A stretch of DNA of 64,000 nt, from assembly GCA_030765065.1 (NCBI GenBank), contig CM060990.1, positions 665,210,618 through 665,274,617 of the forward strand, given 5' to 3'. This stretch comes from Deroplatys truncata. Taxonomy: Eukaryota > Arthropoda > Insecta > Mantodea > Mantidae. Positions within the stretch are counted from its first letter, which is position 1. Each line of letters opens with the position of its first letter. The translations under genes were made by a program, and so were the position numbers. Positions 1 to 64,000 of the stretch are shown one piece after another. The notes below the pieces were generated by a model. It saw nothing but the letters and a program-made list of their open reading frames with translations. It had not been told where the DNA came from and did no database searches.

Positions 1-357
1 TGAAGATATATACTCGTTTCACACTTCCTGGTGCACAATGTGTGAATGTCATTACACGTAAAAAAACCTAAATGAGGGGTTGACACCTAAAATAACCTAA
101 ATATCTGTTTTCCCTTTTAGGAAATGAAGAATGTTATTTTCGGATTGAAACTCATTGTAAAATTATTTCCAACACTTATAGCCAGCAGTTCAAATCACTA
201 CGGTTAAACGCAGCACATGCGGCGTTGTGACACCTGGATGCAGCTGATAGGTCAGGAGGAGCGTAACCTGTGTAACGAGATCACCTCCAATCATTCACTG
301 AGAGTACAACAGACAGAATGTGTGGTGATTGATTGTTACAATACTTTTCTAGTGTAA
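1..357. other. Non-coding stretch, nothing recognised
   Basis: I see no gene, repeat boundary or known motif here. It may be the 5' flank or decayed N-terminal half of the hAT-like relic that follows, but no recognisable coding remains. Confidence 0.4.
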
Positions 358-1165
358 TTGTTGCATAGTGAAGCAGATCCACACTTCTCTTTTGTTAGTG
401 ACAGACAGTGCTGCCTACATATTGAAGGTCGGGGGGGGCGGGGTTTCTACAACCCTTCCTCCCGACCATGCTACATGTTACATGCTTGGCCCGTGGCCTG
501 CACCACCTTAGAGGAGATTAGAAGCCACTTCGATGACACAAACAGCCCCATATCTTTGGTCAAGAGGGTTTTCTTAAAAGCCCCAATACGTATAGAATTG
601 TTCAGAGAGAAAGTACTGGCAACCCCTCTTCCACCTGAGCCGATACTTACCCGCTGAAGATCTTGACTGTCTGCTGCCATTTACTATGCCGAGCACTTAA
701 AAGACATTAAAAATGTCCTCAATGAATTGGATGAAACAGAAGCTTCCTGCATTGCCAAGGCTAAGAATTCGCTCTTGCCGCTTCCCTTGCATATATTAGG
801 ACACCAGAAGCTACTCTCCGGTTGGAAAGTACAACTTTGCCACTGTAAGATGCTCTAGATATCATTGGCAATGTTTCCAGTAAGGAAATACCTGGATAGT
901 GGGAGTTGCATGTTCTTCGAAGTTGCACAGAGTTCTTCAATGAAATCCTGGTTTTGAAGATGTGAAAATCACCAATTCAGTATTGCAGGGAGAAAAGGTT
1001 ATAGGAAAAATACCCCTAGAACCTGCTGAACTGGCATCTATGTTCTACGCCCAAATGACGTCATGTTCCATAGAAGGAGCCTTTTCTTCATACAAGAATG
1101 TGTTCTGTGGTAATAGGATATGGTTTACTCCAGAAAATTTGAAAATGTATGCAACTAGCTACTAC
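358..1165 (+). pseudogene. hAT-like transposase relic (C-terminal part)
   Basis: Broken reading frame resembling the C-terminal half of hAT-superfamily transposase-like proteins. A 99-residue open stretch ends in PPEPILTR; the frame continues past two TGA codons lying where the family has tryptophan (R-W-G-x-W-L), then reads AAIYYAEHLKDI and NELDETEASCIAKAKN. After frame changes and further stops, the dimerisation-region signature returns at 962-1165 as MTSCSIEGAFSSYKN followed by NRIWFTPENLKMY. Family knowledge: these proteins have a zinc finger, an RNase H-like catalytic core and a C-terminal dimerisation region; only the last part is visible. At least four lesions make it non-functional. 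It could be a domesticated-gene relic rather than a transposon, but I see no introns or conserved start. Confidence 0.7.
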
Positions 1166-1465
1166 AAGCTAAAAATAAATCTTAAAAATAACTACCAAAG
1201 AACAAAATTATTGATACCTGTATTAATGCACAAAGCAAAACATAAACAAAACTATTTAATCAAGAAAAACCATAAAAAACCTCTATTTTAAGCATATAAG
1301 AAACCAAAATGAAGGTGTATTCCATCTAAAAATCCGGGCCCTAGTTATAAACATCGCTCATCTGTTAGTTTGTATGTACCTATATTGTTTTTCAGACTAG
1401 CCACATAGAGAACTGGTACCGGATTTAGGGGAATAGGACTCTCTTTATGCACGGCAGTGTACATT

Positions 1466-2680
1466 CACTACGTGATCAAAAGTATCCGGACACCTGCTGA
1501 AAATGACGTACAGGTTTGTGGCGCTCTTCATCGGTAATGCTGGAAGTCAATATGGTGTTGGCCCACCCTTAGCCTTGATGACAGCGTTCACTCTCGCAAG
1601 CATATTTTCTATCAGGTGCTGGAAGGTTTCTTGGGGAATGGCAGCCCATTCTTCACGGAGTGCGGAACTGAGGAGAGGTATCGCTGTAGGTCGGTGAGGC
1701 CTGGCACGAAATCGGCGTTCCAAAACATCCCAAAGGTGTTCTATAGGATTCAAGTCAGGACTCTGTACAGGCCAGTCCATTACAGGGATGTTATTGCCGT
1801 GTATCCACTCCGCCACAGACCGTGCAGTATGAACAGGTGCTCGATCGTGTTGAAAGATGCAATCGCCATCCCCGAATTGCTCTTCAACAGTGGGAAGCAA
1901 GAAGGTGCATAAAATATCAATGTAGGTCTGCGCTGTGATCGTACTACGCAAAGCAACAAGGGGTGCAAGCCCCCTCCAGGAAAAACACGACCACACCATA
2001 ACACCACCACCTCCGAATTTCACTGTTGGCACTACACACGCTGGCAGATTACGTTCACCGGGCATTCGCCATACCCACACCCTGCCATCAAATCGCCACA
2101 TTGTGTACCGTGATTCGTCACTCCACACAACGTTTTGCCACTGTTCAATCGTGTAATTTTGACGCTCCTTACACCAAGCGAGGCGTCCTTTGGCATTTTC
2201 CTGTGTGATGTGTGGCTTATGAGAAGCCGCTCGACAATGGAATCCAAGGTTTCTCACCTCACCCCTAACTGTCATAGTACTTGGAGTGGATCCTGATGCA
2301 GTTTGGAATTCCTGTGTGATGGTCTGGATAGATGTCTGCCTATTACTCGTTACGACCCTTTTCAAATGTCGGCGGTCTCTGTCAGTCAACAGACGAGGTC
2401 GGCCTGTACGCTTTTGTGCTCTACACGTCCCTTTGCGTTTCCACTTCACTATCACATCAGAAACAGTGGACCTAGGGATTTTTAGGAGTGTGGAAATCTC
2501 GCGTACAGACTTCTGACACAAGTGACACCCAACCACCTGACCACGTTCGAAGTCCGTGAGTTCCACGGAGCGTCCCATTCTGCTGTTTCACGATGTCTAA
2601 TGACTACTGAGGTCGCGGATAATGAGTACCAGGTAGTCGGTGGCAGCACAATGCACCTAAGATGAAAAACGTATGTTTTT
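1466..2680 (-). mobile_element. Tc1-like transposon, copy 1, one end missing
   Basis: Tc1 element in minus orientation. The left end carries the 29-bp terminal repeat starting CACTACGTGATC and ending CCGGACACC, the same as in the second copy at 40080-41323. The right (transposase 5') side follows copy 2 through its 5' untranslated part up to about 2679 and then diverges into unrelated sequence, so the outer terminal repeat is absent. The dinucleotide outside the surviving end is TT rather than the TA expected of a Tc1 target. The element therefore looks truncated although its gene is open. Confidence 0.9.
1547..2578 (-). CDS. Tc1-family transposase, full-length open frame
   Basis: 343-codon uninterrupted frame encoding a Tc1/mariner-superfamily transposase, the enzyme that cuts and pastes the element at TA dinucleotides. 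Residues 1-110 hold the paired-type helix-turn-helix DNA-binding region ([18 protein letters not shown]) and a GRPR-type AT hook (TGRPRLLT). The catalytic triad is intact: [18 protein letters not shown], then [12 protein letters not shown], with 34 residues between the second Asp and the Glu (DD34E). Length is usual for Tc1 proteins, and the ATG is shared with copy 2 near 40213. No introns. Because the element lacks one terminal repeat it probably cannot move itself, but the protein could act in trans if expressed. About 14 residues differ from copy 2 over the first 110. Confidence 0.93.
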
Positions 2681-4023
2681 AGATGTTTCATAAATTCAGA
2701 TTGCAGTTATGTTCATGCAGCGCTCTTGTTATTTTACTTCACCTGCGACCGCATGCTCCTAACTTCAAAATGCTTAGTTTTATACTGCCTTTCTAATCTA
2801 CATTTTTCTGCACATTGTTTTTCTGCATGCTGCAAAATTAACATAGCCGGATTCGAATCCCTACTAGCAAGAGCATACGAGGATGTAATATAGTTTCTTC
2901 TAAGTTTCGAAGCGCCTACATGCCAGCTAAGAATGGTAATTGTGACCTCTGCTGTAGCTTGAGGAGGCGAGAACAATGTAGGAACAATAAAACCAGCCTG
3001 CCTCATCCACTTTGTATTATGTCATGCGCCAGCTATGCGACAGAGTGAATTTTGGAACTGATACACATACGTGTAATGACGTTGTGCTTTAGTACCGTCG
3101 CGCCGACGTGAACTTGAAGTGAGAACAAACTCTTTCTCTGCTGTTAATTGTTTAGGATTTCAATAGAAGTACGTACGAGGGAAAAACAATTGAGCAATTC
3201 TGCCTCAAGGAGCTAATATATCTCGAGAACTCCCAGTGGCAAAGACATTAATAACGAAACGAACTAAATCATTCGACATAACGTTACACATAACACTTGA
3301 GCTCTAGTTTTTAAAGTAATCTGCGAATTTGAATGAATAACTGATGTTAAGGGTACACATAGTTGAAATTTCTAAACTTTATATTTATGATCATATGTTT
3401 TTGAAATTTTACAAGTAAAACACTATATCTTAAGCATGTATTCAAATTTTATAGCAATATTTCCAGTGGTTTTCAAGTTATTAATTGTTTAATTATTTTA
3501 ATGGTAAACGGAAAAAATAAAAATGTTACTTATATAAACATCTTGTAATTCACTTATATAAATTTGATTTAGTTTTTGAGAAAAACATTACAAACTGATT
3601 TGGAATAATATTTTTCTGTTATTTTAGTGTGTTAATTAGATATTATAATTAATATTCCTACAATATAACCTACACAGAAAAACATCTCCCAACATTTTAA
3701 TACTTGTATTTTTTGTGTTTTTCTACAATAGAAATTGCATCGTGTAGAGCGTTTTGAACGCGTAAAATATAGACGAAATAGAAAGCGAGAAAAACAGCTT
3801 TGAAATTCTAAAAAGCTATCTGGCCTTGTGCGCAGGGCATGTAATAAGGTCGTATAACATAATTTTCAGTTATTTATAATAAAAACTAAATACGCATTAT
3901 GAAACTAGATGATTATTCTTATTAATAGACATTTAAACAGAAAATTGGATTTTTTTAAGGATTTCGTTGAATTTTCATCTATGTGTACTCTTAACTGATG
4001 TACTGTATGATATAGTAGCTTGG
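2681..4023. repeat. AT-rich non-coding stretch with a short interspersed repeat
   Basis: No gene is visible. About 2745-2835 (minus strand) matches 6597-6672 (plus strand): both contain GATTAGAAAGGCAGTA and, nearby, TTGAAGTTRGGAGCATG, so they are diverged copies of one interspersed repeat in opposite orientation. The rest is AT-rich with no structure I can name. Confidence 0.5.
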
Positions 4024-4260
4024 AGTCTAGTCCTGCTATTCCTTGGCACGGAATACACGTGATTCGATTCCAGTCATGTGGATGCAGTTCTTTTAGCCCA
4101 GGGATCGTTAGAAATTTCAGGAAGTAGCGATTTGTGGGTCCAGAAAACCAAAATTCTGGCTAGAGGAGGCACGATGCTGACCATATAGCTCATCGTTTTG
4201 ATTACATGATCGCCCACTTCCGCCGTGCGCATGTGGGAGTAAGGCCTGCAGTCGTTTTAT
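4024..4260 (+). repeat. Diverged SINE-like repeat, family P, copy 1
   Basis: Resembles 9565-9835 and 44560-45380 in its second half, which reads roughly GCCGTGCGYATGTGG then AAGGCCTGCAGTCG. A B-box-like GATTCGATTCCAG lies near 4052. Strongly decayed; interpretation as a tRNA-derived SINE is tentative. Confidence 0.45.
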
Positions 4261-4892
4261 GACCTAACAAGAACTATGTCTCCGTAGAACAAATATAACG
4301 TGTTAAACACTTTAACATGAAGCCAAAAATTGTGCGCGAGTCCATAATTTTTAATAGCGTTTAACGTCCTTACTACTACGTATATACAGCATCACAGATG
4401 GTGAACACTGATAATACACGAAATGAAATAACAATTTGAAAACGAAATGATTCAGACCTAAGTTTAGGGTGTCGCCGCATTTACCAGTTATGAGAACCGA
4501 GGATTGATATATTGCCCATTTTATGACTAGCTTGTCAAGTAATGCTTGTTCTTATTGAATTTTATAGTATTTGGAAACCATAAGAGAGAGCCTAACTGCA
4601 AAAGGTTAGGGCTCATTAAGGTACAAAACCTATGCTAATTTATTTAACTTCTTTCAGCCCAATGCTGCCATATGGCATTATTATGTGTATTTGTTGTTGG
4701 AAGTTTGATAAAAGATTTGACTTGTAGGGATTAGCTTTCACTATTTCGCTGTTTTTATGTATTTCTTTCTTTAACTTGTATATCAGTATAGACTAAAATA
4801 AAAAACAAAAATAAAAATTGCATTTCCTGCCTTTCTTTTTTAATATAAATTCAAAACACGTGTTCAGATACTGATAGCAACATTCACAGATG
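4261..4892. other. Non-coding stretch, nothing recognised
   Basis: AT-rich sequence without a supportable gene or repeat boundary. Confidence 0.4.
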
Positions 4893-4901
4893 TCAATTGC
4901 C

Positions 4902-5181
4902 GCGTCGTCCTCCGTGGTATAGTGGTTACCATGCTATCCTCTAGTTCCCGAGGTCGCGCGTTCAAACCCGCTGGAGGGCGATGGATTTTTTCGGGCGTAA
5001 AATCCTTAGCATGGCTTCCTTCGGAATGGAAGTAAAGACGGTGGTCCCGTGTCGTAAAATCTCAGCCTGATAAACAGGCCTCTGAGCAAAATTTCCGGTA
5101 TTTCACGCCCAATATAGAATGGGACGCTAAGACCATAGCAGTTAAAGAGCGTCCATAAATAAAGATCAATTTAATCTTTGT
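4902..5181 (+). mobile_element. SINE family A, copy 1 (full length)
   Basis: tRNA-derived SINE. The head has a polymerase III A box (TGGTATAGTGGTTA, 4917-4930) and a B box (GTTCAAACC near 4959), resembling Asp/Glu/Val-type tRNAs. The body has signatures found in the other copies: TTCGGGCGTAAAATCC, GTAAAGACGGTGGTCCC, AGGCCTCTGAGCAAAA, CACGCCCAATATAGAATGGG and AGTTAAAGAGCGTCC. The direct repeat TCAATTGCC flanks it (4893-4901 and 5182-5190) as a target-site duplication, so the ends are well fixed. Mobilisation would depend on a LINE. Confidence 0.92.
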
Positions 5182-5190
5182 TCAATTGCC

Positions 5191-5540
5191 ATTTATTTTA
5201 GGTGGGTCCACCCCATCCTTCACCAGACTTGGTAACACCGCAGCAAGGATTCGAAATCCTCGCTAGTGATGTTCATCGCTGAGCTACAAATCTGAGATTA
5301 AGGCAAGCTATAGGACACAATTATCCACCATATACCATCAAAAACCGATTTCAGTCGAAAATAAATTGGGCTGGAAAGGGTTAAACTGGAGTTAAAGGGT
5401 TAAACAATCACTGTTGTATGTTATTTTCTCAAGCTGAAGTGCCTCATCCGTTGGAAGAGTTTAAAAATGTGTGCTACTGATGTTTTCTTTTCCTCCGTTG
5501 TAGGTAACTAACAAGGATCACTTCACTCGTACTAAACTGG
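5191..5540. other. Non-coding stretch, nothing recognised
   Basis: No gene or repeat boundary seen. A tRNA-like string near 5244-5290 is too poor to call. Confidence 0.35.
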
Positions 5541-5820
5541 AACTTCTTTGGGTTGCAAGGTTAGCTGGCTGAGTGTATGGAAATTAAAGAGGTTTTTATC
5601 CAAAGTAATATTTAGTGCAGTTTTCAAGCGTGAAAGTTTTTTGCCGGGCATTGTAAGGATAGAAGCCGAGGATATCACAGACACCGTTCTGGCTCAACGC
5701 GCCGAGCACAAGTCAACCAACTCCAAAGCTCGAAAATCTTAAATATAATTTTTGGCTAAACCACTGCAATTTCTGAGAAGCAAACACCTCGGCCAGCTAA
5801 CCTTCAAGCCCGAAGTTTCG
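5541..5820. mobile_element. Small inverted-repeat (MITE-like) element
   Basis: The ends are inverted copies: AAGGTTAGCTGGCTGAG at 5557-5573 pairs with CTCGGCCAGCTAACCTT at 5788-5804, and similarity extends outward to AACTTC / GAAGTT at 5541-5546 and 5813-5818. About 280 bp with no transposase. A 64-codon open frame inside has no recognisable product. No clear target duplication, so the superfamily is unknown. Confidence 0.6.
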
Positions 5821-6770
5821 AATCAGTAGTGGTTCCTGTAAGCCCATGTTGCTTAATTCGAAATCAGTGTTAGCAAAAATGTTGCAGTATTAGGTGTATA
5901 TGGTACTTAACTTGCTAGTTTGTAAACCTTCAATCAATTCAGCTGTAATTTTTGTTACATATTTATTCACACATAATTATTTTATACTTCAATTTTATGT
6001 TCAAATTTCAAAAAATGAAAATTAAGTCTTCGTGGAAAGTCTCACGTGTTAAAAATGTTTAAACATTATTCCTTGTATATACTTCAAGGATAACATTTTG
6101 CTTAGCATTAATATTTTTCCTGAAAGAATGAAGTATGTAATTTTTTAATTTTTAGAAGTCACTCGTACTTTAAATTGCCAAGATCGTAAACCCAAAACAA
6201 TATTCGATGTCAAGAAATGGCTCTTTTCATCCCTTCAAACTAATGGCTAAGGAATACTGAAATTTTGAAAGAAATTGATAATACAGAATTGCACCATGTG
6301 GAAATTTTCGTCTAACAAAAACGTAAAATAAGATTACAAGAAAACCGAAATTCAAAACCTCTCGTGATATTTTTGCACACAGTTAAACGTCGTATTCGGG
6401 CATTGAAACTGTCAGAAAGGCAAAATTTGATTTGGATACTAATTCTACAATGTTTGAGAATTTTTTTTCCACTCTAAAACGTTATTTTTACTTATTTTTA
6501 TTTTTTTAGAAATTTTATGGAACACTCAGAAACGAATAGTTATATATGTGTGCTGGATAGAATAACCACGTTTTATATGTGCAGTGGAATATAAAAGTGC
6601 GGAAAAACAATTTGCCGAAAATAGCAGATTAGAAAGGCAGTAAGCACTTTGAAGTTGGGAGCATGGGGTCACAGATGCGGTATAAAAACAGGAGCGCTTC
6701 AAGTCTGACTTTATGAATCGTCTTCATTTGCGAGTCAAAATGAAATGTAACTCACAGGGAAAGTTTGTAC
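5821..6770. repeat. AT-rich stretch with short interspersed repeat at its end
   Basis: Mostly featureless AT-rich DNA. About 6597-6672 is the opposite-orientation partner of the repeat at 2745-2835. Confidence 0.4.
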
Positions 6771-6990
6771 GTGCCCGCCTCTGTAGTGTGGGCTAGCTAG
6801 TCAGCTTCACATTCAAGAGGTCCCGAGTTCAATCTCAGTTAGGGTGATTTACGCGGATGAGGTTTTTCCATGGTTTTCCCTTATCCTGAAAATACGAATG
6901 GCGAGTAACTTTTAGCTCTTTGGAACCCAGCTCATTTGAGCATCATTTCACCCATTTAATTAATCATCCATATGACGTAACCGATTAAAT
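6771..6990 (+). mobile_element. Probable tRNA-derived SINE, family E
   Basis: The head begins GTGCCCGCCTCTGTAGTGTG and has a B-box-like GAGTTCAATCTC near 6826, followed by a body with GGTTTTTCCATGGTTTTCCC, a string type shared by several SINE bodies in this window. No second clear copy and no target duplication seen, so the ends are approximate. Confidence 0.55.
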
Positions 6991-7002
6991 GACTTGATTT
7001 AA

Positions 7003-8557
7003 ACTGATGTGATATATTCACATAACTTTCTCTACCCTCTATCGCTTATTAGTTCGTATACAAACTGTTTCTACCAAAGCTTATTTTTCTATATACTTCA
7101 TTTTAATCCAAATAAAACATTGCAGAAATAGATACATTACACATTTCGTTATATATACAGCGATAGTAAAATGTTTAAGAACTGGACGCCATATGCTGAC
7201 CTTAAAATTCTATACTGTTTCCATGCAACCGCGAGAAACATATTGACAGCACATTAAAAGAATGACCAAATAATAAGTAATTCGAACCATTAATAACGGA
7301 TATCTTAGAAATGGCTTAAGTCACAAAAAGGGTTATTTGGAATAAATTGTGTATTTTAAAGAGACCTACATTTTTGTGTAATACGTTTTCGTCTATCGCC
7401 TAACGTTTACCAGTTAAGGCTGGTTCACAACCAACCAGAACGGTAAACCAGAACGAGAACGAGAAAGTTGGAATACATGTATTCAAATGGGAATGTTCAC
7501 AACCGACGGGAAGCCTTCCCGGGCCCCGGGAACAGGAAAGAAGAGTTGCCCAACTTTTAACTTTCTCGTTCTCGTTCCCGGGCACGGTATATTAGATCCC
7601 TATTGTGCATATTAGACTCATCACTCTAGAGGTTATTCTAGGCGGCCGTTACATGAAACAGCCACTAGTGCTCTCTATAGTCGCAAGCTGGAAACATGAA
7701 ACTGGAAGGAATTAGTAGTAAATGTGCTTTCTAACCTCATCCCGACACCCGCAAATCTAATCAACGTTGCTTCCTCTGGTGAAAGGATCATTTGTAGTTT
7801 GTTTATATGCAACTCAAAACTGGGTATTACCTAAGAACAATGGCAAAAGCTAAAAAGAACGGCTAAAACCGGTGGAAATGAAAAAAGAACAATAAACAAT
7901 TTTAATGTATGCCATTAACTAAAGGAATGAAAGCTTGGTATAAGTAGAGGGATCGGAAATGTAATGGATATGCATTTAGATAATGTTTACTCTATCGAAT
8001 TTTGACGTTGGCTTGGCTAAATTGGAAGTAGATGAAAAAATATCATTGGTGAGTTAAAAACAAATGAAATCCTAATGCGTAAATTCGACTTTCACTTTGT
8101 ATTCGATATGCATTCCCGTTCTCGTTACCGGGCTGTTGTGAAGCAATATCTTGCATGGTGCATTGCTTCCCGTTCTCGTTTCCGTTCTGGTTACCGTTCT
8201 CGGGCGGTTGTGAACCAGCCTTTACGCAAGATTATGAAAGATTCCTTCCGAATGAAGAGGACTTCATAAATTATTCCCAGAAAATTCAAGATACACATTT
8301 TTTTTTGTCACGTAAATATATTTAACATACGGTATTTTAATCAAAATCGTTAAGAGCATATTTTAGAAAATAAAAACATTTCGAAAAATGTTCCATGTAA
8401 ATGGTAGTTTGGGGTGGATAGATTTTCTTGATAATCTTTGTGTCGCATCTTTGCAAGATGCAGAACTTAAATATCAAATTTGGTATTTAATCGACTTTTC
8501 GTTTTTTGGGTTCACAGGCCTCAAAGCATATTTCCAGTGAAATCTCGACATGTACAC
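7003..8557 (+). mobile_element. Family H element, copy 1, split by a TIR element
   Basis: Copy of the most abundant repeat in the window. The left end has CTGATGTG followed by ACTTTCTCTA (as in the other copies); the body matches other copies in the phrases CATTTCGTTATA, CGTCTATCGC, AACGTTTACCAGTTA, CCAGAAAATTCAAGATA, TTTTAATCAAAATCGTTA and AAATGTTCCATGTAAA. It is interrupted at 7417-8221 by a PIF/Harbinger-like element; joining the flanks restores the uninterrupted arrangement seen in other copies. The right end is decayed. The strand is given relative to the TCTGATG end. Confidence 0.8.
7417..8221. mobile_element. PIF/Harbinger-like non-autonomous element with TTA duplication
   Basis: 805-bp element bounded by inverted ends: AGGCTGGTTCACAACC at the left and GGTTGTGAACCAGCCT at the right, with further matching subterminal strings (AGAACGGTAAACCAGAACG versus CGTTCTGGTTACCGTTCT). 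The target duplication is TTA (7414-7416 and 8222-8224), the TWA type characteristic of PIF/Harbinger. Other family H copies show the empty site reading ACCAGTTATAC. Internally, pieces of the terminal sequence recur (GTTCACAACCG near 7494; CCGGGCTGTTGTGAAG near 8127). No transposase frame, so it must use one supplied in trans. Confidence 0.85.
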
Positions 8558-8889
8558 ACTGTCTCAACTAGTGAGTACTTGTACACAATGAGAAACCAAC
8601 TATTACATGCTCATACAGTCCTGTCTGTTTGTACTCAAGACAAGCGTTCGGTATTACCATACCATCCGGTAAGATTCACAACACAAATTAGACATTGAAC
8701 ACACACCTAACGACAGTGACTGGTACTGTAAAAGAGTGAGCTTTGTTTACATCTGACACAACACAAATAGGTTTCACAGTTGGAGGCTAACGTCACAGAC
8801 TTAATGCTGACACATGTAGGGCAGGAAAAAAAACTTCTGCCACCCCGTGTTGCTACTCCGAAAATACTTATTTTGGCACTTCCTCTCCT
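8558..8889. other. Non-coding stretch, nothing recognised
   Basis: No coding or repeat boundary recognised. Confidence 0.35.
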
Positions 8890-9138
8890 CTCTCCTGAGA
8901 TTGGTTAGAACGGGAATAAGAAAACCAGTTGCATTAATTTCTGAACACAGTCACTTCAGGTAACATCTACGTAAATTATGTCTCTACAAAGATGAACCCA
9001 TTTGTAGAATGTGCCAAGATGATGAGAAAATTACCTCGCATATCCTCTTTGACTGTCCATTCTTGGCAAGAAAGAGATTTACTCTTTCCATAACCAGAGA
9101 AGATTTAAGAAAGGATGCTGACATTGAAACCAAGAAGG
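8890..9138 (+). pseudogene. LINE C-terminal fragment with zinc-binding motif
   Basis: Decayed piece of the region after the RNase H domain of a Jockey/R1/I-type non-LTR retrotransposon protein. The frame reads ALISEHSHFR, a stop (where Tyr is usual), HLRKLCLYKDEP, then the zinc knuckle ICRMCQDDEKITSHILFDCP (C-x2-C-x8-H-x4-C) and FLARKRF. The family typically reads TGHCxxxYHL then CRxC...HxLxxC. It stops abruptly at the start of a 5'-truncated SINE in the same orientation. No reverse transcriptase domain remains upstream. Confidence 0.75.
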
Positions 9139-9352
9139 TGGAGGGCGATGGAGTTTTTCGGGCGTAAAGACCTTAGCATGACTTCCTTCGGAAGGGAAGT
9201 AAAACCGGTGGTCCCGGCACGTTTTACGGCACGTAAAACAACCTCGAGCCAGATAAAGAGGCCTCTGAGCAAAATTACCGGTCTTTCACGCCCAATATAG
9301 AATGGGACGCTAAGAACCACAGCAGTAAAAGAGCGTCCGTAAATAAAACTCA
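9139..9352 (+). mobile_element. SINE family A, copy 2 (lacks tRNA head)
   Basis: Body of family A from GGAGGGCGATGG onward, including TTCGGGCGTAAAG, GGTGGTCCCGG, AGGCCTCTGAGCAAAATT, CACGCCCAATATAGAATGGG and AGAGCGTCCGTAAATAAA. The tRNA-derived promoter part is missing and the SINE joins directly to the LINE coding fragment. No target duplication seen, consistent with 5' truncation or a recombination joint. Confidence 0.85.
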
Positions 9353-9564
9353 AATGTAATTTAATTTGCAACTTGTTTAGGGAATAGATTTTGGGAAACA
9401 ATAGAAGCATCCTTTCCAATGGAGTATCACAATAAGTCTTTTAAGCTGCGTCCGGGATGTCAATAAAATTCTTACAAAAAAACCTTACCATCTATTCATC
9501 ATCTACTCTTGTTACTGCCTTTCTACTCCGTAATTTTCTACAGTTTACCGCCTCAGTATATGAA

Positions 9565-9835
9565 ATACCTGGTTAGGCCCTGCGCCGTGGTGCTGTGGGC
9601 TGGAGAGTGGTCCTCTGGTTCCCGGCCACGGATTTTAATAGGTATAGGAGCGGTGCCCACTCAGCATCGTCAGGAAAGTGAGGAGTTGCGATAGACAGCG
9701 TCCCCGGCCTCGACATCAAACATTGTTGCTGGCCACATCTCCTTCGCGTATAGTTTGATCAACCACCTTTGCCGTGCGTATGTAGGCGTGAGGTCGGCAG
9801 TCGAGTTGGCAGTCTAAGGCCCTGCATGGGGCGCT
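9565..9835 (+). repeat. SINE-like repeat, family P, copy 2
   Basis: Best-preserved copy of family P. It has a GC-rich head (GCGCCGTGGTGCTGTGGGC), then TATAGGAGCGGTGCCC, CAGGAAAGTGAGGA, TTTGCCGTGCGTATG and GGTCGGCAGTCG. These strings recur in the same order at 45205-45380. Origin uncertain; the head is only weakly tRNA-like. Confidence 0.6.
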
Positions 9836-10399
9836 CATGATTTCAGTAAAACACGTGCGGTCATAGGAACTGAAGACGCAGAAGTTCATTTAAATTAATG
9901 TCAACACCAGCAAACTACGAACTTTTTCATGCGAATTAAATGATGCCACTTCCGCCCATATAAGAGCACAGCACTCCACATGCACTGCAAGCTTCAGGTA
10001 AAGTGTTGCCGCGTATTAACATCGGCACCAAAGGTTGCGTGACACTCAAACTGGTAGACGAGTTTGTGAACTATAAGGCTGTTCCAGATCTTTGCCGTTA
10101 CTTTAAAACGTAACTGATCGGTGTAACATTTCTTCCAGAGCTTTACGTTCTCTGGAAAGGCGAATACCTGGTAATTTAAAGCCTCGGAGTAATGTATGTA
10201 CATTATTTCATTCCAGTTATTATCCCGAAAGACTTTGCGGTGGGCTAAATGTCAAACGAAGAAGGTCATTTAAGGAGCAATTCTTTCCAGACCACCCAGA
10301 TGCAGTTAAAAGCTGTACCGCCTGTAGTAATTTATTCTGCATGTTTACTGCTCAGAATGCAGACTTTCCTTGGTTTTAAGAATGAAGCCCTTTGTATTA
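9836..10399. other. Non-coding stretch, nothing recognised
   Basis: No supportable feature; possibly the decayed upstream part of the LINE fragment that follows. Confidence 0.35.
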
Positions 10400-10848
10400 T
10401 ACATAATTTCCGCCTTGGGTAATTAACTTTCGAATTTGTAAGTGAAGGAAGAAATAGAATTGGAATGTTGAACTCGATATTAAGGTGCAGAAACATTTTA
10501 CATAAAACTAAAAAACTCATTTATAATTCAATAGTACAAATTATATTACTCTATGGAGCAGCAACGTAGACAATAAATAGGCAGAAAGAAAGAAAGTTAT
10601 TAACAACAGAAGGGTTTTTGGTGGAGGGTTTATCGAATCTCAAGATGGATAAAATTAGAAATACAAAAATTCGGGAAATAATGGATGTAAAATGGAACGG
10701 CTCGGCCATGTGAAAAGAATGGGGAATGATAAAATAGTAAGAATTGTGCTAGAATGGGAAGCAAGAATAGAAGATTAGAGTAGAAGAAACACTAAAAGAA
10801 TAGTAGAGGATAGGGATTTATGGAGAAATAAAATTATGCATGGGTTGT
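10400..10848 (+). pseudogene. LINE reverse-transcriptase C-terminal relic
   Basis: Reading frame pieces match the end of the reverse transcriptase and the connection region of animal LINE proteins. RIGMLNSILRCRNILHKTKK, then LIYNSIVQIILLYGAAT followed by TAG (Trp in the family, Y-G-A-E-x-W), TINRQKERKLLTTE, KMDKIRNTKIREIMDV, and in a shifted frame ERLGHVKRMGNDKIVR. The family normally has LLYGAExW, R-x-R-x-x-x-I-R-E-I-M and L-x-W-x-G-H-V-x-R-M at these places. There are at least two stops and one frameshift. The catalytic F-A-D-D region upstream is not visible. It is a dead 5'-truncated copy; the clade is not certain. Confidence 0.75.
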
Positions 10849-11273
10849 AGGCAAAATCGTAACTTGTATATGAAACAACTCTGAATCTCATTTCTAAATA
10901 TTAGTTTTCAAAGGTTTAGTTTTCTGTTCTGTGCAAAGGTTACTAAGGCAGCTTAAAAGCTAAGCTTTCTTTTTATTGTCCATATCATTTAATTTTACCA
11001 TGTCACACAAACTTATGTATTTTTTGTGCTAGTGTACAGAAGAAACTTTTGAAAGGTTATATAATTGTAAATTGCTATTTTTAATCCCACTTTTGCTATA
11101 AAAATCAATGAGTTAAAAGCATTTCGCAGTACAACAAAACGATATCACTTTTCGCATCATGTATGAGAGATTTTCAGAAGAATTTATTGAAAACTCTACC
11201 GTGTGGAATATTTTAAAGAGTAAAATTGCTGAGGAAAAACCCAAAGAAGTAACATTTTTAAGTTTAAAGAATA
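10849..11273. other. Non-coding stretch, nothing recognised
   Basis: AT-rich DNA between two LINE fragments; nothing else seen. Confidence 0.35.
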
Positions 11274-11974
11274 TAAAGTTCAAGAATTGATGCTGTATTT
11301 GCTAAACTAAACGTAGTTAGGTACTGGCTGCGAATAATTAAAGGTGATCAAACAACTCTGAGAGCAATATGTTATCGTCATCAAATGAACAACATAGAGC
11401 ATCCAAAATGGTGGGCGGCGGGGTTACAACGCGAATTATCAAAAATTGGCTTAAATGATATCTGGCAAAGGGGTAATGAAAATACACACAGTGCCGTGAG
11501 AAAGGTCAAAAGACGACTATGCGATATAAACAGGCAGAAAATCGAATCTGAATGTAGACAAAGATCAACATTGGAGCTACAAAATGAAGTAAAAACTAGG
11601 TGGGGTAAGGAAACATATATTTTGGAATTGAATATAAAACAGAGGACTGGAATAGCATAGCTTAGGTTGGGAGGGTGGAAAGCTCGCAAGATTGTTGATG
11701 ACGATGGCAGGAGGATTTGCCCATTATGCGGGGAACAAGAAGACTGGACGCATATTTTGGTAGCATGGGTGCAGACGGAGGGTATTAGGAAAAAACTATT
11801 ACCGGAAGTATTTTTGGCTTCCAACAGACGGAGTACAGCATGCTGGGACATGATTCTAAACAGTCCAAACTGGCCAAGCTTGGGCACATACTTAATGGAA
11901 GTACGTGTACTAAGAGATAAGGTGTTTATGTAATTTTTCTTTAAATATATGTGGTGCTTGAGTACTTGTGCGCG

Positions 11975-12017
<43 letters not shown>

Positions 12018-12201
12018 TTCAGAGTGTTTTTCAATTTTATATGTATGTATATAGTGCGGTGATTATATAAAAAAATAATTGTTTTCTGGTTGATACTGCA
12101 AGTCACGTATACAGACCAGGTATTTTTCTAGAGAGCATGTACGGTCTTATGACCCATGTGACTCTGTTATGCAATTAATGTAATAATAAATACTTAATAA
12201 A

Positions 12202-12236
<35 letters not shown>
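11274..12236 (+). pseudogene. LINE family J 3' end, copy 1, with (ACT)n tail
   Basis: C-terminal part of a non-LTR retrotransposon protein, about 220 codons, open except for one TAG at 11658-11660. The frame reads DAVFAKLNVVRYWLRIIKGD, later RLGGWKARKIVDDDG, and the zinc motif ICPLCGEQEDWTHILVA (C-x2-C-x7-H; the final Cys is Trp-shifted, a likely lesion), ending near LRDKVFM at 11933. The 3' untranslated part holds a long (TG)n run (11978-12016), TTTTCTAGAGAGCATGTACG, and ends in AATAAATACTACTACT, a trinucleotide tail typical of LINEs that end in short repeats. The copy on the minus strand at 52856-53372 shares the whole 3' part. No reverse transcriptase domain is retained. Confidence 0.8.
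11978..12016. repeat. (TG)n microsatellite
   Basis: About 19 TG units inside the LINE J 3' untranslated region. The matching place in the second LINE J copy has only GTGTGTGCGCGC-like sequence, so the run expanded in this copy. Confidence 0.95.

Positions 12237-12237
<1 letters not shown>
12203..12237. repeat. (ACT)n trinucleotide run, LINE J 3' tail
   Basis: About 11 tandem ACT units directly after AATAAAT. It is the terminal tail of the LINE rather than an independent microsatellite. Confidence 0.9.
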
Positions 12238-12497
12238 AAAGATACATATTCGGAATACATATTCTTAAAAATTTAGAAATTGCAGGCTTTACAGGTGGTT
12301 TTTAACCGCTCAATGTTAATAACCATTTTTCCGAGATTTTCATCTAATTTTGGTGGTGAATTCCACTAAAATATTCAAGTGCTGGTTTTCAAACTTTTTT
12401 CGATTAGGTATATCATCTTTTGAAAAGTGCATTAAGTTTGAAACTTAATGTGATGTATTCGCAGAATTAAACTTGCATGCATTCAATGGAACATATT
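12238..12497. other. Non-coding stretch, nothing recognised
   Basis: AT-rich spacer between the LINE tail and a SINE target duplication. Confidence 0.35.
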
Positions 12498-12511
12498 GTT
12501 TTACCTAATTT

Positions 12512-12860
12512 CTTCTTCTTTAATTGATTAACCTTCTCTGTGTAGGATTTACACTCCTAAGGACATAAAAGCAAATACTTTGTGTGTAGCCCGTCGAGAA
12601 GCAAACAAACGCTAGATTATAGCATTCAAGATGGGTGATAAGCCCAGTACTTGGTATGGTGGTGAAGAAGAAGGCAGTGAAATGTAGGATGAAAGGGATG
12701 AGAGGAAAATTCGCAGATTAAATTATCCAACCCAGCATTCGCCTAGTGACCGAGGAAAACCGCGAAAAAATCTTCGGTCAGATTGGTCGGCCCCAGGGGT
12801 TTGAACCCCGAACCTCACGAATGCGGACCACAGACTCTGGCGCCTGAGCCATCTTGCTCG
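12512..12860 (-). mobile_element. SINE family C, copy 2 (single internal unit)
   Basis: Complete SINE on the minus strand. Read 5'-3' on that strand: head GAGCAAGATGGCTCAGGCG, B box GGGGTTCAAACCCC, body GACCAATCTGACCGAAG, TCGCGGTTTTCCTCGGTCAC, then one copy of the module that is tandemly repeated in the copy at 49047-50146 (GGGCTTATCACCCATCTTG ... TTGCTTCTCGACGGGC), and a tail GTGTAAATCCTACACAGAG. It is flanked by the perfect 14-bp direct repeat GTTTTACCTAATTT (12498-12511, 12861-12874), a target-site duplication. Confidence 0.92.
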
Positions 12861-13002
12861 GTTTTACCTAATTTTAATTGAGAAAAAATATTTGAAGCCA
12901 TGAATAAATAATCAGCCTTTTTTGCTAAATTTTACGAATATATTTCTCCGTATGTTTAAGCGATATTTCGATGTTATTTTCAGGCATCAGAGGGAAAAGA
13001 AA

Positions 13003-13750
13003 TCCGATGTGTTGCATTCACATGTCTTTCTCCACTATTGTAAAAACTATTTTACAAACGCTTATTCTCGATCTACTTCATGTTAATCGTGACATCCAGA
13101 TGTTAATCTTATTGCTAATTTTCTTGTAGGTACAAGGGGAATATGGTAGACTTTAAGCGATTGTCAAATATTTTAAGAGTTGCTTGCTATGTGGAGCATT
13201 TAATTCTCTTTGCATGTTCAGGACATAAAAAGGCGAATAACGAATTCCCATTTGAGAAAAAGCATTGGAAAATTCAAACAAATAACAAGGCCATCGACGA
13301 AAAAAATATATATGACATAAATTGTGTGTTTTAACGGGATCTACATTTTTTGTGTACAAAAATGTTGTCCAACTCCCTACGGTTTACCAGTTATGAAGAA
13401 GCCATTCAGAAAGAAGAGGACTTTTAGGGACATTCCCAGAAAATTAAAGATATACATTTTATTTGTGTGAAAATATCTTAAATATATGATACTTTAATCA
13501 AAATCATTAGAGCCGTTTTTGTGAAAATCAAAATGTTCCAAAAATGATCCATGTAAAGGGCAGTCTGGGGTGTGGGAATTTTCTTGAAAATCTTCGTGTC
13601 GTATCTTTGAGAGATACTGAACCTAAATACCAAGTTTTGTATTTATTCGACTTTTCGTTTTTGAGTTATGGTGTTCACAGACAAAACAGACCTTTTACTA
13701 GAAAGGCTTTTTTTATTCAGGGGGCCTCAAAACATGCATTTCCGTACTGA
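13003..13750 (+). mobile_element. Family H element, copy 2
   Basis: Begins TCCGATGTGTTGCATTC, then CTTTCTCCACT, matching the left end of other H copies. The body includes TTGTGTGTTTTAACGGGATC, GGTTTACCAGTTATG, TTTAATCAAAATCATTAGAG, CCATGTAAAGGGCAGTC and AACCTAAATACCAAG. The right end is lost after AAAACATGCATTTCC. Open frames here (63-68 codons) have no homology and are not genes. Confidence 0.8.
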
Positions 13751-14385
13751 AAATAATTTAGTACTAAAAATAGCACGACATTAAAATGTTGAAGTTTTAC
13801 AAAATATTTAAAACTCTTAAAATGAAATATTCTGAAAATCTCCTTTAACACGTACTCTCTTTTATCTTTGGTTCTTTGTGCTCATTAAAAATTACAATTT
13901 TCTCTCCATTATTTCGACTGTTAGAATGTTTAAAGTGTACTTTCTGACCTGACTGTAGGTACCATTGTGTACAGACATGCTATGATAGCTTAACTAGAAC
14001 CGTGGCGTGGTTAGTCCTATGTTGTCCTCCGGTCTGAATCCTGTTGGAGCGTGAGGATTTACGCCAAGCAATTAAATATACCTGTCAGGTAATATGTTCT
14101 GGCAACGCACTGCTATTCTACCTTTCTGTTTCTTTTTGTTCTCTCCTTTTGATTTTATTGTAACGCTTAAGAATACTGTCACAATCTATTTTTAACGTGT
14201 TGTCGTTTCCAAATGCTTAGAACAGAACGTGTCGTCTCTGTGGTGGTTTGTCTTATGTGTCTGTTGAATTAGAAGCCACACCAATCGAAGTTCAGCATGT
14301 TTAAAAATTACTAATTGGATTTCGTATCGACTATGATGCATAAATTATTGAAATTAACAGTTTTTACTTTAGCTAACATTTACCT
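13751..14385. other. Non-coding stretch, nothing firm
   Basis: A weak tRNA-like string lies at about 13995-14062 (GGCGTGGTTAGTCC then GTCTGAATCC) but is too poor to call a SINE. Otherwise nothing recognised. Confidence 0.35.
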
Positions 14386-15216
14386 ACAGTAAAGGGGAAG
14401 TGCTGTAAACCAGCCAAAAATTCTATTTAGAGATTTCACCGGAAATACATGTTTTGAAGCCCCTGAATCCAAAAAAGAGCATTTATAGAAAAAGATCCGT
14501 GCGTGTGAACAGCATAACTCAAAAACGACAATTCAAAAAAATACCAAACTTATTATTTCAGTTCAATACTTTCCAAATATGCGACACAAAAATTTTAAAG
14601 AGAATCCTCTCATCCCAACTACCCTTTACATGGAATCTTTTGGTCGAAACTTTTTATTTTATAAAAAATGGCTGCAACGATTCTGATTAAAATACCATAT
14701 ATTAAAGACATTTACATAAGAAATAAACTGTGTCTTGAATTTCCTGCAAATAGCCTGTGTAGTACTCTTTATTCGGAGGGAATTTTGTATAACCTTGTAT
14801 AATTGGTAAACGTTAAGCGATAGACGAAAACAGACTGCACAAAAAGTATAGATCTCTTTAGAACACAATTTACTTCAGATAACTTTTTGTCGCATAAGCC
14901 ATTTCCGAGATATCCGTTACTAAAAGTTTTAATTGTTCAATACTTTGTCACTATTTTCAAGTCGTGTGATTTTCAGCTATTTCTCGCGACTGCATTGATC
15001 GGTATGGAATTTTAATGCCAGTTTATGGCGTCCAGTTCTTAAACATTTGACTATCACTATTCCCTTTGTATCTATAACGAAATGTGTAATGTTGCTATTT
15101 CCGCAACGTTTTATCTCGACTATAATGAAGTGTATAAGCTTTCGTAGGGATAGTTTGCATACACACCAATAAGCGATAAAGGGTAGAGAAAATCATGTGA
15201 ATATAACACATCAGAA
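14386..15216 (-). mobile_element. Family H element, copy 3
   Basis: Opposite orientation to copies 1 and 2. Contains AGATTTCACCGGAAATACAT, CAGCATAACTCAAAAACG, ACCCTTTACATGGAA, GATTAAAATACCATATA, AACGTTAAGCGATAGACG, GCCATTTCCGAGATATCCG, and ends GGTAGAGAAAATCATGTG then AACACATCAGA, the reverse complement of the TCTGATG end. It is of the same subtype as copies 1 and 4 in the right-hand half (AACGAAATGTGTAATG). Confidence 0.8.
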
Positions 15217-16390
15217 TTTTTATAAACACTGCGAAAGTTTCGGTATATTTCAGATTCACTTTTAAACGGAATCAACACAACAGTATTTTAGTTTTAAAGT
15301 AAATGATTTAAAAGTTTAAAATGACAAAACGCCCTTCTATTTATTTTGTAATTTTGCACGTACATTCCTAAAAGTCATAAGCAGGTACAGGAATTTCTAG
15401 GCATTAAAACCAGAGGAAAGGAAACAAAGTTGAACTGTTACTGGACTTTAGGCAGGGACGTCACAGATAACAAACCACCTCCGCATCCTTCGCATAGTCT
15501 GTTGGCGTAGCACTCATCAGACCGTATTTACCTGGCCGTCAGTGACACTTGATTGCTGCTGTTTTCGTTCTTTGTATTGATATATGGTTTGAGTGTAGAT
15601 AACTTGTAGTCAAGTGCTTAGGAATTTCTATACCTGGTCATAAGTTTAAACGGTTCATATAACTTTGTAATATTTGGAGTTATTTGCGTTTAAACGAATA
15701 AGGAACATTTTAAAATTGAAATATAAAGCATAATTTCTTAAGTCATACTTTGTTTCAGCACAAGATAAGAAACATATCATATTATACTATATAATTACAA
15801 TAATTTATTAGTAGTATGGACAGTTAAAAGTGAATTTGCTAATTCATATCCTGATCAACTGTCGTGTAGTGGCGTGCATAAAATGTGGCCCATAACAGAA
15901 CGGAGCTATTTATGTTGGTACTGACAAAACATAGTCCCACCTACTACCAGCGTAACTACCTCTGTTTTTGAAGTATAATTCTAGACACTTGATTGGCAGC
16001 GTACTTTCCCTCCCCCAAAGTATGACCGAACATTACAACTTAACCTTATATATTCATGCTACAATGCCGTCTTCTTAATGCCGGTTTTCTTGTAGCCGTT
16101 TAGTAGCAGCAATAACTTAACCCTTGTCTCCATGTCGCTGATGAAAGCTCTCATATATGTAAATCTCGTAGTTGTCGTTCAGTTTAACCACATATGCAAA
16201 TAATGCTTCACCCCATCCGTTAGAAGGCCGAATTATTTGAAATTAGTTTAGACTTTCCTTGTGTAACAATGACAGCGAAACTCTTTCACAGAGGTGTTGT
16301 CCTACCACACCTTCATTCCACATAGGTTATAAACATCGTTCCTTGGCTAGATTTGTGCCCCTGAATTGTTTTTCAGGCCATTCACATTGA
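15217..16390. other. Non-coding stretch, nothing recognised
   Basis: No gene, repeat copy or motif I can support. Confidence 0.35.
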
Positions 16391-16462
16391 GAAAAATTGA
16401 GTTTTATTTATGGACGCTCTTTAACTGCTGCGGCCCTTAACGTCCCATTCTATATTGAATAG
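16391..16462 (-). mobile_element. SINE family A, 3'-end fragment
   Basis: Contains GTTTTATTTATGGACGCTC, TTTAACTGCTGCGGCCC and CGTCCCATTCTATATTGAA, the terminal 70 bp of family A on the minus strand. The rest is missing. Confidence 0.8.
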
Positions 16463-16801
16463 AAAAAAGAAGAGAAAAAAGTAAGAAAAATACTATGGTG
16501 ATTTGGAGGAATGGGCCACTTTTTAATGTACGAGAATGTACAGCCGAGTGCAAAAATGCTGACCGATGCTTTTGGTTACCTTTAGTGTTTTCCATTCTTG
16601 GAATGTCGGCAGAATCTCCTCATCATTTGTGTTCCGCGCCTGCCTAGGTGAAATTTCCTCTAATTGGTTTTAGCTGAAGTCCGATACGCTAGCATTACCT
16701 TATGAAGAAAGGTCAGGCCTAGTTGGGCGATGAAAGGCGTGGAGAATCGGTATATGTCACCTGAATGGTTGAAAAAATATGCCTTCCAAAGACTGTTCAT
16801 A

Positions 16802-17680
16802 CGAGGGCTGATCAACAAAGACTGAGACTGATTTTTTTCACAGATGTTTATTACTCCAATTGAATGTTTACATGAACTTTTTCAAAGTAGTCCCCTCCTA
16901 CTTCATTGCACCTTAATAGCGTCTCTGCCAGTCCTTGAACATGTGCTGCAGGCCATTCTTTGTCAGGTCCTTGAGAATCGCCTCACTTTTCTTGAGCACT
17001 GCTTCAGAGTTCTCAATTCGAATACTCCTAAGCTTTGCCTTTAGTGGTGGGAATAAAAAAAAGTCACAGGGTGCAAGATCGGGGCTATAAGGTGTATGTG
17101 GTACACAGGTAATGTTGAATCGAGCCAGCAACTGCATGACTTGATTTGCGACGTGAGGCCGTGCATTGTCATGATGAAGTCGCCACCCAGTCCGAGAAAG
17201 CTCTGGTCGTTTCTTTGCAATGTGCTTCCTCTGTGTAGCCAATACTCACATGTAGTATTCTGCTGTAACAGTAGTGTGAGGGGCAACTGCATGCTGGTAA
17301 ATCATTCCATTACAGTCAAAAAATATGATCACCATCACTTTCCCTGCAGATGGAACAACTTTTGCCTTTTTTGGTGTTGAAGAACCTGGCGATTTCCACA
17401 CCGTGCTGGCTTGTTTTCCTTCAGGATCATAATGATGCAGCCATGACTCATCACCGGTGATAATCGATTTAAAAAATGCATCACCTCCATTGTCTGGTAT
17501 GCGAAATGCACGTAGGGTCTACAAAATAGAGCATTACTACCAACCTACCAATACGAGAGTGCTGCCTCCTACCAACATTATACATAAAAACCCGCTCTTT
17601 TCAAATATTTATGTTACAGATACGAAACTATCACGGAAGCTACAGGAAAAAATTAGTCTGTCTTTGTTGATCAGCCCTCG
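16802..17680 (-). mobile_element. mariner element, internally deleted, in TIR element I
   Basis: 879 bp between matching ends: CGAGGGCTGATCAACAAAGA at the left and TCTTTGTTGATCAGCCCTCG at the right. TA duplicates at 16800-16801 and 17681-17682; the second copy of host element I (near 21375) shows the empty site CCATACTAGCCCCTGAG. The length is short of the usual 1.3 kb for mariner because the transposase N-terminal region is missing. Confidence 0.92.
16913..17470 (-). pseudogene. mariner transposase fragment (DD34D core)
   Basis: One frame covers the catalytic region of a mariner transposase: SIITGDESWLHHYDPEGK, then TVWKSPGS, then VMVIIFFDCNGMIYQH, a TGA stop at 17246-17248, LATQRKHIAKKRPELS, LHHDNARPH, and YSPDLAPCDFFLFPPLK to the natural C-terminus WQRRY. 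The three catalytic Asp are all present with 34 residues between the second and third (DD34D, typical of mariner). The N-terminal helix-turn-helix DNA-binding half is deleted, and the stop breaks the rest, so it cannot be active. Confidence 0.88.
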
Positions 17681-17838
17681 TACTAACCCCTGAATGAGTC
17701 CGGCTCTTATTGGTTCGGCATTCAAGCATTAACCTCTAAAAGAATGAGGGATGGAAGGCGCGGCAGAGGCGTGTTAACTATTGTTTGCCAACTTAAACGC
17801 GGTTCCTCATATCGGCATGTTTTTTGTACCCGACTGTA

Positions 17839-18587
17839 CATCTATGCGATTTGTCATGAAGTGTAGCATTGGGAAAGAACATACAGGTGTTTATATGTTT
17901 TGAAAACCATCCATTATTTAAAACTTGTGTATGATTTAAACCTTCTAAATTGATTAAAAATGTTCATATTTTTTCAATTGTTTTTTACTCCTCATCTACC
18001 AAAGAGCCTTTAGAGTTAAACTGCCTCAATCGGGACTCAAAACAAGCCTTCCGACTAACCTAAAGACAGGATACCGTTTTCACTATTAAGTGTACTGGAA
18101 CATCATGCATTACTCGCTACAAACTGTCGATTAGCGCTGTCCTTTTGTATTCGTCGTTTTGAAGGTCGGTCTCCAGTTCTAACGTTTCCGATAAAACCCA
18201 AAATTTCAGATCCGAAAACGACCGTGTAAAACCACAATGTCACTGCTGTTTATTTCCTTCCGTTATTTATTCAGCCTTAATCGTAAAAATAGTAACGGAT
18301 TGCATGCACAGATCGCTCTTGAGTTTACGACCGCGTTCCGTTCTTTCAGAAAATAGGGTTACATAAACTTTATCGCAATGTAAGTCCACGGGAGGTCGAT
18401 CAATATGTTTCAGTTCACGAAGACTTGACACAGCTACAATAATAATGTAGCATTTATAGTTCCGAAATAAATTATATTGTTTTAAGGACATGAGTGCAGA
18501 ATATACATCAGCTGAACGTAAAATAAACATTCTGCCTTTCATAAATCAAAGGTAAAATTCCTCCAACAGCTGCGTTTATTTTGAAGC
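17839..18587. other. Non-coding stretch, nothing recognised
   Basis: AT-rich spacer; a 91-codon minus-strand open frame (18267-18542) has no recognisable domain and is not supported as a gene. Confidence 0.35.
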
Positions 18588-20440
18588 TGAGGCAGTGTTT
18601 TTAACACTTAAATTATTTCGGTCAAATTATAATAAGTAAATTCAATAACAGCCCGCCTTGAAGCAATATGTGTATGTAATAATTTGTAATATGTATGTAA
18701 CAGTCATTGCATATGCGTATATTATTGTATACATGTTCAATACTGTAATGTGAATGTATTACGTAACTTAATAATGTACAAGCTGTGGGAATAATAAGTT
18801 AAAAGTTGCTAACAATGAGGTAACCTTGAGGTAATAATGAGTTTGAGAGTTTAGCAATACTGCTTGTGATTCTTGGAAGCCATAATGCAGTTTTGAGACA
18901 GTTTATAAAAATAGCCAACAACGACCAGAAAAAGCTTTAGTTAAATGAAGGTATTCTATTGGAGTAAGATTAGCCAATCAGAAACTGAAAAGGAGAAAAT
19001 TTTACAAGTTTGGGCGGTTGAAATCAGTTCAGTTGCCTGCAAACAGCGTTACTATCCAGACGCAAAAAGTGTCCTCAAGAAATTTAATATGTATTCGTGT
19101 GAGACGAAAATAGTTTACGTATTAAAAAGTGCAAGTATTAAGTAAAAGAATCTCACAGTTCTCTACATCAGTGAAGTGCTATTTAATTTGTGTCAAGGAT
19201 TAATAAAAAGGAGTGAATTAAAACTTAAAATCTTTGTGAGCCTACATTCTTGTCGTATCACGCCCTGCCACGAATTCCATGTCTCTAAAATAATACTGAC
19301 GCAGCCGAGGAAAACTTGAAGTAGAATATTTGTTGGTAGTTGGAAGATGCTTCATGTTTATCTGCCCCACATATGGGAGCCAATTTGTCGCGGTCACTTC
19401 GTGTTATCTATTGCTGGGCGCCTGTTATTGTATTAATAGTTTGAATTTTGGGTTATTTGTCCTCCGGCTAGCTATTATTACTACTCAGTCGAGCATATCT
19501 CTTGAACAGGGTGTGTAAACGGAAAGGATTTGTTACTGAAGGATAACACTTATAAAAGAATTTGTTTTTACACTTTTATTACCGTCACAATTAATTAATT
19601 TCACATATTGACTCTTGATACACGCCAGACTGAAACTTATATTTTCTAATATCACAATAATCACTTATTTGCTGCACATTATTAATTCGCGTATTTCACA
19701 TTTATAACTAACTTGACAACGCGAGAGATTTTGTAGAATTGCACGACGTATAACGCGTGAACGATTCTCTTAAACTGTGTGACGCATAACCTTTGTATGA
19801 TTCTGTTGGACTGAATGACGTATTACCCGCGAATCCTTCTGTTGTACTGAACGAAACCTGTCTCTGGCACGGAATTTATACTCCCTCACCCGATATGCCT
19901 AAACATTATAATCGAGCTACTATTGGTTAATAAAACGCGCCAACATTAGCGTCTATTTTTATATCCAATCAAAATTACGAACACATATGCTCTAGGGAAG
20001 AAATTCCCTCCATTTCTACAGAAAAGCGCGCTAATCTGACGTCATTTGTTTGTCTCTTATAATTGATAAACAACTCACCCCCTCGCTCATTGTTGCCCGC
20101 TCTTATTGTCAGTTTCAGTGAGGCCGTGTAAAGTTATTTCCTAACAATGCTTATAATTAACAAACATCTCAAATCAATGTCATACAATAATGCTTATTTA
20201 CACTACAACCACTCTGGCATTTACATTGTTGTGATATAAAATACTGCCACAAACTTAAGTATTAAATATTTAAAGAAACAGTTTAATTACAAGGTAGAAA
20301 ATATTTTTTTAAACTTGGGGCAAAATACAACTCCTACAACAATAAAATAGCTTTCTCAAATTGACGCCCAAAGCGTGATGCAAACAAAGTGGGTCTAATA
20401 ATTATCATTCTTCAAATTGGCGTCCATACGAGGAGCTAAT
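18588..20440 (+). mobile_element. LTR-like repeat family F, copy 1, with an inserted LTR
   Basis: Starts TGAGGCAGTGTTTTTAACAC. Two CCAAT motifs (GCCAATCAG near 18972), a TATTCTATTGGAGTAAG block, and a polyadenylation-type TTAATAAAAAGG near 19200 suggest an LTR reading plus. Shared phrases across copies: CAATAACAGCCCGCCTTGAA, CAATGAGGTAACCTTGAGG, TTTGTGAGCCTACATTCTT, GACGCAGCCGAGG. It is interrupted at 19318-20251; after the break it resumes with TATTTAAAGAAACAG and TTTAAACTTGGGGC, as in copies at 29387-30329 and 60130-61035. No coding capacity. Confidence 0.7.
19386..20251 (-). mobile_element. Second LTR-like element inside family F copy 1
   Basis: On the minus strand it starts TGTGGCAGTATTTTATATC and ends GTGACCGCGACA, giving TG...CA ends, followed at once by AATTGGCTCCCATATGTGG, which resembles a tRNA-Lys(CUU)-type primer binding site. 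The insertion including about 70 bp of leader spans 19318-20251 and is flanked by AACTT (19313-19317, 20252-20256). An LTR with a short leader but no internal genes is odd: a truncated retrotransposon or a recombination product. The 5' end resembles family F, so the two are probably related. Confidence 0.6.
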
Positions 20441-21143
20441 AATATACTACTACAAAGCACAGCTGAACACGTCGCGAGCAAACAATTGCTAAAATTCTGG
20501 AGACAGTCTGTACATTTTCCTTCTCTTAATTACTGAATCTGCCTTTGCTTCGTTTGTAAACGTTGACTCACGTAATATTTTCTGTTTAGAAACAGCCTAA
20601 AACACTACTTGCATATTTTGAAAATATTTAAATAGTGGCCTATTAGGACATAGTATTGCAATTTCATCCTTCCAATATTTAACAAACCGCACAGGAATCG
20701 GAGACATTGTGCACACCAGAGAAGACTATACAGGATGTAGAAGAAACACTTGTCAAACGTTTAGTTGCATGTAGAGGACAAAATCGTGTTACATGAATTT
20801 GGGTCCGGAAGCGCTTTGTTCCTTTGGTATGCCTTATACGCAACAGATCTGATTACATTCTGTAATATAGCACATATAGGGCATATGCATCAAACCACTA
20901 CCCTACATTGAATCCTAGATATGCTAATGCATCCCTGGAGCAATCCGTATGGTTTCACTGCTAATAATTCAATGAAGCAACTCAATATATCATTAAATGC
21001 TTATTACTTTCACTCTAGAGACCTGGCTGGTCTCTTCCCAATTCTTTCTTCAAGTATTGAATGTTGGAGATTATGTAATTCTAAATCTAAGCTGCTTACT
21101 TTCTACACTATCTCAACTTAAATTCACAAGTAGATGTGGAATG
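20441..21143. other. Non-coding stretch, nothing recognised
   Basis: No supportable feature; short open frames near 20921-21239 lack homology. Confidence 0.35.
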
Positions 21144-21539
21144 CAGTGCCACGTGCCGACAGTTTTGATTACTTTGTGTTTTCTATTCTTCAATGTTGGC
21201 AAAATTTCATCATTTCTGTTCCACACCTGCCTTAGGTGAGCTATCCTCTAATTGGTTTTAGCTGAAGTCCGATAGCATTACCCTATGAAGAAAGGTCAGG
21301 CCTAGCTTGGCAATGAGGGGGTGGAGAATCTGTATATGTCACCTGAATGGTTGAAGCAATATGCCTCCTAAAGACTCCATACTAGCCCCTGAGTGAGTCC
21401 GGCTCTTATTGGTTCGGCATTCAAGCATTAACCTCTGTAACCGAACGAGGGATGGAAGGCGCGGCAGAGGCGTGTTAATTATTGATTGCCAACTAAAACC
21501 GAGGTTCCTCATATCGGCAAGCTTTTTGTCACCCGACTG
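21144..21539 (+). mobile_element. TIR element family I, copy 2 (uninterrupted)
   Basis: Uninterrupted copy of the element at 16541-17836. The right end is intact (reverse complement CAGTCGGGTGACAAAAAGC, then TA at 21540-21541); the left end is diverged. It shows the empty mariner site CTCCATACTAGCCCC. Confidence 0.8.
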
Positions 21540-21541
21540 TA

Positions 21542-22392
21542 CATAATTGCTGCACTTTTATTTTTAATTTTCTTTCCTAGCTGGATTGGGGAACTAGAAT
21601 ATTAAACAGAATTTCATTTTACAACTTGTAATGACGTTAAGTGAAACTATTTTACGAGTGTACCCCTTTATTCTGTTCCAGTACAGTATAATTCCAAATT
21701 ATTCAATTCCTATTGTCATGATCCTAATGTAATTTATAAGGTAGAGCTACGCAAGATTGTTACATTTGCTTTACAGCCGTGACAAAGGGACGCAGCTATC
21801 ATCGGATATATCACAGTAATTTAGGTAATTTCTACTACAGGAAAGGGGAGAATTTATACTTTAAATGCAGAAGCTATTAGCAACACATGGTTTACCTTTT
21901 GTTCCGATGAGGACTGCTTACCCGCCCCATGTTGACCCACTAACACCCCATGCTCTAAAGAGGAAGAATGGTGTCTGCAGTATCTACGTAATAGCTCCGC
22001 CTATAAAATCTACGTCAATACCGGCGTATGCTACCAAACTCTGAATATATAATCCTCCCCAAATATAGCAAGCTATACCCCTATAACTACACTAAATGCC
22101 ACACTATTTTCATTAAACAGCTGACATTACTGTTTACGTTATGCATGGACAATGTAGTGATTCAGGAAACGATGCTAAAGTTATGCATCAGTAAACATTG
22201 ATTGAATGCAGTACATCCAAGGGAGAAAATTACATTTTCAACTTCAGTCTGTGGGTAAAAGACCGCTTTGTAGCATTAGGTATACATGTATAGTTGTGAA
22301 TCTGCGGCTTTTGGAAACACGAATTAGTCCAATCTCTACTGTGACCTCATTTAGCCAGCTTATATATTGTGCCGCAGCGACTATGGAACAAG
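21542..22392. other. Non-coding stretch, nothing recognised
   Basis: No gene or repeat boundary recognised. Confidence 0.35.
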
Positions 22393-22755
22393 GTTATTGG
22401 GAGGTCGGCGCCGGGCAGCCGGAGATAAACAGCGATAAGTAGCGCTCTTCAGGTAAACACCGAAAGCGCTATCGCTAGATAACCAGAATCTTCTGGATGT
22501 TTCTTCTTCCCGAACGTTCGAGAACCCTCTGGAAATTTCCATTGACTATATAAGCGAGCGGTCTCGCGAGAAGAGTTAGTCAGTGCGATTCTGGTGCGAT
22601 ATCAGTGACGTTCTAGAAGTGAGTTTGTGACATTAGTGAAGTGACGGTATGAACTAAGTGAACTCCCAGTGAAGTTGAACTAGATAAAAACAGTGACGTG
22701 ATATTGAGAGCTTAGAGAAGTGACAGTTGAAAAACTTGACAAAACCACAATATCC
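22393..22755 (+). mobile_element. Family G repeat, copy 1, LTR-like with promoter
   Basis: Matches 46244-46775 over its whole length: CGGGCAGCCGGAG, TAGATAACCAGAATCTTCT, GGAAATTTCCATTG, TATATAAGCGAGCGGTCTC, GTGCGATTCTGGTGCGA, AAGTGAGTTTGTGAC and AGTTGAACTAGATAAAAACA. The promoter layout (heat-shock-like motifs, TATA box, initiator) with downstream non-coding leader suggests an LTR or LTR-plus-leader, but I see no matching second LTR, genes, or clear termini in this window. Confidence 0.65.
22485..22585 (+). promoter_or_regulatory. Heat-shock-element array, TATA box and initiator
   Basis: Heat-shock elements are inverted nGAAn pentamers in continuous phase. From 22506 to 22540 seven contiguous pentamers fit, six perfectly (for example CGAAC-GTTCG-AGAAC at 22511-22525), with CCTCT at 22526-22530 the only mismatch; four more, one with a mismatch, lie at 22485-22504. 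TATATAA is at 22547-22553 and an initiator-like TCAGTG at 22580-22585, about 33 bp downstream. This is the layout of a heat-inducible insect promoter. Function is inferred, not shown. Confidence 0.7.
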
Positions 22756-23603
22756 TACGTTGTGAGGCGCCAGCGTTCTCTTAATCTCGATTCACGACGT
22801 ACTGTAATTTCAACACTTCCATGAGTGTTGCCTCACTCCGATATCTGGAGTTCGATCCCAGGCTTGGGACGCTATAATACTGTGACTTTTTCCTATAACA
22901 CAAGCAGAAGGCTGCTGATAATCCTGGAGAGGAAAAATGAACAAACATATACATATTTCAATATGAGTTTCACAAATGTAACATATATTGGAAACGAACT
23001 TCTCAAATTTAAGAAAAGAGGAAGCCCAAAATAAAGATTTTGAAATTAAATGACGTCATCAGTTACAATTCTGAGCAATGTATTACTTTAATCTGCAACA
23101 ATCGTAGATATTCAAAACGAATTTGTATTCATCTGTTGTAAGACTATATCCTAATGTTTACTTTTAGCGAAGTTAAGGGAGGCCATGGTGAAGTTTTTGC
23201 TACTTAAAAACCAAAAGCTTTTCCTCTATTTTATATAAAAATAATTTCTAACCTTACAGATGCCGATTGTCCATTATTGCCGGCTGGAAAGCGAACATGC
23301 GAATATTAACGAGACTGCCACAAGTTCAGAGAAAGTTAATAAAGAAATTAATTACGCCTTAATTCGGTAAATGTACGTGGTCTGCAAGGCAAACAGGAAA
23401 CAGACTTTTATTGTAAATTCTGAAAGCTGTGGATAAAGAGAATGCATAGACCTATTCTGAATAAATTAAAAATTTGCAGTGTTAAAAACTAAAGTATGCT
23501 TTACACTCTAAAAAGAGAATATTTTATTCAAATTCACTGAATGAATGCGTTTTTCAGAACTTTAATGCAAAAATCAATGCAAAACAATCTCCGATTACCC
23601 TCC
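22756..23603. other. Non-coding stretch, nothing firm
   Basis: A B-box-like GGAGTTCGATCCCAGG at about 22847 hints at a tRNA-derived remnant, but no A box or repeat copy supports it. The rest is featureless. Confidence 0.35.
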
Positions 23604-23926
23604 CCTTCGTAGGAATTACACCTCTTAAGGACTTAAAAGCCAATATCTGTGGTCAGATACCTGTCGGGGAGCTGAAGGTCTATGGATCAGAGAGTGACAA
23701 CTTGGTGGGGGATCAGCCCGACGCCCGTGATGAGAGCGAAGAAGGAGATGGTAGATTTGTTGCGAGAGATGAATGACAGAAAAGGTAAAGATGGAGCACC
23801 GGTGGAATGATGAATGGCGGGGGAAACCGGAAAATCCCGATAAAACCCACCCAGACGCCGCTTTGTCCACCAAAAATCTCAGATGCGGGTCCCTGGGATC
23901 TAACCACTCGGCCACGGCGCCGCTTG
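23604..23926 (-). mobile_element. SINE family B, copy 1
   Basis: Minus-strand SINE whose head reads GCGGCGCCGTGGCCGAGTGG (Ser/Leu-type A box), then a deletion removing most of the tRNA part including the B box, then CCCAGGGACCCGCATC, GGCGTCTGGGTGGGTTTTAT, GGTTTCCCCCGCCATTCATC, a decayed ATCCCCCACCAAG in place of the ATCACCCATCCTGG of the other copies, and GTCCTTAAGAGGTGTAATTCC. Without the B box it could not be transcribed by polymerase III. Confidence 0.85.
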
Positions 23927-25499
23927 ATCTATAATACATTTTAAGTTAAAACTGTGGCATTGCTTTTGAATTATATAACATCATATATGTTATACAAATA
24001 ACAGTTTCTCGAGAGCTTGAATTTGACTTTATTGGCATGGCCGGATCTCTCGAAAAGCTGCTATCACTTTTAAACGCCGTAAAAATTTGGAGGGTTTACC
24101 TGCTATAGGTACTTTTTTCAGATTCTATCGTATATTTTTGGGAGTGGATACACAAAATAGGTCAGTAATTCGAAATAGTGATGGCAATGAAAGGGGAGGA
24201 TGTAATACTAATAAAGTTACACATATAAGTTTAAACCTCTAGCCTAAATTTGTGAATAATATTAATTTTATGCTTTACTGCCGTCAATTTAATTAACGAA
24301 ATTGTACCTGTGTAAAAGCTGCTAAAATATTGTAACGAAAATCCTTTCTATAAATCGGTGAGTTTTTCTTTTCTAAGGATATACGTCTTTGAATATTCCC
24401 TTTCAGGGAATAGAGAATAAAAATAGGTTTCAATTTAGAAATCCCTTTGATGATTTATAAGTTACACATGATTTTATAAAAGGATTTGTGTCCCAAAAAC
24501 TGATCCATTTATAAATATTTGACATTCGAACATTTAAGAAATCTTTCTAGCCTTCATTATCGGCCATTTACAATGTAAACATTGGGATCTATGTTGCGTA
24601 CTAATTTCTAGCAAAAACTTCTGACTCGCCATTATATATGCGCACTTGCTTATGCCGTAAAGACATTTTATTTCTGAAATTTACAACTGTAGGCGGAAAT
24701 TCTGATAGTTCTCGCTTGGTAGTTACAAAGTCAGTGATTAGTAACAAAATATGGAGTAATTTACGAAAACGAGTGTAAATAATTCGGTATTGCGGTCTTT
24801 ATAAACGGTTCAGTGGAAGAGTATTGGCTCTCTGCGTCCTCGACGAACCCTTCAGCCTAGCCCTTGACTTGTGCAAGAGGCGCCTTGGAGCTTAGCTTAT
24901 AGTGCGCCTGACGTGTACAGATGAACCCTTATCTGGCAGGTGAATGGCACGCTTGACAATAAATCATTATCTGCTTTGTGTGATTTTGATCTCCCTGCCG
25001 CCCTTCCCCCGGGATCCCTTTTTTACAGCGCACCGTGTGAAATTGATAGATTCACAACCCACTTGCGAAGCTGCGGAAACTCTGTATCTAAAGCTACAAG
25101 AATGACTTTATTTAGGGTCAGATATAAATTAGGAAGATAGATTTTAGTGCCCCTTTCTGTTTCAGGGCAGTTGAAAATATTAATTGTCCTTTACTTGTAC
25201 GAGCAGAAATGTTTCGTAACTCTCTACCTAATAAATTATACACGGCAATGTTTTGTCAACCCCATGATAAAAATGTTTTACTTTCCTAGTATATATTGCA
25301 GTAGAAACATAGAAATCCACGTATACAAGTGATTGGGAACACCCTCTCGATTTAAGTGTTAGAGTTAGAAAAATTAATTAATCTCTTTTTCAAAATGTCA
25401 AATGCTGTGTTTCTTAAGCAAATAACTACATTACTAACACCAAATGTAACCAATTCCCAATTTTTTAGACAAATGTTGAAGAAGTTATGTTCTTCAACT
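23927..25499. other. Non-coding stretch; one short perfect hairpin
   Basis: Featureless except for a perfect 8-bp inverted repeat TATTCCCT-TTC-AGGGAATA at about 24393-24411 and a somewhat GC-richer patch at 24820-24960 of unknown origin. No gene supported. Confidence 0.35.
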
Positions 25500-26666
25500 G
25501 TTGGAGTTTATTGTTGTTGAAGTTTTACTGTTGTTGTTAGCCACACGCTTGGAAAGCCAACTTGAAGTAGTTATTGTCTTGGAGTTTGTTTATTTAATCA
25601 GCTCCATGTATGAACGTCAATTTTGAAGTGGATTGTTTATTACGTAATATGCTGCTACGTATGAGAAGCTGATTTTTGAAGATGTATTTTTGTTGTTACG
25701 CACCAAGTTTAAAAATATTTATTAACTTAGTTATTAAACTGCTTCTATAGATATTATTTATGTTTATGTTTGCCTCGGCTGCGACAGTATTGTTTTAGAG
25801 TCACGTATTTCTTAGGCAGGGCGTGGTACGACAAGAATGTAGGCTTGCACATATTTTAAGTTTAAATTAACTTCTTTTTATTAATCCTTGGCACAAATTA
25901 AATAGCACTACACTGATATTAAGAGCTGTGATTCTTTAATTTAAAACTTGTACTTTGTTAACGCGTATATTTAATTTTACGATTCACACGACTACGTAAT
26001 ATTTCTTTAGAGAACACATCTTCCATTCGGTCACTACCAAGGTCTGCCAGCAACTAAACTATTTCAACCGTTCAAACCCGTAAGCTTCTGTATTTCAAAT
26101 CTCTGATTGGCTAATCCTAGTCCAATAGAATACCTTCATTTTACTAAAGCATTTTCTGGCTGTTGATTGGCTATTTTTAAACTGTCAGAAAATTTACATT
26201 ATTGCTGCCCTAATCATGACTAGTAGCATTCAAACTCAAACTCATTGGAATTAATTGTTCTTTCACACAAGCCGTGTGTTGGACAGGGTTGGAAAGGTAG
26301 AATCAGATGACTGAAAAATTCAATGCCATAGCCGGGTTTTGAACCACGGAACCGAAGAACACAAGCCGTGTGTTGGACAGGGTTGGAAAGGTAGAATCAG
26401 ATGACTGAAAAATTCATTATTACCTCATTGTTACCTCATTGTTAGCAACGTTAAACTTATTATTCTCACAGCTCTTACATTATTAAAGTATGTAATGTAT
26501 TCATATACAATTATTAAACATGTTTACAATATTATAAGCATTTGCAATGACTGTTACATACATTTTAAAAATTATTACATACATATTGCTTCAAGACGTG
26601 CTGTTATTGAATTTACATATTATATAATTTAATTGAAATTATTCAAGTGTTAAAAATACTGCCTCA
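25500..26666 (-). mobile_element. LTR-like repeat family F, copy 2
   Basis: Reverse orientation to copy 1. Ends AAAAATACTGCCTCA at 26666; contains GCCTCGGCTGCGACAGTATT, AGAATGTAGGCTTGCAC, CCAATAGAATACCTTCATTT, TTACCTCATTGTTAGCAACG and TGCTTCAAGACGTGCTGTTA. The part before about 25780 is the leader region. An insertion at about 26246-26417 brings a duplicated 58-bp sequence. Confidence 0.7.
26265..26416. repeat. 58-bp direct repeat, period 94
   Basis: ACACAAGCCGTGTGTTGGAC through CTGAAAAATTCA occurs at 26265-26322 and again, identically by eye, at 26359-26416. The 36-bp spacer holds GCCGGGTTTTGAACCACGG, a B-box-like string. The block sits inside family F copy 2 and is absent from the other F copies. 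Possibly a partial tandem duplication of a tRNA-derived insertion. Confidence 0.8.
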
Positions 26667-27091
26667 ATGTATGAAATAGTTTTTGAAAAGCAGTTTTTGT
26701 TTTAACTGCGCAACAAAAATAAACTCCATGCGGTGTATTTTTCAAAATGGTGAAACAGAACCTTAGATTTACATCCCAGGTAAACCACTTTTGAAAAGTT
26801 ATAGAATTTTTTTTAATCGGAATAAGCAGTGCTCTAGAAAAAAATAATAAGTATTAATCTTTTATTTTAGAAGTAAAATAAGCTGTGTATATAATTTTAC
26901 TTGCTTAAAAAGTTCTGCAGATAAATTTTGTTTATTTATTGTAATTATGAATTTCTAATGCGAAAATCTGATTGGTTGAAATTAGCATGGCAAGAAGCAT
27001 TTTAAACATTCGCATGCGTTGGAAAAATGCATTGAGGAAACCGACTTTTAATGATTGAGGTATGACTCTTTTCCTTTAAAACTGCCATTTA
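26667..27091. other. Non-coding stretch, nothing recognised
   Basis: AT-rich DNA, no supportable feature. Confidence 0.35.
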
Positions 27092-27244
27092 TACAGGGTT
27101 ATTCATAAGTGAGTGTCACATTTGGAAAACATCTTGTGCGTATTGTATGAGGCATGCGAGTTCGAATCATGTATGTATGAAAACAAAAACCCTTTCTTGA
27201 AGCGCGCATATTGTAGTGACGCGGTTGGCCGCTAGGCGGCGGGA

Positions 27245-28245
27245 GTGTACAAAATGGCGTTCGCCGGTAACGAGAGAGCGTTTTGCGTAATACAATTTGC
27301 GAAAACAGAGGTTACTGTGACTGTTCGGCGGCAATTTCGCACTCGTTTTCATAAGGATGCGCCAGATCGGAGGACCAATAAGAGGTGGTATGAATCGTTT
27401 GAGTGCACTGGTTCTCTATGTCCACCCAAACGACCCGTCAGTCGCCACTGTTGAGGTGTTCGTGAGTTGTTTGCGCGCAGCCCTCAGAAATCGACAAATC
27501 ATGCAAGTCTACAGCTGAGAATGTCTCAGTCGACTGTGTGGCGTATTCTTTGCAATCAACTGAAGGTGAAACCGTACAAACTGGAATTCCTGCAGGCGCT
27601 CACAGATGGCGACAAGGTGGTTCGCACACAATTTGCCACCGACTTGCAGGCTGCAGTGGCAGATGAGATGATCTTGGTGACAGACTCGTCTTCAGCGGCA
27701 AAATAACGTTTCATTTGTCGGGGAAAGTAAACCGTCACAACGTGCGCATTTGGAGAACACAACTCTCACATGTGACAGTCGAGCATGTGCGCGACTACCC
27801 AAAGATCAACGTGTTCTGTGCTCTGTCAAAGGACAAGGTTTACGGGCCCTTTTTCTTCGCCGAATCACTTATCTGGACATGTTAGAACAATGGCTTATGC
27901 CGCAACTGACAGACAGAGGTGACTTCGTTTTCCAACAGGACGGAGCCCCACCCCACTTCCATCGACTCGTGCGCGCGCACCTAAACCAGAACTTACCGCG
28001 ACGTTGGATTGGACGAAATGCTGACAATGACGTCCCCGGAATGAACACCAAGATTTCTCTCTCTGCGGACACGTGAAGGATAGGGTGTTTATTCCACCAC
28101 TACCAGCTGACTTCAAGGACCTCAGAGATCGCATTACAGCAGCGATAGCAACGATCGACCGTGACATGCTGGTGAGGTTGTGGGCGGAATTGGACTATCG
28201 CCTGGATGTCTCCCGTGTAACCAGAGGCAACACATTGAACACTTG
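27245..28245 (+). pseudogene. DUF4817 Tc/mariner transposase, broken
   Basis: Starts MAFAGNERAFCVIQFAKTE, matching the N-terminal DUF4817 helix-turn-helix found in a widespread arthropod transposase group. It continues RFHKDAPDRRTNKRWYESFE, PQKSTNHASLQLRMSQSTVW and PYKLEFLQALTDGDK. Frames then shift repeatedly. The first catalytic region (family: FSDEST) is scrambled near 27690; the second, FQQDGAPPHFH, is intact at about 27931; the third (family: SPDLTPCDFFLWG) is lost to small deletions near 28035-28065, after which VKDRVFIPPLPADF- and DLRDRITAAIATIDRDML-like sequence resumes to the C-terminus. At least four frame lesions. Non-functional. Confidence 0.88.
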
Positions 28246-28310
28246 TAAGGTATACCAAACAAATTTTGAGAGATTGCCTTTCATTTGGTATATCATTCAC
28301 TTTGATATAT

Positions 28311-29069
28311 TGTCACGTGCTAAGTTGTGACACTGGGGGGAATAGGTAAATGAGGGATTGCAGAGGTAGAGACAATCATTAAAACGCTTGGCTAGAGCGA
28401 TCTGGCTATATTCTAAAGAGTTACATTTCTACCGTGCGATAGTTGGGTTTACAAGATCAGGGATGCTGACTAGCTAACATTATTATTAACAATTTATTTT
28501 ATAATGCTTACCTTGAGAAATGTCTCGTCATGGATGAGAAGAGCCAATACTCAACACGACTTTGTCAAGCCGCTAGTGGTGCCAAATGAAACCATCGACG
28601 GGTACCATAGCGGTCCCGGCTAAGTTACAACACAAAGTCTCCCGAGCAGAGCTTAAGCGCTTGGTTATATAGAGTTGAATACCCTAGAGGGGTTCATTCT
28701 AATATCGTGGCAGCTATTACCAAATATGGTCTGCCTGGGTTTGAAATACAGCGGCCAATCATAACTCGATACGTCAATGTTCTAGAACATTCTAAGTGAC
28801 GTAACGCGGTTTAAGTTGCAGCTAAGAGCCTGCAGAAAGACACGTAGTCCTCAGGAAATGATGACATAGTGACATCCCTTGGAAATGTCAAGGGAAGTAG
28901 CAGGCCGCTATTTCCTGTCGTATAAACACTTACTAAGGCTTAAGAAAAGTTAAGAAATGTGATTCTCTGTGAAATTAGAAACTTGAAACTTGTGACAGGA
29001 TAATAGAATAATGCCAATTAATATAAAATAATAATTACAAAACGGATCTCCTCAGTCACGTTCGTGACA
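28311..29069. mobile_element. Solo LTR inside the DUF4817 element
   Basis: 759 bp with TG...CA ends: TGTCACGTGCTAAGTTGTGAC at the left (first 20 bases are the key part) and CAGTCACGTTCGTGACA at the right. Flanked by ATAT (28307-28310, 29070-29073), a 4-bp duplication typical of Gypsy-type integration. No internal genes, so a solo LTR left by LTR-LTR recombination is the simplest reading. TGTCAC / GTGACA terminal inverted repeat is unusually long for an LTR. Confidence 0.82.
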
Positions 29070-29133
29070 ATATCAAACACTTATTTCACAACGAACTTCC
29101 GAAATGTGACATTGGCTTATGAATAACCCTGTA

Positions 29134-29386
29134 TAGTCCCGTGACAAGGTTTCAAAAACACAACTACGTGAAATAACGTCTGCATGTCAACCAACGAGAG
29201 CCAGGGTTAACTGAAATGAAAAAAATCCTAAAATCGATATTTTCAAGAATTTTGGGCAATTGTCTCATGTTGGTTCCCTTAATGTTTTAAACTATTCATG
29301 ATCTTTGTTACACAAAGTTGCAACGTCACGAAGTCCAAATCGTGGTTAAGAAATTGCATTACGTGCAACATTGAGAAAATGGTTTT
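29134..29386. other. Non-coding spacer
   Basis: Nothing recognised between the transposon and the next family F copy. Confidence 0.35.
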
Positions 29387-30329
29387 TGTTACGTTATTTG
29401 CACCACGCTTTGGGCGTCAATTTATAGTAGGTTGTATTGAAGGAGTTGTATTATATTTCAACTGTTGGGGAGCTGAATTTGAAGTAGTTGCAACCGCACG
29501 GATAGTAAACAATTTTCGGTAGCCTTCGCCCCAAGTTTAAAAAAAAAATATTAACTGTAATTTGACTGTTTCTTTAAATATTATATATTTATGTTTGCCT
29601 CGGCTGCGTCAGTATTATTGTTAGAGGCACGTTTCTCTTAGCAGGGTTGTGATGCGACAGGAATGTAGGCTTACACAGATTATAATTTTACTTCACTACT
29701 TTTATTAATGCTTGATACGATTTAAATAACACTTCACTAATATAGAGAGAGAGCTGTGAGATGTTTTTATTAAATACTTGCACTTTTTAACACGTAAGCT
29801 TATTTTTCGTCTCACACGTATACGTATTAAATCTCTCGAGGACGCCTCTCGAGGACGCATCTCGCATCTGGTTACAATCACTGCAGGCAACTGAACTCTA
29901 AATTTGTAAAAATTTCTCCTTTTCAGTTTCTGTTTGGCTAATCCTACTCCAATAGAATACCTTCATTTAACTAAAGCTTTTTCTGGTTTTTGATTGGCTA
30001 TTTTATAAACTGTCACTAAAATTTACATTATTGCTTCCAAGAATCAGAAGTAATATTGTTAAACTCTCAAACTCATTATTACCTCATCGTTACCTCATTG
30101 TTAGCAACGTTTAACCTATTATTCTCACAGCTCCTACATTATTAAATTACGTAATACATTCACAGAACATTATTAAACATGGATACAATAATATAAACAT
30201 TTACAATGACTGTAATATACACTTTTTATATATTGGCACATACACATATTGCTTCAAGGCGGGCTGTTATTGAATTTATATATTATATAATTAGACTGAA
30301 ATTATTTAAGTGTTAAAAATACTGTCTCA
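29387..30329 (-). mobile_element. LTR-like repeat family F, copy 3
   Basis: Long, well-preserved copy. The plus-strand start is TGTTACGTTATTTGCACCAC, the end AAATACTGTCTCA. It contains the leader strings CTTTGGGCGTCAATTTATAG and TAGCCTTCGCCCCAAGTTT, then GCCTCGGCTGCGTCAGTATT, GAATGTAGGCTTACACAG, TTTTATTAATGC, CCAATAGAATACCTTC and TACCTCATTGTTAGCAACG. No matching flanking duplication found, so the true ends may differ. Confidence 0.72.
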
Positions 30330-32622
30330 ACATATAGAATCTTTACACGCTGCAACGATACGATTTTGCACTGAAGTGCACCTGAAAGAAGCTTACTGTA
30401 AGCCATTTCATGCTGTATGTTTTTCCACCTCTCGAGACTTCCCAATAAGAAATAATGAAGTTAAGTAGTTTAATGCTAATTTTAGAACCGTCGTGGAGAC
30501 GATTTGCATCAAGAGCATCAAATTTTTGTCTGCGACTCACGATAGATAATGCTTGATATAATGAACCAGGTTCATCAATCTTGCTTTCATATGCAAATAC
30601 TAGGGAACTGGAGCATTGTGCTAATATTCACAGCCACAAACCATGAAATGGGCAATTTCTCGGCTGAACTTTTCTTGAACTAAAGACACGAAAAGTTTGT
30701 GGTAAAGCAAGTTGGAACATTCGGCTATGAGCTGTTGCGCTTCTGCTGCCACTATTTTTGGGATTAAGTTTCATATTATTTTTTATTGCAGGTAGAAGTT
30801 TTGCACCCTTATAGCGTGAACAAAATCTGGTTGATATTTATTGAAATGAATTTGCTTTAAGGTTAATCTAAAGTCTAGTACATGGAATCGTGTCAATATA
30901 TTGCACAATGGTTTATGTTGGTAAAAAAATATTAAACCGGCTCTGACACCCAGCCCCCACCACTTACCTGGTTCCACTATTCTTTTTAATGTTTTTCTTA
31001 TTTCCCCCATTTTTTTCGATCCTGAGCCTGAAACCGACCTCTCTCCGTAAGTTAATGTTTCAGTGACAGACATTTGAGATCAAACCAATACGAGACGGGC
31101 TCTGCCAGAGGTTGATGTGAACTGTAGATGCGAGGCATGCCTTCCAGCCACTCAGATTGAAATATTTCCGTACTCGCCTCTCGCCTAGACCTGATTTCTC
31201 TTCATAGGATAATGCTTGCGTGTTGGACTTGAAGTCAAACCAATAAGATATTGGCTCACCCAGGACTGGTGTGGAACACACATTATAAGGAGATTCTGCT
31301 AACATTAAATAAAGAAACATTGTAAGAATACCCACCAGATGTGTGAATATGAAATTCTATTTCTCCAGTGGGAACCCCAATATTTAATTAGTCACAACAC
31401 TACTCAGGACACTGGTTAAAGAAAAACAAAACACACACACAGTAAGGTTTTCCTATCACTTTATTTAGTCTTAAGCCTCAATGCTAACCTATATTTAATC
31501 AAAATGGTGCTAATCCTTGATAAATGTACAATTGTAAAGGAAACAGCCTTAGTTAAAATTTTAAAATGGGGAAAATGCACACTAAATTATATTTTGTACG
31601 GGGAGGTTGTTCGCGGTGCGGGCCGTAGGTGCGAGGCCGCGCATAGGGGGACCGAGGTGATAACGGCGGGGAAGAGAGAGACAGGAGCCTCCGCTTATAA
31701 AGAAATGCCTTTCTTTCGAAAGCGTAAAACTATATTTAAAAAACATAACATGATATTGAAAATGGATTACCACTATGTGTTATATAGGATGGTGAAAATG
31801 ATCTCCCTCAAAGCAATAGATTTCCGTAATTGTTGATAGTGAAAACACTTAATTTTATTGGGTTTTCATTTGAGGCACAAAAACCACTTTATTCCACAAT
31901 AGTTTGAAAAGCCTTACTTTTATAAACTACTATTTCGAAAACATAAGTTTATCGCACTGTAAACACACATGTTTATCTTACATTTTTTTGCTCTAAGAAA
32001 TGAACTTGTTGATTTAGCATCAGAGCTGTAAAGAGTTCGTCGAACATTTGAGGTGCGTTAATTCTTTTATTAGCCATAGAAGCTGTTTGCATGCATTTCT
32101 GCACTGTCATTTACCTGAGTTCGAATTAAATATGTTCATCGTATGTATGAGATGTTTGCTTGCGACTTTGATTCTTAAATTTATAAGTGGGAATAATTCT
32201 TTCCTGTAAGCCGCTAGGAAATTCTCTAACTTTTCTCACCTGAATAAATTCACCTTAAGTTATTTCAATAAGCACTTACTTCTGAGACTAGCCCTTTAAG
32301 TGCTTAAAACAAAAGTGATTATCTAAAATAAACATAGAGAGAATAACAAAAGCATATAGTATGATAACCTTGAATTTTTCAATTTCTCCGTTGCAGTTAT
32401 GCTAAATGTTTTATAAACTAAGAGTTTGGTTAAAGATTTGAGACGGGATTTGTGCCATTAACCAAAACAGATGGAAGAAATGCTGTTTTAAAAATTGGAA
32501 AACAAACCTTGAAATGTCCGTCCTAATATCCGCTATATTTTAAAAATTTAACTCCATAGTTTTTTTCATTTCTATATAAACTTTTAATACATTTCTTTTT
32601 TCTTTTTAGATACGCAGTTGGC
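30330..32622. other. Long non-coding stretch with weak internal repetition
   Basis: No gene supported. At about 31073-31110 and 31228-31265 a diverged direct repeat occurs (GATCAAACCAATACGAGA versus AGTCAAACCAATAAGATA). A short GC-rich patch lies at 31600-31690 (GGTTGTTCGCGGTGCGGGCC). The 110-codon open frame across it has no recognisable domain. Confidence 0.4.
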
Positions 32623-33465
32623 ATTTTTACCTTCTCTGCCACGTACCTAGTAGAGAGAGAAGATATTGCATTGCATGCAAAGGTTCAATACAGAGATTTT
32701 ACCAGAAATGCATGTTTTGAGACCCCCTGAATCCAAAAAACGCATTTTTAGAAGAAGGTCCGCGGGTGTGCTTCTGTGAACAGGATAACTCAAGAACGAA
32801 AAAGCGGATAAATGAATAAACCTAAATACAAATCTTGGTATTTAGAAATAGGTTCAATACCTTCCAAAGTTGTGACACGAAGATTTTTAAGAAAATCTCC
32901 CCACTCCAAACTACCCTATACATGGAACATTTTCCGAAATTTTTTATTTTCTAAAAAAAGACAACGATTTTGATTAAAATACCATATATGAAATATATTT
33001 ATTTGACAGATAACACCTATCTCTTGAATTTTCTGGGAATAGCATGTGAAGTCCTGTTCATTCTGAAGGAATTTTGTATAATATTGTATTACTGGTAAAC
33101 GTTAAGCAACAGACGAAAACGTACTATACAAAAAAATGCAGATCTCTTTAAACATACAATTTATACCAAATAACTGTTTTCTGACATCAGCCATTTCCGA
33201 GATATTCGTTATTAATGGTTTGAATTGCTCAATACTTAGCCATTCTTTTAAGTTCTGTCGATTTTCAGCTTTTTCTTGTGGTTGTATGGAATTTAAGGCC
33301 AGCGTATAACGTTCAGTTCTAAAACATTTGATTATCGCTATTTCCTTTGTATCTATAACGAAATGTGTAATGCAGCTATTTCTGGAAAGGTTTAACTCTG
33401 TTAAAATGAAGTAGGTAGGAAAGTGAATATTTGTAGGAACAATTTGTATATAGATCTTTATTAAG
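32623..33465 (-). mobile_element. Family H element, copy 4
   Basis: Begins TTTTTACCTTCTCTGCCACG, then GAGATTTTACCAGAAATGCA, CAGGATAACTCAAGAACG, ACCCTATACATGGAACATTT, GATTAAAATACCATATATG, AACGTTAAGCAACAGACG, ACGAAATGTGTAATG. The TCTGATG end is missing; the copy fades at about 33465. Confidence 0.8.
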
Positions 33466-34745
33466 GCAGTGTATTCGAAACTATATCTGTTTTGGCGAGT
33501 TTGAATGTTTCCCTCTAATACCGCGATTAAAGTTCATTCCTCCTTGTATGTGAAAGGGGATATACCACACACATATACATATAGACATATAAATCCATAT
33601 CACACAAGAATTGTACATAACAATGTAATTCAACAAGAAAGATGTTAGAATATTTATGAGCTAAGAGATGTACAAAGCAGATTGTAACTTAGATATGTAA
33701 GGGACGGACGAGCTAGCTAATTCCAGGTAAAACTATTTCTAGGTAGAAGTACACCTCCTTTCACCAAGCTAATGAGCACGGAACTTGAAGGAATAACGAG
33801 AAATAGAAAGAGACAGAGGTACTGAATTTGCTTCCGCACGCGTCACTGGGACGAGTGTGTGAAAAGTTTTGGAGCAGAATGTTTTCATACATAATGAGGT
33901 AACGCGGTCTGAGGAACAGTTAGAAATGTTACATGTTAAGGCGTTACATGGTGAGCGTTACTAGGTTTAGGTATAAAAGGGGGAAGCAGCTCCAGATTTT
34001 CAGTCTCTGATAGAATCTCTTCGACACTCATTTAGGCTTCTAATTTATTATTATGTTGGGAATTGTTAAAGATGGAAAAAGCTAGCCGCCCATAAGTTTT
34101 TTATTGATAATAAATCACATTTTAAGGGAAATGCAGCGTATTCTAATTTGCCTCACCTACAAAAACAGTGAGATCAGTGAAATTAGTTAGGAATTGAGAC
34201 ACCAGCCGCTGAGCAGAGGTAGCCGGAGACCCGAACATTGTAGCAGAGGGCATTAATCAAGGCCATCAACATTTTCCCGCTATAAAAGACGCCCAGCGTT
34301 TTCCCACTACATATTCTAACGCTTATTCGTTAATACATAGCCCACTTTTGTTGTTGTCAGTTGTAAATTTTGTATATCATTGTGAAGACTTTCGACATTT
34401 GGAATGGCTGTGAACTTAAGTGAGCTGAGAGGGTTCTGAGAGGGAACTTGCGAGAGAAATTGAACGACAAACCCAATAGAGTCTTTGATGTTAATTGAAA
34501 GTGATTTTAGAGCTACTCGCCTTTCGGTAGAACACTTTCAACTTGAGCTTCCTCGCAGTGGACAGCCTCCCTGGCATGTTGTTTTTGTGCTCTTTTCGTG
34601 AGGGTTAAAGTGTGTTGCGTTAACAGCGAAATGAAATATTCCGTTGGTCGAGGATATTTCTAAAACCAAACCTTCTATCACGGATTACCATAGCTGCTAA
34701 AATCCTCAACCTCAGACATTATAGTAGGCAAATGTTTTAAAAAAA
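33466..34745. repeat. Unassigned insert between two H copies, LTR-like
   Basis: About 1.28 kb separating H copy 4 and H copy 5, unlike the rest of the window. It contains a strong core promoter at 33972-34005, a second TATAAAAG at about 34281 and an AATAAATC at about 34111. Promoter followed by a polyadenylation signal is the order expected in an LTR (candidate from TGTTAGAATATTT near 33645 to CTACAAAAACA near 34166), but no flanking duplication was found. Confidence 0.45.
33972..34005 (+). promoter_or_regulatory. TATA box plus initiator
   Basis: TATAAAAGGGGG at 33972-33983 is a near-ideal TATA box, and TCAGTC at 34000-34005 is an arthropod-type initiator 28 bp downstream. The spacing matches a functional core promoter. 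No open frame follows, so it most likely belongs to a retroelement LTR. Confidence 0.6.
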
Positions 34746-35688
34746 TCTGATGTGTTACACTCGCATGACTTTCTCTATTCTTGTACAAACTATTTTTACA
34801 AAATCTTATTCTCCATCTATTTCATATTAATCGAGATAGACATTTGCAGAAACGATCTTTTGACATGCAAAGAGAATTACATTTTACACATAGCGACCAG
34901 TTCTAAAAATATTTGACTATCGCTTAAGGCGTACTATGTTCCCCTTGTTTTGTAATTGCAACGGCAATATAGAAATACAGTAGCCTTTAAGCATAGACAT
35001 ATCTCTTAATAGCTGGTTGCTATGCGCAGCTCCATTCTCTTTGCCACAGATTAATACTCTTTGCATATCCAAGACAAAAAAAATGAATAACGAATTCCCA
35101 TTTGAGAAAATAAGTATTGAAAAATTTAAGGGAATACAAGCAATATCTCGAAAATGGTTTACTCAAAAAAAAATGTATATGACATAAATTGTGTATTTTA
35201 AAGCGATCTACATTTTTTGTGTAGTAAAATTTTGTCTCTCTCTTATGGTTTACCAGTTATGCAAAAGTCGTTCACAATGAAGAATACTTTTGGAGACATT
35301 CATAGAGAATTCAAGATATACATTTTTTTTGTCATGAAAATATCTTAAACACATAGTATTTTAATCAAAATCGTTAGCCATTTTTGAGAAGATTAAAATT
35401 TTCGAAAAATGTTCCATGTAAAGGGTAATCTGGGGTGGGGGGATTTTCTTTAAAACCTTCGTGTCGCATCTCTGGAAGATACTAAACCTAAATACCAAGT
35501 TTGGTGTTTATCCGACTTTTCGTTTCTGGGTTATGCTGTTCAGACACACACACGGACATGTTTCCAAAAATGCTTTTCTTGGATTCAGGGGTCTCAAAAC
35601 ATGTACTTCCGGTGAAATCTCGGTATCGAATTTTTGGGTGGAATACAATACTTCCCCTACTTACTATACATAGTAGAGAAAGTAAAAA
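34746..35688 (+). mobile_element. Family H element, copy 5 (both ends present)
   Basis: Begins TCTGATGTGTTACACTCGC and ends with TACTATACATAGTAGAGAAAG. The subterminal inverted repeat is ACTTTCTCTA at 34768-34777 and TAGAGAAAGT at 35674-35683. A short palindrome (TACTATACATAGTA) lies just inside the right end. The body is non-coding: AATTGTGTATTTTAAAGCG, GGTTTACCAGTTATG, TTTTAATCAAAATCGTTAGC, CATGTAAAGGGTAATC, TTTCTGGGTTATGCTGTTC. There is no flanking duplication. Confidence 0.82.
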
Positions 35689-35917
35689 TTGTCTTCCCTT
35701 TCACTCAAAAAAAAAGCCTGGCGAATATAATAATATAATTAATTACCTCAAAAATGAATCTAAATATAATTTGAATCAGCCGCACCTGAGTTTTCAGATC
35801 AGTGTATTCTGAAGATTAAATTCTTATTTTAAAACATTCATCCATTAGCCAAAATTACTTTTTCTGCAACTTCCTGAATATACGAGGTGAAAAGTTATGT
35901 TAAAAGTGTTGGTGATA

Positions 35918-36080
35918 CAACCAGGTGCAAAAAGAAGTGCCGATATGAGGAACCGCGGTTTAAGTTGGCAATCAATAATTAACACGCCTCTGCCGCGCCT
36001 CCCATCCCTCATTCAGTTACGGAGGTTAATGCTTGAATGCCGAACCAATAAGAGCCGGACTCATTCAGGGGCTCGTATGG
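35918..36080 (-). mobile_element. TIR element family I, copy 3 (truncated)
   Basis: Reverse-orientation fragment: left end CAACCAGGTGCAAAAAG after TA (35916-35917), then TGCCGATATGAGGAACCG, ACACGCCTCTGCCGCGCC, GAACCAATAAGAGCCGG, stopping near GGCTCGTATGGAC. Confidence 0.78.
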
Positions 36081-36488
36081 ACACTCGTATATTGTTTGTA
36101 AGTAATTAATACGCATTCTTTCTCAGGTGCGCTAAAGAGAACTACACAAGTATTAGTTTTAGTTTATTCTGACCGCCTTAACATCTTATTTGGTTTCACT
36201 TATTTATAACATTCTTACAATCCTACGGTTAAAGTGGTAAAAAGTTGGGAGGGAGTTGTTATGATGTATGATTCCAACAGTTTGTTACCTTGTGATTGGT
36301 ATACCACTCATCTACCTTGAACCTTGAAATGCAGGGCTTTTAAATTCCAGTGTTGATTTATACTAGGCCAACTCTGTTACCACATCTGTTTAAGAATTAA
36401 CACAATTTTGCGTCTTCATTAGTTGTTTTATCAAATGGTACAATTTATGAAAAACAGACGAGGTGTTATTCACGCTGGATTAAGTATG
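36081..36488. other. Non-coding stretch, nothing recognised
   Basis: Nothing seen beyond AT-rich spacer. Confidence 0.35.
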
Positions 36489-36498
36489 CATTTATAAC

Positions 36499-37037
36499 CT
36501 TTAGTGTGCACTGAACCTAGGCAGGTGGCACCGCGGTAACGCGTGCCACTCGCATTCAGGAGGTCCCGGGTTCCATCCCCAGCGACCGCCCTTTTTGACC
36601 CATGGGGTTTCGTGGTTTCCCCGGGGTGTCAGGCGAATACTGAGGTAGCTCATCTCCACTACGACTCTCCCCCCACTTCCTGTACCCATTATCTTCTTTG
36701 TCATCTGTTTCTAGGATTGCAGGATCAGGTGACGGTGTTCGTCGGGTAGCGGTTGTACGGCGGGTGTGTCAGTTTCATCCTGACGTCTCGGTTGCAGCCC
36801 GCTTCTGAATGCTTTCGGTCAGGAGGCTCAATAGAGTTCAATGTGTAGGTTCCGTTGGAGGTGCTTAATCTGGTATCATTGCGGAACCCGCCTGTGCTTC
36901 CGGATCTGGTGCCCTTCTGGTCTCTCCCCTCATCCCTCTCTCCATCCTGGGGGTCACGGTAGAAGCGAAGGGCGGCTGGCCCGGTTTCGAGTCCCTCATC
37001 TCTTCGTCCGTACCTATAGTGTAAGCTGATTGTGCAA
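36499..37037 (+). mobile_element. SINE family D, flanked by 10-bp duplication
   Basis: The tRNA-like head holds GGCACCGCGGTAACGCG (A-box region) and GGGTTCCATCCCC (B box), followed by a GTGGTTTCCCCGGGGTG body. The 10-bp direct repeat CATTTATAAC occurs at 36489-36498 and 37038-37047, giving a 539-bp insertion, long for a SINE; the downstream half (CTGGTGCCCTTCTGGTC) may be part of it or an older neighbour. Open frames in it are incidental. Confidence 0.72.
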
Positions 37038-37051
37038 CATTTATAACATTT

Positions 37052-37814
37052 CTTTTTACCTTCTCTACTATGTATACTAAGAGGGGAAGTATTGCATTCC
37101 ACCTAAAAATTCGATACCGGGATATCAGTGAAAATACATGTTTTGAGGTGCCCTGAATTCAAATAAAGTATTTTTTGGAAACATGTCCCTGCGGGTGTCT
37201 GTCTGCCTGTTAACAGCATAACTCAAAATCGAAAAGATTTGAGTTTAGTAATATTTTTCGAAAATTTTGATTTTCCCAAAAATGGATGTAACGACTTTGC
37301 TTAAAGTATTATGTTTAAGATATTTTCATACCAAATGAAATGTATATCTTGAATTTTCTAGGAATGTCCCCAAAAGTCCTCTTCATTCTGAACAACTTTC
37401 GTATAAGTGGTAAACCGTAAGAGATAGTCAAAATTATACTATACAAAAATGTAGATCTCGTTAAAACACACAATTTATGTTATATACATTTTTTTTATTT
37501 GTCGAGTGACCATTTCAAAGATATTCCGTTTTATTTGTTTAAATTTTCCAATATTTATACTTTTTCTCAAATGGAAATTCGTTATTTGGATTTACTTTTT
37601 TTTACTTATTTTTTTTAATGTCTTGGGCATGCAAAGAGTATGGAATGCTCCACATAGCAACCAGTTATTAAAAGATTTGACTATCACTTAAAACGTATAT
37701 ATCCCCCTTGTTTCTGCAAATGTTTATTTCGATTAATATGAAGTAGATGGAGAATAGGCGTTTGTAAAAATAGTATGTATAAGAGTAGACAGTCATGTGA
37801 GTGCAACACATCAA
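37052..37814 (-). mobile_element. Family H element, copy 6
   Basis: Starts CTTTTTACCTTCTCTACTATG, with AGGGGAAGTATTGCATTCC and AATTCGATACCGGGATATC, and runs to GAGTAGACAGTCATGTGAGTG then CAACACATCA. Body as in other copies. Both ends are recognisable, so it is close to full length (about 760 bp). Confidence 0.8.
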
Positions 37815-39159
37815 TTTTTTTCCACTGGTTTTTACATTGGATTCATGTGAAATTACTTTCACACATTTGGAGACCTCAGAGGTGGAATTGAATCTGCCTT
37901 CAGTAGCAGGAAGTACAGTTTTGGGATTTTCACTCTAGACCTGTCTTTACTCCTATAAATTGTTTTTCATTGATTATGGTGCATTTTTCATCTAAATACG
38001 TAAATGAACTGAAAATGGAATACTTATGATCTAAATATTCTGCTGCTCTATTTTCAAAATAAATATTATTTAACAGCTTTTATGGCATTGAGCTAGTAGG
38101 ATAAAGTTTAATGTTTAATTTCTCCAAGGTTGACTGCACCTGCTTGCTTTACATTAATTTTAATTATTGTGCTACACGCTATTTTGACTTAGAAATGCCA
38201 TAACTGTTTTGAAACTGGGGAAACTACGGCAGAGGAAAATTCCTGATAAAATGAATGTGAAATCCATGATATCAAAAATAAATGATTATAAATTTGTTTA
38301 TGCTATTTCTGTCTACTACTGATGGCCAGTAGAGTGCATAGCTTTTAGGACACAATGAATGTAATGCTATTTTTGCCAAATGCGCGGATCAGAATTTCCC
38401 ATTTTCTATTAAGGTTTGTGATCGTTCGTGTGAAATAAATTCACATATTTAGTTCAATAAAATGTTTATCCAAATGAGGATTATGGTTTTATGCAATCAT
38501 TCTAGTACTGAAATGTTGCAAAATATAATTCATTCTGAACCTATGGATTAAAAATAATCAAATTCGTACCAACTAAAGGTAGGAAACACTAACGTAACGC
38601 TTACGAGAGTGGAATCGTTCCAGAAAGGAACCATAAGTCAAATTATACACTTCCAAATTATAGTTACTTTGCACTAACACGATCTTTGGAGTATTTTTAT
38701 TGCTGGTTCCAAATGTAACATTTTTATCATAGGGATTATTTGTGTTACAATTGTTAAGTATGCATATGATGTTAGACCCTAGAACCGTCCCTGACTCCGA
38801 GTAGGGTAACGTTCACTAAGGCCTTCCCCCAATCAGATTTATTTACGCTATTGAATTCTTGTAATATGTGTGCGAAAGGTAATTACCCGATAGGCTGTTT
38901 TGGAACACATAATTACTAGCAACTTGGAAATTCATGGATGATGGTTACTATAATGATGATGGACGTACATCCTTTTAAACGAATTAGGTGAATAGTAATT
39001 GTAGTAAGTATATAGCTGTATAGTTTGTATTAACAGTACATTATGAATGCGTGCTTGCACGGTGGGACTGAAGGGAGGGGAGTATCATCTTCCGTTGCGG
39101 GAACGTAAAATCACGACTTAATGCGAAAGAGCCCGAGTCAGGCAAATAAGTAAGTGGAC
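37815..39159. other. Long non-coding stretch, nothing recognised
   Basis: About 1.3 kb of AT-rich DNA without gene, repeat copy or motif I can support; one of the larger unexplained blocks. Confidence 0.4.
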
Positions 39160-39162
39160 TAA

Positions 39163-39752
39163 GGCTAGGACTCCACTGGCAGTAATTTACTTCTTTAATC
39201 AGCATTACTGTACATGTTTTCTGCAGTAAAACCGGATGGCTACATTTACTGCTTTTTAAAACCAGTTTTATGACTTGAGATCCCCGCTCCACTGCGGTAT
39301 CAGGCAGTGTAGGACAACGTGAAGTGGGTGTGCACTGCACTACGATTATCAGTTTTTATTGATGATTTATATCGCACTATAAAAATAATGGCATTTCTAT
39401 TCTTCAAATTTTTGTTCTAGGATTATAGAGAACTGTATATTTCTCAAATTCAGTTACTATTAATTCACTATCAAGCTCCGCTGATTGAAACACAGTTGAA
39501 AGACGCAGTACTTGGTGTTCAAGACGGTCGCAGTGAACTAGTGGAGCCAGGGCAGAGGCAGTAAGTTACTGCAAGAAAATGGAATCCTGCTTATTCTCGG
39601 CAGTACGACCTTGAACCTGCCGTTGGTATTCGTACATTAGCAGTAAACTACTGTCTACGTAACCTCAACCAGAAAAAAAAGGTGTTTCTAATTTTTAGGC
39701 AGTACAATACTGCTCATAAATTCAGTAAATTACTGCCAGTGGAGCCCTAGCC
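39163..39752. mobile_element. PIF/Harbinger-like element with TAA duplication
   Basis: 590 bp between inverted ends: GGCTAGGACTCCACTGGCAG at the left and CTGCCAGTGGAGCCCTAGCC at the right, with the match extending inward (TAATTTACT / AGTAAATTA). Flanked by TAA (39160-39162, 39753-39755), a TWA-type duplication. CAGTA-rich interior, no transposase frame. Different family from the element at 7417-8221. Confidence 0.85.
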
Positions 39753-40079
39753 TAAGAATAGGTATGTTGCTGTTACGGTTATGCGTATTTATGGACGTAT
39801 TTGAATGTTAATTTGGAGCGTTTATTTATTACGTAACATAATTTTGGAACTGTTATTGAAAAATCTGACATGTTACATTCGCATGACTTTTCTGCCTACT
39901 TTCGTTTACTTTGTTATATTCTACAAAATTATTCTTATAAAATCTTATTTTTCTACGTACTTCATGTTAATCGATATGAACCTTTCTGAAATAGCTTCAT
40001 TACACATTTCGTTGAAGGTAGGAGGGGGATAGAGGAAACCAAATCGCTAAGTCAGATATTTAAAAACCGGGTCAGTATA

Positions 40080-41323
40080 CACTATGTGATCAAAAGTATC
40101 CGGACACCCCACAAACATACGTTCTTCATCTTAGGTGCATTGTGCTGCCACCTACTACCTGGTACTCATCATCCGCGACCTCAGTAGTCATTAGACATCG
40201 TGAAACAGCAGAATGGGACGCTCCGTGGAACTCACTGACTCCGAACGTTGTCAGGTGATTGGGTGTCACTTGTGTCAGAAGTCTGTACGCGAGATTTCCA
40301 CACTCCTAAACATTCCTAGGTCCACTGTTTCTGATGTGATAGTGAAGTGGAAACGTAAAGCGACATGTACAACACAAAAGCGTATAGGCCGACCTCGTCT
40401 GTTAACTGACAGAGACCGCCGACATTTGAAAAGGGTCGTAAAGAGGAATAGGCAGACATCTATCCAGATCATCACACATGAATTCCAAACTGCATCAGAA
40501 TCCACTCCAAGTACTATGACAGTTAGGCGTGAGGTGAGAAACCTTGTTCCATTGTCGAGCGGCTGCTCATAAGCCACACATCACGCAGGAAAATGCCAAA
40601 CAACACCTCGCTTGCTGTAAAGAGCGTCAACATTACAGGATTGAACAGTGGCAAAACGTTGTTTGGAGTGACGAATCACGGTACATAATGTGGCGATACG
40701 ATGGCAGGGTGTGGGTATGACGAATGCCCGGTGAACGTTATCTGCCAGCATGTGTAGTGCCAACAGTGAAATTCGGAGGTGGTGGTGTTATGGTGTGGTC
40801 GTGTTATCCTGGAGGGGGCTTGCACCCCTTGTTGTTTTGCGTGGCACGATCACAGCGCAAACCTACATTTATGTTTTAAGCACCTTCTTGTTTCCCACTA
40901 TTGAAGAGCAATTCGGCGATGACGATTGCATCTTTCAACACGATCGAGCACCTGTTTATACTGCGCGGGCTGTGGCGGAATGGTTACACGACAATAACAA
41001 TCCCGTAATCGACTGGCCTTCACAGAGTCCTGACTTGAATCCTATACAACACCTTTGGGATGTTTTGGAAGGCCGACTTCGTGCCAGGCCTCGCCGACCT
41101 ACATCGATACCTCTCCTCAGTTCTGCACTCCGTGAAGAATGGGCTGCCATTCCCCAAGAAACCTTCCAGTACCTGATTGAAAGTATGCCTGTGAGAGTGA
41201 ACGCTGTCATCAAGGCTAGGGATGGACCAACACCATATTGACTTCCAGCATTACCGATGGAGGGCGCCACGAACTTATACGTCATTTTCAGCCAGGTGTC
41301 CGGATACTTTTGATCACGTAGTG
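40080..41323 (+). mobile_element. Tc1-like transposon, copy 2, both ends present
   Basis: 1244 bp with 29-bp terminal inverted repeats (40080-40108 and 41295-41323, one difference, starting CACTATGTGATC / CACTACGTGATC) and TA duplicates (40078-40079, 41324-41325). It sits inside family H copy 7. Complete structure but dead gene. Confidence 0.95.
40213..41241 (+). pseudogene. Tc1 transposase, inactivated (frameshifts, stop, Glu to Gln)
   Basis: Same protein as the intact gene at 1547-2578. Intact through REVRNL, then a 2-bp deletion near 40545 changes frame; a TGA replaces the Trp of [10 protein letters not shown] near 40719; a 1-bp deletion near 40805 returns the original frame ([10 protein letters not shown]), and the rest is open to GPTPY. 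The second catalytic Asp is kept ([11 protein letters not shown]), but the third catalytic residue is changed: SPDLNPIQHLWD has Gln where the intact copy has Glu. The protein would be catalytically dead even if the frame were open. Confidence 0.92.
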
Positions 41324-41862
41324 TATGCTAGGCTTGAAACGTCTTACTCCTTCCATAACGATAAGAGAAACGACTGAATAAAGACAGCACTTGAAAATAT
41401 GACAAAAGCATCGAAAAATTCAAACCATTAACAACGCTATCTCGGAAATGGCTCGTGTTACAAAAAGTTTATTTAAAACAAATTTGTGCAGGTTGGTTTT
41501 GTCTATCTCTTAGCAGTTTACCAGTTATACAAAATTCCTTCAGAATAAAGAGGACCTCGCAGGCTATTCCTACGATAGCATTTTGTCATTTAAATATCTT
41601 AAGCATAGGGTTTTATTTTAATCAAAATCGTTAGAGCTGTTCATGAGAAAATAGAAGATTTCAAAAAATGTTCCATGTAAATTAGTTTTCGGTGGGCGTA
41701 TTTTTTTGAAAATGCTTAACACCAACATTTTGTTTTGGGTTATGCTGTTCACACACACAGAGATCTTTTTCTAAAAATTGTATTTCTGGTGAAATATTGC
41801 ATTCCTCATAAAATTCAAATCGATACTTTCTTAGTACTAGGTACGTGGTAGAGAAAGTAAAA

Positions 41863-42856
41863 CAATTTCTACCAACTCTTAGTATCAACTTGAAGAGCTG
41901 AGAGTATATGCCGATTGAAGCTATTAATCCAGAAGTATTATTTCTTGGCGGATTCTAAGATTCTCTTCTTAAGGTAGCTTTTGCGTATTGCCACACGAAG
42001 GGAATAAGACGAGAAGCGCATTTTTGAAGCTTGAAGACTTCCATGAAGAAGGCTCTAACAGGAGACGTAGCGTGATGGATTGGTTGGCGCTAGAAAGGAG
42101 CAGCTTGCAATTACAAAATTAACTTCTGTTGGTGTTCTTGCAGCCTCTAGTAGTAAACATTAAATTAAATTATGTGCTTTTCCCTGCCAGTTTAACTTTA
42201 TCGTGGTTCTTTCCAGATGACGTTCATAGCGAGCATAAATTTTATAAAGATGGAATATAATGGCCATTCTACGAAAAACAGTATCATTGAGAAGATATAT
42301 TTTGTAATTTTTGCTCTCGTTGGTTGTAAAAGGTTTATGCTTTTCTGAAACGGCAGTTTACTGACAGTTAAGTATGCGATATTTTACATCCTACAAACCC
42401 CGCCGGAGAACAGACCACCTTGAAATGACTTCAGTTGAACTCAGGAGGCTTGCCAAACATCGGTTTCGTAAAGTACGAAACAGGATTTAAACGATATGAT
42501 TTAAGAATATAACATTTCATTGATAATCCAGTTTATTTAATCCCCAAAACAAATGAATATAGCGTAAAATCTTCAGCTCACTAATACTAAACGTTTCACA
42601 TGCCTTACCCGGTCAACCGTGCTACCTCAGAGACCATTACTTACCTCGAATAATGGATACGTAGCGGATATTACAGATACATAATGCGCAGTGTAAGCAT
42701 GCAGCAGGCAAGCTTCGAAATTCGCTCTTTGGAGTGTGCGAGATTAGATCAAAAGCTTTCAGTGAAAAGGTGCATGCAGTTAATTATTTCCAATGAACAT
42801 TATGAAACTGAATCGTCCAGCACAAAGAAGGAATGTAATTGTTAGGAGTTAAATAT
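41863..42856. other. Non-coding stretch, nothing recognised
   Basis: About 1 kb with no supportable feature. Confidence 0.35.
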
Positions 42857-43840
42857 TAAGGCAGTATTTTTAACACTTAAATGACACCAGTCTAATTATA
42901 TAATATAAAAAAATAACAGCCCACCTTTAAGCAATATGCATATAATACAATATATACAGTGTATGAAACAGTCATTGTATTAAAGTTTATATTATTATAG
43001 ACATGTATAAAAATTTTATGTGGATGTATTACGTAGTTTAACAATGTAGGAGCTGTGAGAATGGAAGCAAGCTGCTTTCCGTAGCAAACACAATTACAAA
43101 GTAAAATCCGAAAGCTGCTAACAATGAGGTAACCTGGAGACAACAATAAATTAGAAAGTTTAAAAAGGCTACTAATAATTCTTGGAACAATAATAATGTA
43201 ATATTTAAAACAGTTTATAAATAGCCAATCAAAAGCTAGAAAAAGCTTAAGTTAAATAAAAGTATTCTATTGGAGTAGGCTTAGCTAATCAGAGACTTGA
43301 AATAGAGGAAATGTGCAAAATCAGGGCGGGAGACGCTACAAGATTGCCTACCCGAGCAGTTCGGTACGTGTTCAGTGTGAGACATAAAAATTCATTGCGG
43401 TGAGAATAATATAAAGTTTACATGTTAAAAAGTACAATTAACAATAATCTCTCAGCTCTATAGTAAGATATATCAGTGAAGTGTTATTAAATCGTGTGAA
43501 GGATTAATAAAAAAAGTACAATACAATTATAGTTTGTGTAAGCCTTCATTCTTTAGCCTTACAAGCTCTGCTAAGAGATACGTGCTTTACAAATTACTAC
43601 TAACGAAGCCGAGACATACCTACCTACCTACCTAAAATAAATAAAAGTTAAATTTTAAACGTGGGGCGAAGGCCCCCGGAAAAGTAAACGTGGTGCGAAG
43701 GACACCGGAAAGTTCGTACCGTACGTGGGGCGAACACTCCAAGGAACAATCCATTACGTGCCTTGTCTACAACTACTTCAAGTTTGGCTCCCATAGGTGG
43801 GAAAGCAACGACTTCAATATTATCATAGCAATATTATCCA
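42857..43840 (+). mobile_element. LTR-like repeat family F, copy 4
   Basis: Begins TAAGGCAGTATTTTTAACAC. It includes CAACAATGTAGGAGCTGTGA, CTAACAATGAGGTAACCTGG, CCAATCAAAAGCTAGAAAAA, TATTCTATTGGAGTAGGC, GAAGGATTAATAAAAAAAG and GCCTTCATTCTTTAGCC, then the leader with three GTGG-x-GCGAA modules (43660-43740) and TTGGCTCCCATAGGTGGG (43784-43801). Confidence 0.75.
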
Positions 43841-44559
43841 GAAAACCCCAAAGATGCTTTAACCTTATTAGTATATGATGCAACAAGACTACAATCTTAT
43901 ACGAACTAGTGAGTATGTTTATGAAACGCGCGATAGCGAATTTGATAATTTTCATACGAGCGTCTTAATTACCATTATAGTCAAGTTGCATACGACTATT
44001 TTTGGTCGGCCGCACTATAATTTCAAAACTTTGAGCGTTTACAAATTGATCTTACCTTGTTAAATGTGTGTAATTAAATGCTGATTGGATTCCAGGACCT
44101 TGATCGTGTTGGCGACTACTGTAACCGATGGCAGTACTGTCGAGTCCAGGCCCTATCTATTGATTTTCAGGTAACCTGAAAGAATCGCTTATTAAAGCAG
44201 AGGAAATGAACGCCGTTTATTAAAATATTAAAATTACAATAAACGGAATTTATTTTATTTTAAATATAAATATTTCATTGTTTATAGGGGGATTGGACCC
44301 CAGGGGACTAATGCTTTAAAGGTGTCAAAACTTTTAATTGGAATATTTAGAAGAGCAATCACCAGGATAGCTTAAACACCCGCAGTGCATTTAAAAATTG
44401 TGGAAATACGTTATTGTTTTCTTTTGCTATTGTTTTCCTGGCAATAAACTATTAAATACTATATACAACAAACATCCTGAAATGCCTTTTACAATAAAAC
44501 TCTAAAAGCTATTAATAAATTGAGTAATTTTACTGCTAGTAACAGTGTTTTCAGGACCC
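43841..44559. other. Non-coding stretch, nothing recognised
   Basis: Spacer between family F copy 4 and the SINE cluster; no feature supported. Confidence 0.35.
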
Positions 44560-44583
44560 AATGATACCAATGTGTTTATTACC

Positions 44584-44930
44584 TTCTTCTTTATCTGTTT
44601 AACCTCCTCTTATGTAGGACTTACACCCCCAAGACTTGCAGGCGGGTGCCTGGGGTCAGAGGCCCGTCGAGGATCAGACAGAATATCCAGGATGGGTGAT
44701 CAGCCCGATGCCTGGTGTGGGAAGAAGGAAGTAGATGAAACGAAATGATAGTGAAATTGATGAAAGGAAAGGTGATGATGGAGCAGTTGGTGGAATGAAT
44801 GGCGGGGGAAACCGGTGAACCCGGAGAAAACCCGCCAAGACTACAAATCCCACATGTGGGTCCCTGGGACTGAACCCGGGCCGCCTCGGTGAGAGGCGAG
44901 CGGTCTAACCACTCGGCCACGGCGCCGCCA
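44584..44930 (-). mobile_element. SINE family B, copy 2
   Basis: Complete minus-strand copy. Head GGCGGCGCCGTGGCCGAGTG, B box GGGTTCAGTCCC, body GGGACCCACATGTGGG, GGCGGGTTTTCTCCGGG, GGTTTCCCCCGCCATTC, tail GGGCTGATCACCCATCCTGG and GTAAGTCCTACATAAGAGG. The target duplication is TGTTTATTACC (44573-44583, 44931-44941). Ser/Leu-type tRNA origin is inferred from the A box. Confidence 0.93.
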
Positions 44931-44945
44931 TGTTTATTACCGTCC

Positions 44946-45194
44946 AAAAAAAAAATTGCGTTTTACATATGAACGCTCTTTAACTACTATTGTCCTTTTG
45001 CTCAGAGGCCTCTTTATCAGACTTGAGGTTCTTTTAGGTGCCGTAAATCTACGACACGGGAGCACCGGCTTTACTTCCCTTCATGCTAAGGATTTTTACG
45101 CCCGAAAAAATACATTGCCCTCCGCCGGGTTTGAACCCGCGACCTCTAGCGAACTAGAGGCTCGCCTGGTAACCACTACATCACGGAGGTCGGC
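44946..45194 (-). mobile_element. SINE family A, copy 3
   Basis: Minus-strand copy with A-rich 3' end at the left and tRNA head at the right (reverse complement TGATGTAGTGGTTACCAGG). A 3' segment (GTCCCATTCTATATTGGGCG region) is deleted. Flanked by ATTACCGTCC (44936-44945, 45195-45204), overlapping the duplication of the adjacent SINE B. Confidence 0.92.
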
Positions 45195-45380
45195 ATTACC
45201 GTCCAGGAAAACAGGTTATAGGACCAGTGCCCCTCAGCATAATGAGGAAAGTGAGGATTTGCAATAGGAAGCGGTCCTGACCTGCCTATCCTGATGGTAC
45301 AAATTTGCCGTGCGTAAGTGGCCTGAGGCCGGCGGTCGGGTTGGCAGGTCCAGGTCTTTCGCGGGCTGTAACACCATAGA

Positions 45381-45690
45381 ATCCATTTACATATATAGAT
45401 TTGGAAGTGTATAAGAACGCCTCAGAAAATATGTGACAAATCCACTCTATTGAAACGAATGTAAGTAGCAGATTATTATTAGACTCAAGTACGTTTTTAC
45501 GGCAAGAATTATTGTAAGTTCAGACCTTGAAAATGATTTACTTCTTCTACTGTGAATTCCTATCAGCTTTTTGTCATTGTGATTATTTATTTCCCTTCAA
45601 TAAAGTCATTACATTAGTAATTTTTCTTGGTGAGACGTTATGTTTTCAACCTAGGGCCTTAGAACTCTACACAGAACGAAATATACGCAT
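45381..45690. other. Non-coding spacer
   Basis: Nothing recognised. Confidence 0.35.
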
Positions 45691-45703
45691 CGTAGAGCAA
45701 ATA

Positions 45704-46065
45704 TTTTCATTCATTCATTATCTGTTTACCCTCCTCTTATGTAGGACTTACACCCCCAGGACTTACAAGCGGGTGCCTGGGGTCAGAGGCCCGTCGAGGA
45801 GCAGATATTCATGGATCAGACAGAGCATCCAGGATGGGTGATCAGCCCGATGCCAGGTATGGGATGAAGGAAGTAGATGAAACGAAATGTTGGTGATGAT
45901 GGAGCAGTTGGTGGAATGAATGGCGGGGGAAACCGGAGAACCCGGAGAAAACCCGCCCAGACGCCGCTTCGTCCACCACAAATCCCACATGCAGGTCCCT
46001 GGGATTGAACCCGGGCCGCCTAGATGGGAGGCGAGCGGTCTAACCACTCGGCCACGGCGCCGCCG
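45704..46065 (-). mobile_element. SINE family B, copy 3
   Basis: Best-preserved B copy: A box TGGCCGAGTGGTTAGACC, B box GGGTTCAATCCC, and the tail with CTGATCACCCATCCTGGATG, CTCCTCGACGGGCCTCTG and TAAGTCCTACATAAGAGG. Flanked by the perfect 13-bp duplication CGTAGAGCAAATA (45691-45703, 46066-46078). Full length about 362 bp. Confidence 0.95.
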
Positions 46066-46243
46066 CGTAGAGCAAATAGCTAGTATTTAATTTCCAGATA
46101 TGCTTTTGAATTTTCAAAGATAATACTGAGGTGAAGAATGACTGATAACTTTCATCTAATACCCACTTTTGTAAAACTTGAAATCAAGTTTCCTACATTC
46201 TACCCAAAAAATTTACCCATCTAGCCAGTAGTACAAAATAAAA

Positions 46244-46775
46244 TGTTATCGGGAGTTTGGCTCCGGGCAGCCGAGGAATAAACAACGATAATTATCGCTC
46301 GCCAGCGTAAACACCGGAAGCTCTAACGCTAGATAACCAGAATCTTCTAGATGTTTCTCCTTCTCGATCGTTGGAGGACCCTTTGGAAATTTCCATTGGC
46401 TATATAAGCGAGCGGTCTCCTGAGAGGAATTGAGTCAGCGAGCGAGTTAACGAGTGCGATTCTGGTGCGACTTCAAGCGTGGCTCTACAAGTGAGTTTGT
46501 GACGACTACTGTGACGTGCTGTGAGTGCTGCTGAAGGAGAGATGAAATAAGTATTGTGTTCGACTCCCCAGAGAGTGAACCGTCCGAAAGAATTGGCTAC
46601 GTCGTGAGTAATGCATTGCGCCGCTACGTCAGGAGGGAAAGTGAAGTGAGAGGGAAATTGAACTGGTTTAAATTAGTGAAGCGGCTGTGTGAACTAAGTG
46701 AAATCCCACTAAAGTTGAACTAGATAAAAACAGTGAACTGACATTGAGAACTTAGGGAAGTTACAATATATAAAC
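46244..46775 (+). mobile_element. Family G repeat, copy 2, LTR-like with promoter
   Basis: Partner of 22393-22755. Starts TGTTATCGGGAGTTTGGC. The heat-shock-like array is decayed but in the same phase (CTTCT, CGATC, GTTGG, AGGAC, CCTTT, GGAAA, TTTCC from 46360 to 46394). TATATAA at 46401-46407 and TCAGCG at 46434 keep the same spacing as copy 1. It carries about 170 bp downstream of the start that copy 1 lacks. Confidence 0.68.
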
Positions 46776-46833
46776 GTATCTAATTGGCGGAGAATTTGAT
46801 AAGCATTCAATATCTTGGAGACATAGTTTTGGG

Positions 46834-47092
46834 TCGGCTTTCGTGGTGTAATGGTTACCATACTAGCCTCTAGTTCCCGAGATGGCGGGTTCAAACACGG
46901 CGGAGGACGATGGATTTTTCGGGCGTAAAAATCCTTAGCATGGCTTCTTCGGAAGGGAAGTGTTGTAGATTTACGGCACGTAACAGAACCTCAAGCCTGA
47001 TAAAGAGGCCTCTGAGCAAAATTACGGTCTTTCACGCCCAATATAGAATGGCACGCAGCAGTTAAAGAGCGTCCGTAAATATAACTCAATTT
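46834..47092 (+). mobile_element. SINE family A, copy 4
   Basis: Head TTTCGTGGTGTAATGGTTACC, B box GGGTTCAAACACGG, body GGACGATGGATTTTTCGGGC, AGGCCTCTGAGCAAAATTA, CACGCCCAATATAGAATGGC, AGTTAAAGAGCGTCCG. A piece between TTCGG and GATTTACGG is shortened. No certain target duplication. Confidence 0.9.
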
Positions 47093-47992
47093 TTTCGGGT
47101 AGTAAATAACCAAAACTTTGCTTTAAGCCAAATAATTCTCACACCTCTAGGTGCTCCAATTTGAAACATGCAATGAACTATCTTGAGAGATCGGAAGGGG
47201 AGCCTCGCCTATCAGTTTGTAATAAACACACTCAGAGATCGCGTAGCGATCGACATTCCATTTTGGTGATTACTCGTGCATTATATCGAAGGCCCAAGCA
47301 ATCGACATTCGGTATTAATGAATAAATAATGCGTGGGTTTAAGTAGTTTTCTGCAAAATTGTAAAGCTCAGAAGAGGGACATGGAGATGTAAATGAAGTG
47401 TTTGCGAATGCGTAAACAGCAGGATGCAATTACCAGCGCATGAGAACATTCACGGGCATTATCTACACATTGTTTTTTGTGCAGCTTCTTAATTATAGAC
47501 GTTACGAGTTCCGCCCCGGTTTGTTCGAACTTGTTGTTATACTCTGCGCTGTTTATGGAAATGACAGTCGCGCTAATTGCCTAATAAAATTAAACTTTCT
47601 TAACAACTCTGTAGTTCGTTGTTATTCGTTTGACTATAAAAATTGCCCATGGTATTTATACCTGCTTTACTGTTAAATTATTTACTTCGTTAAGGGTGCC
47701 CGCAGCTGATATTTGGCCAGGCTTTCAAAGAATTATGTCCAAAAATAATTTGATCCTTTAGCTTCAGTTAAATACTGTTGCTTGTGCTTTTGGAGCCTTT
47801 TAATGATTCAATACGTAATCATTTAATGCCCAAAGCACGCGGCCTTTGACCTGTATTTACTTCCAATGCCATTTACTCGAATTTAATTCTTCTTTCAGAT
47901 TTATGCACTAAAATGTTCATTACAATGCAGTCTGTACCTGGTCCTGCTCAAAATCAAACGCAGAAGAAAATTAAAATTATATTCAGAATTTG
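47093..47992. other. Non-coding stretch, nothing recognised
   Basis: About 900 bp without a supportable feature; open frames near 47440-47676 have no homology. Confidence 0.35.
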
Positions 47993-48737
47993 TTACTTTC
48001 TCGTATGTATAGAAGTATTGCATTTCACCCAAAAATAACATATCGAGATTTCACCGGAAATTCATATTTTGAGACACGTTTTTTAGAAAAAGGTCCGTGT
48101 CGAATAAATACCAAACTTGGTACTTAGGTTCAGTGCCTTCCACAGATGTGACACGAAGATTTTCGAGAAAATCCCCCACCCCAACTACCCCTTACAGGGA
48201 ACATTTTTGGAAAAATTTTATTTTCTCAAAAATGTTTCTAACGATTTCGATTAAAATACCATATCTTTAAGATACTTTCATGAGAAATGAAATGTATATT
48301 TTCTGGGAACGCTTTCAGAGGTCCTCTTCATTCTAAATGACTTTTGCATAACCGGTAAACCGTAAGAGATAGACAAAATTTTACTACACAAAGATATAGA
48401 TCTCGTTAAAACACAATTTATGTCATACACACTTTTTTGTGAGAGTTTTATTTGTGTGAATTTTCCAATGCTTATATTTTTCTCAAATGGGATTTTTTTT
48501 AATGTCTAGGACCTGCAAGGAGAATGGAATGCTACACATAACGACCAGCCCTTAAATGATTTGACTATCGCTTAAGGTCTACTATGTTCCCAAATTCCCC
48601 TTGCACCTATAAGAAAATTAGCACAAGATAATTTCTGCAAAAGTTATCTCCATTTACATGAAGTAGATGGAGGAATAAGTGTTTATAAAAATAGTTTTAC
48701 AAGAGTAGAGAAAGTCGTGCGAGTGCAACACCTCAAA
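47993..48737 (-). mobile_element. Family H element, copy 8
   Basis: TTACTTTCTCGTATG start, GAGATTTCACCGGAAATTC, ATACCAAACTTGGTACTTAG, CCCTTACAGGGAACATTTTT, GATTAAAATACCATATC, end AGAGTAGAGAAAGTCGTGCG then GCAACACCTCA. Both ends recognisable. Confidence 0.82.
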
Positions 48738-49038
48738 TTTTCTTCTGGAACAATCAGATGAATTTAAAATTAGGTAGATGCTAGTTTTGTGTAAGAGTAT
48801 ATAAATAATGAGGTAGTTTTTAATTTTTTTCAATGTTACGGTTTATGCATTGTATGCAACATCTAATTAGCATAATGAGAGAGAAATTTTTTTTTTTCTA
48901 GAAAGCTGTTAAAGATGTCTGCAGGAAGTTTAAAACGCCCTTGCGGTTGAGCAGCATGTGAAAACATTTAGATAAAAGCTACAAGACTTAAAGCGGTTAA
49001 AATGCAACTGCTTAAACACATGTTTAGGCACTGGAGAG
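48738..49038. other. Non-coding spacer
   Basis: Nothing recognised. Confidence 0.35.
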
Positions 49039-49046
49039 TTCCATTC

Positions 49047-50146
49047 ACCGAGCGGGATGGCTCATGCGGTAACCTCTGTGGCCGCATTTGGGAGGTCCCG
49101 GGGCCAACCAATCTGACCGAAGGTTTTTTCGCGGTTTTCCTCGGTCGCTAGGTGAATGCTAGTTTGGATAAGTTGATTTGCGAATTCTCCTATCATCCCT
49201 TTCATCACTACATTTCAATTCCTTCTTCACCGCCATACCGGGCATTGGGCTGATCACCCATCCTGGATATGCTATGATCTAGAGTTTGCTTGCTCCTCGA
49301 CAGGGTACTGACCGAAGGTATTGGGCTGATCACCCATCCTGGACATGCTATGATCTAGAGATTGCTTGCTCCTCGACAGGCTACTGACCCAAGGCATTGG
49401 GCTGATCACCCATCCTGGATATGCTATGATCTAGAGTTTGCTTGCTCCTCGACAGGCTACTGACCCAAGGCATTGGGCTGATCACCCATCCTGGACATGC
49501 TACGGTTCAGAGTTTTCTTGCTCCTGGACAGGCTAATGACCGAAGGCATTGGACTGATCACCCATCCTGAATATGCTATGATTCAGAGTTTCCTGGCTCC
49601 TCGACAGGCTGCTGACCCAAGATATTGGGCTGAACATCCATCCTGGATATGCAATGATTCAGAGTTTGCTTGCTCCCCGAGAGGATACTGACCCAAGGCA
49701 CTGGGCTGATCACCCATCCTGGATATACTATGATCCAGAGTTTGCTTGCTCCTAGACAGGCTACTGACCCAAGGTATTGAGCTGATCACCCATCCTTGAT
49801 ATGCTATGATTCAGAGTTTCCTGGCTCCTTGACACGCTACTGACTGAGGGAATTGGGCTGAATATCCATCCTGGATTTGCTATGATCTAGAGTTTGCTTG
49901 CTCCTCGAGAGGCTGCTGACCCACGGCATTGGGCTGATCACTCATCCTGGACATGCTATGGTCTAGAGTTTGCTTACTCCTCGAGAGGCCACTGACACAA
50001 GGTATTGGGCTGATCACCCATCCTGAATATGCTATGATCCAGAGTTTGCTTGCTCCTCGAGAGGCTGCTGACTCAAGGCACTGGCTAGTAAGTCCTTGAG
50101 GGCGTAAGTCCTATAAAGAGGAGGGTAATCATTTAAAAAAGAAGTC
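49047..50146 (+). mobile_element. SINE family C, copy 1, expanded by an internal array
   Basis: Head CCGAGCGGGATGGCTCATGC and B-box region GGGAGGTCCCGGGGCC (decayed), body GACCAATCTGACCGAAGG, TCGCGGTTTTCCTCGGTCGC, then 11 tandem 76-bp units, then the tail GTAAGTCCTTGAGG and GTAAGTCCTATAAAGAGG. The 8-bp direct repeat TTCCATTC flanks the whole (49039-49046, 50147-50154), so the array sits within one SINE insertion. The other C copy (12512-12860) has a single unit. Confidence 0.88.
49244..50079 (+). repeat. 11 x 76-bp tandem array inside the SINE
   Basis: Units start (ATTGGG or variant) at 49244, 49320, 49396, 49472, 49548, 49624, 49700, 49776, 49852, 49928 and 50004: every spacing is exactly 76. 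Each unit reads about GGGCTGATCACCCATCCTGG, ATATGCTATGATCTAGAG, TTTGCTTGCTCCTCGACAGG, CTACTGACCCAAGGC. Units differ by several substitutions but I see no insertions or deletions. Units 5-7 and 8-10 share variants (TTCCTGGCTCC, TGAA-ATCCATCC), hinting at a three-unit (228-bp) higher-order repeat. Open frames through it are incidental since 76 is not a multiple of 3. Confidence 0.95.
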
Positions 50147-50154
50147 TTCCATTC

Positions 50155-50500
50155 TCCAGATTACTTCAAAAGTACTTCTTCAATATAGGCTTCACTATAA
50201 ATGGCACTTCCTAATCAAAAGAAAAACATTCATTGTTCCATGTAGAAACAGGTGAACAATGACGGTTATCCACACAACACAAGGAAGTAACCGCCTTCAT
50301 CTGAATGTTGTTTGTGTTGGACACTATATTTCAGCACAGTTTGGTAGATCTTGACCAGATAAAGCCGCAGGTTAAAGAAAATCATAATTAAAAGTAGCTA
50401 ATTCCTGCTCTCTGATTCCGTTACGGAATACAGAAATTCCCCTGTAAGAGAAGTTTCATTGCTGGCTCTTTGCGAAATTGCTGCACCAATTTTTTTCCCT
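50155..50500. other. Non-coding spacer
   Basis: Nothing recognised. Confidence 0.35.
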
Positions 50501-50820
50501 TTTTACTTTCTTTATCACGTACGTAGTAGGTAGCGAAGGTATTGCATTTCACCCAAAATTCGATACCAAGGTTTCACTGGAAATACATATTTTGATGCAC
50601 CTTGAATCCAAAAAGGCCATTTTTAGAAAAAAGGTTCCATGTGTGTGTGTCTGTGAACAGCCTAATTCAAAAACGTAAAATCGGATAAATACCGAAACGT
50701 GGTATTTAGGTTCAGCGGCTAATAAAAATGTGACACGAAAATGACACTCTTTACGTGGGTCATTTTTTAGAAAATAAAAGCTTTCGAAAACTGTTAGGAC
50801 TGTTTATTAAAATACCATAT

Positions 50821-51329
50821 TGTAGGTCACCCTTGGAGCCGTGTACTCCGCGGGGCTGACAGTAGGGGCAATAGACTCAGACGGTAAGGCAGGTCGGTAC
50901 CGGGGTGCAGAATATGGTGCCAGGGATTGTGTAAAGAGCTAATGAATATATTCTTGGATACTGTAACATATCGTTGGGGCCCCTCGGTAGAGGGGTCTTG
51001 CGTGCAAGAACTTAGACGTAACCACACATCTCTTACCTGGAATTCTCTGGCGGGACTTGCTGTGCACTGAATTAAAGGTTAACTGTTTAAAGTAGGGCGT
51101 AGGAGCCCTGACGAGCGTAGTTTCGGCGTCGTAGCGTGTCGAAGAGGATAGAGAGCGATTGACCTACATACATGGCCAATATATACTCTTCAGAAAGCCA
51201 AGTAAGGGAACTGGTGTCCTACAAGCCAGTGCTTTCTACATTGTCACATCTTTCCACACTTCATGAAATCTAATGCAATCCCCCTGACCTGGTTCAAACC
51301 GTACGATGGAACATAGAGATGCAATATAG
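50821..51329. mobile_element. Unknown 509-bp GC-richer insertion in H copy 9
   Basis: Begins TGTAGGTCACCCTTGGAGCC, ends ATAGAGATGCAATATAG. The flanking family H sequence is split with a CATAT direct repeat (50816-50820, 51330-51334) whose removal restores the family H phrase ATACCATATTGAAGATA. No terminal inverted repeats, no tRNA boxes, no coding. GC-richer than its surroundings (GGGGCCCCTCGGTAGAGGGG hairpin-like at about 50973). Solo LTR is possible; alternatively TG...CA ends would give TGTAGG...GATGCA with an ATAT duplication. Confidence 0.6.
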
Positions 51330-51634
51330 CATATTGAAGATATTTTACATGAAAAAATGCATATCTTAAATTTTTTGGAATAGCCTGTGGTCCTCCCAGT
51401 CTTCTTCATTCTGAAGGAATTTTGTATAATCTTGTAGGTATAACTAACCGGCAAACGTTAAGCGATAGATGAAAACCTACTCCACAAAAATATGGAACAC
51501 AATTTATCTCATATAACCTTTGTAGCATCAGCTATTTCTGAGATGCCCGTTATTAATGGTTCGAATTGTTTAATATATACTTAAGCCCTTCTTTTAAATT
51601 CTTGTCAATTTTCAGTTGTTTCTTAAATTGAAAT

Positions 51635-51922
51635 TAAATTTAGTTTTATTTATGGATGCTCTTTAACTCCTATGGGTCTTAGCGTCCCATTCTATATTGG
51701 GCGTGAAAGATTGGTCATTTTGTCGAGAGGCTTCTTCATCAGGCTTGATGTTCTTTTACGTCCGTAAATCTACGACACGGGACCACCGGCTTTACTTCCC
51801 TTCCAAAGGAAGACATGCTAAGGATTTTTACGCCCGAAAAAGCCATCGTCCTCCGTCGGTTTTAAACCCCCGACCTCAGGAACCAGAGGCTAGCAAGGTA
51901 TCCCTAGACCATGAAGGACGTC
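51635..51922 (-). mobile_element. SINE family A, copy 5, in H copy 9
   Basis: Full-length minus-strand copy: TTTTATTTATGGATGCTCTT, TATTGGGCGTGAAAGATTGG, GACCACCGGCTTTACTTCCC, TACGCCCGAAAAAGCC, head ending near GACCATGAAGGACG. Inserted after TTTCAGTTGTTTCTTA of the host element. No clear duplication. Confidence 0.88.
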
Positions 51923-52145
51923 CAGCATGGAATTTAAGGCCAGCATATAGCGTATGCTATACCGCTGTTCCTACCGCTGTTCTGCTTGTATCTATAACGA
52001 AATGTGTATTTTAGCCATTTCTGCAAAGGTTTATTTTGAATAAACTGAGGTAGATAGAAAAATAAACTTACATAATAATATTAATTTATATACCCACTAA
52101 TAAAGATAGTGGGTGGAGAAACTTGTGTGAATAAAACACATCAGA

Positions 52146-52855
52146 ATGTTTTTAAATAGGTGTGAAGTAACGAGATTGTTTCTGCTATATAGCAAATTGT
52201 GTATATACGTAATTTTTTAAACCAGAATGAGAGACAGAGTCGGTGTGGGTGTAAGTTTTGTTTTTTTACAGTGTTTGAGTACCACAAAAATGCTTAACGC
52301 GCGCTTCCCCTGCAGCTGGGTGGGCAACACCACATCCGATGGGTTGGCAGCTGTCCCACAGCAGTATCCATGCCGAGTTTCAGCAGCCGGCCTTATTACA
52401 TTTTGCTAATGACTGCATTATAGGGTGGATATATAATGTAGCTAAAACAGTTGCTTGTATTTAAAAATGCCTTCAATTATATGCGCTGCATTAAGTCTAG
52501 CAGAGATTATCATGTATAAAACGAAAAGATGCTAAATTTAGAAGAACAGGGCATGTGGGCAAAATATAAAAAAAATAAACTACATATGCTTTGTGCAAGG
52601 TCTTTTTTAATAATTCTGTATGTGAATTATGGTGCCACCAAAAACACTGAAATCTTCTTTTCTTGCTGACTTAACGTTCAAGACTTAAATAAGTGTTTCG
52701 CATCTCCATTCCTCTCTTTACATAGAATTTCGCTTCCCGAGCTAATGACCACAACCTTCCACCCGACATAAAAGGGGGAGCATAAATTGGTTACCATGCT
52801 CTTCCTTTGATGGTTTATGAAGTTTCAGACATACAGACATTTTCTACAAACGACG
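52146..52855. other. Non-coding stretch; GC-richer patch unexplained
   Basis: 52280-52400 is GC-richer (TTCCCCTGCAGCTGGGTGGG, TGGCAGCTGTCCCACAGCAG) and carries a 60-codon open frame without recognisable homology. Exon status cannot be judged. Nothing else seen. Confidence 0.35.
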
Positions 52856-53372
52856 TAGTAGTAGTGGTGGTGGTATTTATTCAGTACTTGCATAAGATAA
52901 TCGCATGGGTCCCAAGACCGTACATGCTCTCTAGAAAAATATCTGGTCTGTAAACCTGATTTGCATAATCGACCGGAAAATAACTATTTTATAATCACAA
53001 CACTATAAACATACACATAAAATGAAAACTACTCTGGATCACACAAGCGCGCACACACTCACTCGCACACAAATGCTCAAGTACCACGTATGTTCAAAGA
53101 AAATTTACATAAGCACCTTATCTCTTAGTACACGTAGATCCATTAAGTATGTGCCTAAGCTTGGTGAGTTTTGGCTGTTTAGAATCAAATCCCAGTATGC
53201 TGTCCTCCGTCTGTTGGAAGCCAAAACTACTTCCGATAATAAGTTGTTCCCAACACCCTCCATCTGCACGCATGCTTCCTGTTCCCCGTATAATAGTCAA
53301 ATCCTCCTACCAGCATCATCAATAATCTTGCGAGCTTTCCTCCCTCCCAACACATGACGTGTTACTTATGGG
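52856..53372 (-). pseudogene. LINE family J 3' end, copy 2
   Basis: Minus-strand copy of the 3' end at 11667-12236. The frame fragments read GRRKARKIIDDAGRRI, a stop, LASNRRRTAYWDLILNS, LGTYLMDLRVLRDKVLM. The zinc motif is destroyed by a deletion. The 3' untranslated part keeps ATATTTTTCTAGAGAGCATG and ends AATAAATACCACCACCAC then TACTACTAC, so the tail mixes ACC and ACT units. 5'-truncated, as is usual for LINE insertions. Confidence 0.85.
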
Positions 53373-53553
53373 TCTAAATGTGTCTTTGCAGGAACAAATA
53401 GTAACATTTGTTGTTAGATTTGATAATTATGCTTCTTAAATCCTAAGCCCCAGTCCTAGATCCTCTATAGTTTGGGCCCTGTAATGCAGTTTATTTAAAA
53501 AATAATACAGTATATGTTAATTAAAATAAAATAATTATATCAATGACAAAATA

Positions 53554-54532
53554 ACGGGAGAGCCAAGAAACTACGAACCGGTTACACGGTATTTTACCAC
53601 TGGGCGTGTGCAAACATGATAACGCACGGCTGCTATAAACAAGGTCACGCTATTGATGTGTTTTTGCTCTGCAGTGTGAAGTGCAGTATTGAGTTGACGG
53701 TGATATGACGTAGTTCAGTTATTTATTATTTTGTCCTGTGCTTAATCGCAAAGCATATTATGGCTTAGTATATGTTTTCTACGGCACAGCGTGTATTTAT
53801 TTATGACTCGTATGTGTTAACTCAATCAGCTCGCCAAGTGAAAGTACGATTTGCACAAAATTTTTCAGGTGTAAAAGTTCCAGGCCGTACAAACAATCCA
53901 TGAACTTTACAGTAAATTACAGGCCACAGGAAGTGTTCAGGCTAAGAAATCTAAAAGACGGCGAACGAGTTATAGTACCAATCTTTTTCGAGTCAACATA
54001 CATACCTGAATACAATTTTGCCCCCTTTTTTAGAGAATTGACAAACAGGAAACGTGATTTTGCGTGTTTTTAAACAAGACTTTGCAACAGCTCATGAGCC
54101 AATATTTCGATGAGAACAATTGAAAGTGTGTTTGAGGATAGAATTATTAGTAGAGATTTGTGGCCCCCTCGGTCCCCCCACCTAAATCCTGCGATTTCTA
54201 TCTTTGGGGTAACTTAAAACATAAAGTGTGCAAGACAAACCCACACACTCGGTAAGAATTAAAACAAAATATCTGCCAGGAAATTGCCAGCATTTCTCAA
54301 CGTGAACTATGGCGAGTTTCCCAAAAAGGTGCCTAAAATGTATGGACAACGACGGTGACCAGTTTTAGCATCTCCTTTCATTAAGTTGATAAGTAAAGCC
54401 TTTCAAAGTAGTTTTAAAAATGTTGTATGGTTTCATCCGCGCCTTCCTATGATAGAGGCAGACGGTAACGAGCGCCGAGGAGGTGGACAGGAAAAACACC
54501 GCGCAGCCGGTTCTTAGTTTTTTGGCTCTCTG
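53554..54532 (+). mobile_element. Degenerate Tc/mariner-like element
   Basis: Inverted ends: GAGAGCCAAGAAACTACGAA at 53559-53578 and, on the other strand from 54531, GAGAGCCAAAAAACTAAGAA, followed by matching CCGGTTACACGG / CCGGCTGCGCGG. TA lies at 53552-53553 and 54533-54534. About 980 bp, old. Confidence 0.75.
53790..54345 (+). pseudogene. Tc/mariner transposase relic
   Basis: Coding pieces in several frames: YDSYVLTQSARQVKVRFAQN, then TIHELYSKLQATGSVQAKKS (N-terminal helix-turn-helix region), later ANISMRTIESVFEDRIISRD, LWPPRSPHLNPAI (third catalytic region; family SPDLNPCDF, here damaged), KHKVCKTNPHTL-like and ISQRELWRVSQK-like pieces to the C-terminus. The middle of the catalytic domain is missing or unreadable. 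Many stops and frameshifts. It belongs to the group with HTH plus DDE domains seen widely in arthropods; it is a different family from the elements at 16802 and 27094. Confidence 0.75.
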
Positions 54533-54534
54533 TA

Positions 54535-55575
54535 CTATCCAAAGCTACAAGTATATAATCTGTGCAGTTATATTTCCATGCGTTTAGTTTTGCGTATACA
54601 TAAAACGCTGTCTTCATTTTGTTGACTTGTGAATTTATACCGTTGTCCCAAACTTTTCCTGCGCTCCCCCTGTATAAGATCAGTAATGCAGTAACTGAGC
54701 GATGTGCACCTAAAATCAGAATATAAATTTAAATGCGTAAAGATAATCATTGATAAACAAATTTTAAATCTGAATGTCCTGAAACATTCAAACCTGAAGA
54801 AATGTTTAAATAAAAAAGTAATTAAAGTGTTTGCTTTTACTCTGCCAATTTAGAGAAACATTTAAAAAAATATTTAAAACTGCAGGAACAATTCTTGTCT
54901 TTATTAGTAGCCCCGTTTTATTCTAATAGTATTCCCTTATCAAAATTCATTGAGGTAAACAAAACTAATAGTGGAATTCATGCCTACAAAACCAGAGGTA
55001 AACGTAATGTTCATACTGAAGCCCTTAACACCAAGGCAATTAATGGGTATGGATCGGTCCTCTGCACTCCATAGATGATATAAATGCAAACAGAATTAGT
55101 AGGTGATTCCAGTTAATTAAAAGGGATTTATATTTTCAAAATGTCAGACGTCGAATGGTTATTATTCGCTATAAACTTTCCTTGATCCCAAATAAATCTG
55201 AGATCCCGCCATGGGGCGCGTTTCCTGGTTTGAGAATCACGACAACCTCGTTCTTGCAACAAGTCCAATTTGCCAACTACTCCTCAACCATACAATACTT
55301 CTGCATTATAAGTATGTAAAATAATTTTAGTCAGCTATCACAGCTTGTCTACTCTCATATTTAGTGTTTTATGTCCATTAGATATCACTATTTTAGAATG
55401 CTGTTGCACAATTTCTGGATCACGCATAAAGTGATTGCTTCTAGATATATTTCATCATGAAAATCATTTGGAATACAGTAATGTTATCACTTGATAAACC
55501 GACAAAGCGTATCGGAAAGGGAGCATGGCACTAGTACTGATTAGGGTAATACAACCGAGGGGGACATCTCGCCAC
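54535..55575. other. Non-coding stretch; possible transposon-end remnant
   Basis: GTTGTCCCAAACTTTTCCTG followed by CGCTCCCCCTGTA (about 54642-54674) looks like a Tc/mariner terminal repeat on the minus strand, but no partner end was found. The rest is AT-rich and featureless. Confidence 0.4.
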
Positions 55576-55880
55576 GTACTACTCGGCCACGATATGAGTA
55601 TGTTCGATGGGAAGAGGAACTAAATAATTACGGAACAAATGGGCGGGGCATCGGAAAGACAAGACATCTGAAGTTCCGGATTACATTTAATAATGAAGCT
55701 GAGGGCTGCAAATGAATAGTTTTCATTGTGCGACTGTACTATTCGGCCACGATATGAATGTGTGCGATGGAAATAGGAATTAAAAAGTGGGCCCGGTATT
55801 GGAAGGACAGTCAGGCAAAGAAAATATTTGCAACTCTGAGTTGCATTTACTAGCGAGGCTGAGGCCTGCAGAATGTTCCT
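55576..55880. repeat. Two-unit tandem duplication, period 160
   Basis: GTACTACTCGGCCACGATAT at 55576 recurs as GTACTATTCGGCCACGATAT at 55736, and GAAGCTGAGGGCTGC recurs as GAGGCTGAGGCCTGC. The units have diverged by substitutions and small indels. No coding. Confidence 0.8.
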
Positions 55881-56351
55881 GTGTTCCTCTGACGAGAAAG
55901 TAGTGTAAGGAATGTGTTGACATTCACAATTCTAGCGCTATCTGCGAAAGATTACGGCTCTACTTTCGACATATCAACAAGGCTTAAGGCCCTCTTAGAA
56001 AACATACGCTCTTGTGCTAGCAATGCAGAATACAGGTGAAGATCCATAAGGCGAACGAACGAACAGAGATTATTTTGCATTACTTTGTACTTTCTTTCTT
56101 ACTGGGCATTGTAAATAACGTAATAAATAACTAAAAAACACACTGCTCCAAGTGAAACACGCTGGAATATTAACGTTGCTCGATACTTTTAATATAGGTA
56201 ATAGATATATGTATAATCATTGTGAGCTGCCACGTGGTACTGTCCCTCCTCACTTCTCCGGAGAGAAGGACACCCCGCAAACGTTTTCTCGTCAGAGGCC
56301 TACAGTAGTAGTGTTTTCATTGTGCGACTGTGTTTTCCTCTGCCCCCTTCC

Positions 56352-56555
56352 CCTCACTCCCCTCTGATACCCAGCCTTGATGACGTTAGGCAGTGCCAAC
56401 AAACACAGAAGCGTCCTCCTCCAAGCGCATTCATAACGTGGCCGACTAGTACATTCCACTATAGCCTTGTCCCTCACTTCTCTCTAATCGCTAGATCTTG
56501 ATGACGTTAGGCATGTCAGCAGAAACAGTGGCGTCCTCCTCCAAGCGCACATGGA
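56352..56555. repeat. Two-unit tandem duplication, period about 120
   Basis: CTTGATGACGTTAGGCA and AGCGTCCTCCTCCAAGCGCA (second copy GGCGTCCTCCTCCAAGCGCA) each occur twice about 120 bp apart. Upstream, TTTTCATTGTGCGACTGT at about 56312 also repeats 55720, so this and the preceding duplication may belong to one complex repeat block. Confidence 0.75.
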
Positions 56556-56559
56556 GATT

Positions 56560-56816
56560 AGTAGATCTACTGTGGGAGGAAGGGATGAAGAGATGGAACC
56601 ACAGGAGGCTACAGGCTGCAGGCAAACGGGCCACAGAGACGCGCGGAAGGAAGCCGAATGAGGGAAAGGAAATCGGTAAGGAAAAACCAGCGCAGGATTT
56701 GTTTACTGACCCGGGGAAACCACGAAAAACCCATGGTCAGAGTGGGTGGTCGACGGGAATCGTGGAGACCTCCCAAATACGAGACTCACACGTTAGTCAT
56801 CGCGCACGGTATTGGC
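56560..56816 (-). mobile_element. SINE, family D-like, copy 2
   Basis: Reverse complement reads GTGCGCGATGACTAACGTGT, GTATTTGGGAGGTCTCCACG, then TCTGACCATGGGTTTTTCGT and GGTTTCCCCGGGTCAG, resembling the head and first body block of the SINE at 36499-37037. The B box is decayed. The 163-codon plus-strand open frame running antisense across it is not considered a gene. Ends approximate. Confidence 0.6.
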
Positions 56817-58671
56817 AATATTTACTGTTCTCGCTCCTTTTTGCCATTGAAGTAAGTTTTAGCATTGTTCCAGTGTGTTTAGTCAGTTTATCGAGTGGTA
56901 TATCGACAATGTCCACTGTTCGAAGCGAACGCTTAGCAATAATGGATGCGATTCATTTCACCAATAGCGTGAGCGATTATACTTTTTAAATTTTCTTTTG
57001 CTAGAAAAGAAATTAATACTCTTCAGATTCCGAAGTAACTTTTAACTTCAGCAAACTTTTCATTCAAAGACTTGTGGGATTCAGCTATGGGGATCTCGCA
57101 AGGAGTTGGGTTTGATTGAAAAGTTTGGCGTTTCAAGCTTTGGAGGGAGCCAAACTTGCATCGCCTTAACTGACTCCGTAAGAGAATTGTAAGTCGTGAA
57201 TGGGTTAATAGAATAGACGAAACGCTCAGGTGATTTCGTTCAACAATGGTACTCGACTCGAGGCGTAATTCTAGCACTATTCAATAATAATTCAGTTTAA
57301 AGCAAATCTTTATGATCAGCTTTTCAGCATTCTAGAAACTTAACTAATTTACTGATGCATGTCTGTTAGGGTTTCTTTAATAAATAGTAAATAGCAATCA
57401 TTTCACGCTGACACCAATGGAACTATTTTTATACCAGAAATACTCATGTTTTAATCGATGCTGCAGGCAGGAAATGAAAGTATTCCAAATAATTTGAATT
57501 ATCCGTATACTAAATCCGTATAACCTTCGACAGGCTGTAAAGGTTCTGTAATTATTTACCTTTAATACCTTTATTCCCGTTTCCCTTATCTATGAGAGTC
57601 GGGGAAAGCCACTGGGCTGGGAGAAAGAGAGACAGAGATAGTACACTGTCTCTTTCATTCTCGCTCGCTATGCTCTGGCGAGTCACGTGATTCAGAGCAA
57701 TGCTACTGCGCAACCTGCACTCACCGCCTTCGTGTGTGCTCTCGACTACAGCAGAGTATACTCCATCAGATGAATAATACATTAAATGGTATTTTTATAT
57801 TTATCTCTTTGGAATCGACTACGTAATTAGAATTCCTTTCCATTTATGTATACAGCAATGCTGTCAATCTAACTCGAATTTTAGAAGCTCTACAACATCT
57901 TTCGTGAGCATTTGTTATTGAACACTCAATGCACTGGATACATATTACACATAACATAAGAGAGAAGTCGCATCAAATATTGTTAGTATTAAGCGTAAGT
58001 CATTTCTATTATTCATAACTTTTTCTGCAGCCAAAATGAGCTTGTTCATTTAATGACTTATTTAAAATACATAACTATCAGCAAACGTGCTAAGACAAGA
58101 AATGGCGGAATTAGTACACACACGAATTTTATAAAAATAATCCAGAATTCTATATCACTTTACGTACTGTATATATTTAGCATTTAAAACTTATTTGAAC
58201 TCCCTATCTTGAATAGCCTGTATTTAATTACGATGCTAATTTAATGTTTCATAAAAATTGCCAAATGTGGTAATCTTTATAAAAGAAAAGCTATTAAAAT
58301 TCAGGCTGCCCCTTAATTTTTCATCTAAAATCTGAAATACTTTTATTAATTTCGGGTGCTTATTTCAGAAAAAAGAAAGTACGATAGAAACTTATGAAAA
58401 TACAAAAAAAATTAAAGCTGCGATATAAAGGAAGGAACTTCTGATAAGCTGTTAGAAAACATCTGCGCACTCGCATAAAATACCAAATTCAAATTTCAAA
58501 CCAAATTCTTTCGCAAACTTCTACTCAAATAATAGTTTTTGAAATGGAGAAAGCTTAGACTATTTTCTGATAACAGAATTTTAAAATTGAACAGTTTCAA
58601 ATAAGCATTTCTTAACTCAACATAAAAAGGCCTATCTTGAAGCAAACACGTTATTCTAAGATAGAGGCAAT
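56817..58671. other. Long non-coding stretch, nothing recognised
   Basis: About 1.85 kb without gene, repeat copy or clear motif. A GC-richer patch at 57600-57770 has no recognisable coding. Confidence 0.4.
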
Positions 58672-58685
58672 TTATCCTCCGTGTT

Positions 58686-58984
58686 GAAATTGAAATTGAG
58701 TTTTATTTATGGACGCTCTTTAACTACTATGGTCCTTAGCGTCCCATTCTATATTGGGCGTGAAATACCGGAAATGTTGCTCAGAGGCCTCTTATGAGGC
58801 TTGAGGTTCTTTTACGTGCCGTAAATCTACGACACGGGACCACCGGCTTTACTTCCCTTCCGAAGGAAGCTATGCTAAAGATTTTTACGCCCGAAAAAAT
58901 CCATCGTCCTCCGTCGGGTTTGAACTAAACCTCGGGAACTAAAGGCTAGCACGGTACCACTAGTCCATGGAGGCCGACAAAAAT
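58686..58984 (-). mobile_element. SINE family A, copy 6
   Basis: Full-length minus-strand copy with every family signature and a decayed B box. Flanked by TTATCCTCCGTGTT (58672-58685) and TTATCCTCCTTGTT (58985-58998), a 14-bp duplication with one difference. Confidence 0.93.
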
Positions 58985-59036
58985 TATCCTCCTTGTTAAC
59001 GATAACTGGACAGTTCTGTTAGGTTCCAACATGTTA

Positions 59037-59467
59037 TTGTTTATCAGGAAGCGGAGAAAGATTTCGGGCCTTGCGCACTTGAAGGCCTATTGTGCTTCTG
59101 GAAACCTCCGGGAGGAAAGGGCAAAGGAAAGTACACAGAGGGCAACCACATCCGGAGCGGCATTCTTGGACGCAGGCGGGGTCCCTAACGTCTACAGACA
59201 TTTCATTCTTACAGTACATGTTCCTGGAGAGGTGTCCCTTTGGGCCCGTCACACACCGAACGCCAGGGTAGGCAGTTCCTAAAGCACAGCCAACCGCTCG
59301 TCAGCCGCCCACTGGCCTGATCCTTCAATACGGAAACATAAGAAAATTCACCTCAGGGTTCGCCTAACAACCAGGGAAAACCGCGAAGAAATCAATATCG
59401 GAGTGGCCGGTTCAATGGCAATCGAACCCGGAACAACCTCGCAGGTTACCGCGGAGACATTTCGCGT
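59037..59467 (-). mobile_element. SINE, family C-like, copy 3
   Basis: Reverse complement starts GGAACCACGCGAAATGTC, with CGCGGTAACCTGC, B box GGGTTCGATTGCC, and TCGCGGTTTTCCCTGGTTG as in family C, but the 3' half differs (no ATCACCCATCC module). Flanked by a perfect 14-bp duplication GGTTCCAACATGTT (59023-59036, 59468-59481; the head overlaps its first bases). It probably represents another member of a SINE superfamily with shared 5' and swapped 3' parts. Confidence 0.82.
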
Positions 59468-59615
59468 GGTTCCAACATGTTTTATTTTATGTTTGTATGG
59501 TCATCTCTGCAGCAGTTACTCTGCTTCTATCTGCTTTCTTTGGAATCCACGCCTCAATGCCATAGCATAGCACAGGTCTGGGTAAGGTTTTGTGTGGCCT
59601 TGCACGAGTGTTAAA

Positions 59616-59896
59616 TTAAATTGAGTTTTTTATATGGAAGCTCTTTAACTGCTATGGTCCTTAGTGTCCCATTCTATGTTGAGTATGGGCGTGAAAGACT
59701 GGTAATTTTGCTCAGAGGCCTCTTTATAAGGCTTGAGGTTCTTTTACGTGCCGTAAATCTACGACACGGGACCACCGGCTTTACTTCCCTTTCGAAAGAA
59801 ACCATGTTAAGAATATTTACGCCCGAAAAAACCCATCGCCCTCCGCCGGGTTTGAACCCGCGACCTCGGGAACTAGACTGCAGCACGGAGGACGGC
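59616..59896 (-). mobile_element. SINE family A, copy 7
   Basis: Minus-strand copy with intact B box (reverse complement GGGTTCAAACCC), GAGGCCTCTTTATAAGG, GGACCACCGGCTTTACTTCC and a shortened head near GACTGCAGCACGG, which removes the A box. No certain duplication. Confidence 0.9.
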
Positions 59897-60129
59897 CTTG
59901 GGACGCGTGTGCTTTCGTACTAAATCTGATTTGAAGACATTATTGGTTATCCCCACTGTTTTATTTAATTTAAATATTTTGTCGTTTATATCAACTTCGC
60001 CAACAAATGACAGTTCGTATCCAAGGTGTGTAAATTCTTTTTGCTTTCAGTGAATTTATTTTACAAAAGCTGAAGATGAAACCAGTCCTTGAATACATAC
60101 ATTACCAGAATTGGAGACTGCACCTTGAA

Positions 60130-61035
60130 GAAGGTGTATTGAAGGAGTTGTATTATAGTTCAAGTGTTGGGGAGCCGAACTTGAAGTAGTTGCAACTGCA
60201 CGTATGGTAAACAGTTTCCGGTAGCCTTCGCCCCAAGTTTTAAAAAATATTAGCTTTGTAATTTGACTGTTTCTTTAAATATTATATATTTAAGTTTGCT
60301 TCGGCTGCGTCAGTATTATTGTTAGAGACATGGAAGTCTTGGCAGGGAGTGGTGCGACAAGAATGTAGGCTTACACAGATTATAATTTTACTTCGCTCCT
60401 TTTATTAATGCTTGACACGATTTAAATAACACTTCACTGATATAGAGAGCTGTGAGATTCTTTAATTAATTACTTGCACTTTTTAACACGTAAGCTATTT
60501 TCGTCTCACACGAATACGTATTAAATTTCTTGAGGGCACGTTTTGCGTCTGGTTAGTAACGCTGTCTGCAACCAACTGAATCGATTTCTGCCGCCTAAAT
60601 TTGTCAATTTCTGTATTTCATGTCTCTGATTGGCTATTCCTAATCCAATAGAATACCTTCTTTTAACTAAAACTTTTTCTGGTTGTTGATTGGTTATTTT
60701 ATAAACTGTCACTAAAATTACATTATTGCTTCCAAGAATCACAAGTAACATTATTAAACTCTCAAACTTATTATTGCCTCAAGGTTACCTCATTGTTACC
60801 TCATTGTTAGCAATTTTAACTTATTATTTTCACAGCTCCTACATTATTAAATTACGTTATATATTCACATAACATTAATACTCATGGATACAATAATATA
60901 AACACATACAATAACTGTGATATACAGTCCTTATATATTGTTACATACACATATTGGTTTAAGGCGGGCTGTTATTGAAATTATATATTACATAATTAGA
61001 CTGAAAATCATTTAAGTGTTAAAAATACTGCCTCA
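60130..61035 (-). mobile_element. LTR-like repeat family F, copy 5
   Basis: Close to copy 3 (29387-30329): GTATTGAAGGAGTTGTATTA, GTTGGGGAGCCGAACTTGAA, TAGCCTTCGCCCCAAGTTT, GAATGTAGGCTTACACAG, CCAATAGAATACCTTC, ending AAAAATACTGCCTCA at 61035. The outermost leader is missing. Confidence 0.75.
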
Positions 61036-61040
61036 ACCTG

Positions 61041-61200
61041 CATAGGATGGGCCCAGAACGCATTCCCAAAGCTGTAACCCAGTACATTCCTAGGGCAAAG
61101 AGATCACTCGGCCGTCCCAAGAAGAGGTGGAGGGAAAATTTCTTAGTGAGATCGTAACAGGCCTAAAGGCCTAACACTTGGTTGGATGAAGTAGTAGTTT
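61041..61200 (+). pseudogene. LINE 3' coding end fragment
   Basis: Frame reads HRMGPERIPKAVTQYIPRA then KRSLGRPKKRWREN, the conserved tail of LINE reverse-transcriptase proteins (R-x-P-K-x-x-x-x-Y-x-P, G-R-P-x-x-R-W-x-D). A decayed extension CCTAACACTTGGTTGGATGA follows. It abuts the end of family F copy 5, so it was probably cut by that insertion. Much too short to act. Confidence 0.75.
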
Positions 61201-61883
61201 GTATGCTCAAGGCATTAAATAGAAAATTTCTTTTAAAGAATTCAGTGCAATCATGTTGTTCGTCAGATATATTATTCAAAGAGTTTGTGGGGACCGTGAC
61301 CATATTTAATAGTGATTTCTTGTGTGAACTGAAAGACACATTGCTCTACTCTGTGCTTATCCTGGTATACTATTTGTTGATTAATAATTGACATTCCTAT
61401 ATGTTGCCTGAATAGCGTACACGTCAATCTTTTGGTAGAAGCTATACCAGCGTGGAAGTATAAATTATACGTTTCGAAGCGTTTGCGGACCTTGAATAAA
61501 CCTCCTTAACCACGAAGAAGAGAGGAAGAAAGAAAAAAAGGACATTTCTTTGTAACAAATGAGCCACCCACCCACACACCAGTGGCATCTGCAGCAGCAG
61601 CAGCTCTTTGGCTCATAGGCGTGCGCTTTTATTCCCTCTGCCTACAATGGAGAAAACGGATTACTGCTAACAATTCCAGAGAGAGAGGGAGAGAGGGAGG
61701 TGTCCGTTCTACAGCTCGTTATAAAGGTTTGCTTCAGAGGTGGGAAAGATTCATTCACTTTCTGTGCCAACTCAATTAAATGCGATGATAAAAGTTCTCA
61801 ACGGTAACGGAAATTATGTATAAGCCGATTGGTAAATAACAAAACGTTAATAGAAATTAAACACCTCGTCTTAAGTGTTTCGA
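61201..61883. other. Non-coding stretch, nothing recognised
   Basis: No supportable feature; the short open frames lack homology. Confidence 0.35.
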
Positions 61884-61888
61884 TTTTT

Positions 61889-61890
<2 letters not shown>

Positions 61891-61917
<27 letters not shown>
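61891..61917. repeat. (TC)n microsatellite in an H terminal repeat
   Basis: About 13 TC units exactly where other copies have ACTTTCTCTA, so the run grew out of the element's own terminal sequence. Confidence 0.9.
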
Positions 61918-61921
<4 letters not shown>

Positions 61922-62381
61922 CGTACATAGCAGGTTGAGAAGGTTTTGCAAAAATTTAATACAGAATTCTCATCGGAAATGCATATTTTGAGACCCTCTG
62001 AATAAAAATAAAAAGCATTTTTAGAAAAGGTTATGTGTGTCTGTAAACAGAATAACTCAAAAACGAAAAGTAGATTGGCTACTAAACTTGGTATTTAACT
62101 TTAATATCTTCCAAAGGTATGACACGAAGATTTTCAAGAAAATTCCCCCACCCAGCCACCATTTACATGGAAAATTTGTCTAAATATTTTATTTTCTCGA
62201 AAATAGCTCTAACGATTTTGATTAAAATACCATATATCAATGATATTTACATGACAAATGAAATATATATCTTGAATTTTCTGGGAATAGCCTGTGAAGT
62301 CCTCTTCATTCGGAAGGAGCTTTGTATAATGTTGTATAACTGGTAAACGTTAAACGATAGACGAAAACTCTACCCAAAAAA

Positions 62382-63218
62382 TCTGATGTGTTACACTCGC
62401 ATGAGTTTCTCGGTTCTTGTACAAACTATTTTTACAAACGTTTATTCTCCATATGCTTCATGTTAATCGAGATATCGAGATGTTAATCTTATTGCTAATT
62501 TTCTTGTAGATGCAAGGGGAATTGGTAGGCTTTAAGCGATAGTCAAATACTTTAAGAGCTGGTTGCTATGTGGTTCTCTTTGCATTACCAGGACAAAAAA
62601 ATTAATAGCGAATTCCCACTTGCGAAATAGTGTAAGTATTGGAAAATTTAAGGGAATAACAAGCAATATCTCGGAAATGGTTCACTCAACAACAAAAAAT
62701 GTATATGACATAAATTGTGTATTTTAACGCGATAAACATTTTTTGTGTAGTAAAATTTTGTCTATCTCGTATGGTTTACGAATTATGCAAAAGTCGTTCA
62801 CAATGAAGAATACTTTTGGAGACATTCCCAGAAAATTCAAGATATACATTTCATTTGTCATAAAATTATCTTAAATATAAGAGATTTTAATCAAAATCGT
62901 TAGCCATTTTTGAGAAAATTAAAATTTTCGAAAAATGTTCCATGTAAAGGGTAATCCGGGGTGGGGGGATTTTCTTGAAAACCTTCGTGTCGCATCTCTG
63001 GAAGATACTGAACCTAAATACCAAGTTTGGTGTTTATCTGACTGTTCGTTTCTGAGTTATGCTGTTCACAGACACACACACTGACATGTTTCCAAAAATG
63101 CTTTTTTTTGGATTCAGGGGGTCTCAAAACATGTATTTTCGGTGAAATCTCGGTATCGAATTTTTGGGTGGAATACAATACTTCCCCTACTTACTATACG
63201 TAGTAGAGAAAGTAAAAA
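62382..63218 (+). mobile_element. Family H element, copy 11, inserted inside copy 10
   Basis: 837 bp from TCTGATGTGTTACACTCGC to TACTATACGTAGTAGAGAAAG plus AAAA. The outer copy is continuous once it is removed (AACTCTACCCAAAAA joined to CGTAGATCTCC; intact copies read ACTACACAAAAAA then GTAGATCTC). It therefore defines both ends of the family. No duplication beyond the A run at the joint. Very close to copy 5 in sequence. Confidence 0.85.
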
Positions 63219-63518
63219 CGTAGATCTCCTTAAAACACACAATTTATTTAAAATCGCTTTCTTGTGGCATTAGCCATTTCCAAGATATTCGTTATTAATG
63301 GCTTTAATTGTTCAATTCTTTGTCATTCTTTTAAAGTCCTGTGACATTGAGTTGTTCTCTTTGCATTTATAAGAAATGTGTAATGTAGCTAATTCTGGAA
63401 AAGGTTTCTCTTGACTAAAATCAACTAGATAAGAAGAATGAAGTTCCGAAGAATAGTTTTTACAACTATTAATAAGTGATGGAGGACAGAGAAAGTCATG
63501 CGAAAGTAACACATCAGA

Positions 63519-64000
63519 TTTTTACTTGAGTATTCACGTGCCTATAACTCAGTAATCAAAATGGCACATTCAGGAATCTTCAGGACTAAGTTCAATAACT
63601 TGACCACATGCAGCCCGTGGTTTATTTCAGCTTTCAGCTGGGATATTTTCATAAGAAACCGTTAAATTAAGGATACCCTTCTGTGGAAAAGGGACCAAAA
63701 CTTGCCAAATGCCTAAATACACAACTCTTCGACATTCTGAAGCATGTCATATCGAATTGAATGTTTGCTTCTAAGCCTAGATTGCTACAAAATTGTAGTA
63801 AAAGCGATGCTTTGCCTATATAAAAGTGATTTAAATTATTCTAAAGGGGCCTCAGGAATCCTCAAATGCTAAATTAGCTTCAGAGGAGTAGATAAAGACG
63901 AAGGAGGGTCCGTCGTCCTCCGTGTTGAGGACGCACGTTCTGGGGAGGGGGGAAAGAAACTTCCAGAAAATTCTGGTTATATGCCGACTGCGCTTCTGGT
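63519..64000. other. Non-coding stretch, nothing firm
   Basis: CGTCGTCCTCCGTGTTGAGG near 63912 recalls the SINE A head but continues differently. Nothing else recognised. Confidence 0.35.

Follow-up and report, generated by a model that had tools for sequence, protein, structure and literature searches.

The locus

The window, i.e. the whole stretch of 64,000 nucleotides from the mantis Deroplatys truncata that was analysed (contig CM060990.1), contains a SINE in which head and tail are separated by eleven tandem units (Table 1). Tandem Repeats Finder reports the repeat at 49241–50084, with a period of 76, 11.1 copies, 85% matches and 0% indels; its score of 1212 is the highest among the 12 rows for the window. 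Cutting 49244–50079 every 76 bp gives 11 contiguous units whose alignment is free of gaps and indels. The original prediction, according to which eleven units each keep exactly 76 bp despite substitutions, therefore holds, and lengths do not vary once the units are aligned (11/11 at 76 bp). Substitutions are abundant: 34 of the 76 columns are variable, the units depart from the majority sequence by 1 to 11 bases each (67 over the 11 units), and no two units are identical, the closest pair being 2 bases apart. A partial twelfth unit (GGCACTGG, at 50077–50084) runs into the SINE tail; neither this remnant nor the gap in the head at the place of box B figured in the earlier description. Nothing in the analysis points to a function of the array.

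Table 1. Coordinates of the array-bearing SINE, its parts and its relatives in the window
Feature	Position	Strand	Evidence
5′ target-site duplication, TTCCATTC	49039–49046	+	Exact match to 50147–50154
SINE head and body: tRNA-like 5′ part, then stretch in common with the SINE at 12512–12862	49047–49243	+	BLASTN, alignment
Junction lacking 13–14 bp, which in the SINE at 12512–12862 contain box B	49096–49097	+	Alignments
Left edge repeat, GGCATTGGGCT (presumed seed)	49241–49251	+	Sequence; edge comparison in relatives
Eleven tandem units of 76 bp	49244–50079	+	Tandem Repeats Finder; 76 bp cuts aligning gap-free
Right edge repeat, GGCACTGGCT: partial unit 12 plus native tail start (presumed seed)	50077–50086	+	Sequence; edge comparison
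SINE 3′ tail, common to other SINEs, with A/AAG-rich end	50080–50146	+	BLASTN, alignment
3′ target-site duplication, TTCCATTC	50147–50154	+	Exact copy of 49039–49046
SINE of the same family, one module	12512–12862	−	BLASTN, alignment; target-site duplication of 14 bp
SINE whose tRNA-like head differs but whose 3′ half is the same; a single, shorter module	44583–44935	−	11-bp end repeat
Second SINE of the other-head family, one module	45714–46070	−	13-bp end repeat
Third, more diverged SINE of the other-head family, one module	23593–23930	−	BLASTN, alignment

The expected boundaries of the array, a SINE head and tail with an 8-bp duplication outside, are borne out. The two copies of TTCCATTC are exact, and under the same loose rule an 8-bp repeat is found in 425 of 200,000 random pairs of sites of the window, i.e. 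a chance of ∼0.2%. The head of the SINE displays a box A pattern (TGGCTCATGCG), and no box B pattern is found in 49039–49243. Box A is matched in 5/5 elements and box B in 2/5 only (those at 12512 and 45714), so that the array copy is not alone in having a damaged box B. Six consecutive T residues occur at 49124–49129, soon after the tRNA-like part, and also at the matching place in 12512–12862. The T runs of these two SINEs are likely Pol III stops, which would hinder full-length transcripts.

Two other short resemblances, either of which may be due to chance, are seen around the array. The upstream flank at 49026–49039 (AGGCACTGGAGAGT) agrees at 12 of 14 positions with the right edge of the array at 50076–50089 (AGGCACTGGCTAGT). 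In the head, 49113–49127 (CTGACCGAAGGTTTT) matches the end of unit 1 and the start of unit 2 at 49308–49322 (CTGACCGAAGGTATT); head and module could misalign at this second short repeat.

Across the window, ARAGORN predicts no tRNA and no Rfam family is found at gathering scores. Exact patterns from the SINE body and the module start have no match in viral contigs (two scans) or in prokaryote genome contigs (two scans), searches that say nothing about eukaryote genomes. No literature naming the array SINE was found by a search of article text, and the family may be in print; cockroach SINEs are the topic of PMC9191728.

Single-module relatives and native origin of the unit

BLASTN searches (E limit up to 0.001 in one and 0.01 in another, the printed list of the latter omitting hits within the array) reveal four other module-bearing places in the window, each with one module. 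One belongs to the family of the array SINE and three have its 3′ half, module included, in common with it. The relative at 12512–12862, already part of the original prediction, is confirmed on the minus strand as a copy with one module and a 14-bp target duplication. Its identity with head plus first unit of the array SINE depends on the columns counted, being 79% over 280 gapped columns by BLASTN and 86% over ungapped columns in another alignment. End repeats flank three of the four relatives, and no target duplication was found at 23593–23930. A shorter module had been announced for the family with the other head; this is correct for 44583–44935 (15-bp gap relative to 45714–46070; edge spacing 62) but not for 45714–46070 and 23593–23930, where the edges are 77 and 78 apart.

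The junctions of the array are in register with these single modules. On the left, CCATACC is followed by GGCATTGGGCTGATC, the counterpart in the SINE at 45714 being CCATACCTGGCATCGGGCTGATC; on the right, AGGCACTGGCTAGTAAGTCC corresponds to AGGCACCCGCTTGTAAGTCC in the same relative. In the alignment, both junctions coincide with the edges of the relatives' single module. Because four other SINEs carry one module each, the unit is a native SINE segment, and because both junctions sit at the edges of that segment, the array is its amplified form, as had been proposed. This register makes it very unlikely that a satellite simply happens to adjoin pieces of SINE.

The window contains two SINE families (the array SINE with the copy at 12512, and the copies at 23593, 44583 and 45714) that differ in their tRNA-like heads and have module and tail in common. 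The pattern is what an exchange of heads on a single tail would leave, the tail possibly being that of a partner LINE. Three further tRNA-like stretches (36551–36642, 56687–56745 and 59346–59393) match by BLASTN only the part that follows the head (about TTCGCGGTTTTCC..GG..TAGGCGAA) and have no module. This part is perhaps a central domain common to several SINE families.

Divergence of the units

Pairs of units differ on average by 13.6% (range 2.6–23.7%), a Jukes–Cantor distance of 0.152. Between the array SINE and the copy at 12512, its closest relative in the window, the corresponding distances, each of which includes one array unit, are 0.154 for head and first unit, 0.247 for last unit and tail, and 0.185 when pooled. 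Judged by these figures, the units have roughly the age of the split between the two SINEs, or are somewhat younger. Adjacent units are no closer to each other than other pairs (10.7 versus 10.3 differences, P 0.77). Units 1–3 differ by 2 to 5 bases only and may represent a later duplication.

To account for the constant length, the original prediction had invoked unequal exchange or gene conversion as correcting processes, or else a length constraint. The data do not support correction that continues, because the divergence among units is similar to that between SINE copies and because neighbours are no closer. A homogenised satellite undergoing concerted evolution is rejected on the same two observations.

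Two further approaches to the age of the array are reported but not relied on. Under a first rule for derived sites, 8/53 are counted in the tail, 3/50 in the unit consensus and 68/550 in the units together, which hints at early amplification; under a second rule, with 10/59 in the tail and 11/66 in the unit consensus, this hint disappears, and the stretch used at 23593 is without the module start. A tree of the 11 units with the modules of three relatives has supports of 13–70 among units and places the module of 12512 inside them.

Constant length of the units

The array has accumulated no fewer than 41 substitutions (counted as the sum of states minus one) and 0 indels. Indel events and substitutions number 11 and 65 between the array SINE and the copy at 12512, 7 and 36 in the head part, and 5 and 18 between the copies at 44583 and 45714, so that the array shows an indel deficit (Fisher P 0.008, 0.012 and 0.004, respectively, from counts that are small, vary with gap settings and result partly from subfamily differences, two alignments placing the gaps differently). 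The pairs 44583–23593 (19 indels, 57 substitutions) and 45714–23593 (18 and 55) were kept out of the tests owing to poor alignment; adding them would have strengthened the deficit. A further caveat on the deficit is that base runs are longer in the head than in the unit (6 versus 3). In the alignments, module length has changed between SINE copies. The lack of indels is probably a real, if mild, anomaly. It lends no support to correction, since exchange that purges indels should purge substitutions too. RNA structure as a reason for constant length finds no support either: five folded modules, three from among the 11 array units and one each from 12512 and 45714, have no unusual structure (z −0.44 to 1.76).

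Origin of the array

In the explanation that, taken as a whole, appears fairly probable, a tRNA-type SINE with one module of ∼76 bp would have been inserted at TTCCATTC. A slipped or unequal event between the imperfect direct repeats at the start of the module and the start of the tail (Table 1) would have duplicated the module, and two long homologous units would then have allowed more unequal exchange or replication slippage, up to eleven. Amplification would be old, the units having diverged afterwards with little homogenisation. In the single-module copies, module and tail begin alike, with 10, 8, 7 and 5 agreeing positions out of 13 (ungapped) in those at 44583, 45714, 12512 and 23593, respectively. 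Local alignment of these edges, compared with random pairs from the same element, gives P 0.008 for 44583 and 0.016 for 12512, where the repeats are unusual, and P 0.36 for both 45714 and 23593, where they are not. Since just two of the four relatives have edge repeats that exceed the random level, the seed step is an inference. So are the DNA-level mechanism, growth at the site rather than in a parent copy, and growth by steps, whereas the anatomy, the native origin of the module, the register of the junctions, the number and length of the units and the depth of their divergence are shown directly.

The model published for minisatellites that derive from Alu has the same two stages, seeding and then unequal exchange or slippage. 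Repeats of 5–10 bp around a segment are proposed starters of duplication (Haber and Louis, as cited in PMC6947457 and in section 3.4 of PMC3389668), and the passage from element to minisatellite has been documented in Alu as well as in other elements (PMC3389668 and PMC6947457). A point against the seed step is that, according to section 3.4 of PMC3389668, no more than 6% of human tandem repeats derived from transposable elements may be accounted for by direct repeats at the flanks or by truncated end units.

Weak arguments for growth in place are that none of the four relatives is expanded and that the array copy has no box B. The alternative that a parent SINE was already expanded and that the array came whole by retroposition is unlikely. 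A full-length 5′ end, a tail and a target duplication do enclose the array, and units about as diverged as separate SINE copies fit an array present at insertion; but none of the four module-bearing relatives in the window, a small sample, is expanded, and the array copy is now without a box B match, although this loss may be later, and the copies at 44583 and 23593 also lack the pattern. A more specific version, decidedly improbable, supposes a SINE lineage that, like SVA, takes its 76-bp minisatellite along when it moves, and in which a constraint on RNA or on in-register pairing keeps unit length. If true, it would explain the missing indels, which growth from edge repeats by unequal exchange does not predict.

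Within the preferred explanation, in which the array grew at the site, stepwise growth is likely. A simulated history of one burst with uniform site rates is rejected by the number of unit pairs with two or more common variants (P 0.001); with varying site rates it is not (P 0.09 and 0.30). The order of the units is only suggestive of block duplication: units 5 and 8 have two private variants in common and units 6 and 9 two others, with P 0.033 for this block statistic and 0.007 to 0.033 for a distance of three alone, but no significant signal once the distance is unconstrained (P 0.18 to 0.37). A reverse transcriptase jumping repeatedly on the RNA of a one-module SINE, which would have made the array during insertion, is also improbable. 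The mostly single-burst history that it entails is allowed under varying site rates, and the numbers of changes are compatible with units of a single age (dispersion P 0.12); against it stand the excess of common variants over one burst when sites have equal rates, and the absence of unusual RNA structure in the five folded modules. Finally, an independent satellite abutting SINE pieces, a coincidental 8-bp repeat or an assembly artefact is hardly credible, for although TTCCATTC has four plus-strand and three minus-strand occurrences in the window, so that chance is possible, a repeat so placed is rare, homology links the unit to the modules of other SINEs with both junctions in register, and even the most similar units differ.

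Known systems

The locus on which growth in place is proposed has units homologous to a single-copy SINE segment, one of the features of SINE-derived minisatellites of the Alu type. Its closest counterparts are Alu-derived minisatellites and the SINE-derived satellites (sSats) of squamate reptiles; the kind is known and the locus is a clear new case. In the former (Jurka and Gentles 2006, as told in PMC3389668 and PMC6947457), a segment internal to a SINE and bounded by short direct repeats also gives a tandem array. For instance, an AluJo array comprises 17 units of 52 bp, and the authors ascribe its extra units to in-place duplication (PMC3389668). The mantis array differs in SINE family and organism, and its edge repeats are imperfect. 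Squamate sSats (PMC10702118) likewise consist of tandem units that come from a SINE segment, and their arrays retain SINE ends. They occupy many loci with up to 1000 units, the long ones homogenised and most with only one SINE end, whereas short loci have variable units and minor variants retain both SINE termini. In contrast, the mantis array is one locus of 11 units, with both ends and a target duplication, and is not homogenised.

Two other systems are more distant. SVA resembles the mantis element as a retroposon with an internal tandem array. The SVA array belongs to a mobile family, whereas in the mantis window there is no sign that the 76-bp array travels. SVA is a composite of SINE-R, VNTR and Alu (PMC3389668). 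PcH-sat of Patella caerulea, a large pericentromeric satellite of 179-bp monomers with a Nin-SINE segment (PMC11121367), is also a tandem repeat with a SINE-related part; the mantis array, by contrast, sits inside one SINE.

Setting and significance

Tc1/mariner-type transposase domains are matched by three of the eight reading frames sent to Pfam, which were chosen out of 21 listed. A long open frame at 1547–2587 on the minus strand encodes a transposase of this type, and a second relative, at 40204–41241 on the plus strand, is broken into separate frames. Some reading frames of the window may resemble cockroach repeat proteins.

One window thus has single-module relatives, candidate starting repeats, an amplified array and a duplicated target site, and the locus offers a legible snapshot of the step from dispersed mobile element to tandem repeat. 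If the number of units varies among individuals, it would be a ready marker. Should a sister locus with the same array be found, it would reveal a SINE lineage moving with its minisatellite.
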